NCBI RefSeq assembly: GCF_003971255.1
Contig: NZ_CP034660.1
Location: forward strand, 1,984,001 to 2,048,000
From: Colwellia sp. Arc7-635
GTDB lineage: Bacteria; Pseudomonadota; Gammaproteobacteria; Enterobacterales; Alteromonadaceae
Length of the DNA stretch: 64,000 nt
Direction of reading: 5' to 3'
The position numbers and the translations under genes were made by a program. Below are positions 1 through 64,000 of the stretch, piece after piece (the stretch's first letter is position 1; every line of letters begins with the position of its first letter). The notes below the pieces were generated by a model that was given only the letters and a program-made list of their open reading frames with translations, did no database searches and was not told where the DNA came from.

Positions 1-135
1 ACGATGTAATAGGCCCATCATTAAGTAATGGTCTGAGATAAGCGCCTTTTTTTCAACGGCCACTGTGGCTGTTGAACTACAAGCTGACAATAACGTAATA
101 ACTAATATCGCGATTAATAGAGATAAATTTTTCAT
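1..135 (-). CDS. Partial lipoprotein (N-terminus only)
   Basis: The reverse strand from 135 reads 45 codons without a stop and runs off the left edge. The product starts MKNLSLLIAILVITLLSACS, a basic N-terminus, a hydrophobic core and a lipobox (L-S-A-C, Cys19), so export and lipidation are expected. Only 26 residues of the mature part are visible, too few to assign a family. Its start codon faces the 373-base gap before dapD, which is on the same strand and upstream of it. Confidence 0.6.
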   Translation of the reverse strand, partial: MKNLSLLIAILVITLLSACSSTATVAVEKKALISDHYLMMGLLHR

Positions 136-508
136 AATTCTGTGATAATTAAGTGGACTTAATCTTACTATCGCAAAGGTTATGCCAACTGTATTTTTGA
201 CTGTATGAAAATGAAAGGGCTTGATGAAGGTGTGATTTCAAGCTGTTGATTTTATTTTATAATTTTCATGATTAAAGAGCGTTTAGATTAAAGTAAAGCG
301 AATTTAATTTTTTTTTTGAGTTTAGGAACACTGTAGATTACACAATAAAATCTCTTGTTAGAGATGTGAATATTTATGGTGTCAAAAAAACAGCGCTTTA
401 GTAAATATAGAGAAACAGATGAAGATAAGAGAAGGGTATCGAGATAAATTTGTGTAGTATCTTAGGTGATATTACACAAATTTATTATTCAGAATAATGG
501 AGTCGTAA
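136..508. other. Intergenic region with a long inverted repeat
   Basis: This stretch separates dapD from the partial lipoprotein gene. The only clear structure is a hairpin-forming inverted repeat at 444-485, listed separately. The rest is AT-rich, with no supported ORF. It must hold the promoter of the lipoprotein gene, but I cannot place one with confidence. Confidence 0.5.
444..485. terminator. Hairpin downstream of dapD
   Basis: ATAAATTTGTGTA at 444-456 is matched perfectly by TACACAAATTTAT at 473-485. The pairing continues inward through a G-T wobble and four more pairs to a six-base loop (462-467). It lies 24 bases past the dapD stop on the minus strand, so it may end the map-glnD-dapD transcript. 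There is no long U tract, so a processing or stabilising hairpin is also possible. Confidence 0.5.
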
Positions 509-1339
509 TTACTCTTCAGACACCGAGCGCAATAAAGCATTAATACCGACTTTTGCACGGGTTTTAGCATCAACTTTCTTAACGATTATTGCTGCATATA
601 AACTATAGGTACCACATTTTGATGGCAGGTTACCAGGAACGACTACTGAGCCTGCTGGTACTCTACCGTAATGTATTTCGCCCGTTTCTCTGTCGTATAT
701 ACGCGTACTTTGGCCAATATAAACGCCCATTGAAATGACCGCGCCTTCTTCAATCACCACACCTTCAACAATTTCTGAACGCGCACCAATAAAACAGTTA
801 TCTTCGATGATAGTTGGGCCGGCTTGTAAAGGCTCTAAAACGCCACCAATACCAACTCCGCCTGATAGATGTACGTTTTTACCTATTTGAGCACAAGATC
901 CAACAGTCGCCCAGCCGTCAACCATACAACCGTCATCAACAAACGCACCAATATTAACGAAACTTGGCATAACGACAACATCTCTACCAATATAACTACC
1001 CGTGCGAACAGATGCGCCAGGGACAACTCTGACACCATCAGCAACAAAGTCGGCATGGCTGTAGTTGGTGTACTTCATCGGTACTTTATCAAAATATTTG
1101 CTTTCAGCGCCGTCGATAACCTCGTTATCCCAAATTCTGAATGAAAGTAATACGGCTTTTTTCAACCATTGGTGTACAACCCATTCTCCAGCAATTTTTT
1201 CTGCCACGCGTGCAGAGCCATTATTCAATGCGTCTAAGGCATCTAATATAGCTTGTTTCACTTCAGGAGATACACTTGCTGGTGTAATATTCATACGTTC
1301 TTCGAACGCTTGTTCAATAATTGTTTGTAATTCTGACAT
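509..1339 (-). CDS. dapD: 2,3,4,5-tetrahydropyridine-2,6-dicarboxylate N-succinyltransferase
   Basis: DapD transfers succinyl from succinyl-CoA to tetrahydrodipicolinate in the cytoplasmic lysine/diaminopimelate pathway, which also feeds peptidoglycan. The 276-residue product is full length (E. coli 274). It opens with the conserved helical N-domain ([18 protein letters not shown]) and then shows left-handed beta-helix hexapeptide repeats ([35 protein letters not shown]), ending with the [14 protein letters not shown] segment of the family. It lies 32 bases downstream of glnD on the same strand, the usual map-glnD-dapD order, so co-transcription is likely. No anomaly is seen. Confidence 0.97.
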
Positions 1340-1371
1340 CAGGGTATTCCTAGTTATTCATATCATAAAGT

Positions 1372-3999
1372 TTATCGGTGGCTATCGGCACACAGCATGG
1401 CTTCTAATTCAATTTGCTGCTCTTTCGTTAGCGCTTTATTTTCGGTATTAGAAACCGTAAAAACATCCTCAGCTTTTTCGCCAAACGTGGTTATTTTAGC
1501 GGAATGTATTTGTATATTACATTTTTGAAAAATAGCGGCAATATTCGCTAATAAGCCTGGATGATCTAACGCGACTATTTCCAGTAGAGTGTAATTTTTC
1601 GCTGCAGCTTCAATAAAGCTCACATGTGTTGGTACTTTAAATTGACGAAAGCGTTTCGCCAAAGGTTTCGGTTTAATGCGGATTTGCTTTGAGGCTAATT
1701 TGACACTTAACGAGCGTGCGATGGTCAATGCTCTTGCGCTATCATTAATCGCTTTATTACGATTGTCTAGCACCACAAAAGTATTGGCAGTATAACCAGA
1801 TTTATTCGTGGTAATTTTGGCATCATGTATCGATAATTTTTTTGCGCCAAGTAACGAGACAATATTTAGAAATATATTAGGTTTATCTTTGGTATACACA
1901 AAGACTTCTGTACCACCTCGATAAGGTTTAGGGCTAATAATAACTAAAGGTTTAGCTCTGTTATGTGATAATATATGTTTAAAGTGCCAAGCAATTTGTT
2001 CTGGCGAATAGCGTAAAAAGTAGTCTGCTTTAAATTCTTTCAACAACTGTTTTAACTGCTCTTGATCGACAGTCTGTGCTTTTAAAATCTCAATAGCTTG
2101 TTGCTGGTTTTCTCTTATTTTAGCTCTAAGATCGACCGGCTTTTCAAGACCTCGTCTAAAGGCACGTTTAGTACTGAAGTATAAGTCTTCCAATAAATTG
2201 GCTTTCCAACTATTCCACAGGCTTTCATTGGTAGCTCGCATATCGGCAACCGTTAAGCAGTATAAATAATCGAGGTGTGCTTCATCTCTCACAATTTCAG
2301 CGAAAGCTTTGATAACTTCAGGATCTGATATATCTCTGCGTTGGGCAGTAACAGACATTAGTAAATGCTGCTCAACTAACCAAGCTATCATACGACCATC
2401 GTGGTCACCCAATTTATGAATTTTAGCAAAGTCTAATGCGTCAATCGCACCAAGCTTTGCGTGATCGCCACCACGACCTTTTGCTATGTCGTGAAATATC
2501 CCTGCGAAGTACAATAATTCAGGTTTACGGACACGCTGAACAATTTTACTACACAGTGGGTATTCATTATTATGTTTGGCTTGGCTAAAACGATACAAGT
2601 TTTTCAATAATCGATAACTATGTTCATCAACCGAATAGGCGTGAAATAAATCAAATTGCATTTGGCCAACAATATTGCGCCATTGTGGTAAATAGGCGCC
2701 AATAATAGAGTGACGGTGCATTAATGTGAAGGCTAAGCCTAGCCCTCTGGGATGCTTAATCAATGCGACAAATATTTCACGGCAACGTGCATAGTCAATC
2801 ATACCTGAAACGAGTCGTCTGCGAGCATTACGCATTAAGCGTAAGGTTTCGGGATGTAAATCAGTAATTTCTTTATGCTGAGCGATCAGTAAAAACATTT
2901 CCATGATCATGGTTGAACGCGTAAATACACGCTTATTACAGACTTTTATTTGACCGTCTATAATAACAAAATCTTCATTGAGAACGATTTCTTTACTGTA
3001 TTTCTTTTCATTTAAAATGGCATATTCGAAATGCTGTAATAGCATGCGATTCAGCTCAGAAACGCGTGAAATAATGCGAAAAAATCGCTTCATCATACGT
3101 TCAATCGCCAATTTGCCACCATCGCCAAAGCCCATTAGTTCAGCAACATCAGCTTGATAATCAAAAAGTAGTCTGTTTTCATTACGTCCGGCAATAAAAT
3201 GCAGCGCACAACGCATACGCCATAAGTAATCTTGACACTCGATTAGCTCAAAATATTCGTTAGTGGTTAAGTAACTATGATCAATTAGTTGCTCAAGTGT
3301 ATCGGCCATAAAATGACGTTTAGCAACCCAACCAATAGTTTGAATATCGCGTAAACCACCCGGATTTGATTTCAAGTTCGGCTCTAATGTATAAGAGGCA
3401 CCATGATACTGCTGATGGCGTTGATATTGCTCATCACGTTTGGCAATAAAAAACTTCTCAGATGTCCAAAAAATATCTTCAATTAATAGTGGTTGTAACT
3501 GGGAAACTAAAGCTTCATTGCCACAAATTTGACGCATTTCCATTAAGTTGGTCGCGATAGTTACGTCATCAATGGCTTGATTTAAGCATTCTTTAATACT
3601 GCGAACACTATGGCCGATATCAAGTTTTACATCCCACAATTGAGTAATAAAGGCCGATATCTTTTCCGCTAAGTCGTCTGCGATCACATCCTGTGTGAGC
3701 AATAAAATATCCACATCAGAATAAGGGTGCAGTTCACGTCGACCATAACCGCCAACAGCAACTAAACTAATTTGGTATTCATCGAGGTGATGTTGACACC
3801 AAAGCTTGGTTAGAATGAGATCGACGTAGAATGCTCTTGCTGCGACTAGAGAAGTGACTTCACTAAGTGGAAATTGTGCTTTTTGCCATTGGAGAAATTC
3901 AGCACTGAGTAAACATATTTGGGCACTCGTTAACGAAGGAGCACTTACTGAGAGAGCTTCACAATAATTATCTGGAATAGGTGATGTAGTATTCAACAA
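1372..3999 (-). CDS. glnD: Bifunctional uridylyltransferase/uridylyl-removing enzyme (PII)
   Basis: GlnD adds UMP to and removes it from PII proteins in response to glutamine, setting glutamine synthetase activity and NtrBC signalling. The 875-residue length matches the family (E. coli 890). The nucleotidyltransferase motif [15 protein letters not shown] is at residues 83-97, with the two metal-binding aspartates. A central HD hydrolase domain ([16 protein letters not shown]) removes UMP. Two C-terminal ACT domains sense glutamine ([20 protein letters not shown] and [20 protein letters not shown]). It sits between map and dapD on the same strand. All domains look intact. Confidence 0.97.
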
Positions 4000-4166
4000 T
4001 AAGCTCTCTTGTTTATGATAAGTATGTGGTCACACTTTAATTGCAATTAATTGAAAATAGCCTTGAATCCGTCGCTAGAGAAGTGCTTTACGACTATGTT
4101 AATTTTTTAGCATCAGTATGAAAAGTAATGTCTTATTATTAAATAGTCGTTGTTAGCTAACTCATA

Positions 4167-4955
4167 TTAGTTATGCAACATTCTCGGAATCGTATCATCT
4201 TTACGTAACGTTAATATTTCACAACCGGTTTTTGTCACCACAACGGTATGTTCCCATTGCGCTGATTTTTTACCATCTAGGGTATAGACTGTCCAATTAT
4301 CTTCTTTATCAAGCAAAGTATTTGCACGGCCTAAATTAATCATAGGTTCAACCGTAAAGCACATACCTTCTTCCATTTTATCGCTGTCATTATTTTTATA
4401 ATGTACGATTTGTGGCTCTTCATGAAACTCTTTGCCTATGCCATGACCACAATATTCTTTAACGATAGAATAACGTCCCGATTTTTTGATGAACTTTTGA
4501 ATGGCAGTGCCTATTTCACCAAAAGTGTTACCTGGTTTTACTTTCTTAAGCCCGACATATAATGCTTCTTGTGTGATTCGACAAAGACGATTATCTTCTG
4601 CCGATGTTTCACCAATAAAGAACATTTTACTTGTGTCGCCGTGGTAACCATCTTTAATAACCGTAATATCGATATTAATGATATCTTTGTCAACTAATGG
4701 AACATCATTTGGAATACCGTGACAAACAACGTGATTAACTGATGTACAGATAGACTTTGGAAAGCCATGATAATTTAACGGCGCAGAGATCGCTCCTTGA
4801 ACCTTATCAGTGAATTCAGCACATAATGTATTAAGCTCATCGGTTGTTACACCAACCTTAACATGAGGTTCTATCATTTCTAATACATCGGCAGCAAGTT
4901 TTCCAGCAATTCTCATTTTCTCAATTTCTTGCTGATCTTTAATCGTAATTGTCAT
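4167..4955 (-). CDS. map: Type I methionine aminopeptidase
   Basis: Map removes the initiator methionine from nascent proteins when the second residue is small. At 262 residues it matches E. coli Map (264), and lacks the N-terminal extension of other types. The metal-binding pita-bread motifs are visible: the segment IINIDITVIKDGYHGDTSKM carries the two Asp ligands, HGIGKEFHEEPQIVHY the His and neighbouring catalytic His, EEGMCFTVEPMI a Glu, and QWEHTVVVT the last Glu. It is the first gene of the minus-strand map-glnD-dapD series. A 167-base gap precedes glnD, so glnD may have its own promoter. Confidence 0.97.
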   Translation of the reverse strand: MTITIKDQQEIEKMRIAGKLAADVLEMIEPHVKVGVTTDELNTLCAEFTDKVQGAISAPLNYHGFPKSICTSVNHVVCHGIPNDVPLVDKDIINIDITVIKDGYHGDTSKMFFIGETSAEDNRLCRITQEALYVGLKKVKPGNTFGEIGTAIQKFIKKSGRYSIVKEYCGHGIGKEFHEEPQIVHYKNNDSDKMEEGMCFTVEPMINLGRANTLLDKEDNWTVYTLDGKKSAQWEHTVVVTKTGCEILTLRKDDTIPRMLHN

Positions 4956-5486
4956 AAAACCTCAAATGTAACTGTGTAAATAATGTAATTGGAGTAAATT
5001 AGCTATACGGGCAGTCACATCGCAATAGATACGAAGGCCTAGCAACAACTAATTCAGTCATAAACAATCGGATTGTAAATAATCTGATCGTAAATAAATA
5101 AGATGGCAGTGATTTTACCTGTTTTTTTTTACTTTGCCCAATAGGAAAGCGAGTCAGGATAATCAATTTTTTAATACTTAGTTCTGCACATAGCTCTGCA
5201 ACTGTCTTTGCTAAACAGTCATAATAACTAGCTCAAAACAATTAATAACACTTGGACTCATGCTTTTAACTACTGACTAAGTATCTAAAGCTGAACGCTG
5301 GGTTAAGTCGTATTTGCTCATTATTGTTAATAAAAGAGCATCTAAATATTATTAACAATAATAGTAAGTTCTGTAATCTGCATATTTAATAAAATAAAAC
5401 TTAAGTACCCAAAAGATAGATAAGGATACAAGATAAAATTGTTACCCTTATCCTTATCCTTATCCTTAGCTTTGTAATCAATACTG
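4956..5486. other. Intergenic region between map and DsbA-like gene
   Basis: About 530 bases lie between map and the DsbA-like gene, both on the minus strand, so this holds the map promoter and the end of the upstream transcript. I find no supported ORF. It has AT-rich sequence, a hexamer repeat at its right end (5446-5469, listed separately), and a segment near 5060-5100 where a GTAAATAA motif recurs. Function is unknown. Confidence 0.4.
5446..5469. repeat. CCTTAT hexamer tandem repeat
   Basis: CCTTAT is repeated three times followed by CCTTA(G), just past the stop of the DsbA-like gene on the minus strand. A complementary GATAAGGATA lies at 5419-5428, so the transcript could fold a hairpin here and end the minus-strand message. 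Hexamer repeats can change copy number by slippage, but no coding frame is affected. Confidence 0.6.
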
Positions 5487-6113
5487 CTACGACAAGTTTT
5501 CTAATTCAACCTTAACGGCCTCAACAATGGCTTCAGGGTTTTCTAAATAAAGGTTGTGATTTAGCAATACTAAACTTTCACCACAAGCTAACAGCATTGC
5601 AGGAATCGCTTGTGTGCCTATCAGTTCCTGAACTTCAATAATGTCATGAATAGCAAACTCAGCATCTTTAGTTAGCTTGTTTGATTGCAGGCATTTTGCC
5701 GGTGGCGAGAGTTTAAGTTCGTCAATAATATCAGTGACACTGTCGTTATCGGTTAACTCATTACCTAAAACAAAGTGCGCGTGCTGCAATTTAGTTAATA
5801 ATTCAAAGGCAGATTTTGCTGACTTGTTCTGTACCCAAGCCATTAGGTTAGCGGCTAAAGTTGAATCTTTAGTGTAATTGAGTGTATCGATATAGTTAGG
5901 CCCAAATGGTACCTGACTAAACTCTCTAACGGCAGCGATAGTGGTGGCTGAAACTTTATTATCGCCATCATAATAACCAACATGCATAGCTCTGAGGGTA
6001 ATAGATGGAAAAGCACTCAATACCTTTTCGACTAATACTGTAGAAGCATAGCTCCAAGGACAATGGCTATCGTAGATGTAAAAAAGTTCTGCATTTGGTG
6101 TATTCAATGACAT
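5487..6113 (-). CDS. DsbA-family thioredoxin-fold protein
   Basis: The 208-residue protein has a DsbA-like thioredoxin fold: an N-terminal strand LFYIYDSHCPWSYAST with the active-site-like CPWS at residues 18-21, an alpha-helical insertion, and a C-terminal cis-Pro region (IGTQAIPAMLL). The motif has only one cysteine (CPWS, not CxxC), as in cytoplasmic DsbA-family proteins related to FrnE or HCCA isomerase; no signal peptide is seen. Substrate is unknown. It stands alone between map and rpsB, which are usually direct divergent neighbours, so it looks like an insertion into a conserved junction. Confidence 0.8.
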   Translation of the reverse strand: MSLNTPNAELFYIYDSHCPWSYASTVLVEKVLSAFPSITLRAMHVGYYDGDNKVSATTIAAVREFSQVPFGPNYIDTLNYTKDSTLAANLMAWVQNKSAKSAFELLTKLQHAHFVLGNELTDNDSVTDIIDELKLSPPAKCLQSNKLTKDAEFAIHDIIEVQELIGTQAIPAMLLACGESLVLLNHNLYLENPEAIVEAVKVELENLS

Positions 6114-6240
6114 GATTCACTAGTTTGAAGTAAAAAGTAGTTCAATTTTAGCGTGCTAGAAATAAAGATCCTAGTCTTAACTCAATAAAATATTATTAAG
6201 CTTAATTTTGAGCCAAAAACTAGCCAATTGTTTACGTTTA

Positions 6241-6258
6241 TGTTATAAAGTGCGCCGC
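6241..6258 (+). promoter_or_regulatory. Candidate extended -10 promoter of rpsB-tsf
   Basis: TGTTATAAA at 6241-6249 fits an extended -10 element (TG-N-TATAAA), followed by a GC-rich discriminator (TGCGCCGC, 6251-6258) of the kind seen on stringently controlled ribosomal promoters. No good -35 is found at standard spacing, consistent with an extended -10 promoter. This implies a leader of about 200 bases before rpsB. Confidence 0.55.
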
Positions 6259-6462
6259 TAAATTGTTTGTATAAATCTTTAAAGGGTTTTTCAAATATAT
6301 TTAGTCTTAAACGGTATTGAAAATAATTCAATACATTAAAACTAAACTCACATACATCTAGCAAAGGTATACCGGGGTGCCCAGCGAATTTACATTACGT
6401 AAAACGCAAGAAGGGTCGTGTATATTGGATGTATGAACGCTTAACCCCACAAAGGAAAAAAC
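6259..6462 (+). promoter_or_regulatory. Probable rpsB 5' leader (S2 autoregulatory region)
   Basis: The 200-odd bases between the candidate promoter and rpsB carry no ORF of their own on the plus strand. In gammaproteobacteria the rpsB leader is known to mediate repression of rpsB-tsf by protein S2. The segment 6364-6420 (from AAAGGTATACCGGGGTGCCC onward) is the most GC-rich, structured-looking part. Assignment is by position and established knowledge; I did not fold it. Confidence 0.4.
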
Positions 6463-7191
6463 ATGCCAAACGTTTCTATGCGCGATATGCTTAAAGCAGG
6501 TGTTCATTTCGGTCACAAAACCCGTTACTGGAACCCAAAAATGAAATCATACATTTTTGGTGCTCGTGATAAAGTTCATATCATCAACCTTGAACAAACT
6601 GTTCCAATGTTCAACGAAGCTCTTGCTGTATTAAGCAATGTTTCTTCGAAGAAAGGTAAAGTTTTATTTGTTGGTACTAAACGCGCAGCAAGCGATGCAA
6701 TTAAAGATGCAGCGATTAAATGTGATCAATTCTACGTAAATCACCGTTGGTTAGGTGGTATGTTGACTAACTGGAAAACAGTACGTCAATCAATCAAACG
6801 TTTAAAAGATCTTGAAGCTCAAAGCTCTGACGGTACTTTTGAAGCGCTTACTAAGAAAGAAGCGTTAATGCGTACTCGTGAAATGGAAAAACTTGAGAAA
6901 AGCCTTGGTGGTATCAAAAACATGGGTGGTTTACCTGATGTTTTATTCATCATTGATGCTGATCACGAGCACATTTCTATTAAAGAAGCTAACAACTTAG
7001 GCATTCCAGTAATTTCTGTTGTTGATACAAACTCAAACCCAGATGGCGTTGACTACATCGTTCCAGGTAACGATGATGCGATTCGCGCTGTGACCTTATA
7101 CTTAGACTCAGCTGCTAATGCTGTTCTTTCAGGTCGCGAGCAAAACATCGCAGTACAAGCAGAAAAAGACGGTTTTGTTGAAACTGAATAA
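6463..7191 (+). CDS. rpsB: 30S ribosomal protein S2
   Basis: S2 is a late-binding protein of the small ribosomal subunit that recruits S1. The 242-residue product matches the family (E. coli 241) from the N-terminal [22 protein letters not shown] signature (residues 6-27) through [16 protein letters not shown] to [20 protein letters not shown] and the [27 protein letters not shown]-terminal block. An AAAGGA ribosome binding site precedes the ATG. It leads the rpsB-tsf pair and is probably autoregulated through its leader. Confidence 0.98.
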
Positions 7192-7284
7192 ATTCAGTTT
7201 TAAATAACGTTTTATGCTTTTATTACCACAACAGCAAAAGTTGTTGTGGTAATTACTGAACACTTTTATATTGAGGAAAATTTC

Positions 7285-8157
7285 ATGGCAATTACTGCTG
7301 CACAAGTTAAAGAATTACGTGAACGCACAGCTGCGGGCATGATGGATTGTAAAAAAGCTTTACAAGAAGCTGATGGCGATATGGAACTTGCAATTGAAAA
7401 CATGCGTAAGTCTGGCCAAGCAAAAGCAGCTAAAAAAGCTGGCAACATTGCCGCTGAAGGTGCTATTTTAATTAAAACTAACAACGGCGCAGCTGTTTTA
7501 GTAGAAATTAACTGTCAAACTGATTTTGTTGCAAAAGACAATAACTTCTTAGGTTTCGCTAACGAAGTTGCTGATGCTGCTCTTGCTGCTAAAGTAACTA
7601 TCGAAGAGCTACAAGCTCAATTCGAAGAAAAGCGTATTACCCTAGTGACTAAAATTGGTGAAAACATCAATGTTCGTCGTGTAGAGTACATCGACGGTGC
7701 TACTTTGGCTTCTTATAGCCATGGCGCTACTATTGGTGTTGTTGTTGCTGGTGAAGGTGATGCTGAATCACTTAAGCACATCGCTATGCACGTTGCTGCA
7801 AGCAAGCCAGAATACATCAACCCTGCAGATGTTCCTGCTAGCGTAGTTGAAAATGAACAACGTATTCAATTAGATATCTTAAAAGCTGAAAACGATGCTC
7901 TTGAAGATAACAAGAAAAAGCCTGTTGATTTACTTGAAAAAATCATCATCGGCCGTATGAAGAAATTTACTGGTGAAATTTCTTTAACAGGTCAAGCTTT
8001 CATCATGGAGCCTAAGAAAACTGTAGGCGCTATCTTAAAAGAGAAAGGCTTAACAATTTCTTCGTTTGTTCGTTTAGAAGTTGGTGAAGGTATTGAGAAA
8101 AAAGAAGAAGATTTCGCTGCTGAAGTAGAAGCACAAATCGCTGCAGCAAAAGCTTAA
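7285..8157 (+). CDS. tsf: Elongation factor Ts
   Basis: EF-Ts is the guanine nucleotide exchange factor of EF-Tu. I place the start at ATG 7285 ([26 protein letters not shown]), which has GAGG at 7273-7276 and matches the family N-terminus; an upstream in-frame start at 7246 would add 13 unconserved residues. The 290-residue product shows the UBA-like N-domain, the EF-Tu contact segment [14 protein letters not shown], and a C-terminal [15 protein letters not shown] helix. It follows rpsB by 93 bases and is closed by a strong terminator. Confidence 0.98.
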
Positions 8158-8198
8158 TTCAATTTAGTGAATTAAGAAATAGCTAGCATCTTTGTTGA

Positions 8199-8224
8199 AA
8201 AAGCGCCTATAGGCGCTTTTTTTA
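8199..8224 (+). terminator. Rho-independent terminator after tsf
   Basis: AAAAGCGCCTA at 8199-8209 and TAGGCGCTTTT at 8210-8220 form a GC-rich stem followed by a T run to 8223. It lies about 40 bases after the tsf stop and ends the rpsB-tsf transcript. Confidence 0.85.
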
Positions 8225-8253
8225 TAACAAAATTTTATGCCCAACTATGATTA

Positions 8254-8413
8254 ATACCAATCCTATTAATTAAGTGATCATTTGAAGACGGCCTAAATAT
8301 CCAATAGCTACGTTGCTTTTAATCGCAATAGCCAGCTCTTACTCAATCAAGCGCTTTGTTATTGAACATTTATTCACGCTAAAAATAGCTCATTAATTTA
8401 ACGATATTGGTAT
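8254..8413. repeat. 160-bp ATACCAAT-bounded palindromic intergenic element
   Basis: ATACCAAT at 8254-8261 is mirrored by ATTGGTAT at 8406-8413, and the flanking 25-30 bases inward are imperfectly complementary (ATTAATTAAGTGATCA against GCTCATTAATTTAACG). The element sits in intergenic space after the tsf terminator and encodes nothing evident. Its form is that of a MITE or palindromic repeat. I infer dispersal from the structure and general experience of marine gammaproteobacteria; there is only one copy here. Confidence 0.6.
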
Positions 8414-8904
8414 AAAATAAGCTTTGATGTCAACGCTTTACAATAACGAACATATTTCCTGTTTGTGCGGGTAAAGCACTTTAAGCTAGAATAAGTGCAT
8501 TCATCTATTTGCACAATAGTGCTTGATGTTTAAGTAAAATCAATCACTTATACTATACGATGAGGATCATGTTGAAGTTAAGCTAATGATATACGTTATC
8601 AATATTTAATTTTAAGCCTTTATCGAAGCGAAACATTGATGAATAGCGAACTATTTGTCGATATTTTATCGCTGAGAATGGGATAAAGGGAATATTGTGT
8701 AAGTACTGCTTATCCAGCGTTCGGCTTAACGAGCAATCTTGTTTGAATTTTGCACTATTTAACTCATTAATAGTGATAAATTACGTCTACAATAGACTTT
8801 TTTCATATTTGACTTTCGAACCGTGGCTAAACGTATTAAAATAGCCGCGGTCGATCAGGCCCAGACTTATTTTAATTTATAAATTCTTAAGGAATGTTTA
8901 TTAC
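8414..8904. other. Long non-coding upstream region of pyrH
   Basis: About 490 bases separate the palindromic element from pyrH. No ORF is supported on either strand. It must contain the pyrH promoter: the best candidate is around 8750-8793 (TTGCAC at 8750, TACAAT at 8788) but the spacing is poor. The length suggests a leader or a small RNA gene could be present; nothing recognisable is seen. Confidence 0.35.
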
Positions 8905-9645
8905 ATGAGCATCAATCCCAAACCAATGTATCGTCGAATCCTTTTAAAACTTAGTGGTGAAGCCCTGATGGGTGAAGAAGGTTTTGGCATAGATCCAAAA
9001 ATCTTGGATCGTATGGCGCAAGAAATTAAAGAATTAATCGAAATGGGCATTCAGGTCGGCTTAGTTATTGGCGGTGGTAATCTGTTTCGCGGTGCAGGCC
9101 TTGCCGAAGCAGGAATGAACCGCGTAGTTGGTGACCAAATGGGCATGCTTGCTACCGTGATGAATGGCCTTGCAATGCGTGATGCTTTACATCGTGCTTT
9201 CGTTAATACTCGCTTAATGTCAGCTATTGATCTTGCTGGTGTTTGTGACCGTTATAATTGGGCTGAAGCAATTAGCTTACTTAAATCTGGTCGTGTCGTT
9301 ATTTTTAGTGCTGGTACGGGAAATCCGTTTTTCACCACTGATTCAGCGGCTTGTTTACGTGGTATTGAAATCGAAGCTGATGTAGTTTTAAAAGCAACTA
9401 AAGTTGATGGTATTTATTCAGAAGACCCTGTTGCTAATCCAGATGCGACGTTATATAGCCATTTAACTTATCAAGAAGTGTTAGAAAAAGAATTAAAAGT
9501 GATGGATTTAGCTGCGTTCACATTAGCACGTGATCATAGTATGCCGCTGCGGGTATTCAATATGAATAAACCGGGTGCTTTAAAATCTGTCATTATGGGT
9601 GGTGTAGAAGGTACAACAATAGATCACGCAGAAAATTTAAATTAA
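8905..9645 (+). CDS. pyrH: UMP kinase
   Basis: PyrH phosphorylates UMP to UDP, the entry to UTP/CTP synthesis, and is a hexameric amino-acid-kinase fold enzyme. The 246-residue product is full length (E. coli 241). The phosphate-binding KLSGEALMG near residue 15, [12 protein letters not shown], the UMP-binding [17 protein letters not shown] segment, [20 protein letters not shown] and [10 protein letters not shown] are all visible. It is followed 19 bases later by frr, the usual pairing. ATG with AAGGAATG upstream. Confidence 0.98.
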
Positions 9646-9664
9646 TTAGTGCAGGAATAACATA

Positions 9665-10222
9665 GTGATAAACGAAATAAAACAAGACGCTCAAGAAAGA
9701 ATGGCGAAAAGTATCGAGTCATTAAAAATTAGTTTGAACAAAATACGTACTGGCCGTGCGCATCGTTCATTACTCGATAATATTGTTGTTGAATATTATG
9801 GTATGGATACGCCACTTAGCCAAGTTGGTAATATCTCTGTACCAGATGCACGTACTTTAGCAATTACTGTTTTTGATAAAGGCATGATCGGGGCTGTTGA
9901 AAAGGCTATTTTAAAGTCTGATTTAGGACTTAATCCATCATCACAAGGCACGTTAATTCGCATTCCTTTACCCGCATTAACAGAAGAGCGTCGTAAAGAC
10001 TTAGTGAAAGTTGTTCGCGGAGAAGCTGAAGGCGGTAAAGTAGCCATTCGTAATATCCGTCGTGATGCTAATGCTGATATTAAATCATTGAATAAAGATA
10101 AAGAAATCAGTGATGATGAAACGCATCAAGCAGAAGACGAAATACAAAAAATCACTGATACATTTATTAAGCAAGTTGATGATGTTTTGTCTGCGAAAGA
10201 AAAGGAATTGATGGAAATTTAA
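9665..10222 (+). CDS. frr: Ribosome recycling factor
   Basis: RRF splits post-termination ribosomes together with EF-G. The 185-residue product has the exact family length, with the conserved [15 protein letters not shown] helix, [22 protein letters not shown] domain II and the C-terminal helix [21 protein letters not shown]. The start is GTG at 9665; AGGAA lies at 9653-9657. A terminator follows at 10244, so pyrH-frr may be a transcription unit separate from uppS. Confidence 0.97.
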
Positions 10223-10243
10223 AGTTTTCATTGCTTAATCCAT

Positions 10244-10273
10244 GACGCCGTAGATAATGACTACGGCGTTTTT
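10244..10273 (+). terminator. Terminator after frr
   Basis: ACGCCGTAG (10244-10252) pairs perfectly with CTACGGCGT (10260-10268) across a seven-base loop and is followed by four further T residues. It ends or attenuates the pyrH-frr message before uppS. Confidence 0.8.
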
Positions 10274-10327
10274 GCATATACCAATAAAAAATTCAGCATG
10301 TAGAGTTAAGCTTACGATGGAGAACAT

Positions 10328-11095
10328 GTGAGTAAAACAGATAATCAGGTGAAGCAATTGTTAGCCGAAGACGTGAAAATACCGCAGCATGTAGCCATTA
10401 TTATGGACGGCAATGGTCGTTGGGCACAGCTTCGAGGAAAAAAACGAGTAGTAGGGCACAAATCTGGCGTTGAGTCAGTGAGAACTTCTGTTGCCACTGC
10501 CGTGAAGTATAATGTGAAAGCGCTGACGCTGTTTGCCTTCAGCAGTGAAAATTGGCAGCGTCCACAAACTGAGGTCAATGTTTTAATGGATCTGTTTATG
10601 TTCGTATTAACTAGAGAAGTTAAGCGTTTACATAAAAACGGTATTAAATTTAAGGTGATTGGCGATTTAAGTAAATTTTCGAGCAAGTTACAGAAAATGA
10701 TTAAAGCGTCAGAAGAGTTAACGGCTGAAAATTCCGGTATGGTGTTGTCTATTGCTGCTAATTACGGTGGACGTTGGGATATTACTCATGCGGCTAAAGT
10801 TTTAGCTAAAAAAGTAGAGCGTCAAGAGATAAGCGCTGATGAAATAACTGAAGCATCACTCAATGAACAAACCAGTTTGGCTAATTTACCTGAGCTTGAT
10901 TTACTCATTAGAACCGGTGGCGATTATCGGATCAGCAATTTTTTACTTTGGCAGGCCGCTTATGCTGAGTTATATTTTACCGATGTATTATGGCCAGATT
11001 TCAATGAAATAGAATTTACAAAAGCAATAACCATGTTTGATCAACGAGAACGACGTTTTGGTCAAACAGGTGAACAAGTAACTAATAAAAAATAA
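10328..11095 (+). CDS. uppS: Undecaprenyl diphosphate synthase (cis-prenyltransferase)
   Basis: UppS condenses isopentenyl diphosphate onto farnesyl diphosphate to make the C55 carrier for peptidoglycan and other surface polymers. The 255-residue product (E. coli 253) has the signature [13 protein letters not shown] with catalytic Asp27, the [14 protein letters not shown] segment, and the C-terminal [23 protein letters not shown] and WPDF motifs. RTGGDYR differs slightly from the common RTGGEHR. The start is GTG at 10328. It begins the uppS-cdsA-dxr-rseP-bamA series. Confidence 0.97.
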
Positions 11096-11181
11096 AAATA
11101 CTTAGCAGTTATTGAACGATTAACTAGTAAAAAGAACAACACTAGAATTCAATATACCTGCATAAAATTAAGGAATATCGT

Positions 11182-12048
11182 TTGTTAAAACAACGTATCA
11201 TTACTGCACTACTACTCGCACCTGCTGCGATTTTGGCTATTTTCTATTTATCACTCATTAACTTTGCAGCCGTTATGTTAGTCGTTATGGCTATTGGTGC
11301 ATGGGAATGGGGACCGCTAATGGGGTTTTCCAGCAAACGCCGTCGTTTAGCCTTTGTTGCTATTACCAGTTCACTCATTGCCACGTTATGGCATTTTTTA
11401 CCTATAGACCAATTATGGCAAGCACCTAAAGTTTTACTTGAGCAGGTCAATATTGTTTTATGGCTAGCGGTTGCATGGTGGTTACTTTCTGCCGGTCTAA
11501 CATTTTTATATCCCCGTTGTAGCGCCTTCTGGTCGAGTCATCGTTCTGTACGAGGTCTCTTTGGCTGGTTGACATTAGTGCCAACTTGGCTTGCTTTTAT
11601 GACACTTAGAAGTAGCGATTACCAAGTTGATAACTACCATGGCGCACAACTATTGATGTTCCTTTTTCTGATGGTTTGGAGTGCTGATGTCGGTGCTTAT
11701 TTTGTTGGTAAGTCTATCGGAAAACGTAAACTTCTACCGAACGTAAGCCCAGGAAAGACTTTAGAAGGCTTCTTAGGCGGCGTTGTGTTTGCTTGTATTA
11801 TGGTCGCAATAGCCGGTTACTTTATTGACTGGTCTATTGAGCAATATCAAATTGTTTTACCTGTAACGGTTTTAATTACCACTATTTCAGTACTTGGCGA
11901 CTTAAATGAAAGCATGTTTAAACGTCAAGCGGGTGTTAAAGACAGTGGCTCAATTTTACCTGGACATGGCGGCATACTTGACCGAATTGACAGTTTAACC
12001 GCTACAGCGCCAATATATGCACTCTGTTATGCTTATTTAGGTTGGTAG
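11182..12048 (+). CDS. cdsA: Phosphatidate cytidylyltransferase
   Basis: CdsA makes CDP-diacylglycerol from CTP and phosphatidate at the inner membrane, the branch point to all phospholipids. The 288-residue product (E. coli 285) has about eight hydrophobic segments and the family signature near the C-terminus, [20 protein letters not shown] followed by [14 protein letters not shown]. The start is TTG at 11182 with AAGGAA at 11170-11175. Its stop overlaps the region just ahead of dxr, suggesting translational coupling. Confidence 0.95.
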
Positions 12049-12053
12049 AGTCA

Positions 12054-13253
12054 ATGCAAAAACTGTGTATTTTAGGTTCTACTGGCTCTATTGGTAAAAG
12101 CACTTTAGACGTTATACGTTTACATCCTGAAAAATTTGATGTCGTTAGTTTATCTGCTCATTCTAGTGTTGATCTTATGTTGGCACAATGTATAGAATTT
12201 CGTCCAAAGACCGTGGTGATGGTGTCTATTGAACATGCCAATGTATTAGCTAGCAAGTTACTTGCTGCTAGCATTAATGATATTAACGTTACTTCAGGTA
12301 CATGTGCACTAGAAACTATTGCACAAGACATTGGCACTGACACTGTTATGGCGGCTATTGTTGGTGCCTCAGGTTTACTACCTACTTTAGCTGCTGTGAA
12401 AGCAGGTAAAAAAGTTTTGCTTGCTAATAAAGAGGCCTTAGTGACTTCCGGCGCAATATTTATTGATGCGGTAAAGCAGTCAGGTGCTCAACTCCTTCCT
12501 ATTGATAGTGAGCATAATGCAATATTTCAATGTCTACCGTTGAATGCACAACAACAACCCGGTTATTGTGATCTCGCTGATAATGGTGTTAGTAAAATAT
12601 TGTTAACTGGCTCAGGTGGTCCGTTTAGAACATGGGATAATCAAGCTTTAGAGCATGTGACTCCAGCACAAGCATGTGCACATCCTAATTGGGATATGGG
12701 GCGTAAAATATCTGTTGATTCAGCAACCATGATGAATAAAGGCTTAGAGTTTATTGAAGCCAAATGGCTGTTTAATGTTGACCCAGAAGATATCCAAGTT
12801 GTACTGCACCCACAAAGTACCATTCATTCTATGGTGCAATATAAAGACGGATCTGTGATTGCCCAAATGGGTAATCCTGATATGCGTACCCCTATCGCAC
12901 ATGCTTTAAGTTTTCCTCAGCGTATAGAGTCAGGTGTTGCACCTTTTGATTTTTTTACGGCAAAATCATTCGAATTCCAAGATGTTGATTATATCAAATA
13001 TCCAAACTTGAAATTAGCAATCGATGCTTGTAAAAGTGGACAAGGGGCGTGTACAGCATTGAATGCCGCTAATGAAGTTGCGGTTGACGCTTTTTTGAAC
13101 GAAAAGATTAAATTCACTGATATTGCAAAAATAAATGAAACTTCTGTGAATAAATTTGTCTCAGAAAAGGTGACTTCGATTGAAGATGTTGTGGCATTAG
13201 ATAGAAACGTCAGAATTTTTGCTCAATCACTTGTTTCTGAATCTGAGCATTAG
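12054..13253 (+). CDS. dxr: 1-deoxy-D-xylulose 5-phosphate reductoisomerase
   Basis: Dxr (IspC) converts DXP to MEP with NADPH in the non-mevalonate isoprenoid pathway that supplies UppS. I choose ATG 12054 ([20 protein letters not shown]), which puts the Rossmann GSTGSIG motif at residues 8-14 as in E. coli; a TTG at 12042 overlapping the cdsA stop would add four residues. The 399-residue product shows [35 protein letters not shown] and [14 protein letters not shown], the metal and substrate segments. Confidence 0.97.
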
Positions 13254-13273
13254 CGCAATTATAGAGTAGTAGT

Positions 13274-14629
13274 ATGATAGAGTTTATATGGAATCTCGCA
13301 TCTTTTGTTGTTGCATTGGGGATTTTAATTACAGTTCATGAGTATGGCCACTTTTGGGTAGCTCGTAAGAATGGTGTTCAAGTTGAACGTTTTTCTATTG
13401 GTTTTGGCAAAGCGCTTTGGCGTAAACATGACCGCCATGGTACAGAGTTCGTTCTTGCTCTGATCCCACTTGGTGGTTACGTTAAAATGCTTGATAGTCG
13501 AGTTGATGATGTAAGCGATAACGAAAAGCACCTTACATTTAACGAAAAATCTGTTTATCAACGTATTGCAATTATAGCCGCAGGTCCGTTTGCCAATTTC
13601 GCCTTTGCAATTGTCGCTTTTTATCTAATGTTTTTAATTGGTGTACCAAGTGTTAAACCTATAATTGGTAATGTCTCTGTCGGATCAATTGCCAGTGAAG
13701 CTCAGCTACCAGTAAATAGCGAAATAATTTCTATTTCAGGACAAAAAACGCTAGATTGGCAAGATGTAAATTTAGCGTTAGTGGGGGCCATCGGTGATAA
13801 AAGTATCACGATGACGGTGAAATCCCCCGACAGTGTTTCAAGTGAGAAATTTCATTTGAATACTAAAGATTGGATTTTTGCTCCAGAAAAAGAATCAGCA
13901 ATTGCTAGTTTAGGACTAATGCCGTATCGGGCTAATGTAAAAGCAACCTTGGCATTAGTAGCAAAGGGCAGTCCTGCGGAGAAGGCTGGATTGAAAGTTT
14001 CTGATCAGTTACTTTCTATTGCCGATGTAAATATAGAGGGGCAGTGGCAAACATTCTCTGATCAAATTAAATTATATCCAGAACAAAATGTTCGTGTCAC
14101 GGTATTGCGAGATGGTGTTGTATTAGCGCTAAACGTTAAACCTGAAGCAAAAAATTATCAAGATAAAGTGGTAGGATATTTAGGTGTTCAGCCTGTGTCT
14201 GAGGCTTATCCAGAAGCATATTTATTTGAACAAGCTTATGGACCGATAGCTGCATTGGAACAAAGTGCGATTAAAACTTGGAACTTAGTGAGTTTGAGTT
14301 TTGATATGATCGGTAAGTTAATTACCGGTGATGTCTCTGTAAAGAACTTGAGTGGGCCGATATCAATTGCACAGGGTGCTGGTAATAGTGCCGATTACGG
14401 TTTTGTTTACTTTTTAGGCTTTTTAGCCTTAATTAGCATCAACCTTGGCATAATTAACCTTTTACCTTTACCGGTATTAGATGGAGGACACTTATTTTAT
14501 TATTTTATCGAGCTTTTAACGGGGAAACCCGTACCGGAAAAAATACAAGAAATAGGTTTTAAATTTGGTACTATAGCGCTACTAAGCTTAATGAGTATCG
14601 CCATATTTAACGATTTATCGCGATTATAA
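13274..14629 (+). CDS. rseP: Site-2 intramembrane metalloprotease RseP
   Basis: RseP cleaves anti-sigma factor RseA within the membrane to release sigma-E, and removes remnant signal peptides. The 451-residue product (E. coli 450) has the zinc motif HEYGH at residues 22-26 in the first membrane helix, two central PDZ domains, and the third zinc ligand in NLLPLPVLDGGHLFYY in the C-terminal membrane part. It lies directly upstream of bamA, the conserved order linking envelope stress and outer-membrane assembly. Confidence 0.97.
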   Translation: MIEFIWNLASFVVALGILITVHEYGHFWVARKNGVQVERFSIGFGKALWRKHDRHGTEFVLALIPLGGYVKMLDSRVDDVSDNEKHLTFNEKSVYQRIAIIAAGPFANFAFAIVAFYLMFLIGVPSVKPIIGNVSVGSIASEAQLPVNSEIISISGQKTLDWQDVNLALVGAIGDKSITMTVKSPDSVSSEKFHLNTKDWIFAPEKESAIASLGLMPYRANVKATLALVAKGSPAEKAGLKVSDQLLSIADVNIEGQWQTFSDQIKLYPEQNVRVTVLRDGVVLALNVKPEAKNYQDKVVGYLGVQPVSEAYPEAYLFEQAYGPIAALEQSAIKTWNLVSLSFDMIGKLITGDVSVKNLSGPISIAQGAGNSADYGFVYFLGFLALISINLGIINLLPLPVLDGGHLFYYFIELLTGKPVPEKIQEIGFKFGTIALLSLMSIAIFNDLSRL

Positions 14630-14656
14630 CTAAAAGAAGTATAAAGTTAATATTTT

Positions 14657-17131
14657 ATGATTATTAAAAAACTTGCCCTGGCGGTATTATTAGGTAGTTT
14701 GGGAACAACAGCACAAGCTGCTGACGATTTCCAAGTAGAAGATATTCAAGTTAAAGGTTTACAGCGTGTAGCTCTTGGAGCTGCGTTAACGCATATTCCC
14801 TTTAATGTTGGTGATAACTTAAATGAATTTCGAGTATCACAATCAATTAAAGCACTTTATAAGTCTGGCCACTTTAGTGACATTGTGGCGTCGAGAGACG
14901 GAAATACCGTTGTTTATCGCGTGCGAGAAAGGGCAACAATCAGTGCGATTACCTTTGATGGTAATAAAGACTTAAAAGATGAGCAATTGACCGAGAGCCT
15001 TGACGGTAGTGATATACGCGTTGGTGAAACGCTTGATATGACAGTCATCTCCGGTATTGAAGTCGGCTTAGAAGACTTTTATCATAGTGTTGGTAAATAC
15101 AATGCTGATGTTAAAGCAAATGTTACTCATTTACCGCGTAATCGCGTAAATATTGATTTTGTTTTTACTGAGGGTGATGCCGCAGCAATAGAACAGATAA
15201 ATATTGTTGGTAATGAAAAATATTCCGATGCAGAGCTTTTAGAGCGAATCGAGTTAACCTATGACTCTCCTTGGTGGGATTTCATGGCGCAAGATCGCTA
15301 CCAAAAGCAAACCTTGCAAGGTGATATGGAAACCATTAAAAGTTATTATCTTGACCGAGGTTACTTACAATATAAAGTTGACTCGACACAAGTTTCAATG
15401 ACGCCAGATAAAGAAGCGGTATATATCACGCTTAATGTTACTGAGGGTGAGCTTTATACCGTCAGTGAAGTTGACTTTGTTGGTGATATGGCCGGTTTTG
15501 AGGATACTATTCGTGCGATTACTCCAATTCAAACCAATGAACTTTATAACGGCGCTATTGTTACTTATTCTGAAGAGTTAGTGAGTAAATTTCTCGGTCG
15601 TTATGGTTATGCTTATCCAAAAGTTATTACTATTCCTGAGATTGACGAAGAAAATAAAACCGTAAAATTGGTCTTGTCAGTTGATCCTGGGAAACGAGTT
15701 TATGTCAATCGTATCAACTTTAAAGGTAACCATGTTACTGCTGAACATGTACTGCGTCGAGAAATGCGACAAATGGAAGGTGCTTGGTTATCGAATGATT
15801 TAGTTGAAGGTTCAAAAGCTTGGTTGCAACGTTTGCCTTATATGGAAACTGTTGAATTTGAAACCAATCAGTTACCAGGTGAAGATGACTTAGTAAATGT
15901 TGATTTTGAAGTGAAAGAGCAACCTTCAGGGTCATTTACCGCAGGTATTGGTTATGGCTCAACCTCGCAGCTAAGTTTAAACGCTGGTGTGCAACAAAAT
16001 AACTTTCTAGGCACTGGTAACCGTTTAGGTTTTAGTATTAATACTTCAAGTTATTCGAAGAGTGCTAATGTCTCTTATACTGACCCATACTTTACGGTCG
16101 ATGGTGTTTCACTCGGTGGTAATATATTTTATCAAGAGTTTGATGCTGGTAACGCTAACCTTGTTGAATATAACAATAAAACTTATGGTGTCGGTGTAAC
16201 CTTAGGTTTTCCTATAAATGAGTATGTGCGTTTAAGCTTTGGCTTAGGTTACAAAAATAACGGCATTACACGTTTGGAAACTTATGAGCAAATTCAGAGT
16301 TTTTATGAATTATACTCTGAACCTGATGATCCTGATGGTGGTTTGAACTTTGAAAACTTTGATATTAATGCATCAATATCACGTTCAACGCTGAATCGCG
16401 GAACATTTCCAAATGATGGTTCACAGCAAAGTCTTACCTATAAAATGACCACGCCTAACTCTGACGTTAATTACTTTAAAATTAACTTAGATACTAAATG
16501 GTACTTCCCATTATCTCGAGATAAAAGCTGGACTGTGTTAGCTAAATTTCAGTTAGGTTACGGGAATGGTTACGGCACGATCGAAGGTAATGATCAAATA
16601 TTACCATTCTGGGAAAACTTTAGAGCCGGTGGCTCTGGTACCTTAAGAGGTTTTGAGTCTAATATTGTTGGACCACGTGCAATATATCGTAGACCAACAC
16701 AAATACCAGGAACCCCTGATGCAGTAGGCTCTGTTGGTGGTTGTTGTTTAGGACCTGATCACGACTTTATTCAAACGTCTACACGCTCTGTTGGTGGTAA
16801 TGCAATTGCTATCGCGGGTGTTGAGCTTATTGTTCCAACGCCGTTTTTGGATGAAAGCTTTAGTAATAGTGTTCGTACCAGCTTTTTTGTTGATGTAGGT
16901 AATGTTTGGGATACTGAGTTTAATATAGAAGACTATAAAGACTTAGCTGATATTGAGCTTGATAAATTAGCCGATTATTCAGATGTTGGTCGTTACCGCG
17001 CTTCAGGTGGTTTATCTGTGCAATGGTTGTCACCTATGGGACCAATGATTTTTAGTTTTGCTAAAACGATTAAAGAAGAAGAGGGTGATGATACCGAATT
17101 CTTTAGCTTTAATATTGGGCAAACATTCTAG
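14657..17131 (+). CDS. bamA: Outer membrane protein assembly factor BamA
   Basis: BamA is the central beta-barrel of the BAM complex that inserts outer membrane proteins. The 824-residue product (E. coli 810) has a signal peptide cleaved near AQA-ADDF, five POTRA domains over about residues 22-425 starting VEDIQVKGLQRV, then the barrel. The conserved loop-6 motif reads LRGFESN near residue 670, and the chain ends with Phe, the outer membrane beta signal. A loop after it carries an adjacent Cys pair (GGCCLG) that I do not recall as general in the family. Confidence 0.97.
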   Translation: MIIKKLALAVLLGSLGTTAQAADDFQVEDIQVKGLQRVALGAALTHIPFNVGDNLNEFRVSQSIKALYKSGHFSDIVASRDGNTVVYRVRERATISAITFDGNKDLKDEQLTESLDGSDIRVGETLDMTVISGIEVGLEDFYHSVGKYNADVKANVTHLPRNRVNIDFVFTEGDAAAIEQINIVGNEKYSDAELLERIELTYDSPWWDFMAQDRYQKQTLQGDMETIKSYYLDRGYLQYKVDSTQVSMTPDKEAVYITLNVTEGELYTVSEVDFVGDMAGFEDTIRAITPIQTNELYNGAIVTYSEELVSKFLGRYGYAYPKVITIPEIDEENKTVKLVLSVDPGKRVYVNRINFKGNHVTAEHVLRREMRQMEGAWLSNDLVEGSKAWLQRLPYMETVEFETNQLPGEDDLVNVDFEVKEQPSGSFTAGIGYGSTSQLSLNAGVQQNNFLGTGNRLGFSINTSSYSKSANVSYTDPYFTVDGVSLGGNIFYQEFDAGNANLVEYNNKTYGVGVTLGFPINEYVRLSFGLGYKNNGITRLETYEQIQSFYELYSEPDDPDGGLNFENFDINASISRSTLNRGTFPNDGSQQSLTYKMTTPNSDVNYFKINLDTKWYFPLSRDKSWTVLAKFQLGYGNGYGTIEGNDQILPFWENFRAGGSGTLRGFESNIVGPRAIYRRPTQIPGTPDAVGSVGGCCLGPDHDFIQTSTRSVGGNAIAIAGVELIVPTPFLDESFSNSVRTSFFVDVGNVWDTEFNIEDYKDLADIELDKLADYSDVGRYRASGGLSVQWLSPMGPMIFSFAKTIKEEEGDDTEFFSFNIGQTF

Positions 17132-17146
17132 TATTTTAGTGAAATA

Positions 17147-17173
17147 GACGCTCAATTGATAAAATTGAGCGTC
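17147..17173 (+). terminator. Hairpin between bamA and skp
   Basis: GACGCTCAATT (17147-17157) pairs perfectly with AATTGAGCGTC (17163-17173) across a five-base loop. Only GTTTAAC follows, so termination may be partial, allowing skp to be read through or to use its own promoter. Confidence 0.6.
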
Positions 17174-17270
17174 GTTTAACTAAATAGGCTTGAACGAAAT
17201 TAACTGAGACGGTATAACTACCTCATAACAAATAATATTTAAATATTAGAAAATATTTTAGGAGTAAGAA

Positions 17271-17789
17271 TTGAAAAAATTGATTAGAACTATTGCAATG
17301 GCTACTGCAGCATCAGGGTTTTTATTAGCAAGTTCAGCTATGGCAGCAGATCAAAAAATTGCTGTAGTAAACTTTCAAGAAGTTATGGGTAAAATTCCTC
17401 AAACTGCTACGGTAATGAAAAGCTTGGAAGAAGAGTTTAAAGATGAAAAAGCTGTGCTTGCTCAACTTGAACAAGACATCAAGTACCAGCAAGAGAAGAA
17501 AAAGCGTGATGGTTCTTTGATGACAGCTAAGCAAGTTGAAGAGCTAGATAGCCAAATAGGCGCACTTTTCCAAGATTACCAAGTTAAAGGTAAAGCGTTT
17601 CAACAAAAGACTGGTGTACGTAAAAACGAAGAAACAAATAAAATTATTGCTTTAGTACGTCAAGCAATTGATAAAATTGCCGTTAAAGGCGATTATGATT
17701 TAGTGCTTGAGCAAAGCGCAGTGGTTTATGCAAAATCAGAAAGCACAATAACAGATGAAGTGGTTGAGCAAGTTAGCAAATTGAAATAA
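17271..17789 (+). CDS. skp: Periplasmic chaperone Skp (OmpH family)
   Basis: Skp holds unfolded outer membrane proteins in the periplasm on the way to BAM. The 172-residue product (E. coli 161) starts with a signal peptide cleaved near AMA-ADQK, followed by the strand KIAVVNFQEVM and a long charged coiled-coil helical arm (about residues 45-115, rich in Lys/Glu/Gln), then IVLEQSAVVYA-like core strands (DYDLVLEQSAVVYAKSES). Start is TTG at 17271 with TTAGGAG upstream. It lies between bamA and lpxD, as usual. Confidence 0.93.
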   Translation: MKKLIRTIAMATAASGFLLASSAMAADQKIAVVNFQEVMGKIPQTATVMKSLEEEFKDEKAVLAQLEQDIKYQQEKKKRDGSLMTAKQVEELDSQIGALFQDYQVKGKAFQQKTGVRKNEETNKIIALVRQAIDKIAVKGDYDLVLEQSAVVYAKSESTITDEVVEQVSKLK

Positions 17790-17853
17790 TAATTTTTTCA
17801 AGCAGATGAATGAAATTCTAGTTGAATTTTATTCTTTGCCTTCTCATCTATTT

Positions 17854-17884
17854 AATATTCCGAATCAACTTGATTCGGAATATT
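17854..17884 (+). terminator. Perfect 14-bp hairpin between skp and lpxD
   Basis: AATATTCCGAATCA (17854-17867) and TGATTCGGAATATT (17871-17884) form a perfect stem with loop ACT, followed by TCGTTT. The U tract is weak, so it may be an attenuator or RNA-stabilising hairpin in the bamA-skp-lpxD region rather than a full stop. Confidence 0.6.
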
Positions 17885-17957
17885 TCGTTTAGCGCTACAA
17901 TGGCTAACGCGTTCCCTAATCTATACTTTCGTCCACATTTAAAAGAAGTTTACACTT

Positions 17958-18980
17958 ATGACTTACATTCTCGCAGACATTGCAAAGAAAATAGGCGCTG
18001 TTGTTCAGGGAGATGAGCAGTGTGAAATATCAAGTATCGCCACACTAACCGCGGCAACATCAGGACAAATAGCTTTTCTAGCCAATAGTAAGTACAGCGC
18101 TCAGTTATCAACAACTAATGCTAGCGCTATCATTGTTACTAAAGCGGATGCAGATAAATGCCAAACTAATGCTTTAGTGATGGACAATCCTTATATGGGT
18201 TATGCTTTAGTTGCGCAATTACTTGATTCTACGCCAAAACCCGCTAAAAACATTCATGCAAGTGCTGTCATTGCTGAAGGCGTAACACTTGGCAAAGGTG
18301 TATCTATCGGTGCTAATGCTGTCATTGAAACCGGCGTTGAACTTGCTGATGGCGTTAGCATTGGTGCTGGCAGCTTTATTGGTATTGCTGCTCAAATTGG
18401 AATTAATACGACTATATGGTCAAATGTTAGCATTTATCATGGCGTTGTTATTGGTGAAAACTGCTTAGTTCATGCTAATACAGTTATTGGCGCAGATGGT
18501 TTTGGTTATGCAAATAACAAAGGCAGTTGGGTGAAAATTCCGCAATTAGGTAGTGTGATTATTGGTGACAATGTTGAAATCGGTGCAAGTACCACCATCG
18601 ATCGAGGCGCCTTAGGTGATACCATCATTAAGGATGGTGTTATTTTAGATAATCAAATACAGATTGCTCATAATGTTATAATCGGAGAGAATACCGCTAT
18701 TGCCGCTTGTAGTGTTATAGCTGGCAGCACAGAAATTGGTAAAAATTGTATTATTGCTGGCTTAGTTGGCATAAATGGTCATATCAAAATAACTGATGGC
18801 TGCGTATTTACCGGTATGACTATGGTCACTAAAGCCATTGCAAAACCGGGTGTGTATTCATCGGGTATGCCATGCCAGCCAAATAAAGACTGGCATAAGA
18901 ACAATGCTCGAATTAGAAAGCTTGAGTCGTTAACTAAGCGATTAAGCATTGTAGAAAAAGAGTTAGCATTGAAAAGCTAG
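17958..18980 (+). CDS. lpxD: UDP-3-O-(3-hydroxyacyl)glucosamine N-acyltransferase
   Basis: LpxD adds the second 3-hydroxyacyl chain in lipid A synthesis, from acyl-ACP. The 340-residue product (E. coli 341) has an N-terminal uridine-binding domain (residues 1-100, with the conserved FLANSKYSAQL segment) and a left-handed beta-helix of hexapeptide repeats. The catalytic His lies in NQIQIAHNVIIGENTAIAA. The C-terminal helix carries the ACP-contacting end. It begins lpxD-fabZ-lpxA-lpxB. Confidence 0.97.
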   Translation: MTYILADIAKKIGAVVQGDEQCEISSIATLTAATSGQIAFLANSKYSAQLSTTNASAIIVTKADADKCQTNALVMDNPYMGYALVAQLLDSTPKPAKNIHASAVIAEGVTLGKGVSIGANAVIETGVELADGVSIGAGSFIGIAAQIGINTTIWSNVSIYHGVVIGENCLVHANTVIGADGFGYANNKGSWVKIPQLGSVIIGDNVEIGASTTIDRGALGDTIIKDGVILDNQIQIAHNVIIGENTAIAACSVIAGSTEIGKNCIIAGLVGINGHIKITDGCVFTGMTMVTKAIAKPGVYSSGMPCQPNKDWHKNNARIRKLESLTKRLSIVEKELALKS

Positions 18981-19018
18981 TACTATGACATCATAGTAAA
19001 GTAAACAGAGGAAAAATT

Positions 19019-19471
19019 TTGGAATCGCAAAATAATATCATTGATATCGAAGAAATCAAATCGCTTATACCACACCGTTATCCATTTTTATTGGTTGATA
19101 GAGTACTTGATTATACCCCTGGAAAGTCAATCCATGCGATCAAAAATGTCACGGTTAATGAACCTGCATTTATGGGACACTTCCCCGGTTATTCTATTTT
19201 TCCTGGTGTGCTTATCCTTGAAGCCTTAGCGCAAACAAGTGGCATTTTAGGTTTTAAATCAGTTGCCGATCAAAGTGAAGGCGAATTGTTTTTGTTTGCC
19301 TCAATCGATAAAGCAAAATTTAAAAAGCCAGTTCACCCTGGAGATACCATGCACCTGCATTTAGAGTTTGTAAAAGAGCGTCGTGGTATGTGGAAATTCT
19401 ATGGCGAAGCGAGAGTCGATGGCAAAGTAGTGTGCTCTGCTGACCTTATGTGCGCAAGAAGAGCATTATAA
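19019..19471 (+). CDS. fabZ: 3-hydroxyacyl-ACP dehydratase FabZ
   Basis: FabZ dehydrates beta-hydroxyacyl-ACP in fatty acid elongation and competes with LpxA/LpxD for hydroxyacyl-ACP. The 150-residue product has the hot-dog fold signature [20 protein letters not shown] with catalytic His54 and Glu68, and [14 protein letters not shown] at the N-terminus. The start appears to be TTG at 19019 with GAGGAA at 19010-19015. The lpxA ATG follows the stop by one base, so the two are translationally coupled. Confidence 0.97.
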
Positions 19472-19472
19472 T

Positions 19473-20261
19473 ATGGTCAATTCAATGTCAAAGATCCATC
19501 CTCAAGCCATTATTGAAGATGGTGCTGTTATCGGAAAAAATGTAACAATAGGTCCATGGACTTACATCGCCGAAAATGTTGTTATTGGCGATAATTGTCA
19601 TATCAGTTCCCATGTCGTGATTAACGGACCAACGACTTTAGGTTCAGGTAACCGTATTTTTCAATTTGCCTCTATTGGTGAAGATTGCCAAGATTTAAAA
19701 TATGCGGGTGAACCAACACAATTGGTGATCGGGGATAACAATACTTTTCGAGAATATTGCACGGTTCATCGTGGCACTATTCAAGATAAAAGCTTAACCC
19801 AGATTGGCAGCAATAACTTATTCATGGCCTATACCCATATCGCTCATGATTGTATGGTGGGCAGCCACTGTATCATGGCTAATGGCGCATCAATAGCGGG
19901 TCATGTACATGTAGGCGACCATGCTATTATTGGTGGCATGACGGGCGTTCATCAATTTTGTCATATTGGCGATCATTGTTTTGTTGGGGCCAATTCTTTA
20001 ATTCTTAAAGACATTCCTCCGTACGTTATGGCTTCTGGTCAACCGGCAAAACCTTTTGGTTTAAATAGCGAAGGCTTAAAACGTCGTGGTTTTGATAAAG
20101 ATGTTATTTTGAATATCAAACGCGCTTACAAGGCTATTTATCGTCAAGGTCTAACGGTTGATGAAGCGATGAATAAAATTGCTCTATTGGACGGCGCTAC
20201 AGTTGAATTAGCTGTATTTACTGATTTTATTCAACACTCTAGTCGCGGTATTATTCGTTAG
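19473..20261 (+). CDS. lpxA: UDP-N-acetylglucosamine acyltransferase
   Basis: LpxA makes the first committed acyl transfer of lipid A synthesis. The product is 262 residues from ATG 19473; an internal ATG at 19485 (MSKIHPQAIIEDG) is an alternative start with almost the same protein. A trimeric left-handed beta-helix is seen, with the catalytic His region FMAYTHIAHDCMVGSHCIMA and GGMTGVHQFCHIG. The C-terminal helices (LKRRGFDKDVILNIKRAYKA) complete it. It is tightly packed between fabZ and lpxB. Confidence 0.97.
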   Translation: MVNSMSKIHPQAIIEDGAVIGKNVTIGPWTYIAENVVIGDNCHISSHVVINGPTTLGSGNRIFQFASIGEDCQDLKYAGEPTQLVIGDNNTFREYCTVHRGTIQDKSLTQIGSNNLFMAYTHIAHDCMVGSHCIMANGASIAGHVHVGDHAIIGGMTGVHQFCHIGDHCFVGANSLILKDIPPYVMASGQPAKPFGLNSEGLKRRGFDKDVILNIKRAYKAIYRQGLTVDEAMNKIALLDGATVELAVFTDFIQHSSRGIIR

Positions 20262-20331
20262 TCGTTTATCTTGCAAGTAATGTTACGGCCCGTGTTAATC
20301 GTTTTAAATAGAATTAGTTGATGATGAAAAT

Positions 20332-21480
20332 ATGAAAAATCCTGCAGTAACATTCGCTATTGTAGTTGGCGAGCATTCTGGTGACACCTTAGGCGCTGGT
20401 TTGATGCAACAGCTTCAACTCAGTTATCCTGATGCAAAATTCATTGGTATCGGTGGTCCTAAAATGCTCGCGTTAGGCTTTGAAAGCTTATATGACATGG
20501 AAGAACTTTCCGTGATGGGCGTATTTGAAGTGCTTGGTCGTTTACGTCGATTACTGCATATTCGTAAGTCATTAACTGATTACTTTACTTTGAACAAACC
20601 CAATGTCTTTATTGGCATTGACGCACCAGATTTTACAATCACGTTGGAAGGTAGGTTAAAAGCACAAGCAATAAAAACAGTGCATTATGTTAGCCCGTCT
20701 GTTTGGGCTTGGCGTGAAAAGCGCGTCTTTAAAATTGCTAAAGCGACCAATATGGTCTTATCTTTATTACCGTTTGAGAAAGCATTTTACGATAAGCATC
20801 AAATACCTTGCACCTTTGTTGGTCATTCACTCGCTGATGATATCCCTTTGGTTTCTGATAAGCACGCGGCTAGGCAAGCGCTAGGCTTGTCTTCGTCTGC
20901 AAAAATATTAGCGCTGATGCCGGGTAGTCGTGGCGGAGAACTGTCAAGGTTGGTTGAGCCCTTTTTACAAACAGCAAAGCAATTGCTAAAAAGCGAGCAA
21001 GCTAAAGCATTTGAACTTGAATTTGTGGTGCCTATGGTCAGTGATAAAAGAGCTGAGCAATTTAATCAGTTGCACCAGAAAATAGCACCAGAGCTGAATG
21101 TAAAAGTCATTATTGGCAAAACTCAACAAGTCATGGCTGCGAGTGATTGTTTATTGACGGCATCAGGTACGGTAACGCTAGAAGCTGCCCTGGTGAAGCG
21201 TCCTATGGTGATTTGCTATAAATTTAATCCTTTGACTTATCATATGTTCAAAGGCTTTGTAAAATTAAAGTGGTTCTCATTACCCAATTTATTAGTTAAT
21301 AAGAGTTTAGTTCCTGAACTTTTACAAGCCGCAGTCACTGTTGACAATATTCTCCCTTTGGTTGAAGAGCGCTTATTTGAAGATCAGTCTGCATTGAACC
21401 AAGCCTTTATGGATATTCACTTAATGCTGAAGCAAAATGCTAGCGAGCAAGCGGCTAAAGCTGTTATCGATTTATTATAA
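20332..21480 (+). CDS. lpxB: Lipid-A-disaccharide synthase
   Basis: LpxB joins UDP-diacylglucosamine and lipid X, forming the lipid A disaccharide at the inner face of the cytoplasmic membrane. The 382-residue product matches E. coli LpxB in length. GT-B fold motifs are present: VVGEHSGDTLGAGLM near the N-terminus, FIGIDAPDFTI, HYVSPSVWAWREKR, FVGHSLADDIPL, LMPGSRGGELSRL and ASGTVTLEAALVKRPMVICY. Directly precedes rnhB. Confidence 0.97.
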   Translation: MKNPAVTFAIVVGEHSGDTLGAGLMQQLQLSYPDAKFIGIGGPKMLALGFESLYDMEELSVMGVFEVLGRLRRLLHIRKSLTDYFTLNKPNVFIGIDAPDFTITLEGRLKAQAIKTVHYVSPSVWAWREKRVFKIAKATNMVLSLLPFEKAFYDKHQIPCTFVGHSLADDIPLVSDKHAARQALGLSSSAKILALMPGSRGGELSRLVEPFLQTAKQLLKSEQAKAFELEFVVPMVSDKRAEQFNQLHQKIAPELNVKVIIGKTQQVMAASDCLLTASGTVTLEAALVKRPMVICYKFNPLTYHMFKGFVKLKWFSLPNLLVNKSLVPELLQAAVTVDNILPLVEERLFEDQSALNQAFMDIHLMLKQNASEQAAKAVIDLL

Positions 21481-21498
21481 TTTTGAACTTGAGTAATT

Positions 21499-22149
21499 AT
21501 GCCTGCAGTTAAAAAAATTTTTGAACCTTTTGAATATCCAGTCGCCTATTGTATCGCAGGTGTTGACGAAGTAGGGCGCGGTCCTTTAGTGGGGGATGTG
21601 GTAACAGCGGCGGTTATTTTAGATCCTGATAATCCAATTGAAGGTTTAATGGACTCAAAAAAGTTGTCAGATAAAAAAAGGCAACTATTGTCGGTCGAGA
21701 TTAAGCAGCGTGCCATTGCTTGGTCGATAGGCCGTGCATCACCAGAAGAAATTGACACCCTTAATATTCTCCATGCCACTATGCTTGCTATGCAACGTGC
21801 AGTACAAGGACTCGAAGTGCAGCCAGATTTTGTGTTAGTTGATGGTAATCGTTGTCCTATCTTCGCGCATGAACAAGGTCAAATTGCTAGTCAAAGTGTT
21901 GTCAAAGGCGATGCACGCGTTGCTGAGATCAGTGCTGCGTCTATTTTGGCTAAAGTGGTTAGAGATGATGAAATGATCGCATTAGATAAGTTATATCCTT
22001 ATTATGGCTTTGCACAACATAAAGGCTATCCAACAAAAGTACACTTAGAAAGAATCATTGAGCATGGAGTACTTGATTGTTATCGCAGAAGCTTTAAACC
22101 TGTCGCCAATGTACTCGCTAATGCAGCAACGCATCAAAAAAACAATTAG
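21499..22149 (+). CDS. rnhB: Ribonuclease HII
   Basis: RNase HII nicks RNA:DNA hybrids and misincorporated ribonucleotides. The 216-residue product (E. coli 198) has the DEDD active site: Asp23-Glu24 in [14 protein letters not shown], Asp in [10 protein letters not shown], and the last Asp in [12 protein letters not shown]. The [15 protein letters not shown]-terminal motif is present. The N-terminus is some 10-15 residues longer than in E. coli. It is eight bases ahead of dnaE. Confidence 0.95.
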
Positions 22150-22157
22150 AGCACTAG

Positions 22158-25100
22158 ATGTCTGAATCTGAGTTACCAATGCCCACCGCTGAATCGTCCA
22201 CGTTAGCCACGACTAATGATCCAAAATTTATTCATTTAAGAGTGCATAGTGATTACTCTATGTCCGATGGCTTAAAAAAAGTTAAGCCAATTGTCGCCAA
22301 AGCGGCAGAATTGAATATGCCAGCTATCGCCTTAACCGATCAAACTAACTTATGTGGTTTAGTTAAGTATTATCATGCAGCGCATGGTGTTGGTATTAAG
22401 CCCATTATTGGTTGTGATTTTTGGGTTAAAAGTGAAGCGTTGGAAGATGAACTCTCACGTTTAGTTGTTTTGGTTAGCAATAATGTCGGCTACAAAAATA
22501 TAACAGAGCTTATTTCTAAAGCTTATTTACGTGGTCATATTCAAGGTAAAGCCGTACTCGACCGTGATTGGTTAATTGAACATGCTGAGGGCTTAATTTT
22601 GCTTTCAGGTGGGCGAGAAGGTGATGTCGGGAAAGCCTTATTAAAGGGCAATCATGAATTTGTTGAGCAAATGTTAGCTTTTTATCAACAATACTTCCCT
22701 AATTGTTATTATATTGAACTGATCAGAACAGGGCGCAATGATGAGGAAAACTATATTCATTCAGCGGTAGAACTTGCTGCTCGCCATGAATTACCGGTTG
22801 TTGCCACCAATGAAGTGATGTTCTTAAGTCCGGATGATTTTGACGCACATGAAATCAGAGTTGCCATCCATGATGGTTTTACCTTAGATGATAAACGTCG
22901 CCCTAAAAAATACTCAAAAGAGCAATACCTTCGTAGCGAAGAAGAAATGGTTGCCCTTTTTGCTGATATTCCTGAAGCACTAGAAAATTCGGTACAAATT
23001 GCCAAGCGCTGTAATGCAACCGTACGTTTAGGTGAGTACTTTTTGCCTGACTTTCCTACCGAAGGTTTGTCAATTGAAGACTATCTAGTTAAAGTTTCAG
23101 AAGAAGGTTTAGAAGAAAGGTTAGCATTTTTATTTGATAAAGATGCGCCCGACTTTGCGGAAAAACGTAAACCTTATGACGAGCGTTTAGCTATCGAGCT
23201 GAAAGTTGTTAACAACATGGGCTTTCCAGGCTATTTCTTGATTGTTATGGAATTTATTCAGTGGAGTAAAGATAATAATATTCCTGTCGGACCAGGTCGA
23301 GGGTCTGGTGCTGGGTCATTAGTGGCTTATGCGCAGAAAATTACTGATCTAGATCCCTAGAATACGACCTCCTATTTGAGCGTTTTCTAAACCCTGAACG
23401 TGTCTCTATGCCTGATTTCGATATCGATTTTTGCATGGACAGACGTGATGAAGTTATTGATCACGTGGCTGAGCTTTATGGTCGTGATGCGGTTTCACAA
23501 ATCATTACTTTTGGTACCATGGCAGCAAAAGCGGTTATTCGTGATGTTGGTCGTGTTCTTGGTCATCCTTACGGTTTTGTTGATCGAATTTCTAAATTGA
23601 TCCCGCCAACCCCAGGAATGACTCTAGCAAAAGCTTTTGAAGAAGAACCCAAACTGCCTGAGATTTATGCGCAAGACAGCGATGTAAAAGATCTAATCGA
23701 TATGTGCCGCATTTTAGAAGGCACAACACGAAATGCCGGTAAACATGCTGGTGGTGTGGTTATATCGCCAACAACCATTACCGATTTTGCACCCTTGTAT
23801 TGTGATGAAGAAGGTAAAAACCCGGTCACGCAGTTTGATAAAAATGACGTGGAAGATGCCGGTTTAGTTAAATTTGATTTCCTAGGTTTACGTACTTTGA
23901 CCATTTTGCAGTGGGCCATTGAAATGGCAGACGCAAAACTTCTAAAGCAAGGTAAAGAGCCGATTGATATCGCCACCATTGACCTTGAAGACAAAGCCAG
24001 TTTTAAAGTCTTGTTAAAGTCGGAAACCACGGCTGTTTTCCAACTTGAATCTAGTGGTATGAAATCACTGATCGCCAAGCTTAAGCCTGATTGCTTTGAA
24101 GATATTATTGCTTTGGTGGCACTTTTTAGACCTGGCCCTTTACAGTCTGGCATGGTTGACAACTTCATCGAACGTAAACATGGCCGTGAAGCGATTAGTT
24201 ATCCTGATGAAACTTGGCAGCATTTAGACTTAAAACCTATTCTAGAACCAACTTACGGCATTATTCTCTATCAAGAACAAGTTATGCAAATTGCTCAGGT
24301 TCTTGCTGGATATTCGCTTGGTGGCGCCGATATGTTACGTCGTGCCATGGGTAAGAAAAAGCCAGAAGAAATGGCGAAACAGCGAGCCGGTTTTGAAGAG
24401 GGTGCTATTGGCCGTGGTGTCGACGGCGAGTTGGCGATGAAAATCTTTGATTTGGTGGAAAAATTCGCCGGTTATGGTTTCAACAAATCGCATTCTGCTG
24501 CTTACGCCTTAGTGTCTTATCAAACACTTTGGATGAAAACACATTTCCCAGGACCTTTTATGGCTGCGGTAATGTCGGCGGATATGGATAACACGGATAA
24601 GATTGTTACCTTAGTCGATGAATGTTCAAACATGGGACTTGACCTACTTCCGCCTGATGTTAATAACGGGCATTATAAGTTTACCGTTAATGAAGCCGAT
24701 CAAATTATTTATGGTATCGGAGCGATAAAAGGGGTTGGTGAAGGTCCAATAGAAGCCATCATAGCGGCGCGTGAAACGGGTGGAGAGTTTAGTGATTTAT
24801 TTGATTTTTGTGCTCGTATTGATCTGAAAAAAGCAAATAAACGCGTATTAGAAAAATTAATTAAATCGGGAGCGTTGGACGCTCTTGGTCCTAAAAGTGA
24901 GGGTGGCCCGCACCGTGCTGCATTATTTGACTCATTGCCAGAAGCGATAAAAGCAGCCGAGCAACATGCTAAAGCACAAGCGCTTGGGCAAAATGATTTA
25001 TTTGGCCTCATTAATGAAGAGCCTGAAGACAATCGCCAGGCTTATAGAGAAGTAGCAAAGTGGCCGGAAGAAAAGTGGCTTGATGGCGAAAAAGAAACCT

Positions 25101-25711
25101 TAGGATTATATTTAACCGGTCACCCGATAAATAGATACTTAAGCGAGATTAAACGCTATGCAACCGGTCGATTAGTAAGCTTACAACCCACTAATAAAGA
25201 TAAAACTACGGTTGCCGTTGGTTTGGTCTTAGGTGTACGAGTATTAGTCAATAAACGCGGTCGCCGTTGGGCATTAGTGACACTTGACGATAAAAGTGCC
25301 CGTATGGACATTCGATTATTCCCAGATGACTACGATAGATTCGCAGAATTGCTTGTTTCTGATGCTATTTTGGTCTGTAGCGGACAGGTCAGCTTTGATG
25401 ATTACTCCGGGGGTATTACAATGACCGCCCGAGACATCATGACAATTGCCGATGCACGTGAAAATTATGTAAGATCACTGGATTTGCAAATTGATAAAAA
25501 TCAGCTTTCGGGAAGATTTATAGAGCAGTTTACGGAGATTTTAACGCCGTACAAAGATGGTATTTGCCCGATTCGTGTCTTTTATCAACGAGATGAAGCA
25601 CAAGGTATGCTAGAGTTGGGGGTACAGTGGCGTGTATCACCCAGTGACATGCTATTATACGATTTGAAAACCCTATTGGGTGAAGAGCAAGTCGAGTTAA
25701 AATTTAAATAG
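22158..25711 (+). pseudogene. dnaE: DNA polymerase III alpha subunit, frameshifted as given
   Basis: DnaE is the replicative polymerase catalytic subunit and essential. The reading frame from ATG 22158 runs 400 codons to a TAG at 23358-23360, ending [21 protein letters not shown]. The protein then continues in the -1 frame from CTA at 23357, giving [20 protein letters not shown], exactly the expected continuation. One base is missing at the CCC run 23355-23357. The first part has the PHP domain ([16 protein letters not shown]), the second the catalytic aspartates ([10 protein letters not shown]), finger, helix-hairpin-helix and OB domains. Total length of about 1184 fits (E. coli 1160). A sequencing or assembly error is most likely, so the real gene is probably intact. 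Confidence 0.9.
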
Positions 25712-25763
25712 GTAGCGTTTATTAAAAACGGTACTCAAAGACAACATAGGTAAGAGTAATCAT

Positions 25764-26720
25764 ATGTCATTAAATTTTTTAGATTTTGAGCTTCCAATTG
25801 CGGAACTTGAAGCGAAAATTGAAGAATTACAATTGGTCAACAACGGTCAAGAATTAGATCTTGATTTAGAAGATCAAATTTCTCAATTACGAGATAAAAA
25901 TAGTGAACTGACCAAAAAGATATTTTCTGGTTTAGATCCTTGGCAAACGGCGCGAGTTGCTCGTCATCCGCAGCGCCCATACACTTTAGATTATTTGCCA
26001 CGTATATTCACTGAGTTTGACGAGTTAGCGGGCGATAGAGCTTATGCTGACGATAGAGCTATTGTCGGTGGTACTGCACGTTTAGACGGTCGACCAGTGA
26101 TGGTTATTGGCCATCAAAAAGGGCGTTCAACTAATGAAAAAGTTAAACGTAACTTTGGTATGCCGCGTCCAGAAGGGTATCGTAAAGCATTACGTTTAAT
26201 GAGAATGGCAGAGCGCTTTAAAATGCCTATTATCACTTTCATTGATACACCTGGTGCTTATCCTGGTATTGGCGCAGAAGAACGTGGTCAAAGTGAAGCT
26301 ATCGCCATGAACTTGAAAGTTATGTCACGCTTAAATGTACCTATTATTTGTACTGTGATTGGTGAAGGCGGCTCTGGTGGCGCACTTGCTATTGGCGTTG
26401 GTGACAAGGTGAATATGTTAGAATATTCAACTTACTCTGTTATCTCTCCTGAAGGTTGTGCTTCTATTTTATGGAAAACAGCTGAGAAAGCTCCAACGGC
26501 AGCTGCTGCGATGGGTATTACAGCTAAGCGCATCAAAGAATTAGGCCTTATTGATAGTGTTATCGAAGAGCCTCTAGGTGGTGCTCACCGTGATATGGAT
26601 CAAATGGCTGCATTTCTTAAGCAGGCGTTGAAATCTGATCTCGCTGAACTTGATAAACTTTCAGGTGATGAATTAATTGAAAGTCGTTATGATAAATTAA
26701 TGTCATTCGGTTACTGTTAA
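25764..26720 (+). CDS. accA: Acetyl-CoA carboxylase carboxyltransferase subunit alpha
   Basis: AccA with AccD transfers carboxyl from biotin-BCCP to acetyl-CoA, the first step in fatty acid synthesis. The 318-residue product (E. coli 319) starts [22 protein letters not shown] and has the crotonase-fold carboxyltransferase segments [40 protein letters not shown] and [15 protein letters not shown]. It lies 52 bases after dnaE, a conserved neighbourhood, and is closed by a terminator. Confidence 0.98.
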
Positions 26721-26727
26721 GACTATA

Positions 26728-26757
26728 AAAAAGCGACCTACCATAGGTCGCTTTTTA
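26728..26757 (+). terminator. Terminator after accA
   Basis: AAAAAGCGACCTA (26728-26740) and TAGGTCGCTTTTT (26744-26756) form a perfect 13-bp stem with a three-base loop and built-in T tract. It lies seven bases after the accA stop. Confidence 0.9.
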
Positions 26758-26816
26758 CTTTTATCCTCTTGATCCCTTTTTAAATAAATCTTATGACCTG
26801 ATATGCCATTAAACTT

Positions 26817-28193
26817 GTGAATATAATCGAATTAGCATTGGTGAATTTTTTTAAACATACACCAGAAAAAACTATTATTATTGCCTACAGTGGTGGCGTT
26901 GACTCTCAAGTGCTGTTGGTGGCATTGGCAACGTTAAAACAACAAGGTCAACTGTCCAATAATATTGTTGTGTGCCATGTTAACCACGGTTTGAGTCCTC
27001 ATGCTCAGCAGTGGCAGACATTCGCAAAAGCGCAGTGTGCACATTTTGACTTACCCCTGATCTGTCACAAATTAAATTTAAAGAAACAAGCACAACAAAG
27101 TTTAGAAGCGATTGCCCGTGATGCTCGTTATGAATTACTCGTACAAGCTAGTGTTGAACCTGCATTTATCGTCACAGGACATCATCTTAATGATCAAGCA
27201 GAAACTTTTTTACTAGCACTAAAACGTGGCTCGGGCTTAAAAGGTTTATCGGCAATGCGCTCAAGCTCGAAATTGGCACAACACACTTTAGCTCGACCTT
27301 TATTGACCCTGTCTCGCACCGACATTATGGCCTATGCACAACAGCAAAACTTAGATTGGATTGAAGATGAGTCGAATAGCGATGAGAGTTTTGATCGCAA
27401 CTTTCTTCGCCATACTGTGCTACCTGAATTATCGAGTCGTTGGCCAAGTATTAATAACACGATTGCGCGCAGCGCTGAGCATTGCTTTGAGGCGCAGCAG
27501 CTTCTTGACGAGTTAGCTCAACAAGACTTAATCGATTGTCAGCATGCACCGTCTAGGCTTTCTGTTCCGTATTTACTTAAGCTCAGTGATGCGCGGCTTA
27601 AAAATTTATTGCGTTATTTTTTATCTCAGCATCATTTTTTAATGCCTAGCGCTCAACAATTAAAGCAAATATGCCAGCAACTTAGCGCTGACGCTGATAA
27701 GTCACCGATGATCCAGCTAGCAAACTGTTGTTTAAGACGCTTTAAGAATGAACTGTATTTAACTGAAATTTATCAAGATATTACTGCTTGGCAACAAGTT
27801 ATTGATGTCGACCATTTGGTAAATGAAAAGTGCGTACAGATCACGTTGCCAGATGATTTAGGGACAATTAATTTATTATCAACGTTTGGAGGTGTTGAAA
27901 ATAAAAACGCTTGGCAAGCGTCAGTGAAAAAACCGGATGCTGGCCAAGTCGTCACCATTGGATTTGCTCACGAAAATCCTAAATGCTTACCGCAATATCG
28001 ACAACATTCTCGACCGTTGAAAAAAGTCTTACAAGAGCTCGGTATAGCGCCATGGCAGAGAAAGAGATTACCTTTCTTATTTTACGATAATGAAATGGTG
28101 GCCGTAATAGGACATTTTGTTTGTCAGCCTTATGTTAGTGATAACCAAGCTTGTGGATTTAATCTGTCATGGGACCGTGAATCATCTTTATAA
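26817..28193 (+). CDS. tilS: tRNA(Ile)-lysidine synthetase
   Basis: TilS converts C34 of the CAU-anticodon isoleucine tRNA to lysidine with ATP and lysine, so that it reads AUA. The 458-residue product (E. coli 432) has the PP-loop IAYSGGVDSQVLL (SGGVDS at residues 25-30), the VCHVNHGLSPHAQQW segment, TGHHLNDQAETFLLALKRGSGLKGL, and a C-terminal TilS domain (SRPLKKVLQELGIAPWQRKRLP). The start is GTG at 26817; a ribosome binding site is not obvious. No partner genes are evident nearby. Confidence 0.95.
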   Translation: MNIIELALVNFFKHTPEKTIIIAYSGGVDSQVLLVALATLKQQGQLSNNIVVCHVNHGLSPHAQQWQTFAKAQCAHFDLPLICHKLNLKKQAQQSLEAIARDARYELLVQASVEPAFIVTGHHLNDQAETFLLALKRGSGLKGLSAMRSSSKLAQHTLARPLLTLSRTDIMAYAQQQNLDWIEDESNSDESFDRNFLRHTVLPELSSRWPSINNTIARSAEHCFEAQQLLDELAQQDLIDCQHAPSRLSVPYLLKLSDARLKNLLRYFLSQHHFLMPSAQQLKQICQQLSADADKSPMIQLANCCLRRFKNELYLTEIYQDITAWQQVIDVDHLVNEKCVQITLPDDLGTINLLSTFGGVENKNAWQASVKKPDAGQVVTIGFAHENPKCLPQYRQHSRPLKKVLQELGIAPWQRKRLPFLFYDNEMVAVIGHFVCQPYVSDNQACGFNLSWDRESSL

Positions 28194-28312
28194 ATCAACC
28201 ATACAACGAATAAACTAGACAGCGTTGTTGAATAAGTGGTAAAAATTCTTGCTCGACACGTTCCGTGACAATAACCGTGATAATAAAAACAACAACTAGA
28301 TAAGAATAAACT

Positions 28313-29551
28313 ATGACAACAGAAAATACTGCTTTAGAAAACCAATCACTTTTTGGCAAGCTAAAATCTATTAACATTGTAAATCAAATCATTATCGCTA
28401 TTGTTTTTGGTGTGCTGTTAGCACTTATTTCTCCTGATATTGCGATGTCTTTTTCCATTTTTGGCAGCTTGTTTGTTAGTGCCTTAAAAGCGGTAGCCCC
28501 TATTTTGGTTTTAGTGTTAGTTGCGGCCTCTATTGCTAATCAAAAAACGAATAGCGATGCAAATTTAAAGCCGATAGTTGGGCTTTATTTAATTGGTACT
28601 ATCAGCGCGGCACTGGTTGCCGTCGCGTTAAGTTTTATTTTTCCTGTGCAATTAACTTTAGATATTGTTGGTGCTACAGCGAATCCGCCACAGGGCTTAG
28701 GTGAAGTCTTAACTACGTTAGCATTTAAAATTGTTGATAACCCTTTTAATGCCGTAGTGACCGGTAACTTTATTGGTATTTTAGCGTGGGGTTTAGGTTT
28801 AGGCTTTGCGTTAAAAAAAGGTAGTGAATCAACTAAAGTGATGGTGCATGATTTTGCCGAAGCGATTTCCAGTGTTGTAAAACTGGTTATACGTTTTGCG
28901 CCAATCGGTATTATGGGCTTAGTAGCCAATACGGTTGCCACGACAGGTTTTGAAACTTTAGGTGAGTTTAGTCACTTGGTGTTAGTGCTTTTAGGAGCAA
29001 TGCTGATTATTGCGTTGATTGTTAATCCATTGATCGTTTACTTTATTATGCGAAAAAACCCTTATCCATTAGTGTTAACGTGTTTAAAAGAGTCGGGTAT
29101 TACGGCTTTCTTTACACGTAGCTCAGCAGCCAATATTCCCGTAAATATGGAATTATGTGAGAAACTCGATTTACATGAAGATACCTACTCAGTATCCATT
29201 CCTTTAGGGGCGACCATTAATATGGCGGGTGCGGCTATTACCATTACCGTGCTAACACTTGCTGCGGCCAATACCCTTAATATTGAAGTCGATTTTGCCA
29301 CCGCTATTTTATTAAGCGTTGTTGCTGCTGTATCTGCTTGTGGGGCGTCAGGTGTTGCTGGTGGTTCGTTATTATTGATCCCACTTGCTTGTAGCTTATT
29401 TGGCATCAATACCGATATTGCCATGCAAGTTGTCGCTATAGGTTTTATTATTGGTGTTATTCAGGATTCAGCAGAGACAGCATTAAACAGCTCTACTGAT
29501 GTTGTATTTACTGCTGCGGCCTCACATTATATTACCAAAAATATAGAGTAA
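28313..29551 (+). CDS. sstT: Serine/threonine:Na+ symporter
   Basis: SstT imports serine and threonine with sodium (DAACS/glutamate symporter fold). The 412-residue length equals the family (E. coli 414). The N-terminus ([20 protein letters not shown]) and repeated hydrophobic segments show a multi-pass inner membrane protein. The diagnostic re-entrant regions [20 protein letters not shown] and [17 protein letters not shown] are present, as is [18 protein letters not shown] near the C-terminus. It is a single-gene unit with a strong terminator. Confidence 0.95.
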
Positions 29552-29619
29552 GCTGACCTTAGCCCCTGGCAAACGCCATTCCATTATTAGGGCAGCAATA
29601 AGCATCAAGTTATAAAATG

Positions 29620-29658
29620 TCGTTACTTTGAGTAAATTCAGAGTAACGATTTTTTTTC
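29620..29658 (+). terminator. Terminator after sstT
   Basis: TCGTTACT (29620-29627) pairs with AGTAACGA (29642-29649), extended inward by four pairs including one G-T wobble, with a six-base loop and followed by eight T residues. A textbook Rho-independent terminator for sstT. Confidence 0.9.
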
Positions 29659-29664
29659 ATCTCT

Positions 29665-29979
29665 TATACCCAAACCACTTGAAGATGGAGTTTCAGAGCT
29701 AAGCTAGGAAATCAGATCAAGGCGCAGCACGAAGACAATGGTTATTCCCTTATCAAGTGCTGCACAGCTTTTTTGCTCCAGACAAAAGCTAAGTACATAC
29801 ATCCATGTATGCAACGCGGAGCTGGTTTTCTAGCTTAGCTCCCTTCGGGCAAGGCGATAAAGGGTCATCTCCGGCGTTATTGATTTCGACAATGGAACAA
29901 CCATTATCTTCAATCAATGCCTTGGTGCTAACCCTTTCTCGACTTGCACAATCCTGCATATTCAAGTGGCTTGGGTATA
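29665..29979. repeat. 315-bp palindromic MITE-like element with 19-bp terminal inverted repeats
   Basis: TATACCCAAACCACTTGAA (29665-29683) and TTCAAGTGGCTTGGGTATA (29961-29979) are inverse complements with one mismatch. Inside are further nested inverted segments: AGCTAAGCTAG near 29697 against CTAGCTTAGCT near 29830, and ACAATGGTTATTCC near 29737 against GGAACAACCATT near 29894. No transposase is encoded; the short ORFs in both strands here are by-products of the palindrome. A lone copy of one end is at 31621-31647, so the element is repeated in this genome. Mobilisation in trans is inferred. Confidence 0.75.
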
Positions 29980-30118
29980 TAAAGTTGATTAAATTTTGAT
30001 TTATTTCGTTAATGGTTGTATTTAATTCTTTTTTAGCCGTGTTAAGCACTTTTTTATTTGCTTAATTAGGAGCATAATAACGCGAAAAATAAAGCCCCAA
30101 TTTTAGTGAGACTATTCT

Positions 30119-30688
30119 ATGCCTACCGAAAATGCTTTAAAAGCACGTAGTAATTCAAGCTGCGAACTTTGTACATCAACTGATCATTTAGCGGTTTACC
30201 CTGTACCTCCAACCAGTGATTTAAGTGCTCAACAGAGTATTTACTTGTGTGCTACCTGCCTAGGGCAAGTGGAAGGTACTGCTGAGCTTGATATTAACCA
30301 TTTACGTTGTTTAACTGATGCAATGTGGAATCAAGAACCTGCTGTACAGGTAATGGCATATCGTATGCTGCATAAATTGTCAGCTGAAAGCTGGGCACAA
30401 GATGCACTAGAAATGATTTATCTTGAAGATGCCGTAAAAACTTGGGCAGAGCAAGGTATTGCTGCAGCTGAGCGAGAAGGTCCTACACGTGATAGTAATG
30501 GCGCAGAATTACAAGATGGCGACAATGTCACTTTGATCAAAGATTTAAAAGTTAAAGGAGCAAACTTTACTGCTAAGCAGGGCACTATGGTTCGTGGCAT
30601 CAGCTTAACTGATAATCCAGAGCATATTGAAGGTAAAGTTAACGGCACACGTATTGTTTTAGTGGCAAGTTATTTGAAAAAAGCTTAG
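30119..30688 (+). CDS. PhnA-family protein (YjdM-like)
   Basis: The protein has an N-terminal zinc-ribbon-like segment (CELCTSTDHL and YLCATCLGQV, two CxxC pairs) and a C-terminal SH3-like PhnA domain (DSNGAELQDGDNVTLIKDLK through GTRIVLVASYLKK). PhnA/YjdM proteins were named from a link with phosphonate utilisation but are not shown to act in it; the biochemical role is unknown. At 189 residues it is longer than E. coli YjdM (111) because of a middle helical segment. It stands alone, followed by a bidirectional terminator. Confidence 0.85.
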   Translation: MPTENALKARSNSSCELCTSTDHLAVYPVPPTSDLSAQQSIYLCATCLGQVEGTAELDINHLRCLTDAMWNQEPAVQVMAYRMLHKLSAESWAQDALEMIYLEDAVKTWAEQGIAAAEREGPTRDSNGAELQDGDNVTLIKDLKVKGANFTAKQGTMVRGISLTDNPEHIEGKVNGTRIVLVASYLKKA

Positions 30689-30755
30689 TTATATTGCCAT
30701 TGAGATTGCCATCGAAATAATGACCGTTTGATTATCTCGATACACAGATATTATT

Positions 30756-30820
30756 AAAAGCACTATCAGTAGTTAAGGTTAGTTTAACGAGACAAACCGT
30801 CACTGCTGATAGTGCTTTTT
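30756..30820. terminator. Bidirectional terminator between phnA-like and methyltransferase genes
   Basis: AAAAGCACTATCAGTAGT (30756-30773) pairs with ACTGCTGATAGTGCTTTT (30803-30820) over 18 bp with one G-T wobble, loop 29 bases. The A tract on the left and T tract on the right serve both converging genes. Confidence 0.8.
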
Positions 30821-30866
30821 GTTTTCTTGCTACAGCTATTAGCCTGAATAACTGTCTTATATTGAC

Positions 30867-31331
30867 TTATATCCAACGACGAACCTGTTTTTTATAATCA
30901 CAATACACTTTGCCAAAACGCTTTTCTAATATGCGCTCTTCTGGCGTTATTTGATATTTGCCAATGTACCAAGTAAAAAGCCCACAAATAAGAAAGGCTA
31001 CGGGATTTGCAAGATAGCTTGTATAAGCGAATAAGCTTAATAACATCGCTAAATACATTGGATTACGTGAATACTGATAAATGCCGCTATCAACGACTTT
31101 AGATGAAGTATCCGGTTTAATTGGGTTGACCGTTGTTTGATGCTTTTTAAAACTATAAATAGCAAGAAATCCAATCAGTAGACCACTGAATAAGAACAGT
31201 AAGATCATCGCTATTTTAATGATTGGCTTTATGATGTCGCTATAATTGAATAGTGGCATGAAGTGCTGAATTAGCGTCATTAAAATCACGGCAATGAACA
31301 GTTGCACGACAGGGATAACTTTGAGTTCCAT
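30867..31331 (-). CDS. Isoprenylcysteine carboxyl methyltransferase-family membrane protein
   Basis: The 154-residue protein has four hydrophobic segments and the ICMT/PEMT C-terminal signature: VDSGIYQYSRNPMYLAMLL, then ITPEERILEKRFGKVYCDYKKQVRRWI, where the RNPMY and PEER-type residues bind S-adenosylmethionine in the family. Bacterial members are common and mostly uncharacterised; the methylated substrate here cannot be told. It is transcribed convergently with the PhnA-family gene and shares its terminator. Confidence 0.8.
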   Translation of the reverse strand: MELKVIPVVQLFIAVILMTLIQHFMPLFNYSDIIKPIIKIAMILLFLFSGLLIGFLAIYSFKKHQTTVNPIKPDTSSKVVDSGIYQYSRNPMYLAMLLSLFAYTSYLANPVAFLICGLFTWYIGKYQITPEERILEKRFGKVYCDYKKQVRRWI

Positions 31332-31620
31332 AACTTTCCTTGTGAATGATTAAAACGAAATATAATCATAAGTTTGCTAGTGCGTATCGATGTAAATATA
31401 TTAAATATGGTCTTATTCGTTATTATATCGAGGTTTTAAAATGAGACTACTATTTTTGCCACTGATAGTGAATATGTCTACTTGGTGATTTTATTCTTTC
31501 TGACAATTAATATAATAATTAAGTGACAATAACCTTTAAGCGTTATTTTTCTATCTTTTGAAGAGGATAAATAAATAAAAAGGTAATATGTACACTATGT
31601 CGTGCTATTACTTGCTTAAC

Positions 31621-31647
31621 CCTGCATTTTCAAGTGGCTTGGGTATA
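31621..31647. repeat. Solo end of the 315-bp palindromic element
   Basis: These 27 bases match 29953-29979, the right end of the palindromic element, at 26 positions, including the terminal TTCAAGTGGCTTGGGTATA. No matching left end lies nearby, so this is a truncated relic or an end-derived insertion. Confidence 0.75.
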
Positions 31648-31660
31648 ACCTTCGTTATTC

Positions 31661-31696
31661 ATAAGCACTTAATTATTTATAAGTACTTAATTATAC
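31661..31696. repeat. 18-bp tandem duplication
   Basis: ATAAGCACTTAATTATTT (31661-31678) is followed directly by ATAAGTACTTAATTATAC (31679-31696), 15 of 18 identical. It sits ahead of the EamA transporter gene. It could be paired regulator half-sites or simple slippage. Confidence 0.6.
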
Positions 31697-31808
31697 AGAG
31701 CAATAAGCGTTATAAAAAATCTATTGGGCATTATTGTACCAATAACGATGTAATGACTGTTTAGCCATTATGTACGCATCACTTTCTATTAAACAGGAGA
31801 TCAAAGCT

Positions 31809-32699
31809 ATGCCTATTTCAGTGGCATATTTAGCCGTTGTCATTATCTGGTCGACAACACCACTAGGTATAGTTTGGAGCAGTGAAAGTGTTAATCCGAC
31901 CTTAGCTGTTTTGTTGCGTATGATCATCGCTATCGTGCCAGGCATAATCATCATCAAATTAGCTAAAATAGATTTACCTTGGACAGCTCAGGCTCGAAAG
32001 ATATATATGTATTCAAGTATTGGTGTTTTTGGCGGCATGTTATTTTCTTATTTATCCGCGCGTTACCTATCATCTGGCTTGATGTCACTGATCTTTGGTT
32101 TATCTCCTATACTTTCAGGTCTGCTTGCGCAGAAAATACTTCGAGAGCCAAAATTTACGAAAGTAAAAAAGTTAGCACTGAGCATTGCGCTATCTGGCTT
32201 ATTTGTCGTCTGCTTTGACCGAATATCACTTGATGAGGGTAGTATTATCGGCATCGGGTTTATTCTACTTGGTGTGTTTTTCTTTAGTATTAGTGGTGTG
32301 ATGGTGAAAAGTGTCGACATCGATATTCACCCGTTAGCGACGACGATCGGCGCATTAACATTTAGCTTACCATTATTTGCACTGGCTTGGTTTTTAGTAG
32401 ACGGCACATTACCTTATCAGCAATGGCAAGCACGTTCGCTTTTGGCAATTGTCTATTTGGGCATATTTGGCTCACTGGTGGGGTTTTTAGCTTACTTTTT
32501 TATCTTGCAAAAACTCAGAGCGAGTTCAGTGGCACTTATCACCATGATGACACCGGTTTTTGCCTTATATTTAGGTGCAGTGCTAAATAATGAGCAAGTT
32601 AGTTTACATCTAGTTTTTGGCGCATTATTGGTAATGTCAGGTTTATCACTTTATATATGGGGTGGAAAATTAACAGGACTGGGAAGAAAAGCTATTTAG
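31809..32699 (+). CDS. EamA-family (DMT) transporter
   Basis: A membrane protein of ten predicted helices made of two EamA repeats, as in drug/metabolite exporters. I choose ATG 31809 because AGGAGA (31795-31800) is eight bases upstream and the first helix (MPISVAYLAVVIIWSTTPLG) starts at once, as usual for this family; an earlier ATG at 31770 would add 13 residues. Helices continue through LMSLIFGLSPILSGLLAQKIL in the first repeat and LRASSVALITMMTPVFALYLG in the second. The substrate is unknown. Confidence 0.88.
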   Translation: MPISVAYLAVVIIWSTTPLGIVWSSESVNPTLAVLLRMIIAIVPGIIIIKLAKIDLPWTAQARKIYMYSSIGVFGGMLFSYLSARYLSSGLMSLIFGLSPILSGLLAQKILREPKFTKVKKLALSIALSGLFVVCFDRISLDEGSIIGIGFILLGVFFFSISGVMVKSVDIDIHPLATTIGALTFSLPLFALAWFLVDGTLPYQQWQARSLLAIVYLGIFGSLVGFLAYFFILQKLRASSVALITMMTPVFALYLGAVLNNEQVSLHLVFGALLVMSGLSLYIWGGKLTGLGRKAI

Positions 32700-32765
32700 A
32701 AGCTACAGGTCGCATTGTTAAAATGAGTCCATTATTTCAATTGCCATCAAGACAATTTTTTAAAA

Positions 32766-32800
32766 TAAAAAGCCAACTGAAATTTCAGCTGGCTTTCTTT
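32766..32800. terminator. Bidirectional terminator between transporter and DUF885 genes
   Basis: AAAGCCAACTGAAA (32769-32782) and TTTCAGCTGGCTTT (32783-32796) form a stem with one mismatch between the converging genes, with A and T tracts on the two sides. Confidence 0.75.
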
Positions 32801-32816
32801 CTTACAGTGTTAAAGA

Positions 32817-34667
32817 TTAAAGATTTTTAGCAATATAATCGTTAACCATATCTTCGAGTACGTTAAGTGGTACTGCGCCATTGGTTAGCACCACATCGTG
32901 AAATTGACGAATATCAAATTTATCACCTAATTGCTCTTTGGCTTTTGCACGCAGTTGAACAATTTTCAACATACCAATTTTATATGCTGTCGCTTGTGAT
33001 GGCATAACAACGTGGCGCTCGACCATTTTTATTGCATCAGACTCTGCGTTAGGCGTATTGTTAACGTAATATTTTATACCTTGCGCACGATCCCATTTTT
33101 TATTATGAATGCCGGTATCAACCACTAAGCGACAAGCGCGCCATAATTCCATCGCTAAACGACCAAAATCTGAGTAAGGGTCTTGATAAAAGCCAATTTC
33201 TTTTGGGATCATTTCAGAATATAAACCCCAGCCTTCACTGTAAGCGGTGTAACCACCAAATTTTCTGAACTTTGGAATACCTTCTAATTCTTGTTTTAAG
33301 GCTATTTGCATATGGTGACCTGGAATACCTTCATGATATGCCAATGCTTCCATTTGATAGCTTGGCATTGCCGCCATATCATAAAGGTTTGCGTAGTAAA
33401 TCCCTGGGCGTGAACCATCAGGAGCGGGTTGTTGGTAAAATGCTTTACCCGCTGACTTTTCTCTAAAGGCTTCAACTTTTTTAACTTTTAAATCCGCTTT
33501 AGGTTTAGTGATAAATAGTTGATCAAGCTCACCTTTCATGGTGTTAATGATTTCAGTTGCTTCGGTTAAGTAGCGTTCGCGGCCTGCATCATCACCGGCA
33601 TAATAAAACTGTGGGTCATGACGCATAAATTGAAAAAATTCATTTAAAGTGCCTTTAAAAGCGACTTTTTTCATAATGATGCGCATTTCATTATGTATAC
33701 GTTTGACTTCATCTAAGCCAATTTGATGAATTTCATCAGCGGTTAAGTCGGTGGTTGTGGTGCGTTTTAAAGCGTTGTTATAAAAAGCATCACCTTGCGG
33801 TAGTTTCCAAGCACCGTCGGTATTATCAGCTTTTGTTTCAAGCTCGGTCAGGTAACTCACTAACTGCTGATAACCCGTTTTGAATTCGTTGGTTAATGCT
33901 TGGTTCAATGCCTTCGTTAAGGCCTGTTTTTCATTGTCAGATACATCTAATTTAGCGATTTTTTGCTTAAAGTCAGCATATAGAGTGCTGTCAGCATTAC
34001 TATCAAAAGGTGCGCCAACAATGAGATTTTTAGCATCACGAATAACATGACCAAAAACAAATTTAGGCGCAATAATACCTTTTTCTTCTCTGATGCGAAG
34101 TTGCTCGATGAGTTGCTCAAGTAATAGCTTTGAGTTTTTCACACGAGCAATATAGTCATATGCCTCTTTGGTATTCTTAATGCTATGTTGGTTGATCAAC
34201 AGCGCTGGTATTTGTGAATGTATACCAAACATTTGGTTAACCGGATAGTTATGATGACGCCAAGAGTAATCCGCTATTTGTTGCTCTAGTTTTTGCGATA
34301 ATAATTTGTAGCTAAGTTTTGTCTGCTTATCGAGGTTATTAACATTGATAACTTGAATGCGTTGAAGTGCTTCTTTAGCAAAAGCGAGTTCCTTAGCACT
34401 GTTTTGCTCGGAAAGGTCTTGCCATTTATCATAATCAATTTTAATGCCAAGATAGGTTTGTCTAACCGGATTACGGTTAACACCTTCCATAAAAATAGCG
34501 TCAAATAATTCATTTGCTGCTTGAGAAGCGACAACGCTATTTTCTGATGTAATTGCAGATGGCAGTGTTTTATCTGTGCTAGTAACTTGTGTTGCGCTTT
34601 GGTTACTGCAGGCAACTGATAATACAGCTGAAATAGAGATGACGATAAGTGATTTTTTGAAGGTCAT
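32817..34667 (-). CDS. DUF885-family lipoprotein, putative metallopeptidase
   Basis: The 616-residue protein starts with a lipoprotein signal peptide (lipobox L-S-V-A-C, Cys20). The rest is a mainly helical DUF885 domain. HEGIPGHH at residues 445-452 is an extended HExxGH-like zinc motif and a downstream Glu in AYSEGWGLYSE (about 475-485) fits the third ligand, so metallopeptidase activity is expected from the family. Lipidation suggests a periplasmic location attached to a membrane. It is a single-gene unit. Confidence 0.88.
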   Translation of the reverse strand: MTFKKSLIVISISAVLSVACSNQSATQVTSTDKTLPSAITSENSVVASQAANELFDAIFMEGVNRNPVRQTYLGIKIDYDKWQDLSEQNSAKELAFAKEALQRIQVINVNNLDKQTKLSYKLLSQKLEQQIADYSWRHHNYPVNQMFGIHSQIPALLINQHSIKNTKEAYDYIARVKNSKLLLEQLIEQLRIREEKGIIAPKFVFGHVIRDAKNLIVGAPFDSNADSTLYADFKQKIAKLDVSDNEKQALTKALNQALTNEFKTGYQQLVSYLTELETKADNTDGAWKLPQGDAFYNNALKRTTTTDLTADEIHQIGLDEVKRIHNEMRIIMKKVAFKGTLNEFFQFMRHDPQFYYAGDDAGRERYLTEATEIINTMKGELDQLFITKPKADLKVKKVEAFREKSAGKAFYQQPAPDGSRPGIYYANLYDMAAMPSYQMEALAYHEGIPGHHMQIALKQELEGIPKFRKFGGYTAYSEGWGLYSEMIPKEIGFYQDPYSDFGRLAMELWRACRLVVDTGIHNKKWDRAQGIKYYVNNTPNAESDAIKMVERHVVMPSQATAYKIGMLKIVQLRAKAKEQLGDKFDIRQFHDVVLTNGAVPLNVLEDMVNDYIAKNL

Positions 34668-34862
34668 ACTGATATCCTATGTTAATTTATGCACTATTTT
34701 GCCGTTATTATGCACTTATGATCAAGCTCACAGCGCTAAGTTGTTGCTTTTATGGGGTAGCTTTCAGTTGACTGTTAATAATATCAAAGAGTGACCTTGG
34801 GCTTTAACTAATTAATCAACTTGCTATAGTAATGGCATGTCCTAGATAAATGTTCACGTTTG

Positions 34863-35348
34863 ATGCCTGAAATTAATAAAGATGTTACGGGGAAAAACTC
34901 TGTTAAAAATAGCACTGCTATTGTTCGTTTTCGCCAAGCCAGTTTTAATGATCGACTTTTTCTTTTAAAGTTGCGTAAAGTATCAATGACTGAACATTTA
35001 TCTAACGCGGGTATTGAGCTTGATGATAGCGCACACATGCAACGCGTTGACGAGTATTTTTCTGATTCGCAAATTATTTGCTATCAAGAACGTGCGATTG
35101 GGCTCATAAAGTTAGGGCAATTTCCTCATAAAATTCATATCCGGCAGTTTCAATTATTGCCGCAATATCATGGTTTAGGTATCGGTAGTAAAGTACTTGA
35201 ATTATTAAAGCGTAAAGCGCGCGAGCGACAACTCGCTATCAGCTTAAATGTGCTATTAAACAATCCTGCGAAAGAATTATATTTACGCCATGGCTTTATT
35301 ATTACAGGGGAGAATGAGCTCGAATATGCTATGCATTGGTCAGGTTGA
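34863..35348 (+). CDS. GNAT-family N-acetyltransferase
   Basis: A GNAT fold of about 161 residues. The N-terminal part (FRQASFNDRLFLLKLRKVSM) is the usual first strand and helices, and the acetyl-CoA pyrophosphate loop reads QYHGLGIGSKVLELL, a good Q/RxxGxG/A match. The C-terminal NNPAKELYLRHGFIITGENE is the standard end of the fold. Start is ATG 34863, preceded directly by an in-frame TTG. The substrate (small molecule or protein N-terminus) cannot be told. Confidence 0.88.
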   Translation: MPEINKDVTGKNSVKNSTAIVRFRQASFNDRLFLLKLRKVSMTEHLSNAGIELDDSAHMQRVDEYFSDSQIICYQERAIGLIKLGQFPHKIHIRQFQLLPQYHGLGIGSKVLELLKRKARERQLAISLNVLLNNPAKELYLRHGFIITGENELEYAMHWSG

Positions 35349-35395
35349 CCTTTAGTGTTATTTTAACAAATGACACTTGTGAGCCAAAGCTACTT

Positions 35396-35446
35396 TGCTT
35401 CACTTCACTTCACTTTACTTTACTTCTCTTTACTTTAATGTACTTT
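35396..35446. repeat. ACTTC/ACTTT pentamer-rich repeat
   Basis: A stretch of about 50 bases made of repeating CACTTC, ACTTT and CTTTACTT units lies between the GNAT gene and a terminator. It is a degenerate simple repeat in non-coding sequence, with no evident role. Confidence 0.6.
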
Positions 35447-35454
35447 GCCTAATA

Positions 35455-35488
35455 AAAAATCCAGCGTATGTTATTACGCTGGATTTTC
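35455..35488. terminator. Bidirectional terminator between GNAT and M28 genes
   Basis: AAAATCCAGCGTA (35456-35468) pairs perfectly with TACGCTGGATTTT (35475-35487), loop of six. It lies between converging genes and suits both strands. Confidence 0.85.
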
Positions 35489-35621
35489 AAGAAGAACAAA
35501 CACATTTTCTGAGTCTTTAGGCCATAGCGCTCTAGTTGAGCTGCTTGTCCTCACGTTTACAATGTCAGGCATGCATGGCACTCAGTAGGTCACTGAATCG
35601 ACATTTTCTGTAAACCTGTAT

Positions 35622-36983
35622 TTAATAAATCTTGCCTTGGGCACGCACTTGTTCTTTATCAATGCGTGTAGGTGTCACCGTGCCATCAACTAGTGATTGT
35701 GTTGCTGTGGCTAGCGACTCAATTACCTTGTGCATAGAAGTTAAGTCCAAGCTGCTAATGTCGTCACTGGTTTGATGATAGTGTTGATCTTTATCGAGTT
35801 GAGTGCTGCTAAAGCTATGAGCAGGTACACCCAAGCGCGCTAATGTGGCGTTGTCAGAGCGGTAAAACAAGCCTTGCTCTGGATAAGGGTCTTGGTATAT
35901 TTGTGTATCAAGAGCGACAAGCTTTTCGTTCAGTAAAGCACCTAAATTTGAGCGTTCCATACCCGTCATCCACACAGTACCCGCGCCAAACTTTGATGGC
36001 TTACCAATCATTTCAATATTGATCATGGCAACTACGTCATCGGGATCAAGCTGTTGAGAAAAGTACTTTGAACCAAAACCCCCAATCTCTTCTGCCGTGA
36101 AGGCGCTGAACATCAAGGTGCGTTTATTACTACCTTTGTCAGCATAGTATTGCGCTAAATTTAATATTGCTGTGGTGCCAGAAGCATCGTCATCAGCACC
36201 GTTATATATTTTCTTCCCATCTTCAGTCATACCTAAATGGTCATAATGCGACGAATATAAAACGATTTCATCTGCTCGTTCAGTTCCTGGTAATACGGCA
36301 ACAACATTGGTCAACGATTGTTCGGTAATTTCAGCACTGGCTTTAACTGTGTAAGTTTCAAGTTCGCTTTCATCACTTAATACCATGACAATCGCCCCAC
36401 GATGCTGGAGTGAAAGCTTAGTTAAACCGCGATTAAAATACCCCTGATAAGCGTTAAATGCTTTTTCATGCTTACTGTTGATAATGACTAAATGTTGACC
36501 ACCACTTTGGTTTAACTGCGTTAACGTTTTTCTCATATCATCATTTGCGCCAACAATATGGGTTTTAGCATTACCTTGTTGCCAATTTAGCTTTTCGATG
36601 GTGGTCGCGATAGCTAAGTGGTCAGGGTTAATTTCTTGACCATTTAACGTCACACTGAGTGTTTTTGACTTAATTTGATTTACTGTAAACTTCTGTAAAA
36701 AAAGAGCAGGATTTTTAGTCGTCGTAGTCGCTTTTAATGGCTGTAAACCAATATCAGCAAAGCGCTGTGCGAGGAAGTTTGCTGCTTGGTCAATTTCAGT
36801 ACTAAAGCTTGCGCGACCTTTTAAATCATCACCAGCTAAATAAGTAATGTCTGATATCACTTGTTCTTTTGAGATAATTTCTGCAATGCTAGGAAATGAA
36901 CTCGTGATCGTAAGTGCCGTCAACAGTGCCGTTAGTTTGAAATTACGGTTAATTTTATTATTTGAATTTATTTTTTTTATCAT
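35622..36983 (-). CDS. M28-family metallopeptidase (exported)
   Basis: The 453-residue product has a signal peptide (hydrophobic to about residue 34), a PA-type insert (residues 110-225) and an M28 catalytic domain. Metal ligands fit the family: SSHYDHLG with His246/Asp248, NGADDDASGT with Asp264-266, AEEIGGFGSKYF with catalytic Glu298-Glu299, and the final His in HYHQTSDD. The usual NxDMIG reads NIEMIG, a Glu at the expected ligand position, conservative but unusual. Extracellular or periplasmic aminopeptidase activity is inferred. Confidence 0.88.
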   Translation of the reverse strand: MIKKINSNNKINRNFKLTALLTALTITSSFPSIAEIISKEQVISDITYLAGDDLKGRASFSTEIDQAANFLAQRFADIGLQPLKATTTTKNPALFLQKFTVNQIKSKTLSVTLNGQEINPDHLAIATTIEKLNWQQGNAKTHIVGANDDMRKTLTQLNQSGGQHLVIINSKHEKAFNAYQGYFNRGLTKLSLQHRGAIVMVLSDESELETYTVKASAEITEQSLTNVVAVLPGTERADEIVLYSSHYDHLGMTEDGKKIYNGADDDASGTTAILNLAQYYADKGSNKRTLMFSAFTAEEIGGFGSKYFSQQLDPDDVVAMINIEMIGKPSKFGAGTVWMTGMERSNLGALLNEKLVALDTQIYQDPYPEQGLFYRSDNATLARLGVPAHSFSSTQLDKDQHYHQTSDDISSLDLTSMHKVIESLATATQSLVDGTVTPTRIDKEQVRAQGKIY

Positions 36984-37101
36984 AAGAGCAACATGTTTTT
37001 GATCTAAAAAGTTAATTTACTATTAAATATTTGCAATAAAAAATCAATAGTCTAGCGATTAGGTACACAACGAGTAACTGTATTTAATATGCGCTATGGC
37101 G

Positions 37102-37635
37102 TTATTTAAGTTTCGTTAACTCAATTAATAACGTTTGTTCGCCGCTAGTCAGCCAGAATTGACCGTCTTGTATGCTGACTTGAAACTCCATTGAACGATC
37201 CGCTAGTAACTCTAAAGCTTGTGAGGTTTCTTCGCTGAAACTTTCTATTGATAACTTACTGAATTGGTTCAGTTTACTTTTCGATTGCTGCCACCATGTA
37301 TCAACGCTACTGCCGAAGCAATAAAGTTTAACTTCCTGTGCGCGGTTACAGGCTTTTTTCAGACGTTTTTCATCAAGTTGGCCCAACTCAATCCAGAGTT
37401 CAATAACTTCGCTGTAATTTATACGCCAAATCGCGGCTTCGTCTTCATCACTTACACCTTTACCAAACTGTAAGTTTTCGCTGGCGTTTAGCACATAAGC
37501 AATAAGTCGGATCATCATACGACGGTCATTTTCAGAAGGATGCTGCGCTATGGTGAGCTGTATAGTGTCATAATAATTACGATCCATATCAGATAAATGG
37601 ATTGTTGCTTTATTAATGGTTGATTTTAAGGCCAT
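37102..37635 (-). CDS. yaeQ: YaeQ family protein
   Basis: The 177-residue product matches YaeQ (E. coli 181), a PD-(D/E)xK nuclease-fold protein of unknown cellular role, once linked to RfaH suppression. Visible family segments are the N-terminal MALKSTINKATIHLSDMDRN, then DEAAIWRINYSEVIELWIELGQ and RLKKACNRAQEVKLYCFGSSVDTWW in the core. It stands alone between the M28 peptidase and an intergenic gap. Confidence 0.92.
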   Translation of the reverse strand: MALKSTINKATIHLSDMDRNYYDTIQLTIAQHPSENDRRMMIRLIAYVLNASENLQFGKGVSDEDEAAIWRINYSEVIELWIELGQLDEKRLKKACNRAQEVKLYCFGSSVDTWWQQSKSKLNQFSKLSIESFSEETSQALELLADRSMEFQVSIQDGQFWLTSGEQTLLIELTKLK

Positions 37636-38033
37636 GGGTATTCAGAGTATTATTTTGAGTAATTAATTCAATATATTAACTTTTATTGCCTGAACGTGAC
37701 AGTAACTTATCTTAATTAGTCTTAATAACGTTATTAAAGCAACTAAATGTGGGCTCAATATGAGTCAAAGGTCCGTTAAATTGGTATATGCTTAAATCAT
37801 CTTGAGATCATGAAAATTACAATGACGAGATAGGGGGGCGTAATAGTGATGTATAGGGGATTAATGGTACTGATGTTCTTATATTAAAATCCACATAAGG
37901 TACTTTCATAGTTATTATCTTGATTATTGATATATTCTTGCTGAATGGTTGGCATAAATTGGATTAATTGAGCTGCTTTGCACATCGGTGGTAAACTCAA
38001 GTAATATATCTTTATTTACTGGAGTTTTTATTC
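37636..38033. other. Intergenic region, no gene seen
   Basis: About 400 bases lie between divergently transcribed yaeQ and the aminotransferase gene. It should hold both promoters. I see no supported ORF, no clear terminator and no repeat. Confidence 0.5.
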
Positions 38034-39161
38034 ATGGCTATTCAATCATTTAATCCCCCACAACGGACCTTAATGGGTCCTGGTCCTTCAGATGTTAGCC
38101 AACGCGTGTTAGCCGCTCTTGCTCGTCCAACTATTGGTCATTTGGACCCTGCCTTCATTGGTATGATGGATGAAGTTAAGCAACTTTTACAATATGCCTT
38201 TCAAACGTCTAATAGTAATACTATGGCTATTTCAGCGCCTGGCTCTGCGGGTATGGAAGCATGTTTTGTCAATTTAATTACTCCAGAAGATACTGTTGTT
38301 GTTTGTCGCAATGGCGTTTTTGGTGCTCGCATGATCGAGAACGTTAATCGCATTGGTGCCAAGCTAGTGATTGTTGATTCTCCTTGGGGTCGAGCAGTTG
38401 ACCCACAATTACTGGAAGATGCGCTGCACAAAAATCCACAAGCTAACTTTGTTGCTTTTGTACATGCAGAAACCTCAACAGGGGCACGTTCAGACGCTAA
38501 AACCTTATGTGAAATAGCAAAACGTCATCAGTGTTTAACTATTGTTGATGCGGTTACATCACTGGGCGGTAATGAACTGCGTGTTGATGATTGGGGAATT
38601 GATGCGGTATATTCGGGCAGTCAAAAATGTTTATCTTGTGTACCAGGGATTTCACCTGTCAGCTTTAGTGAGCAGGCGAGTGAAGTTATTAGTAATAGAA
38701 CTTTACCGGTACAAAGCTGGTTTTTAGATCAATCGCTTGTGATGGGCTATTGGTCTGGTACCGGTAAACGCGCCTACCACCATACTGCGCCTGTAAACTC
38801 TTTGTATGCCTTGCATGAATCATTATTGATGTTGCAACAAGAGGGCTTGGAAAATAGTTGGGCGAGACATCAAAAACAACACGATGCGTTGGCTAATGGC
38901 TTAACTAAACTGGGCTTAGAGTTCATCGTTCCTGAAAGCGAACGTTTACCGCAACTTAACTCAGTGTATATTCCAAAAGGTATTGATGACGCTAAAGTTA
39001 GACAATTTCTTTTACAAGAATATAACTTAGAAATTGGTGCAGGGCTTGGTCAATTTGCTGGTCAAGCGTGGCGAATTGGTTTGATGGGCTTTACTGCTCG
39101 AAGTGAAAATGTGGCTTTGTGTCTTGCGGCATTAGAAAGTGCATTCACTAAATTTAAATAA
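38034..39161 (+). CDS. Class V aminotransferase, alanine/serine-glyoxylate type
   Basis: The 375-residue PLP enzyme resembles alanine:glyoxylate and serine:glyoxylate aminotransferases. It starts with a RTLMGPGPSDVSQRVL segment, has the cofactor-binding SAPGSAGMEACFVNL, VDAVTSLGG and the Schiff-base lysine in YSGSQKCLS (Lys198). PGISPVSFS follows. Substrate preference cannot be told from sequence alone. It is a single-gene unit with a good terminator and a GGAG-like site before the ATG (CTGGAGTTTTTATTC). Confidence 0.9.
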   Translation: MAIQSFNPPQRTLMGPGPSDVSQRVLAALARPTIGHLDPAFIGMMDEVKQLLQYAFQTSNSNTMAISAPGSAGMEACFVNLITPEDTVVVCRNGVFGARMIENVNRIGAKLVIVDSPWGRAVDPQLLEDALHKNPQANFVAFVHAETSTGARSDAKTLCEIAKRHQCLTIVDAVTSLGGNELRVDDWGIDAVYSGSQKCLSCVPGISPVSFSEQASEVISNRTLPVQSWFLDQSLVMGYWSGTGKRAYHHTAPVNSLYALHESLLMLQQEGLENSWARHQKQHDALANGLTKLGLEFIVPESERLPQLNSVYIPKGIDDAKVRQFLLQEYNLEIGAGLGQFAGQAWRIGLMGFTARSENVALCLAALESAFTKFK

Positions 39162-39190
39162 ACTATTTCTTAATGCGTAGCGGTAAAATT

Positions 39191-39226
39191 AAAACGGCAT
39201 AATAAAATGATTATTATGCCGTTTTC
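39191..39226. terminator. Bidirectional terminator between aminotransferase and glyoxalase genes
   Basis: AAAACGGCATAATA (39191-39204) pairs perfectly with TATTATGCCGTTTT (39212-39225), loop of seven, between two converging genes. Confidence 0.88.
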
Positions 39227-39274
39227 GTTGCACACTGATTTTTCATAAACACACAGTGTAGCGAATATTTGTCT

Positions 39275-39694
39275 TTACCAGCTGCCTGTATTTTCCATAC
39301 TAGACCAAGGTTCTTGCGCTGCTAATCGCTCGCCTTTTTGTAGTAACTCTACGGAAACATTATCAGGCGATTTAACAAAAGCCATATGTCCACAACGTGG
39401 CGGTCGATTAATCGTGATACCTGCAGCCATTAGTTTTTCACATAATGCATAGATGTCATCAACTTCAAAGGCTAAATGGCCAAAATTTCTGCCGACGGTA
39501 TATTCTTCTTCCGAGCCCCAGTTATGAGTTAGCTCGATTTCTGCAGCGCCTAGCTCCGTCGCTAAAAAAATTAAGCTAAACTTGCCTTCAGGTACATCGA
39601 CACGACGAGTTTCTATAAGACCTAAATGTTTAACATAAAAGTCGAGTGATGCTTCAAGGTTACTAACACGAACCATAGTATGTAAAAATTTCAT
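39275..39694 (-). CDS. gloA: Lactoylglutathione lyase (glyoxalase I)
   Basis: A VOC-fold protein of 139 residues with the four glyoxalase I metal ligands in place: His5, Glu54, His73 and Glu116 (E. coli GloA His5, Glu56, His74, Glu122). It isomerises the hemithioacetal of methylglyoxal and glutathione. The sequence SLDFYVKHLGL near residues 16-26 and GHLAFEVDDI match the family. It converges on the aminotransferase. Other VOC enzymes are possible but the full ligand set supports GloA. Confidence 0.85.
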   Translation of the reverse strand: MKFLHTMVRVSNLEASLDFYVKHLGLIETRRVDVPEGKFSLIFLATELGAAEIELTHNWGSEEEYTVGRNFGHLAFEVDDIYALCEKLMAAGITINRPPRCGHMAFVKSPDNVSVELLQKGERLAAQEPWSSMENTGSW

Positions 39695-40262
39695 AGTGTA
39701 CTCATTAATTTTATCTGTAAATTGACATAAATCTTTCTAATGCAAGATCCATTCTGATATTTTCTAACCGTATATGCGCCGACTTTATAGCATAAGTCTA
39801 TGCTGATTCGTGGCTTAAATTTTTCAGTATCTGCATTACCTTAGCATGCTGACATTTCACTTATGGCAAGTTTATAGCCGTTAAATACGCGCTGAGTATC
39901 ATGATTCAAAGTAATCGAAAATCTATTTCTTATAAGATTAAAAAGGAAAAAATATTAACATATTTTTTGATAATAAACTGAATAGTTTATGTAATTAGCT
40001 TAACTTAAACGGCAAATGAATAGTTGCTACTCTAGCGGTCATGCAACCAGGTTAACTAATAAATTTACTAGCAAGGTTGAACGAATGTGAAAAGTACAGA
40101 TTGCCCTGAGATGATTATGTTGGTTTATGAATATTTGTGGGTCCTGATAAATAAAAATTATCAGGACGGGCATGATAACTTCTCGTTATCGCTAGAATAT
40201 AAAGCTAATTAATTATGTTTTAGAAGCTCCGGTAATGGGCTATATAGTCGAAGATCGACAAG
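39695..40262. other. Intergenic region upstream of gloA and the YjbR-like gene
   Basis: About 570 bases without a supported gene. One hairpin is listed at 40141-40167. A 40-codon reading frame from GTG 40087 ends at a TAA near 40210, but has no homology I recognise. The gloA promoter must lie at the left end. No integrase fragment is visible here. Confidence 0.45.
40141..40167. repeat. Perfect 10-bp hairpin
   Basis: GTCCTGATAA (40141-40150) and TTATCAGGAC (40158-40167) form a perfect stem with a seven-base A-rich loop. No T tract follows. It lies 95 bases before the YjbR-like gene, with no known role. Confidence 0.6.
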
Positions 40263-40603
40263 ATGAACTACAAAGCATTTAATAATTTCTGCCGCGAGCT
40301 GCCAGCGGCACCTATGTGATGCAATGGCATAATTCTCATGTATGGAAAGTCGGCGGAAAAGTTTTTGCTATAGGCGGATTAAAGGGGGAGCGAGGTAAAA
40401 ATGATAACCCAGCATTTATTTTTAAAACATCTGAACTTAACTTTTACTTTCTAAGTGAAATAACTGGCTATAAGCCTGCACCGTATTTTGCTTCTCGTGA
40501 AATGAAATGGACACAACACGACGAAAGCAACGATGATACTGATGACGACTATACATGTACTCGACAACACTATTTAGAAAAGGAGATTTTGTCTTCATTT
40601 TAA
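40263..40603 (+). pseudogene. MmcQ/YjbR-family protein, frameshifted as given
   Basis: Two overlapping frames together make one MmcQ/YjbR protein of about 113 residues. The first part reads MNYKAFNNFCRELPAAPM then a TGA at 40317-40319. The rest, TYVMQWHNSHVWKVGGKVFA onward to the TAA at 40603, is in the frame starting with ACC at 40310. The expected family sequence (LPATTYVVQW then VWKVGGKVFAIGG) spans the switch, so one base is missing (or two extra) near 40305-40312. It is a DNA-binding-like CyaY-fold domain of unknown role. It may be a true pseudogene or an assembly error. Confidence 0.75.
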
Positions 40604-40626
40604 CTTCCTTGGTTGGCTGTGTTTAT

Positions 40627-40817
40627 ATACAGTGTCAGGGTGTTTCCTCCCAAGTCAAGAAATGAGGTATGTTGCCTCATTTCGTCTAAAAACGAAAACA
40701 TTGTATTTACTGTAGCTAAGAGGTGGTATTAGCTGCAAGGATTTGTTATTAATATGTGAAATAAATAAGGTGGAAACTTTCTGGTAGGGAAAGAGGCAAG
40801 TTGCCTCCTATTAAATT
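40627..40817. other. Short palindromic segments before the cassette array
   Basis: GAAATGAGG/CCTCATTTC (about 40662-40686, loop of seven) and a GAGGCAA/TTGCCTC palindrome (about 40792-40806) occur here. No gene is supported. The stretch ends in the first cassette core site; whether it is a degenerate attC or an attI relic cannot be told. Confidence 0.4.
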
Positions 40818-40828
40818 GTTATGTACAC
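40818..40828 (+). repeat. Left core site of the cassette array
   Basis: GTTATGTACAC is the 5' boundary of cassette 1. Its inverse complement, GTGTACATAAC, recurs exactly at 41106-41116, as expected when the cassette starts with the TT-side of its own attC core. The upstream half (R'' and stem) of a full attC is not recognisable, so this may be a decayed attC or an attI-type site. Confidence 0.6.
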
Positions 40829-40839
40829 ATGGAGTTTGT

Positions 40840-41115
40840 ATGTTCTCGAAGGTTTCATCAAAAATTATCATAATCTCATTTTTACTTTTTTTTGGGGGGT
40901 GCTCAACAACTAAGCCAACGAATGTTGCATGTGATTTTGTTGCTGGTGCGGGTGATAATGCACTCGAGAGAAATGAGAATAAAAACAAGAGTGATATTCA
41001 CGGGAATAAAATTAAAAACAGTCAAAATTCAGATGCTCTTGAAGGTATTTTAAATATTTTTAGTGGTATGTTGACTAGAAGCTTAAACGATGACTCAAAT
41101 GGTAAGTGTACATAA
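40840..41115 (+). CDS. Cassette 1: small putative lipoprotein
   Basis: 91 residues from ATG 40840 (GGAG at 40831-40834). The N-terminus MFSKVSSKIIIISFLLFFGG is a signal peptide with a lipobox ending G-C (Cys near residue 22, then STTKPTNVACDF). The mature part is polar and Asn/Lys-rich, ending NDDSNGKCT. No family is recognised. The stop codon lies inside the attC R'' sequence, a hallmark of integron cassette ORFs. An earlier TTG at 40801 lies outside the cassette boundary and is rejected. Confidence 0.65.
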   Translation: MFSKVSSKIIIISFLLFFGGCSTTKPTNVACDFVAGAGDNALERNENKNKSDIHGNKIKNSQNSDALEGILNIFSGMLTRSLNDDSNGKCT

Positions 41116-41209
41116 CAAGCAAATAAACAAGAACTTAAAACAGTTTGTTGTTTTTCGTTCCTCAAAATTTTAACAAACTATTTTAAGCCTGTTATTAGGG
41201 CGTTAGGTG
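41106..41209 (+). repeat. attC1 recombination site
   Basis: The site runs from R'' (GTGTACATAAC, 41106-41116) to R' (GTTAGGTG, 41202-41209). Between them the two halves fold: CTTAAAACAGTTTGTT (left, from 41133) matches the inverse complement of AACAAACTATTTTAAG (to 41186) at all but one base, with a two-base bulge (AA) in the left arm that breaks symmetry, like the extrahelical bases of attC sites. The R' is preceded by GGGC, as in Vibrio repeats. Length is about 100 bp. Confidence 0.8.
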
Positions 41210-41527
41210 ATTAAACTCAGTATGAAATTTTTGCAATTATTTGGTAATTTGAGTCCTCTTTTTATAGTACTTCTTGCCTATAGCTTATTTGGCGATATTG
41301 AACCTGAATTACCATCTTATATTACAGCTTTATTGATCGTATTCTCCGTACTTGGGATTGGCTCTTTTTTCATTCTTACTATACCTAGTTCAGTTATTCT
41401 TTTAAAAGCAGAAAATAGAAACTACTTTTGTTTTAACTCTAAAAGTTGGTTATTAGTATTAACCATCAATTGGCTATATATTGGGTTAATAGGCTTGTGT
41501 ATATTGGTGTTTATTATTACTTCGTAG
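41207..41527 (+). CDS. Cassette 2: small membrane protein
   Basis: Up to 106 residues. GTG 41207 lies inside the cassette's own core site; ATG 41222 (MKFLQLFGNLSPLFIVLLAY) gives 101 residues and is equally possible since neither has a good ribosome binding site. Three hydrophobic segments (about residues 12-30, 38-65 and 85-105) suggest a small inner membrane protein. No family is recognised. It ends nine bases before R''. Expression would need a promoter from outside the cassette. Confidence 0.55.
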   Translation: MIKLSMKFLQLFGNLSPLFIVLLAYSLFGDIEPELPSYITALLIVFSVLGIGSFFILTIPSSVILLKAENRNYFCFNSKSWLLVLTINWLYIGLIGLCILVFIITS

Positions 41528-41535
41528 TTTAAATT

Positions 41536-41637
41536 CACCTAATAATAACATCAAACGGAAATTTACAGTTGGCTGTTTTTCGTACCTCAAACATTGTAGT
41601 CAACTATAAATTTCCGCTCATGTAAGCGTTAGTTACC
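41536..41637 (+). repeat. attC2 recombination site
   Basis: R'' CACCTAAT (41536-41543) is complementary to this cassette's own 5' end (GTTAGGTG at 41202-41209). R' is GTTAGTTACC (41628-41637). The two arms fold: CGGAAATTTACAGTTGGCT on the left against the inverse complement of AGTCAACTATAAATTTCCG on the right, with two mismatches. Right arm ends AAGC before the core. Confidence 0.8.
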
Positions 41638-41649
41638 TAAGGTGTTCGA

Positions 41650-42201
41650 TTGAACATTAGCTGTTTTATGAATAAATTTATTTGGAGAATTATTCAGTTA
41701 AATTTTTTAGTTTTACCTGTTGCTGTTATTTTTTCTATATTATCAGATGTGCATGTAGTCGCAGATTCTTCCGTTGGTTCTTGGTTGTTTAATTTATACA
41801 CTACGTTTTTTATATTTGGTTTGGTTGTACTTTACTTTTTTGTCATTCTAAATAAAGGAACAATTAAGCCAATAAGTAATGATATAAAAAACGGTATGTT
41901 TTTCATTATGCTTCTGGGTTATGGTTTCCTTTTAGCGTTCGCAATCTTCGGAAGTCTCCCTAAATTACTTCATGGGTTTTCTTCTAGCGAAGGTGCTATC
42001 GAATTGACGGTCGAAGGTAAATCAAATATTCGAACTCGTGGTGAATGCTCGCCTCATATAGAAGTTAAAGAAGTTACATTTTTTCTTGATAATCATATTT
42101 GTGTATCTGATTCTGTCTTTGATGAATTAATGGTTGGTGGAAAGGTTACAGTGTATGGAAAGGTTTCAAAATATGGTCTTGAAGTTAATCATATTCGGTA
42201 A
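41650..42201 (+). CDS. Cassette 3: membrane protein with C-terminal soluble domain
   Basis: 183 residues from TTG 41650, which has AAGG at 41639-41642; ATG 41668 is the alternative. Three hydrophobic segments (about 14-33, 48-70 and 81-104) are followed by a soluble beta-rich region of 75 residues (about 110-183: GAIELTVEGKSNIR, then a Cys pair in ECSPHIEVKEVTFFLDNHICV). No family is recognised. The stop TAA (42199-42201) lies in the attC3 R'' sequence. Confidence 0.6.
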   Translation: MNISCFMNKFIWRIIQLNFLVLPVAVIFSILSDVHVVADSSVGSWLFNLYTTFFIFGLVVLYFFVILNKGTIKPISNDIKNGMFFIMLLGYGFLLAFAIFGSLPKLLHGFSSSEGAIELTVEGKSNIRTRGECSPHIEVKEVTFFLDNHICVSDSVFDELMVGGKVTVYGKVSKYGLEVNHIR

Positions 42202-42298
42202 CTAACAAGAAAATCAACAAGGACTAAAACAGCGGGCTATTCGCTTCGCTCCATTTTAGCCCACTATTTTTAGCCTGTTATTTGGGCGTTAGGCTTAC
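42197..42298 (+). repeat. attC3 recombination site
   Basis: R'' GGTAACTAAC (42197-42206) is the exact inverse complement of GTTAGTTACC at the start of the same cassette (41628-41637). R' is GTTAGGCTTAC (42288-42298). The arms pair (ACTAAAACAGCGGGCTA against TTTTAGCCCACTATTTTTAG) with an asymmetric bulge. The right arm AGCCTGTTATTTGGGCGTTAGG is nearly the same as in attC1. Confidence 0.82.
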
Positions 42299-42305
42299 AA
42301 GGAAT

Positions 42306-42641
42306 ATGGTAGTGGAATCAACGTATATTTATATCATTATCGCTTGCCTAGTGATCTGGTTTATCGAGCATAAAGTAAACTTATCTACTTCGCATAAAGC
42401 GTTAATAGAAGATGGTGATAACGTTATAATTAATCCAACTATGTTGTCACGCAGTTATGGTTTTTCATCAAAAGTTGTTACTAAATCTAATATTACAAAA
42501 ATCCAACTTGCAGATAATTGTGTTAGTTTATTCACAGAAAGCAATAACGCCATAGATATTTGGTTACCTAAAAAATCTTGCGGTAATATTGCTGAACGGG
42601 CAGAGGAATATTTTAAAAGTGCGAGCTTGGTAAAAGTGTAA
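42306..42641 (+). CDS. Cassette 4: small membrane-anchored protein
   Basis: 111 residues from ATG 42306 (AAGGA at 42299-42303 is close; GTG 42312 would have better spacing). A single N-terminal hydrophobic helix (YIYIIIACLVIWFIEH) is followed by a soluble domain with alternating hydrophobic and polar residues (ALIEDGDNVIINPTML, KSNITKIQLADNCVSLFTES), which looks like a small beta-sandwich facing the cytoplasm, PH-like; this fold guess is weak. No family is named. Stop lies in the attC4 R''. Confidence 0.55.
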   Translation: MVVESTYIYIIIACLVIWFIEHKVNLSTSHKALIEDGDNVIINPTMLSRSYGFSSKVVTKSNITKIQLADNCVSLFTESNNAIDIWLPKKSCGNIAERAEEYFKSASLVKV

Positions 42642-42740
42642 GGCTAACAATGGCTTAAAACATAAAAAATACAGTTGGCTATTTTTAATCCGTTCAATAT
42701 TTTAGTTAACTAAATTTTTCCGCTTAAGCAGGCGTTATGC
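42638..42740 (+). repeat. attC4 recombination site
   Basis: R'' GTAAGGCTAAC (42638-42648) matches the inverse complement of this cassette's 5' end GTTAGGCTTAC with one mismatch. R' is GTTATGC (42734-42740). The arms resemble attC2 (ACAGTTGGCTATTTTT; TTAGTTAACTAAATTTTTCCGC), with a GCGTTATG end. Confidence 0.78.
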
Positions 42741-42764
42741 TTACAATCTAATCAAGGAGTCGAT

Positions 42765-43110
42765 TTGATAATTTTTATATCATTAATTCTTATTTTATTT
42801 TCATCATATTCACTAGCTGTAAATGACAATATTACTTTAGGTTCAGGTAAATTCACTATAGATGGTGGAGAAGGACATACAGTAAAACGAATAGGACGTT
42901 TATTACCATTTACCTACCTCCTTTGATGAAAACACTAAAGTATTAGTTGTTATTCCTGACGCAGGAAGAAATGGATGGAGTTATCGTGATTCATGGGTGG
43001 AAGCATCGGAAAAATATAACGTATTGATTTTATCACCTAGTTACTCTGAAAATTTTTATCCTAGATTTTGGAATTATAATGTTGCTAAATTTGATGGACA
43101 CCCATCCTAA
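42765..43110 (+). pseudogene. Cassette 5: frameshifted, truncated alpha/beta hydrolase
   Basis: A TTG at 42765, with AAGGAG at 42754-42759, opens a signal-peptide-like start (MIIFISLILILFSSYSLAVN). That frame stops at a TGA near 42924. From TTT 42922 the +1 frame continues with FDENTKVLVVIPDAGRNGWS and WVEASEKYNVLILSPSYSE, an alpha/beta-hydrolase segment with the strand and oxyanion region of serine hydrolases. The second frame stops at 43108, but the cassette is probably cut about 43093 where a transposase remnant begins. No R'' of this cassette remains. A dead cassette. Confidence 0.6.
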
Positions 43111-43489
43111 ATTGAACAAGCGTAGTCTGTGTACTAAGCTCAAATGACCCTTTCTCACTCATGTCAGGTGCGTGATGACTACACCAAGAAAGCAACAAAT
43201 CAGTTTAGCGGATACCCCTTACTATCACTGTATTACACGCCGTGTCAGACGTGCGTTTTTATGTGGTGAAGATAAGCACTCAGGCCAAAGCTTTAAGCAT
43301 CGACGAGGCTGGATAGAAGATAAGTTACATTTCCTCACAACAATCTTTGCTATTAACGTATGTGCTTATGCAGTGATGGACAACCACTATCATGTGGTGT
43401 TATTTGTTGATGAAGAAAAAGCTAAGCGATGGAGTATGAGTGACGTGCTTGAGCGCTGGCATCGTTTACACAAAGGTACGCTGAGTTAA
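43093..43489 (+). mobile_element. Remnant of a Y1/HUH (IS200-like, REP-associated type) element
   Basis: The region from about 43093 (TGGACACCCATCC) to 43489 holds the 5' end of a transposase gene and its upstream sequence. The left boundary is approximate: it is where the hydrolase sequence stops making sense. The right boundary is abrupt, with the transposase frame ending in CTGAGTTAA next to the stop codon of an opposing gene. No terminal repeats are evident. Confidence 0.6.
43175..43489 (+). pseudogene. Truncated HUH-family (Y1_Tnp) transposase
   Basis: 104 residues from ATG 43175 (a GTG precedes at 43172). Segments TPYYHCITRRVRRAFLCG and VMDNHYHVVLF match the Y1-type transposase core: the HUH motif reads H-Y-H. 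Family members run to about 300 residues; this one ends after LERWHRLHKGTL with a junction-derived Ser and stop. The catalytic tyrosine, normally downstream, is lost, so the protein cannot be active. Confidence 0.8.
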
Positions 43490-44074
43490 TTAATCTTTCT
43501 CAAAGCTCAAGTTTTTAGTTTTTTTTTGCAACTTTGTAGCGTAAAGATCAGTAACAGGTGTATTCTCGTCAACGATTTCAAAACTTAAATTATCAAACCA
43601 TACTTTGCCATTCCCATTTAACAACACACCGTAAGCCATCTTTGTTGCGTTAGCAGGTACATTTAGAACCATAGTATACTTAGCCCATTCTGTACTTTTT
43701 TTAATTGGTCTATTATTCATATTATCGAATGCTAACGTTTTATTTTTGCCGCCATCAATTCTAAACCAACCACCTGTCCATCCAGAGACATCCTGAGTTT
43801 TGATGTAAATAGTTAATTGAACACGCTCTCCTAAATAGTCTTCAACACTTGAGTTCTGCATTAATGTACCAAAACCTTTTGATTCAGCAGAGTCAGATTC
43901 AATGAATACAGATCTACTGCCATCAAAAGTAACACTTTCATCTATGCCCATTTTGTAGTCAGAAGGAGCACTTCCTGCTTTAAACCAACCTTCGGGTAGA
44001 GTATCTCCAGCTAAAATTGGCAATGAAGTCATTGTCAAAATACTTACAAATATGGCTACATAATATTTTTTCAT
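43490..44074 (-). CDS. Exported protein with jelly-roll-like domain
   Basis: 194 residues with a signal peptide (MKKYYVAIFVSILTMTSLPI then LAGDT, cleavage near residue 22). The mature part is a beta-rich module: FDGSRSVFIESDSAES, GFGTLMQNSSVEDYLGERVQ, DVSGWTGGWFRIDGGKNK and KVWFDNLSFEIVD, resembling carbohydrate-binding or galactose-binding-like domains with an aromatic ligand-face (Trp-rich). The exact role is unknown. Its stop codon touches the stop of the truncated transposase, so a few C-terminal residues may be derived from the junction. It may lie outside the cassette array. Confidence 0.65.
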   Translation of the reverse strand: MKKYYVAIFVSILTMTSLPILAGDTLPEGWFKAGSAPSDYKMGIDESVTFDGSRSVFIESDSAESKGFGTLMQNSSVEDYLGERVQLTIYIKTQDVSGWTGGWFRIDGGKNKTLAFDNMNNRPIKKSTEWAKYTMVLNVPANATKMAYGVLLNGNGKVWFDNLSFEIVDENTPVTDLYATKLQKKTKNLSFEKD

Positions 44075-44459
44075 TTTAAAATCCCTTTGTTATTGTTGAC
44101 CTTATGTATGAAACCAGTCAAAAAGATTAGTTCACTTATTGTTGGTGAAAATACATATAATAATACACAAACGATCAAAACCGACATATAGACAGTTGTA
44201 TATTTTTTCTTTATTTGTGCTGTTATTAGAGACAAGGTTGCTGAGAAAATCTTGCTAATGCTAATGCTAATGCTAATGCTAATGCTGATTTGAGATTCAT
44301 GTTAACTCCAAGCAATGGAGGTCAACGGCAGCTTAGAGCTTAAACCAGCCCCACAGATGAGCAAAAAATCTTGGCTAATATTGTCATAAATATGCTCATG
44401 ACTTTGCAAAAGCTAATGTCTGAAATTGGCTAACTACTGTCGTAAACCTCAATAAGCAG
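44075..44459. other. Intergenic region with hexamer repeat
   Basis: About 385 bases upstream of the exported protein gene. Only the hexamer repeat at 44254-44289 stands out. No attC-like site is recognised. No gene is supported. Confidence 0.45.
44254..44289. repeat. GCTAAT hexamer tandem repeat
   Basis: Five perfect copies of GCTAAT and a sixth with one change (GCTGAT). It lies about 180 bases upstream of the exported protein gene (minus strand), a spot where copy-number change could alter expression, but no promoter link is shown. Confidence 0.7.
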
Positions 44460-45329
44460 CTAATGTTGGCTTTGCTGGCTTTTTTGATTAAATTTGTTGT
44501 TTACTATTAGCGCTAATAAAATAATTGTCCCACCAATGGTTAAACGAAAAATATCTGCGTCTCGGTTCCAAAAAATTACATTTACTATAATGCCTGCCGG
44601 GATTAATAAGTTATTGGCTACCGCTAGTGTTCCGACACTCACCTGTGTTGCGCCTTTATTCCAAGCAAAATAACCCAGGCCAGAAGCAATAATGCCGAGA
44701 TAAACTAAAATAGTCCATTGTAATGAGGTTGTCGGCAATTTCTCTGGGTTGCCAAGCAGTAGGTAACAAGGAATAACGACGGTTAATGCGCCAATAAAAA
44801 ACCAGCCAAATACCGTTCGTTGCGGTAAATCTGTAGGTTCTTTTGCCAAGGTGCGCTTATAACTCACTTGTCCAACGGCAAAACAGATATTAGCGGCTTG
44901 CACAATTAACAAACCGGTTAAGAAACCTTCGTCTATCCCTTGGTAGCGAATAGTAATGGCACCGATAACCGCAAGCAATGAGCTAATAATAAAGCCGATA
45001 TTAAGTTGGCGGTCGAGTAGGTCATTAAAAAGTGTTATGTAAATGGGGGTCATCACCGTAAAGAGTAAAACTTCAGGTACTGAAAGATATAAAAAGGATT
45101 GGTAATAAAAGCCATACATGATGCCTAATTGAAATGCACCACATACCATCAATTGTAAAGCGACTTTTACTTTGATTTGACCTAGTTTTAAAAAAGGCAA
45201 AAAAACCAACGTAGCAAGTGCCACTCGAATTAATACCGAAAACCAAGCATCAACTTGTCCTGCAAGATAGACACCGATCAAACTAAAAGAAAATGCCCAC
45301 ATTAGCGTGACGGAAATAAGCATTGGCAT
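44460..45329 (-). CDS. EamA-family (DMT) transporter
   Basis: 289 residues with ten hydrophobic segments and the two-EamA-repeat arrangement: first repeat LISVTLMWAFSFSLIGVYLA through PEVLLFTVMTPIYITLFNDL, second repeat FGWFFIGALTVVIPCYLLLG through GTLAVANNLLIPAGIIVNVI. Exporter of unknown substrate. It differs in sequence from the EamA protein at 31809 and is not a close duplicate. Confidence 0.88.
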   Translation of the reverse strand: MPMLISVTLMWAFSFSLIGVYLAGQVDAWFSVLIRVALATLVFLPFLKLGQIKVKVALQLMVCGAFQLGIMYGFYYQSFLYLSVPEVLLFTVMTPIYITLFNDLLDRQLNIGFIISSLLAVIGAITIRYQGIDEGFLTGLLIVQAANICFAVGQVSYKRTLAKEPTDLPQRTVFGWFFIGALTVVIPCYLLLGNPEKLPTTSLQWTILVYLGIIASGLGYFAWNKGATQVSVGTLAVANNLLIPAGIIVNVIFWNRDADIFRLTIGGTIILLALIVNNKFNQKSQQSQH

Positions 45330-45461
45330 GTAAACACGCTCCGTATAGGTAATTTTGCTAGTTTAGCGAGTTCTCTTATTTGGGTATATCTGTTTACAAA
45401 AATAAATAAACCAATACAGGAGAAAATAAGCCCCATTATATTATTAAAGTCATTTCACGGT

Positions 45462-46046
45462 TTAGAATACGTTGCTCAGACTCCAGGCAAGAAAAATTGT
45501 GACAGTGAGTATGATAAGTGCTTTTACTTTGTGTTTCCGCAAGATTATTTCTGCTTTATCACCGGCATAGTACACTAAAATTGCTAAACCAAAATAACGA
45601 ATAGCGCGGGCGATAATCGCGGCAATTAAAAATAATGTCAGTGAAAACTTGGTGGCACCTGCGGCTAGCATGGCTATCTGAAACGGGATCGGCACAATGC
45701 CCAAAGTGAGCACAAACCAAAAGCCTTGGTTTTGCATTTGTTGCTTTATTGTTTCAAATTGCTCTGGGCTTGAAAATGTACTAATAATCCAATCACCAAC
45801 GGCATCAAATAAATAGTATCCTAAAGCGTAACCAAATAAAGCACCAATAATACAACCTACTGTTGCCATGAGTGCAATTAACCATAACTTGTCACGGCGT
45901 GCTTGCATCAATGGCACTAACACGGCTTCTAGAGGTATAGGCACGATGGTGGATTCTAAAAAAGATGCTGTAGTAATGCCACTCAACATGTGTTTAGAAT
46001 CGATGAATTGACGGGTCTTTTTTTTCAATTTTTTTTGAATAGCCAC
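45462..46046 (-). CDS. VTT-domain (DedA-like, YqaA-type) membrane protein
   Basis: 194 residues. A SNARE-associated/VTT domain is seen: ESTIVPIPLEAVLVPLMQAR with the conserved E-x-PIP-type motif, a re-entrant-like GALFGYALGYYLF, and FVLTLGIVPIPFQIAMLAAG, with a C-terminal membrane anchor. DedA/YqaA proteins act in membrane lipid transport or homeostasis; the specific role is unknown. Separated from nth by a palindrome. Confidence 0.85.
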   Translation of the reverse strand: MAIQKKLKKKTRQFIDSKHMLSGITTASFLESTIVPIPLEAVLVPLMQARRDKLWLIALMATVGCIIGALFGYALGYYLFDAVGDWIISTFSSPEQFETIKQQMQNQGFWFVLTLGIVPIPFQIAMLAAGATKFSLTLFLIAAIIARAIRYFGLAILVYYAGDKAEIILRKHKVKALIILTVTIFLAWSLSNVF

Positions 46047-46080
46047 AAAGATCCTCTTAATTCGATATTTAAATAATACT

Positions 46081-46111
46081 TATTGGGGCTGTATATTATA
46101 CAGCCCCAATA
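46081..46111. promoter_or_regulatory. Perfect 15-bp palindrome between nth and VTT gene
   Basis: TATTGGGGCTGTATA (46081-46095) and TATACAGCCCCAATA (46097-46111) are perfect inverse complements around one central base. It lies 35-65 bases upstream of the VTT gene start and about 170 bases past the nth stop. It could be an operator for the VTT gene or the nth terminator; there is no T tract on the minus strand, so a protein-binding site is as plausible. Confidence 0.55.
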
Positions 46112-46283
46112 ATAATAAAATAGACGTTATTAATGGACGGATAGGTTTATTAAACTATGTGTAATGCCAGAGAAGTTAAGTTATCAGTTATGAATTAACT
46201 AACATCTAAAACTCGATTTTTTAACTATATTATCAATAATAAAAACAGAATGATCCGTTCTAATACCGATAAATTTTAGTTTT

Positions 46284-46946
46284 TTAATCTTCAGGTTTTT
46301 CTTTAAAGTCACAAAGATCTTCAATAATACAAGAACCACATTTTGGTGTGCGTGCTGTGCATGTATATCTGCCATGCAAAATAAACCAATGATGTAAGTT
46401 AAACATGAACTCGGTTTTGTTCGGCGTGTTTTTGATAATAGCTTGTTCTGTTTGTTCAACTGTCTTGCCTTTAGCATAGCCAGTACGGTTGGCAAGTCTT
46501 TGAATATGCGTATCGACCGCTAGGAAATACTTACCTTCATTATCTTTTAGCCAACCAAAAGCAGTATTGAGTACTACGTTAGCGGTTTTTCTGCCAACAC
46601 CGGGTAACGCTTCAAGCGCTGCTCTATTTTTTGGCACTTGGCCGCCATGCAAGTCGATTAACATTTGGCAAGTTTTCAGGGTGTTAGCTGCTTTGGTATT
46701 AAATAAACCAATGGTTTTGATATAAGATTTTAAGCCATCAAGACCGAGATTAAGTATGGCCTGTGGGGTATTAGCAACAGGATATAGTTTATCGGTTGCT
46801 TTATTAACACTAACATCCGTTGCTTGAGCAGATAGTAATACTGCAATTAATAGCTCAAATGGACTTGAGAAATTAAGCTCGGTGGTTGGTGCTGGGTCGT
46901 TATCCCGCAAGCGGGTCAGCATTTCTAGTCGTTTAGCTTTATTCAT
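46284..46946 (-). CDS. nth: Endonuclease III
   Basis: Nth removes oxidised pyrimidines and cleaves abasic sites. The 220-residue product (E. coli 211) has the helix-hairpin-helix LPGVGRKTANVVLN with catalytic Lys120, Asp145 in LAVDTHIQRLANR (seven residues later than in E. coli, due to a small insertion), and the [4Fe-4S] cysteines Cys196, 203, 206 and 212. It is downstream of rsxE on the same strand, as in many gammaproteobacteria. Confidence 0.96.
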   Translation of the reverse strand: MNKAKRLEMLTRLRDNDPAPTTELNFSSPFELLIAVLLSAQATDVSVNKATDKLYPVANTPQAILNLGLDGLKSYIKTIGLFNTKAANTLKTCQMLIDLHGGQVPKNRAALEALPGVGRKTANVVLNTAFGWLKDNEGKYFLAVDTHIQRLANRTGYAKGKTVEQTEQAIIKNTPNKTEFMFNLHHWFILHGRYTCTARTPKCGSCIIEDLCDFKEKPED

Positions 46947-47009
46947 TTGATTTATTTGTTGTTATCTTTAATAGTCACATTGTAAAGCGATTAGTCGCAG
47001 CAATTAAAC

Positions 47010-47714
47010 TTAGTTTTCAAAATTAACCCGAACACGCTCAATCGCTTGTTCTAGTTTTTTAGGTTTCGCTTGCGCTATTTTATGATCTATAGCGTTTTTT
47101 CCTGCAATTAGGAAGCCCATAGCAATAAAGGCGCCTGGCGGAAGTATCATTAATAAAAACTGACTATCAAGTTGATAGACCTGAATTTTAAGTTGCGTTG
47201 CCCATGGTCCTAGAAGCAGGTTTGCACCATCAAATAATGTTCCCTGACCTAGTACTTCACGTATAGCGCCTAAAATAATTAATACAGCCAAGAAACCACA
47301 CCCCATCATTAAACCATCAAAACTGGCTTGTTTAATGGGATTTTTGGAGGCATAAGCTTCAGCACGGCCAATAATGGCACAGTTGGTAACAATTAAGGGT
47401 AAAAATATGCCTAATGATTGATACAAGTCGTACGTGAAAGCGTTCATTAATAGCTGCACACAGGTAACAAAAGCGGCAATGATCAGAACAAAAATAGGGA
47501 TACGAATTTCTTTTGGTACCCAATGTCTAATCGCAGATACGGTAGCGTTTGAACAGATCAGTACAAACAAAGTCGCAATACCTAGACCTAGCGCGTTAAC
47601 GACAGTGGACGTAACAGCAAGTAGCGGGCAAAGGCCAAGTAGTTGCACCAACCCAGGGTTGTTTTTCCATAAGCCTTGCCAAGCCAGTTCTTTATATTCA
47701 GGATTTATTTTCAT
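47010..47714 (-). CDS. rsxE: Electron transport complex subunit RsxE
   Basis: RsxE is a six-helix inner membrane subunit of the Rsx/Rnf complex, which couples ferredoxin/NADH electron flow to ion movement and in E. coli helps reset SoxR. The 234-residue product (E. coli 231) has the family N-terminus [20 protein letters not shown], and [25 protein letters not shown]. The rsxG stop overlaps its ATG by one base. Position at the end of the six-gene operon is the canonical order. Confidence 0.95.
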
Positions 47715-48352
47715 TACTTGGCTCCACAGTTACTGGCGGTAGTAAAAATACTTTCTTGATTAGCTTGAAAGTAGTCGACTGTTTTTCTTACTGTTTTTAC
47801 TACTGCTCTCGGTGTAATAGTTGCGCCAGTAAATTGGTCAAACATGCCGCCATCTTTAATAACAGCCCACCGGTTGTCATTGTCACTAAGCACTTTCTTA
47901 CCGGAAAATTTTTCAATCCAATCACTTTTTCTTAATTCTATTTTATCACCCAAACCAGGGGTTTCTTTATGTGTTAATGCTCTAACGCCACTGACACTGC
48001 CATCAACGTTTATGGCAATAAGTAATTCGATATTACCACTATAGCCATCAGGGGCCACTGTTTTAATAGCCGCTGCTGTAGGTGTGTTATTGAGTCGGGC
48101 ACGATAAATTACGTCTATTAATAGATCGGATGAGTTGCCCTCAGGCGCTGTAATACAATCACGAAACATTTCATTATCATGGCTGTCTACTTGAATTATT
48201 TCACTTAATTGCTTGATCAGTTGCTGCTGAGCCTGAATTTCAATACGATCTTTAGTAAACAAGTGCACTAAACCAACCGTGGCAGTACAAGCAATGGCAA
48301 ATAAGGCCAGTATTTTTGCATTTTTATTAATAGCAGGCATTAATGTCGACAT
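47714..48352 (-). CDS. rsxG: Electron transport complex subunit RsxG
   Basis: RsxG carries a covalent FMN on the periplasmic side. The 212-residue product has one N-terminal membrane helix and the FMN-attachment motif TGATIT at residues 175-180 (SGAT-x-T type; the final Thr carries the flavin in the family). The [13 protein letters not shown] segment (residues 128-140) is conserved. It overlaps rsxE and rsxD by a base each. Confidence 0.95.
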
Positions 48353-49425
48353 TACTTTTTGACTCCTAAATCGTGGCCGTAAGTACGCGGACGGGTATAT
48401 TGGTCTATTAGTGGCGCTGCCATATTACATAATAAAACGGCGAAAGCGACAGCATCTGGGTAACCGCCAAATTTTCTGATTAAATAAACTAATAAACCAG
48501 CTAGGGCACCAAATACAAGACGACCTTTAACGCTTGTTGCGCCTGATACTGGGTCGGTTAAGATAAAAAACGCCCCTAACATTGTTGCACCGGTAAACCA
48601 GTGAAACATCGTTGAAGCACTGTTATCAGGACTAAGGATAAAGGCAATAAAACTACAGATAAATAAGCTAGATAAAAAACTTAACGGTGTTGTCCAATGA
48701 ATGGCTTTTTTACTGAGTAAAAATAAACCGCCCAAGAGAAAACCAGCATTCATCCATTCCCAACCAATACCAAAATGCTCACCTATCGTTCGAGCTTGCA
48801 TACTCTCTGCAACGGTTAATCCTAAAGTCATATTAGTTTTAACGGTATCTAATGGGGTTGCCATGGTAATTCCGTCAATATGTGTACGGATCTGATCAAC
48901 AGAATACCCTTGAGGTGTATAGCCGGAAAAAATAACAGCAAGTGTGTCATTTAATTGTAAGTCCATGCTTAATAATGACAACGGCGGTTGCCATTGGGTC
49001 ATTTGTACAGGGAATGAAATCAACAACATGACATAAGCTGCCATTGCCGGATTAAAAGGGTTATGTCCTAAACCACCATAAAGTTGCTTAACAACCGCAA
49101 TGGCAAAAAAACTACCAATAACCGTAATCCACCAAGGCGCTAAGGCCGGTAAACTAATGCCCAGTAAAACGGCGGTCAATATAGCGCTACCATCAAATAA
49201 CTGGGGGGTTATTTTCTTACTTCTTAATGATAATACCGTGAACTCTGCAATAAGTGCGGTCGCTACGGCTAACGAAATATGTATTAAATTACCCCAACCA
49301 AAAAAATACCATTGAGCAAATATGCCCGGTATGGTGGCATAAATCACCAGCCTCATTAGCGCTGATGTTTCACTCTGTTGATGATTGTGAGGGGAACTTG
49401 CTATCCAAAATGCCATGGTAGTCAA
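48352..49425 (-). CDS. rsxD: Electron transport complex subunit RsxD
   Basis: RsxD is a polytopic membrane subunit of the Rsx complex with a covalent FMN. The 357-residue product (E. coli 352) shows HNPFNPAMAAYVMLLISFP and DGITMATPLDT, where Thr190 fits the FMN-threonine. It is directly adjacent to rsxC, with its start one base before the rsxC stop region. About nine to ten membrane helices. Confidence 0.95.
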   Translation of the reverse strand: MTTMAFWIASSPHNHQQSETSALMRLVIYATIPGIFAQWYFFGWGNLIHISLAVATALIAEFTVLSLRSKKITPQLFDGSAILTAVLLGISLPALAPWWITVIGSFFAIAVVKQLYGGLGHNPFNPAMAAYVMLLISFPVQMTQWQPPLSLLSMDLQLNDTLAVIFSGYTPQGYSVDQIRTHIDGITMATPLDTVKTNMTLGLTVAESMQARTIGEHFGIGWEWMNAGFLLGGLFLLSKKAIHWTTPLSFLSSLFICSFIAFILSPDNSASTMFHWFTGATMLGAFFILTDPVSGATSVKGRLVFGALAGLLVYLIRKFGGYPDAVAFAVLLCNMAAPLIDQYTRPRTYGHDLGVKK

Positions 49426-52146
49426 TTACTCTGAAGGTTGTGGTTTATCGTATGAAGCAGCCAGCTTTTTGGCTTTCGCTTTAGCGACTGCAGCAGCAAT
49501 ACGAGATTTTTTATCTGCGGCAAGAGAAACTTCTGTCGTTATCTCAATGTCTGTGGCTTGCGCTTCAATCGGTGCTAATGTGCTATCAGTATTGTCCGCA
49601 GACGTAGCGGCTAATTTTTTTGCCTGCGCCTTGGCTTTAGCTTTTGCAACTGTAGCTGCAATTTTAGCTTTACGTTCGAGAGCCAAAGTATGCTCTGGCT
49701 CAATTATATTATTATCGGGTACTTGGTTTTTCGATTCAGCTATACCGTCTTCAATAGACTCAGGTGATGCATTATTTTCTACATCAGGGCTATTTGCAGC
49801 ATCGGCAGCTGCTTTCTTTGCTTTCGCCTTAGCTTTTGCTACGGCGGCAGCTACTTTAGCTTTTTTATCGCTAATGGGATCCGGCTCTTCGTTCAAGATG
49901 TTGTTTTCATCTGGCGCTGGAGCCACAATATCATCAACGTTGGTTAAGTCGTCATTTGCTATTGCTTGCGCTAATTTTTTTGCTTTCGCTTTGGCAATAG
50001 CAGCAGCTACTTTAGCTTTTTTATCAATTACAGCGTCATCAATTGGTGAGGACGCTGTTGCTGACTCTTGTTCTTCTTTATTGCTGTTGTCAGCATTATT
50101 AACATCGTTAACATCGTTAGCTGAAGCGAGTTGTGCTAATTTTTTTGCTTTCGCTTTGGCAATAGCAGCGGCCACTTTAGCCTTTTTATCAATTACAGCG
50201 TCATCAGTTGGAGAAGGTGCCGTTGCTGAGTATTGTTCTTCTTTATTGCTGTTGTCAGCAGCATTCGCATCGCTAGCTGAAGCGAGTTGTGCTAATTTTT
50301 TTGCTTTCGCTTTGGCAATAGCAGCGGCCACTTTAGCTTTTTTATCAATTACAGCGTTTTCAGTTGGAGACGTTGCCGTTGTTGAGTCTTGTTCTTCTTT
50401 ATTGCTGTTGTCAGCATCATTAACAGAAGCAAATTGTGCTTTTTGTGCCAATTTTTTTGCTTTAGCGCGAGCAATTGCATTCGCAACTTGGCTTTTGCCT
50501 TCACTGATCTGTTCAATATCAAGCTGTTTGGCATTGATATCATCAATAGTATCTTTTGCAATGCTTGGCTCTGTACTCGTTTGCGCTTTTTTTGCTTTTA
50601 CACGCGCAAGGGCTGCAGCAACAGCAGATTTCTCTGTTTTCGCGGCCGGTGTACCAGCATTCATTCTGGCTTTGCGCGCTTCTGCTGCTAATTTATGTTT
50701 CTCTGCACGAGCAATTTTTTCACGCTCTAGTCTTTCTTTACGTGCTTCAAATCGAACTTTTGCTTTTTCGGCTTTAATGTCGAGTAATTTTTGTTGGCGT
50801 ATCTCAGCTTTTGCCACGCGATAATAGTGCACTAAAGGAATTTGACTTGGACAAACATAAGCACAGGCGCCACATTCAATACAATCAAACAGGTTAAGCT
50901 TAGTCAGTTGAGGTTGATCTTTTGCTTTTGCACTCCATTGTAATTCTTGTGGTAATAATTGTGCAGGGCAGACATCCGCACACTGACCACAACGAATACA
51001 CTCTACTTCTTTACTACTAGTCGATGAGAAGGGTGACGCTATTTCAATTTCACTTGGCGCTAGGATGCAATTGGTGGTTTTTATAACCGGCACTTGATCG
51101 TTAGGTAAGCTAAAGCCCATCATAGGACCGCCCATAATCAAGTGTTTATCTTGGCTATTAGTGTAACCACATTGCGACGTTAAATCGCCAACAGGAGTGC
51201 CGATAAGTGCCCAAATGTTTTGCGGTTTATCTAATGATTGACCACTAACCGTAACCACACGTTTTATCAGAGGGGTATCGTTCATAACAGCATCAGCAAT
51301 AGCAAAACAAGTCGCCACATTTTGCATTACCATCCCGAGTGAACTCGGGAGCACACCGCTAGGCACTTCTTGACCCGTTAGAATTTTTATTAACTGTTTT
51401 TCACCGCCGCTAGGATATTTAGTCGGAATAACACAAACTTGAATATGACTAATATCAGCGGTGGCTTTTCGCAATGTCGCTATTGCTTGAGCTTTATTAT
51501 CTTCAATACCGATAAGAATATTTTTTGGGGCCAATATATGGTCTAAAATCTTAATACCATCTAAAATAGCGGTGCTATGTTCTTGTATCAACAAGTCATC
51601 GGCGGTGATATAAGGCTCACATTCAGCGGCATTGATAATTAAATATTCTATTTTAGCTAGCGTGGCGGCTTTAACTTGAGTTGGAAAACCCGCTCCACCC
51701 ATACCAGCAATACCTGCATTCGCGATTTTTTCTAGTATTTGCTCTTTGCTTAATAAGGTAAAGTCGGAGCAATTATTGCGCTGCTGCCAAGTGTCTTCAC
51801 CATCAGGCGTTAACAGAAGACACATTTCGCTCAGTCCTGAAGGATGAGGAATTGCCATCGGTTTAATTGCTGTAATTGTGCCACTCGTTGGCGCATGAAT
51901 AGGCAATGACATTGGACTATTACTAGCACTAAGTGCTTGTCCTTTTAGTACTTTATCACCTACATTAACGATTAAATCACCTGCTTGGCCAATATGTTGA
52001 CGAAGAGGCACAATCAGTTGTTTCGGAATTTGCACAGGAGCAATAGGTTTAGTACTGGTCAGAAACTTTTGCTCAGGCGGATGGATGCCGCCATGAAATT
52101 GCCAAAAATTTCCTCGTTTTATACGTTCAATTACCGATTCCACCAA
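49426..52146 (-). CDS. rsxC: Electron transport complex subunit RsxC with extended Ala/Lys repeat tail
   Basis: RsxC is the NADH/flavin-binding peripheral subunit. The N-terminal part, residues 1-445, is standard: GGIHPPEQK, the GMGGAGFPTQVK motif (Rossmann-like), EPYITADDLL, SGGEKQLIKILTGQEVPSG, and two [4Fe-4S] clusters with Cys383/386/389/393 and Cys422/425/428/432. After that comes a tail of about 460 residues with eight degenerate copies of a KAKVAAAIAKAKAKKLA unit and acidic spacers, making the protein 906 residues (E. coli 740). Three copies are near-identical at DNA level (see repeat entry). Confidence 0.94.
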   Translation of the reverse strand: MVESVIERIKRGNFWQFHGGIHPPEQKFLTSTKPIAPVQIPKQLIVPLRQHIGQAGDLIVNVGDKVLKGQALSASNSPMSLPIHAPTSGTITAIKPMAIPHPSGLSEMCLLLTPDGEDTWQQRNNCSDFTLLSKEQILEKIANAGIAGMGGAGFPTQVKAATLAKIEYLIINAAECEPYITADDLLIQEHSTAILDGIKILDHILAPKNILIGIEDNKAQAIATLRKATADISHIQVCVIPTKYPSGGEKQLIKILTGQEVPSGVLPSSLGMVMQNVATCFAIADAVMNDTPLIKRVVTVSGQSLDKPQNIWALIGTPVGDLTSQCGYTNSQDKHLIMGGPMMGFSLPNDQVPVIKTTNCILAPSEIEIASPFSSTSSKEVECIRCGQCADVCPAQLLPQELQWSAKAKDQPQLTKLNLFDCIECGACAYVCPSQIPLVHYYRVAKAEIRQQKLLDIKAEKAKVRFEARKERLEREKIARAEKHKLAAEARKARMNAGTPAAKTEKSAVAAALARVKAKKAQTSTEPSIAKDTIDDINAKQLDIEQISEGKSQVANAIARAKAKKLAQKAQFASVNDADNSNKEEQDSTTATSPTENAVIDKKAKVAAAIAKAKAKKLAQLASASDANAADNSNKEEQYSATAPSPTDDAVIDKKAKVAAAIAKAKAKKLAQLASANDVNDVNNADNSNKEEQESATASSPIDDAVIDKKAKVAAAIAKAKAKKLAQAIANDDLTNVDDIVAPAPDENNILNEEPDPISDKKAKVAAAVAKAKAKAKKAAADAANSPDVENNASPESIEDGIAESKNQVPDNNIIEPEHTLALERKAKIAATVAKAKAKAQAKKLAATSADNTDSTLAPIEAQATDIEITTEVSLAADKKSRIAAAVAKAKAKKLAASYDKPQPSE
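49960..50440. repeat. DNA-level tandem repeat in rsxC
   Basis: Three near-identical copies of a block of 156-165 bases (phase marks at 49971, 50136 and 50292) encode the IDKKAKVAAAIAKAKAKKLA units with spacers. Such recent, close repeats suggest copy-number variation by recombination between strains. Confidence 0.7.
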
Positions 52147-52154
52147 AACCTCTT

Positions 52155-52709
52155 CTAATCTATCTGTACAACAGGAATACTATTTAAATCCCATTGCCAG
52201 TTTTGTGTTGTTGTTGCAACAGGGATCATTTCAATACAATCCACAGGGCAGGGAGCCACACATAAATCACAGCCAGTACACTCGTCAGCAATGATGGTAT
52301 GCATTTGCTTGGTTGTGCCTATGATGGCATCAACAGGACAGGCTTGAATACACTTAGTGCAGCCAATACAATCTTCTTCGATAATGAAAGCAACTTTAGG
52401 CGTATTATCTGTCGCATGATTTTCATCTAATGGCTGAACTTCTACGCCCATGAGATCTGCTATTTTTTTGATGGTGTCTTCGCCGCCAGGAGCGCACTTA
52501 TTTATGGCTTCACCATTAGCAACAGCTTCGGCGTAAGGCTTACAACCGGGATAACCACATTGGCCACACTGTGTTTGTGGTAGTAAAGCATCAAGTTGCT
52601 CAGCAAGGGGATCACCTTCTACTTTAAACCTGACCGAAGCAAAGCCTAATAAGGCACCAAATGAGGCGGCAATAGCACCAAGGACTAATATTGCGATGAG
52701 AGTACTCAT
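52155..52709 (-). CDS. rsxB: Electron transport complex subunit RsxB
   Basis: RsxB is the multi-iron-sulfur subunit. The 184-residue product has an N-terminal membrane helix, a [14 protein letters not shown] four-Cys motif for one cluster, and two ferredoxin motifs ([12 protein letters not shown] and [12 protein letters not shown]) for two more. It overlaps the rsxA stop by one base and precedes rsxC by eight bases. Confidence 0.95.
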
Positions 52710-53290
52710 TAAAACTTAACCAATCCTGTAAAGCCCATAAATGCAAGCGACATTAAACCCGCCGTGATCATCGCAATAGCAGAGCCTTTAAACGGGGAAG
52801 GCACATCGGCATTAGCAAGTTTTTCACGCATAGCAGAGAACATGATCAACACTAACGAAAAGCCCACCGCAGCACCAAAACCATAAACTATCGACTCAAA
52901 AAAGCCATGTTGCTCACGGTTGTTAAGTAAGGCTACGCCAAGAACGGCACAGTTAGTGGTGATTAAAGGTAAAAATATACCCAGTAAGCGATAAAGGTTT
53001 GAACTAGTTTTGTGTACCACCATTTCGGTAAATTGCACGACAACAGCAATGACTAAAATAAAGGTCATCGTGGTTAAATACTCAAGACCTAGAGGCGCGA
53101 GAATGTAGCTATTGACGATATAGCTCAATAAAGAAGACAGTGTCATGACAAAGGTTGTCGCAAATGACATGCCTATAGCTGTTTCGGTTCGAGATGATAC
53201 TCCCATAAACGGACATAAGCCGAGGAAGTTAACCAACACAAAGTTATTTACTAATACGGTGCCAACGAGTAGCAGAAGATAATCAGTCAT
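52709..53290 (-). CDS. rsxA: Electron transport complex subunit RsxA
   Basis: RsxA is a six-helix membrane subunit, related to RsxE. The 193-residue product has the exact E. coli length and the family segments [19 protein letters not shown] and [13 protein letters not shown]. It is the first gene of the rsxABCDGE operon; its promoter should lie in 53291-53550. Confidence 0.95.
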
Positions 53291-53555
53291 TCGATCAATA
53301 TTTTACCGTGAAAATTCGCACTATTATCCGTCTTTATTTCGCAATAAACAACATATGAAACGTAAGGGTATTCATTTTAATGGTGAGTTATTTAGCCTTG
53401 ATCAAAGATGAGCTTTAAATTTAGGCATTTTTATTTGTTATTATTGCTCATCTCAACGGAATATCAGCTGAAATGAACATAAGGTAGGCTTGGTTATTAA
53501 TATTGTTTATTGCGCTTTGAAGATAGCGTCAGTTAATGTTGTTAAGTGAAATAAA
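53291..53555. other. Upstream region of the rsx operon
   Basis: AT-rich region between the EAL-gene terminator and rsxA, both minus strand. It should contain the rsxA promoter. I see no strong consensus match and no gene. Confidence 0.4.
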
Positions 53556-53582
53556 AATGCCACTGTAAATAGAGTGGCATTA
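53550..53582 (-). terminator. Terminator after the GGDEF-EAL gene
   Basis: On the minus strand AATGCCACT pairs perfectly with AGTGGCATT (53573-53581 and 53556-53564) across an eight-base loop and is followed by TTTAT. It ends the GGDEF-EAL transcript about 55 bases past its stop. Confidence 0.8.
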
Positions 53583-53636
53583 TTTTATCATTTATTTTAC
53601 AAGAACAATTCAAAGAGCTTATAAAAAATCTCGTAT

Positions 53637-55574
53637 TTACAGGCTCTTTGGTTTACCAATGTAAAAGCCCTGACAGCCATCAATAAAGAGTTTCTCTAAC
53701 ATATATTTTTCTTGCTGCTTTTCAACACTTTCGGCTAGTACACTAACACTGACTCTATGTGCTAAATCGACCATTAAACGCAGAAAATATTGATTGTTTT
53801 TATCTTCATCAATATTACGGGTATACATACTATCCATTTTGATAAAGTCGGGCTTTAAATCTCTAAAGAATTTAAATGAAGTTAACCCTACACCAAAACG
53901 TTCAACGGTAATTCGAGCACCGACACGATGGATCATGTCGATGAAGTTTTTACTGGTTTTTATATTTTGCTGTAAACCATATTCAGTAATTTCAAAGACT
54001 AACTTTGAAGCAATAGTAGAGTCACGTAATAACCGCCTTTCGAGCCAAATAAGGAAATGACCGTCGTTAATGGAGCGGGCACTGATATTGATACCAAAGA
54101 AATTGTCCTGCATATTTTTCTCGGTGATCTCTTTAATTGTGGCCTCAATAATCATTCGGTCGACTGCAACAATTTTATCGAGTTTTTCAGCCATAGCAAA
54201 AAATGAGGCCGTCGGTAGAATATCGTTATTGCTATTAAAAAATCGAGCTAGAATTTCTCCATAAACACGGTTGTTTGGACTGCTAGGTTTGATTGGTTGA
54301 ACTAACAGATTTACTCGTTGATTTTCAATAACGCTATCAATTTCCTGACGCCAGTTCTGATTACCATAGCTGGCGCTACTACTTTCTAAAATGCTGCTGT
54401 CAGTTTGTGCGAACCAAGCATTAACTTTTTGTGTTTGCGCAACACTAATCCCGGTATCGGCTAACGCAAGTAGCTCGCCTAAAGGTTTATTGTCGTCAAA
54501 ATAGACCATCCCAGTATAACCAACCGAATCTAAATCCGATGATAGTTGATATTCATTAAAGCGACTGGTGAGGTCGGTGGCAAAGTCTTCTGCACTTTTT
54601 AATGTGACATTGGGGATTAATGTTGCAAAATCAGAACTGTTCAAACGAAAGACTTGAGCACCCTTATACCGACTGATAGCATTTCTCATGATATCTGCCA
54701 CAGCGCGAATATAAGTATCACCTTCATTATAACCATGGGTTTGGTTAATGGTTTGTAATTGAGAGCAGCGTGTAATAGCTAAAACACCAAAGTCGGAGCG
54801 ACTATCCGTATTTTCAAAAAATTGAATAAAACGGTTACGATTTTCCAATTCAGTAACTGGTTCTGTGTAAGCATCTTTTTCTAATAATATCGTTGCTTTA
54901 ACATTGCTCGCTATCAGCGTTTTGATATCTGTCAACAATTGTTGGATGTCGGGCAAATCAATTTCATTATCTTGGTTACTGTCGGCATTGTCTTCACCAG
55001 AAATAATTGCCGCAAGGTCGCGTTTAATTTGGTTACTGATTTTTCGTGCTAATCGGCGATAACGTCCGATACTAAATGATGCTGCAATAGCAATAAAAAT
55101 AAGGCTTAAGAAAAAAACAGCTAAAACAGTATTACGTAAAACAATTAACTCATGACTGACATCGAGTTGATAGCTTACTGTTAATAAGGAACGAGGTAAT
55201 TCAATTTTATTAATAGGCGCTAATATAAAATCAGCAAAAAATGCAGTGTTTTGCTGCTCATTGACCATAAAGGAGCTCTCTTTATCAATAACATTAATAA
55301 AGTGATAACGATTAAGCTTTGGCAGTTGCTGGGCAAAAACTTTATTACTTGAGAATTCAACTTGTTGGTCTAAGGCAAGTAAGCTTTGTTGGTGCTGACT
55401 TTGCTGCTGAGATATCTGTAATGATAAAAGTATTGCACCAGCTAGGCCGACACTAACGCTGAAGCCTAAAGCAAAAAGAAAATTTCTTAACAGTAGTTGT
55501 AAATATGTATACATATAATTCGTAGCGCCTGTGTATGTGCGATTTTTATTAGAGTGAAATTTGAGCAAACCCAA
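53637..55574 (-). CDS. Membrane GGDEF-EAL protein with degenerate motifs (CsrD/MshH- or LapD-like)
   Basis: 645 residues from ATG 55574; ATG at residue 21 (MYTYLQLLLRNFLFALGFSV) is an alternative start. Two membrane helices (about 30-52 and 147-170) flank a periplasmic region, then a linker. In the GGDEF domain (about 235-395) the motif is NSSDF (312-316), unable to act as a cyclase. In the EAL domain (about 410-645) the signature is EILAR (441-445), also altered. E. coli CsrD (646 residues) has the same length and HRSDF/ELM motifs, so a CsrD/MshH homologue is favoured; a LapD-type receptor is not excluded. No lapG or msh genes lie nearby. Confidence 0.75.
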   Translation of the reverse strand: MGLLKFHSNKNRTYTGATNYMYTYLQLLLRNFLFALGFSVSVGLAGAILLSLQISQQQSQHQQSLLALDQQVEFSSNKVFAQQLPKLNRYHFINVIDKESSFMVNEQQNTAFFADFILAPINKIELPRSLLTVSYQLDVSHELIVLRNTVLAVFFLSLIFIAIAASFSIGRYRRLARKISNQIKRDLAAIISGEDNADSNQDNEIDLPDIQQLLTDIKTLIASNVKATILLEKDAYTEPVTELENRNRFIQFFENTDSRSDFGVLAITRCSQLQTINQTHGYNEGDTYIRAVADIMRNAISRYKGAQVFRLNSSDFATLIPNVTLKSAEDFATDLTSRFNEYQLSSDLDSVGYTGMVYFDDNKPLGELLALADTGISVAQTQKVNAWFAQTDSSILESSSASYGNQNWRQEIDSVIENQRVNLLVQPIKPSSPNNRVYGEILARFFNSNNDILPTASFFAMAEKLDKIVAVDRMIIEATIKEITEKNMQDNFFGINISARSINDGHFLIWLERRLLRDSTIASKLVFEITEYGLQQNIKTSKNFIDMIHRVGARITVERFGVGLTSFKFFRDLKPDFIKMDSMYTRNIDEDKNNQYFLRLMVDLAHRVSVSVLAESVEKQQEKYMLEKLFIDGCQGFYIGKPKSL

Positions 55575-55732
55575 TACTACCTATAATTTTTAACATGATT
55601 TACTCTGATTTGCTAACTATCTGATTATACCGCAATAATTATTATAGTCATGTGAAGGCAATGAAAAGCTTTTTTTTCGCTATGATATGCTCTGTTCACT
55701 ATTATATACCTGTATTGTTTGTGAAAATTAAC

Positions 55733-55761
55733 TTGCTATAAAAAGAGCAACTCTATATAAT
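55733..55761 (+). promoter_or_regulatory. Sigma-70-type promoter of the rimP-nusA-infB operon
   Basis: TTGCTA (55733-55738), 17 bases, then a perfect TATAAT (55756-55761). It is the best consensus match in the leader and would start transcription near 55768, about 245 bases before rimP. Confidence 0.7.
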
Positions 55762-55887
55762 TTGCGCAGCTTTAATATAGTAATATTTCACTGAATAGAT
55801 TTTTATCGCAGTTTGATAGATTTTCTAGGATATTACTGTACAGAACCAAGAGAGTTGTTGCTTGGTTTACATCGTGGGTTCAGTGAA

Positions 55888-55914
55888 TAAGCCCCGCGTA
55901 ATGGGGCTTTTTTG
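55888..55914 (+). terminator. Terminator-like hairpin in the rimP leader
   Basis: AGCCCC (55889-55894) and GGGGCT (55903-55908) with CGCGTAAT loop bases, followed by six T residues. Downstream of the promoter and before rimP, so it would act as an attenuator. Confidence 0.7.
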
Positions 55915-55959
55915 TATCTTAACTTTGTGAAAAGATGCAATGACAGCAAGTGTATCGCT

Positions 55960-55980
55960 GGGCTATATGCCCTTTTTTTG
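55960..55980 (+). terminator. Second terminator-like hairpin in the rimP leader
   Basis: GGGC TATAT GCCC (about 55961-55973) followed by a run of seven T residues. It is short-stemmed (four GC pairs) and lies 33 bases before the rimP start. With the first hairpin it suggests tandem attenuation of the nusA operon. Confidence 0.55.
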
Positions 55981-56012
55981 TTTCTGAACTCTTCCAAATT
56001 GGAGAAAAGTGA

Positions 56013-56474
56013 TTGGCTAAATTTGAACACAAATTAACCGCAATGTTACGTCCTGCCGTTGAAGAAACCGGCAAGGAATTATTAGGTGTTGAATATATCA
56101 GTGCCGGCAATCATTCGGTTTTACGATTATTTATCGACCATGAAAATGGTATCGATGTTGATGACTGCGCTGAAGTAAGTCGTCAAGTAGGGGCCATTCT
56201 AGATGTAGAAGACCCAATAAGCAGTGAATACAGCTTAGAAGTTTCATCACCTGGGCTTGACCGTCCACTTTTTGAAAAAGCGCAATTCGCCGCCGTTGTT
56301 GATGAAACGGTAGAAGTAAAAATTTCAATGCCATTAAATGGCCGTCGTAAATTTAAGGGTAAATTAGTTACCATTGAAAACGACAGTTTAATTGTCATGG
56401 TAGATAACGAGGAGTATGAGCTCGTTATTAGTAATATAGATAAGGCTCACCTTGTTTATAATCATAATAAATAA
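56013..56474 (+). CDS. rimP: Ribosome maturation factor RimP
   Basis: RimP assists 30S subunit maturation. The 153-residue product (E. coli 150) starts with TTG at 56013 (GGAG at 56001-56004), MAKFEHKLTAMLRPAVEETG, with the family segment LGVEYISAGNHSVLRLFIDH and SSPGLDRPLFEKAQF. It is the first gene of the rimP-nusA-infB operon. Confidence 0.95.
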   Translation: MAKFEHKLTAMLRPAVEETGKELLGVEYISAGNHSVLRLFIDHENGIDVDDCAEVSRQVGAILDVEDPISSEYSLEVSSPGLDRPLFEKAQFAAVVDETVEVKISMPLNGRRKFKGKLVTIENDSLIVMVDNEEYELVISNIDKAHLVYNHNK

Positions 56475-56502
56475 TTTAAAATAATGAGAAAGGCTAACTA
56501 GC

Positions 56503-57999
56503 ATGAGTAAAGAAATATTACTGGTTGTAGATGCTGTTTCGAATGAAAAGGCATTACCGCGAGAGAGCATTTTCGAGGCGATGGAAACCGCTTTAGAAAC
56601 GGCAACAAAAAAGAAATATGAAGGCGACATTATTGTACGCGTAAGTATTGACCGTGCAAGTGGTGAATTTGAGACTTTCCGCCGTTGGTTAATCGTTGCA
56701 GAAAGCGATACGCCAATGGAAAACCCGTATGCTGAAATTAGTTTAGCAGCGGCGCAATATGATGATCCAGAATTAAATGTTGGTGATTATGTTGAAGACC
56801 AAATTGAATCAGTTAAGTTTGACCGTGTAACTACACAGACGGCAAAACAAGTAATTGTACAAAAAATTCGTGAAGCTGAACGTGGTTTAATTGTTGATGC
56901 TTATCAAGAGCAAATCGGCGAAATCATTACCGGCGTAGTGAAAAAAGCAAGTCGTGATAGCGTCATTTTAGATCTAGGTAACAATGCAGAAGCTATTGTT
57001 TACCGTGACGATATGTTACCACGTGAAAGTTTCCGTCCAGGCGATCGTATTCGCGGTTTACTTTATGAAATTAAACCTGAAGCACGTGGCGCGCAATTAT
57101 TTGTTAGCCGTACTAAACCTGAGATGTTAATTGAATTATTTCGCGTTGAAGTACCAGAAATTGGCGAAGAAATGCTTGAGATTAAAGGCGCAGCTCGCGA
57201 CCCTGGTTCTCGTGCAAAAATCTCTGTAAAAAGTAACGACAAACGCATCGATCCTGTTGGTGCTTGTGTTGGTATGCGTGGTTCACGTGTACAAGCCGTT
57301 TCAAGTGAGTTAGGCGGCGAACGTGTTGATATCGTTTTATATGATGACAACCCAGCGCAATACGTTATTAATGCAATGGCTCCAGCGGAAGTTGCTTCTA
57401 TCATTGTTGATGAAGACAAAAACACCATGGATATTGCCGTTGAAGAAGGTAATTTAGCTATGGCGATCGGTCGTAGTGGTCAAAACGTACGTTTAGCTAG
57501 CCAATTAACTGGCTGGGAACTTAACGTGATGACTGTTGCTGACATGAACGAAAAGCACCAAGCTGAGAACGATAAAGTGTTAACTTTATTTGTTGATAAG
57601 CTAGATCTTGATGAAGATTTTGCCTTGATGTTAGTTGAAGAAGGTTTTACTTCATTAGAAGAAATTGCCTACGTACCTGTATCAGAAATGCTTGACATTG
57701 ACGGTATGGACGAAGACACGATTGAAGAATTACGTGAACGTGCAAAAGCAGCTATTACGACTCAAGCATTAGCAAGTGAAGAAACACTTGAAGGTGCAGA
57801 GCCAGCGCAAGATCTATTAGACCTTGCCGGTTTAGAGCGTCACTTAGCATTTGTTTTAGCGAGTCGAGGTGTGAGAACACTTGAAGATCTTGCAGAGCAA
57901 GGCGTTGATGAAATTTCAGACATTGAAGACTTAGATGAAACCAAAGCGGGAGAGCTAATTATGGCTGCTCGTAATATTTGTTGGTTTAACGAAGAATAA
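56503..57999 (+). CDS. nusA: Transcription elongation/termination factor NusA
   Basis: NusA binds RNA polymerase and modulates pausing, termination and antitermination. The 498-residue product (E. coli 495) has the N-terminal polymerase-binding domain, an S1 domain ([20 protein letters not shown]), two KH domains ([20 protein letters not shown] and [20 protein letters not shown]), and two C-terminal acidic AR repeats (about residues 365-425 and 440-495). It probably regulates its own operon through the leader. Confidence 0.98.
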
Positions 58000-58020
58000 C
58001 TCACCGGGAGAAAAATATAG

Positions 58021-60708
58021 ATGGCATCAGTAACAGTAGAACAACTTGCCAATGAAATCGGTACACCGGTGGATCGCTTAGTAAGCCAATTGGCTGACTC
58101 TGGCGTGAATAAATCGGCAACCGATTCTGTTTCGCAAGAAGAAAAAGAAGCACTACTTGACCACTTGAAAAAACAACATGGTGATGATTCAACAGCTAGC
58201 CCAAGTAAAATGACGCTTAGTCGTAAGAAAAAATCTACTTTAGTACTTGGTCACGGTAGCAAAGCGAAATCAGTACAAGTAGAAGTGCGTAAAAAACGTA
58301 CTTATGTAAAACGTAGTGATTTAGAAGAGCAACAACAAGCAGAAGTTGAAGCGAAAGCAGCTGAAGAAGCTCGTGTTCAAGCAGAAGTTGAAGCGAAAGC
58401 TAAAGCAGAAGCGGATGCAAAAGAAGCTGAAAATGCGCGTGCTGTTGCAGCAGTTAAAGCAGAAGTTCAAGCAGAAGCCAAAGCAGAAGCTAAAGTTGAA
58501 GCAGAAGCTAAAGCTAAGCAAGCGGCTGTCGCTAAAGCGAAAAACATTGAAGAGTCTGCGGCTAAGCCTACACCTGTTGTAGCTGAAACCGAAGAAGCTA
58601 AAAAGTTACGTCTACAACAAGAAGCAGAATTAACAGCAAAAGCTGAAGAAGAAGCTAAATTGTCTGCAGAAGTAGCACGTAAACTTGCTGAAGAAAATGA
58701 AGCTCGTTGGAAAGAACAAGAAGCTGAGCGTAAAGCGAAAGAAAAAGAAGTTGTACATTTAACTTCTTCTAAGTATGCGCAAGAAGCTGAAGATAAAAGT
58801 GATTCGGCAGATGAAAGTGGTCGACGTCGTAAGAAGAAAAAACCTGCTGGCCAAGATAGAAATAACCGTGGTCGCAATGCAAGAGGCAAAGGCAAGCTAG
58901 GCTTATCTTCTCCTCAAAGCTTGAAGCATGGTTTCACTAAGCCTGTTGAAATTAAGCTTAATGAAGTACGTATCGGCGAAACAATTTCGGTTGCAGAACT
59001 AGCCAACAAAATGTCTGTTAAAGGCGCTGAAGTTGTAAAAGCTATGTTCAAAATGGGTGCTATGGCAACCATTAACCAAGTTATTGACCAAGAAACAGCG
59101 GCTTTAGTTGCTGAAGAAATGGGTCGTGAAGTGGTACTAGTGAAAGAAAATGCCCTTGAAGAAGCGGTATTATCTGATCGTGGTCATTCTGGCGAAGCAA
59201 TTACTCGTGCCCCTGTTGTTACTATTATGGGTCATGTTGATCACGGTAAAACATCATTACTTGATCACATTCGTGAAGCGAAAGTTGCTGCAGGCGAAGC
59301 CGGTGGTATTACTCAGCATATTGGTGCATACCATGTAGAAACAGGCCACGGAATGATTACATTCCTTGATACTCCTGGTCATGCTGCGTTTACATCAATG
59401 CGTTCACGTGGTGCTAAAGCAACTGATATCGTTATCATTGTTGTTGCTGCTGATGATGGTGTAATGCCACAAACAATTGAAGCTATCCAGCATGCTAAAG
59501 CATCTGAAGCGCCAATTATCATCGCTGTTAACAAAATGGATAAAGAAGGTGCTGATCCGGACCGTGTTAAGAGTGAATTATCTCAACACGACGTATTATC
59601 TGAAGAGTGGGGCGGAGATGTTCAATTCTGTCACGTTTCAGCTAAAACAGGTCTTGGTATTGATGATCTACTTGACGCTATCTTGCTTCAGTCTGAAGTA
59701 TTAGAGCTTACAGCTGTTGTTGATAAAATGGCAAACGGTGTTGTGATTGAATCTAAACTTGATAAAGGCCGTGGTCCAGTAGCGACTATCCTTGTTCAAG
59801 AAGGTACATTGAACCAAGGTGATATCGTACTTTGTGGTTTAGAATACGGTCGTGTTCGTGCCATGCGTGATGAAAACGGCAAAGATATTCAATCTGCAGG
59901 TCCGTCTATTCCAGTAGAAATTATTGGTTTAAGTGGTGTACCTATTTCAGGTGATGAAGCAACTGTTGTTAAAGATGAGAAGAAAGCACGTGAAGTTGCT
60001 TTATTCCGTCAAGGTAAATACCGTGATGTGAAACTTGCTCGTCAACAGAAGTCTAAACTTGAAAACATGTTTGCTAACATGGCTACAGGTGAAGTTTCTG
60101 AAGTAAATGTTGTACTTAAGTCTGATGTACAAGGTTCACTTGAAGCGATATCTGACTCACTACTTAAACTTTCTACTGATGAAGTGAAAGTACGTATTAT
60201 CGGTAGTGGTGTTGGTGCGATTACTGAGACTGATGCGACATTAGCTGCAGCGTCAAACGCAATCGTAGTTGGCTTTAACGTTCGTGCTGATGCAACTGCA
60301 CGTAAAGTGATTGAGTCTGAGAAGATTGATTTACGTTACTACAGTGTTATCTATGCCTTGATTGATGAAGTTAAATCAGCAATGAGCGGTATGCTTGCTC
60401 CTGAATTTAAACAAGAAATCATTGGTTTGGCACAAGTACGTGATGTATTTAAGTCACCTAAAATTGGCGCAATCGCTGGTTGTATGGTTACTGAAGGTCT
60501 TATCAAACGTTCAGCACCAATTCGTGTACTACGTGAAAACGTTGTTATTTACGAAGGTGAGTTGGAATCTCTACGTCGCTTTAAAGATGATGTAGCAGAA
60601 GTTCGTAACGGTACTGAGTGTGGTATCGGTGTTAAGAACTACAACGACGTACGCGTTGGTGACCAAATTGAAGTATTTGAAACTGTTGAAATTCAACGCA
60701 CACTTTAG
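58021..60708 (+). CDS. infB: Translation initiation factor IF-2
   Basis: IF-2 is the GTPase that places initiator tRNA on the 30S subunit. The 895-residue product (E. coli 890) has a variable N-terminal region rich in Ala, Glu and Lys (about residues 100-300, a helical linker), then the IF2_N domain and G domain with [12 protein letters not shown] (G1) at about residue 403, DTPGHAAF (G3) and NKMDKEGAD (G4), and C-terminal domains. The start at 58021 has GGGAG at 58006-58010. Internal start sites for shorter IF-2 forms are possible, but I did not place them. Confidence 0.98.
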
Positions 60709-60734
60709 TGTCGTAGTCTTTACATAGTTTAGTT

Positions 60735-60762
60735 TAAATGGGGGCTTAGCCTCCATTTTCAT
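60735..60762 (+). terminator. Hairpin between infB and rbfA
   Basis: AAATGGGGGC (60736-60745) pairs with GCCTCCATTT (60749-60758) with one G-T wobble and a three-base loop, followed by TTCATTTG. The T run is poor, so partial termination before rbfA is likely. Confidence 0.6.
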
Positions 60763-60859
60763 TTGAAAAATATGCGTAAGAGTGAACAATATAATCGACT
60801 ATGTTTCAGTTGTTGAAATGAGCGAGTATTGCAGGCGATTAACGCAGTAGGAATTATTT

Positions 60860-61267
60860 ATGGCAAGAGAATTTGCTCGTACTGATCGAGTTGCACAAGA
60901 AATTCAAAAAGAAATCGCGATGATTATTCAACGCGAAGTTAAAGATCCACGTTTAGGTATGGTAACGGTTAATGCCGTAGAAATTACCCGTGATTTAGCT
61001 TATGCAAAAATCTTTGTTACTTTCTTTACTTTGGAAGGTCAAAACGTTGATGTTTCCATTGAAGTACTAAATGAAGCAGCAAGCTACATTCGTACTTTAC
61101 TCGCTAAGCGTATTAATGCGCGTATTATGCCTGAACTTAGATTTATTTATGATAGCTCTATGGTGGAAGGTGTACGCATGGGTAACTTAGTTGATAAAGC
61201 GGTTGCTGAAGATGTGAAGAATCACGAAGGTGAAATAGACGAAGCCCCAGCCTCAGAGAGTGAATAG
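60860..61267 (+). CDS. rbfA: Ribosome-binding factor A
   Basis: RbfA is a KH-fold factor for late 30S maturation and cold-shock growth. The 135-residue product (E. coli 133) starts [20 protein letters not shown], includes [20 protein letters not shown], and ends with a charged acidic tail. It overlaps nothing; truB starts two bases after its stop, so the two are tightly coupled. Confidence 0.96.
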
Positions 61268-61269
61268 CA

Positions 61270-62211
61270 ATGGCGAAGAAAAGAAAAGGTCGTGCTATTA
61301 ACGGTGTTTTGTTACTTGATAAACCTTATGACATGTCGTCGAATAGTGCTTTGCAAAAAGTTAAGCATATCTATTTTGCACAAAAAGCAGGTCATACTGG
61401 TGCGTTAGACCCACTAGCTACAGGCATGTTACCCATTTGCTTGGGTGAGGGGACTAAGTTCTCTCAGTTTTTACTTGATACAGATAAAACTTATCAAGTA
61501 ACGGCTAAGCTAGGTGTACGTACAACAACAAGCGATATTGACGGTGACGTGGTTAGTGAGCGTCCTGTTGAGGTTAGCGCCGAGCAATTAGCGGTAGCGT
61601 TAGCATCATTTCGTGGTACAACGAAGCAAGTACCATCAATGTATTCTGCATTAAAATATCAAGGGCAACCTTTATATAAATATGCACGTGAAGGCATTGA
61701 AGTACCAAGAGAATCACGTGATATTACGGTATTTCGTTTAGATCTTCTGCGCTTTGAAGGTGATGAGGTCGACTTAGATATTCATGTTTCAAAAGGCACT
61801 TATATTCGCACGATTGTTGATGACTTAGGCGAGCTTTTGGGCTGTGGAGCGCATGTTGCTAACCTACGTCGCAGTGCTGTGGGTAATTACCCAACTGAGC
61901 GCATGGTAACAATGGAACAATTAACAACATTGTTAGCACAAGCTGAAGCTGAAGAAGTAGCGCCATCGGTATATTTAGATCCATTATTATTACCGATGAC
62001 ATCAGCTTGTGATGGTATTCCAGTCGTTTTTGTTGATGATATGTCAGCGAATTTTTTACGCCATGGTAATCCAGTGCAATGTTCAAATGCGCCCAGTGAA
62101 GGTTTAGTACAAGTTTTCATTGGCGATGATGTTGAAAGCGGTGAGTTTATTGGTGTCGGTCATATTGATGAAGACGGCCTAGTTGCTCCTAAACGCATCA
62201 CTGTAATATAA
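61270..62211 (+). CDS. truB: tRNA pseudouridine(55) synthase
   Basis: TruB makes pseudouridine 55 in the T-loop of tRNAs. The 313-residue product (E. coli 314) has the motif [20 protein letters not shown] with the catalytic Asp, then [20 protein letters not shown] and a C-terminal PUA-like domain. A TTG/ATG choice is not needed: ATG 61270 with ACAGAGAG-like upstream. A terminator follows. Confidence 0.97.
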
Positions 62212-62220
62212 GCTTTAATG

Positions 62221-62253
62221 GTAAAGGGCTGTAGGGCCCTTTACTGTTTTTAT
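62221..62253 (+). terminator. Terminator after truB
   Basis: GTAAAGGGC (62221-62229) pairs with GCCCTTTAC (62236-62244) across a six-base loop, followed by TGTTTTTATT. It ends the rimP-truB transcript. Confidence 0.85.
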
Positions 62254-62477
62254 TCTTAAATACCATTTATCTAGTAGCTAAATAATCTTAGCTAAACCTA
62301 ACTGTTAGCATCATTTTTTTATCGTACGATCAGATAAACCTCAGTTCTCATTTCGTTGAATTCATACTGTTTATAATCAATGCTAAAGCAATGACAATCT
62401 TAATAGCTAGTGTGCAATAGCGTCATCAACGACTCTAGATTGAACTTTATATAACTTTATGAAGAACTTTAAATATT

Positions 62478-62522
62478 ACTGTCGACACCATTACTATCGA
62501 CACCATTACTGCCGACATTATT
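62478..62522. repeat. 15-bp unit repeated three times
   Basis: ACTGTCGACACCATT, ACTATCGACACCATT and ACTGCCGACATTATT follow each other directly. It lies about 100 bases upstream of the rpsO promoter. Units differ at one to three positions, so it is an older repeat. Role unknown. Confidence 0.7.
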
Positions 62523-62619
62523 ATCCATCTTACCGCTCAATCATCACGATATTAAGTTCGATTCATCGCTAATCAAACAACTAAATAGCTTTAAGCGACT
62601 AGCCTGAGTAACTCTCTAG

Positions 62620-62647
62620 TTGTATTTTTACATTAAGTTGATAGAAT
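62620..62647 (+). promoter_or_regulatory. Candidate rpsO promoter
   Basis: TTGTAT (62620-62625), 16 bases, then TAGAAT (62642-62647), followed by a GC-containing discriminator (ACCCGCTC). It would start transcription about 70 bases before rpsO. Confidence 0.6.
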
Positions 62648-62725
62648 ACCCGCTCTTAGAACGTCTTGCTGATTTAGTGTTCGGCTCGACGCGATTTTTA
62701 AAACACTAAAATTAAGGTAAATATT

Positions 62726-62995
62726 ATGTCTTTAAATGCTGCTGAAAAAGCTGCTATCGTTGCAGAATACGCTCAAGCTGAAGGTGATACTGGTTCTCCA
62801 GAAGTACAAGTTGCTTTGTTAACTACACAAATCAACCACTTACAAGGTCACTTCAAAGAGCACATCCATGATCACCATTCACGTCGTGGTTTATTACGCA
62901 TGGTAAGCCAACGTCGTAAATTACTTGATTACTTAAAAGGCAAAAACGTTACACGTTACACTGCTTTAATCGGTAAATTAGGTCTACGTCGTTAA
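62726..62995 (+). CDS. rpsO: 30S ribosomal protein S15
   Basis: S15 binds 16S rRNA at the central domain and is a primary-assembly protein. The 89-residue product has the exact family length, with [40 protein letters not shown] and [19 protein letters not shown]. An AAGG site precedes the ATG. A terminator follows, and the next gene is not pnp. Confidence 0.98.
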
Positions 62996-63015
62996 GACGA
63001 GATTTAACAAGTTAT

Positions 63016-63046
63016 AAAAGAGGAGCCTAGTGGCTCCTTTTTTTAT
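63016..63046 (+). terminator. Terminator after rpsO
   Basis: AGGAGCC (63021-63027) pairs with GGCTCCT (63032-63038) across four bases (TAGT), followed by six T residues. It ends rpsO as a single-gene unit. Confidence 0.85.
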
Positions 63047-63202
63047 GTCTAAAATACCTTTATCTCAGCCAATGTAGACTCCATTGCTTTTGCTGAACTA
63101 TTTGTCAGAGTTTGCGCCAGAGTAAATATAGATTAAGTAAATTACTTTGGTACTCACTAAATTGTTACTATTAGTTTTTATTTCATCGTTAAATTATTCT
63201 AT

Positions 63203-64000
63203 ATGCAGCAAGTGTCAGCTCTTGAAGGCCAAACGGCCACAATTATCCAGCAAAGTATCAAAGCCGCGGATCAGCGTATTCGAGCCCGTTGGCAATTTCT
63301 CAAATATCAGAATGCTCTCGGACTAGCTATATTAACGGTTGCATTGGCCGGGATGCTCGTTTCGGGTGTTGGTTATATTTTTTGGAGCTGGCCAGTTTGG
63401 CTGACCATTATTTGTAGTGCGTTTTTTGCGGCGATATCACATGAATTAGAACACGATTTGATCCACAAATTATATTTTAGAAACAACGCTCCGCTTTATC
63501 ACTTGATGATGTCCATTGTTTGGTTAATGCGTCCTAATACAGTTAATCCTTGGTATCGAAGTGAAATACACTTAAATCATCATAAAAAATCAGGGACGAA
63601 AGATGATTTAGAAGAGCGTATTTTAGGTAATGGCATGAAGTTTGGTTTATTTCGCTTACTTATTTCTCTAGATAGCTTTCTTTCGGTCAGTCTCAGGGCA
63701 AAAGAATTAGGTCGATTAAAGCAATTTAACTATTTAGCTTTCGCGTTAAAAGGTGCGCCTCTGGCACATATTTATATTTTAGCTTTATACAGTTTTTTAG
63801 TCTTCCATGCTTATCAATTTATTGCGAGCAGTCTCGGTTTTATAGTGAACTATCCTAACGAGCTTTTAGCTGTTATGGACGTTATTGATATTATTGCGGT
63901 TGTTTGGATACTGCCGAATACACTTCGCGCTTTTTGTCTACATGGTATTAGCGGGGCCTTACACTATTACGGCGATGTTGATCATTTGAATAAGCAGTGC
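63203..64000 (+). CDS. Partial fatty acid desaturase-family protein
   Basis: An open frame from ATG 63203 runs to the right edge (266 codons). It has the membrane di-iron fatty acid desaturase pattern: hydrophobic segments (about residues 40-80), His box 1 in SHELEHDLIH, box 2 in SEIHLNHHKKSGT, and further hydrophobic segments; the end contains LRAFCLHGISGALHYYGDV, where the last His box of the family is expected. Such enzymes raise membrane unsaturation, important in cold marine bacteria. No promoter was placed. It takes the place usually held by pnp after rpsO. Confidence 0.8.
   Translation, partial: MQQVSALEGQTATIIQQSIKAADQRIRARWQFLKYQNALGLAILTVALAGMLVSGVGYIFWSWPVWLTIICSAFFAAISHELEHDLIHKLYFRNNAPLYHLMMSIVWLMRPNTVNPWYRSEIHLNHHKKSGTKDDLEERILGNGMKFGLFRLLISLDSFLSVSLRAKELGRLKQFNYLAFALKGAPLAHIYILALYSFLVFHAYQFIASSLGFIVNYPNELLAVMDVIDIIAVVWILPNTLRAFCLHGISGALHYYGDVDHLNKQC

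Follow-up and report, generated by a model that had tools for sequence, protein, structure and literature searches.

The window, as we call the whole stretch of 64,000 nucleotides analysed, carries an array of gene cassettes bounded by four attC sites, preceded by an attI-type site and the beginning of an integrase gene (Table 1). Four of its five cassettes start with GTT, end in a complementary R'' core and hold one ORF each in the same direction; the fifth is truncated. The complementarity between 5' and 3' cores noted in the sequence-only reading was reproduced, exact in cassettes 1 and 3 and with one mismatch in cassettes 2 and 4. Its placement of three ORF stops in the R'' box and a fourth just before it was roughly right: the stops of cassettes 1 and 3 lie inside the seven-mer and that of cassette 4 abuts it, with the cassette 2 stop about 10 bases ahead of the seven-mer rather than inside. 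The proposed array end at 43093 needs qualifying: it takes in the fifth cassette, which has no attC and is cut by a repeat resembling REP-associated transposases. A relative of cassette 5 in another array (L022:6506-6855) runs on into a 303-aa ORF. Longer relatives of the repeat lie at L102:10636-11631 and L014:4545-5537, the L014 copy scoring 37 bits against NF047646 (cut-off 80), and the ORF in the window repeat has no Pfam match.

Table 1. Features of the cassette array and its flanks (window positions).
Feature	Position	Strand	Evidence or remark
YjbR-like gene fragment abutting the intI2 remnant	40316..40541	+	PF04237 26.3 bits, cut-off 30.1
intI2 remnant, codons 1-19 with the start codon (MKTKSPFLNSVVEYMYSRH), truncated thereafter	40542..40598	-	relative L134
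LexA-type box CTGTGTTTATATACAG in the former intI2 promoter	40617..40632	.	placed as in intI platform L009/L021
attI-type site, family epsilon; crossover G40818/T40819	40709..40821	+	nhmmer profile E 3.7e-10
Cassette 1, 384 bp	40819..41202	+	exact 11-nt core repeat GTTATGTACAC/GTGTACATAAC
Cassette 1 ORF, 91 aa, lipoprotein-like by eye	40840-41115	+	Pfam: no match
attC1	41104..41213	+	R3 E 2e-25
Cassette 2, 426 bp; hydrophobic ORF to 41527, 101-106 aa	41203..41628	+	Pfam: no match
attC2 (R'' core CTAAT for CTAAC)	41531..41639	+	R3 E 2.9e-19
Cassette 3, 660 bp; ORF to 42201, 177-183 aa, membrane-like by eye	41629..42288	+	Pfam: no match
attC3	42194..42299	+	R3 E 4.5e-22
Cassette 4, 446 bp; ORF 42306-42641, 111 aa	42289..42734	+	Pfam: no match
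attC4 (stem degenerate)	42636..42745	+	R3 E 4.9e-19; DNA fold z +0.80
Cassette 5, truncated, without attC, broken frame	42735..~43085	+	88% over 351 bp to L022:6506-6855
REP-associated transposase-like repeat, truncated, ends the array	43086..43489	+	70-88% copies elsewhere in the genome

Because Rfam at its gathering threshold gave no attC match, we built our own attC models. R3, an independent covariance model made from 30 attC sites elsewhere in the genome and none from the window, recovers all four sites at E 2e-25 to 4.9e-19; over the 64 kb, its sole other match at E <= 1 is an antisense echo of attC2 (0.0013). A second model, R1, which includes the four window sites, scores them at E 8e-25 to 2.5e-21. 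The sites carry the R box GTTRRRY, and their consensus hairpin covaries across 35 sequences, with 95.1% of cells paired (77.7% in shuffles) and 121 double-changed cells (33.1 in shuffles); none of 500 shuffles reached the observed value on either measure. The R3 matches and this covariation bear out the claim that this gammaproteobacterial chromosome carries an integron cassette array. Related sites across the chromosome delimit cassettes too, indicating that those in the window mark cassette boundaries rather than being an unrelated dispersed repeat. Folded as bottom-strand DNA, attC1, attC2 and attC3 score z values of -1.93, -3.69 and -2.58 against shuffles, and attC4 folds no better than shuffles. 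The R'' box of attC2 reads AAT where AAC is expected.

The head of the window array

The intI2 remnant is identical in 19 of 19 residues, read by eye, to the IntI2 N terminus of a relative, G001 (L134). Positions 40542-40821 share 93% DNA identity over 281 bp with the G001 intI2 platform, an alignment that ends at codon 19. An earlier blastx of the window head had shown marginal intI likeness (best E 0.027). The YjbR-like ORF extends across the remnant to 40603. An nhmmer attI profile of 28 intI-adjacent regions, with the window site left out, matches 40596-40822 (34.7 bits), the best of 20 simulated windows reaching 8.1 bits; R2, which contains this window site, matches 40724-40821 at E 1.6e-12. 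By the profile and its likeness to the intI2-linked site, the head belongs with intI-adjacent sequences that end at the crossover, and it is one of the more divergent heads. An initial view of the left flank as a mere attG insertion point was given up once this attI likeness emerged. We take CTGTGTTTATATACAG to be a LexA-type box; by itself the pattern falls short of significance (2 window matches, 0.68 expected, at least 2 in 13 of 100 shuffles). A search of the cassette strand at the head yielded no sigma-70-like promoter.

The sequence-only reading had called the array a CALIN. Operationally the name holds, with at least two attC sites and no intact intI nearby, the nearest lying 0.83 Mb away. 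Under a stricter reading of our own, in which a CALIN has no platform at the array, the name does not fit: an attI site, a LexA-type box and 19 intI2 codons are present, and these platform remains end at the first cassette. Neither is this a complete integron, in which an intact intI adjoins attI, as intI2 is broken past codon 19. Because of the platform remains at 40542-40821, and because the genome holds an intact intI plus 18 other arrays with attI heads, the window array is, judged by its sequence, a decapitated integron rather than cassettes inserted at an arbitrary site.

One intact integrase and 19 attI-headed arrays

The source chromosome (4.74 Mb, Colwellia group) is one contig and 100% complete according to the completeness table. 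It contains a single IntI match at E <= 1e-8, at 2.853 Mb (2853143-2854105), and the rest of intI2 is absent. This resident IntI is intact and full-length, scoring 448.4 bits against TIGR02249 (cut-off 265) and 425 bits against PDB 2a3v across residues 1-320. Family NF011946 was rejected as an intI identifier: it finds intI, though below its cut-off, and it also matches in all 14 control genomes; TIGR02249 settled the assignment.

In all, 92 attC sites were delimited in 19 arrays of this chromosome. Every array opens with an attI-like head ending G|TTA, and 18 of the 19 lack intI. The intI-derived profile finds 14 of the heads, including the intI-linked one, itself in the profile; the remaining five share another, sixth head sequence. 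The heads fall into six families, of which the zeta heads were missed by the intI-derived profile, with no intI seen beside one. Three further head-like sites (3292, 3391 and 3747 kb) are not followed by a strong attC. Fragments of intI lie beside several heads (L018, 3.7e-7; L020, 1.8e-4; L109, 4.2e-4), as at the window head. Several heads carry mutated LexA-type boxes, and IS elements sit inside some attC sites. Among 17 genomes of the genus, nine have only 2-4 head rows and one has none, so that many docks per genome are not the rule throughout the genus.

Junctions, shared cassettes and the origin of the arrays

Heads of the alpha, beta and gamma families stay alike up to G|TTA, after which identity drops to 18-40%; the alpha figures are slightly low since the intI-linked head was set one base too far in the junction and G003 comparisons. 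The attI cores of four beta heads agree in every base over 113 bp, with a different first cassette behind each, and upstream homology within beta and gamma extends for about 225-400 bp. Two epsilon pairs retain partial similarity within the first 30 bp past the junction (63% for 3292/3391, 50% for window/G001). When 15 epsilon heads were compared with the intI2 platform, three broke at codon 19: the window head, the head at the corresponding G001 locus, and the G003 890 kb head, in which an insertion parts the head from intI2. The others break at about codon 39, codon 11 and codon 3 (one each) or upstream of the start codon (nine). The variable breakpoints led us to reject, for this family, the idea that heads form a single defined mobile unit whose left end is fixed.

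Two pairs among the 92 cassettes are identical over their full length (428/428 and 454/454). The members of each pair lie in different arrays with unrelated flanks, and all end at G|TT. The 454-bp pair joins the intI array to an orphan array; the 428-bp pair has a head on the left in one copy and an attC in the other, without homology. Two orphan heads are conserved between species, with flanks that match up to GTTA and different DNA beyond. The window and G001, a sister species, have the intI2 truncation in common at the same locus and share 362 bp at 89-95% identity, past which the cassettes differ. The 935 kb head and the G003 3558 kb head are 95% identical over 4.8 kb, rising to 100% in the final 200 bp, beyond which identity is 26-36%. 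No IntI similarity was found upstream of either, and R1 found no attC in the 219 bp behind the G003 head.

These comparisons suggest that the window array is probably the remnant of a second integron, of the IntI2 lineage, and that orphan attI heads have been used as docks served in trans. A second chromosomal integron would have lost its integrase gene beyond codon 19, leaving the promoter region with its LexA-type box and attI still heading a cassette array. The truncated form is already present at the same locus in the sister species. Orphan attI sites would have been kept in use as cassette docks by integrases encoded elsewhere; the enzyme acting in trans today would be the sole intact IntI at 2.853 Mb, joined formerly by IntI2 and others. 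IntI-alpha is presumed to work on foreign attI families. In the window, the array may no longer be active, given the loss of its cognate intI2 and the degeneracy of two of its attC sites.

The main rival account holds that orphan arrays are only dead fossils, immobile remnants of integrase-less integrons whose cassette variety is older than the loss. The intI fragments next to several heads (L018, L020, L109 and the window), the degenerate attC2 and attC4, the mutated LexA-type boxes and the attC sites interrupted by IS elements would all fit. We nevertheless consider this unlikely: the source genome (G000) and G001 have a common intI2 truncation with different cassettes behind it, two cassettes are 100% identical between arrays, and the 935 kb head keeps a flank 95-100% conserved, with no intI, in two species with different DNA behind. 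Exchange by homologous recombination (RecA acting on similar attC or IS repeats), or misassembly of repeats, could draw on attC and IS copies that are much alike (IS mostly 98-99%); it is very improbable given that the identical cassettes end at G|TT, that the 428-bp pair has left flanks without homology, that the genome is one complete contig, and that heads ahead of arrays recur in other assemblies. Least credible is off-target insertion by IntI into ordinary genomic sites (attG), one usual proposal for intI-distant clusters, for although IntI can use non-classical attG sites (parts of PMC12901181 and PMC12444791) and arrays occur at many loci, all 19 open at attI-like heads of six families, 14 via the intI-derived profile, with intI fragments and LexA-type boxes adjoining heads.

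Implications and comparison with known integrons

A survey, in the part covered here, counts integrase-less cassette clusters about as common as complete integrons (2961 versus 2760; PMC9024848), with several proposals for how they arose (part of PMC8618304). For one such cluster, that in the window, the sequence records its origin as far as the very codon at which the integrase was cut off; the chromosome's 18 remaining arrays likewise open at attI-like sites. Should orphan attI sites function in trans, the integron would no longer be one platform but a number of docks sharing a single enzyme, and the modelling of cassette expression, stability and spread would change. Evenly balanced, in our estimate, is the broader proposal of a distributed integron, in which one SOS-regulated integrase would serve about 20 scattered attI docks in Colwellia and relatives, including docks inherited from integron lineages whose integrases were lost. 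Docks would then have been multiplied, swapped between loci and kept, so that shuffling and expression of cassettes could take place at many positions along the chromosome rather than one. Among the matches listed from the open-access literature, we recognised no description of Colwellia integrons or of attI sites that are orphaned or present in several copies.

The resident system resembles a sedentary chromosomal integron of the Vibrio type in its intI of the IntI/2a3v family with an SOS-type box, its divergent attI, its attC hairpins and its cassettes joined at G|TT. Integrons typically have a single attI near intI (PMC9024848, in part); unlike the Vibrio type, the Colwellia chromosome has 18 further attI-headed arrays elsewhere without intI. 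These arrays share with CALINs the presence of at least two attC sites and the lack of a neighbouring intact intI, but every one opens with an attI-like head of its own, and an intI fragment accompanies some. As set out in the part of PMC9024848 covered, the CALIN definition considers attC and intI only, and IntegronFinder does not detect attI outside class 1.

Xanthomonas integrons likewise show intI loss or inactivation and cassette clusters at recurrent loci, with mobilisation in trans stated as possible; within the part of PMC12444791 covered, however, no attI heads are reported at the clusters, and seven loci across well-sampled species compare with 19 arrays in one Colwellia genome. The Delta-attI cassettes of mobile integrons also place attI sequence in unusual positions, where it is recombined by IntI1 (PMC12901181, in the part covered). 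There an attI piece replaces attC at the cassette 3' end, 14-18 nt long in several types and once a complete attI1, whereas in Colwellia a whole attI with its promoter region heads an array.

The window array and its head

Direct reading of the sequence bears out what a sequence-only reading had claimed for this array: four attC-like sites, ORFs all on one strand, and core repeats. A covariance model (R3) trained on 30 attC sites of the same chromosome, all of them outside the window, matches all four sites (E 2e-25 to 4.9e-19). A model of 35 sites that includes these four (R1) recovers each of them within the window (E 8e-25 to 2.5e-21), and covariation across the 35 sequences backs the attC hairpin. 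In bottom-strand DNA folding, attC1, attC2 and attC3 score z -1.93, -3.69 and -2.58, and attC4 (z +0.80) does no better than shuffles. The R'' core of attC2 is altered, and a fifth cassette, an 88% relative of which is present in another array, is cut at ~43085 by a REP-transposase-like repeat. The array is worn and may be inactive today. A tandem repeat lies nearby, and two ordinary leader RNAs occur elsewhere in the window (table).

By eye, the final 200 bp upstream of cassette 1 look like the region between intI and the first cassette of the resident integron. A profile was built from 28 intI-adjacent regions, consisting of the own intI locus and 27 loci from Colwellia, Thalassotalea and genomes related to them. 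At least three of the regions (L030, L043 and L077) adjoin a broken intI, and own-genome orphan heads, those without adjacent intI, were left out. The profile gives one significant match in the window, at 34.7 bits, compared with a top score of 8.1 across 20 simulated windows. On the minus strand just beyond the LexA-type box of this head, 19 codons encode residues identical to the N terminus of IntI2, a second integrase lineage present in the relative G001. The window head and the G001 IntI2 platform are 93% identical in DNA over 281 bp, stopping at codon 19, and at E≤1e-8 the resident IntI is the only IntI-like match in our genome.

The same head lies at the same locus in G001, a sister species, with aminotransferase, glyoxalase and EamA genes close by in both, and the two genomes share the codon-19 breakpoint, fused to the same YjbR-like fragment. 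The cassettes behind the two heads differ; past GTTAT, only a short ATGGAGTT is in common, attC likeness further on excepted. The integrase loss is thus older than the split, and the cassette change later. In another relative, G003, an insertion at 890 kb, encoding what looks by eye like an IstA/IstB-type pair (ORFs of 520 and 254 aa), parts intI2 from its head after codon 19, the same codon at which the window remnant breaks.

At the window locus, G003 carries a head of the window's family (epsilon) and two attC sites between glyoxalase and EamA, in reversed orientation. The first cassette behind this head encodes, by eye, a TIR-like domain protein, suggesting that such docks may carry defence genes. 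In the 17 kb from the aminotransferase on, within which the far border of the region is not reached, G013 has 11 minus-strand attC sites past the glyoxalase gene plus two plus-strand echoes, and G016 has one weak site (35.8 bits). The stretches examined at this locus in G015 and G023 contain no attC sites. The aminotransferase-glyoxalase-EamA region looks like a hot spot.

Arrays and heads across the chromosome

The window (1984001-2048000) is part of a single 4741350-bp contig that encodes one resident IntI, matching TIGR02249 and PDB 2a3v over its full length. Its locus carries a LexA-type box and attI, and the closest named IntI genes come from Colwellia strains (88-90%). R1 gives at least 94 chromosomal matches at E≤1e-4 (a lower bound, with 150 of 3262 candidates scored) and 103 at E≤1. 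We delimited 92 of these 103 sites, the other 11 being isolated, weak or antisense; the 92 fall into 19 arrays, 18 of which hold at least two. Six isolated weak attC-like matches, four of them outside the fetched stretches, were set aside. The longest array has no intI (table), and the intI-linked array has six attC sites.

Fourteen of the 19 arrays, the intI-linked one included, are headed according to the intI-derived profile (E≤2.4e-7), and the remaining five have a common sixth head sequence (zeta), likewise ending immediately before GTTA. A boundary search at 21 first attC sites places the boundary at the head in 17; at 935 and 4416 kb the automatic test failed, yet profile heads are present. 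Neither profile nor boundary search finds a head at the isolated weak attC sites at 743.8 and 1338.2 kb, and the head-like sites at 3292, 3391 and 3747 kb are not followed by a strong attC.

By head family, there are three alpha arrays (one with intI), four beta, four gamma, two delta, one epsilon and five zeta; the window array is the sole epsilon one, and two further epsilon sites are without arrays. Within alpha, beta and gamma, identity is 68-100% (by bins) in the 113 bp upstream of GTTA and drops to 18-40% in the 80 bp downstream. In beta, all four attI cores agree at every one of 113 bp, identity between positions -230 and -170 is 53-88%, and no two first cassettes are the same. Delta heads align more weakly near the junction (50-67%), and zeta pairs are 64-78% identical in a comparison of upstream sequence only. 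In the 30 bp past the junction, one epsilon pair is 63% identical and window/G001 50%.

Eight copies of one IS end, GCGTT followed by GGTATGACTCCC, lie within attC R' boxes. The element is ~1.7 kb, its transposase (L020 copy) belongs to the IS110 family (NF033542, 263 bits), and it is a predicted attC-targeting IS. A second, IS110-like element (138 bits against a cut-off of 140) is present in three arrays as ~99% identical copies.

Coordinates of features in the window, the chromosome (G000:C1) and fetched loci (L-numbers)
Feature	Location	Remark
Match to intI-adjacent profile	window 40596-40822	E 3.7e-10
LexA-type box	window 40617-40632	position matches that at resident integron
Tandem repeat	window ~44254-44288	short GCTAAT units
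rimP leader RNA	window 55857-55979	gathering threshold
Ribosomal S15 leader RNA	window 62661-62782	gathering threshold
Resident IntI	chromosome 2853143-2854105	321 aa
Longest array (L019)	G000:C1:2383472-2396010	22 attC sites
IS end copies in attC R'	L012:5193; L013:4741 and 12431; L019:8223; L020:7500; L022:8066; L023:5607; G000:C1:4416858	
Second IS110-like element	L022:3356-4991; L109:6424-8057; L110:3235-4863	
Insertion after intI2 codon 19	L116:4461-8593	G003, 890 kb
TIR-like first cassette	L101:9012-9713	G003, window locus

Probable exchange of cassettes behind heads

When the 92 cassettes are compared all against all, two pairs (428 and 454 bp) are identical end to end, and no other pair aligns over 85% or more of the longer member. 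The 428-bp cassette is first behind a beta head at 1032.6 kb and second behind a gamma head at 3395.9 kb; on its left stands a head in the former array and an attC in the latter. The 454-bp cassette is found in a beta array at 1026.8 kb and in the intI array at 2852.1 kb. The flanks of both pairs diverge past GTTA. Other blocks, 95-99.6% identical and in many cases IS copies, also link arrays. That identity ends at G|TT, between a head and an attC, is poorly explained by homologous recombination.

Comparing 25 heads from relatives (G003 10, G009 3, G001 12) with 22 own head-like sites yields nine pairs with at least 400 bp in common beyond 600 bp upstream. Five involve the intI-linked head, with a match running through intI itself or nearby repeats. 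Two pair orphan with orphan and run unbroken to GTTA; one is the window locus, and the other matches the 935 kb head with the one at 3558 kb in G003. These last two heads are 95% identical over 4829 bp, reaching 100% in the final 200 bp, and neither has IntI similarity upstream. Identity drops to 26-36% in the first 300 bp downstream and returns to 99.4% over 314 bp in the right flank. Between head and right flank, our genome has ~1.3 kb with one attC; the 219 bp in G003 hold a small ORF and, by eye, an inverted core repeat, but no attC by R1. Further, L022 (own 3282 kb) and L117 (G003 1058 kb) have the same flank (98%), as do L016 (own 1882 kb) and L135 (G001; 81%), with heads of different attI families in each case, so that heads too appear to be exchanged at fixed loci.

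From the shared breakpoint with changed cassettes, the identical cassettes in distant arrays and the different DNA behind conserved heads, we infer that orphan heads have been served in trans. The acting integrase may have been IntI2, to which epsilon heads belong and which is present in G001, interrupted in G003 and lost in our genome, or the resident IntI, to whose array the 454-bp pair links a beta array.

Spread and comparison with known clusters

The 17 genomes of the genus have 13-107 attC matches each at E≤1e-4. Head rows at E≤0.01, antisense echoes counted in, occur in 16 of the 17 (none in G016): 23 in our genome (17 distinct), 19 in G014 (17 distinct), 13 in G001 (12 distinct), 10 in G003, nine in G008, six each in G010 and G013, and two to four in nine genomes. 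The head counts for genus and family come from a model (R2) that includes orphan heads and lacks zeta, which makes them incomplete and not independent of the proposal. Fifteen of the 17 have one to three IntI-like matches over ~300 residues or more, some just ~40% identical or interrupted by a stop; in G002 IntI is limited to two pieces, and G015 has no IntI-like match at E≤1e-8. Across the family, 71 of 147 genomes have a head at E≤1e-4 (Infernal, stricter filters; counts outside the genus may include weak partial matches), and 105 have an IntI-like match at E≤1e-60. In some single-contig genomes heads outnumber close IntI matches; G138 has four heads and IntI matches of 64% and 42%, and G052 has three heads and one IntI.

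The array itself is real, but the usual label of CALIN type, given on first reading, conceals its origin and its setting, which is, judged by sequence, a single-integrase chromosome bearing about twenty putative attI-type docks. We found no description of such a chromosome in the open-access papers searched. According to PMC8618304, clusters without an integrase can arise in three ways: off-target insertion, intI loss or rearrangement. For the window cluster, the sequence shows the second of these, down to the codon.
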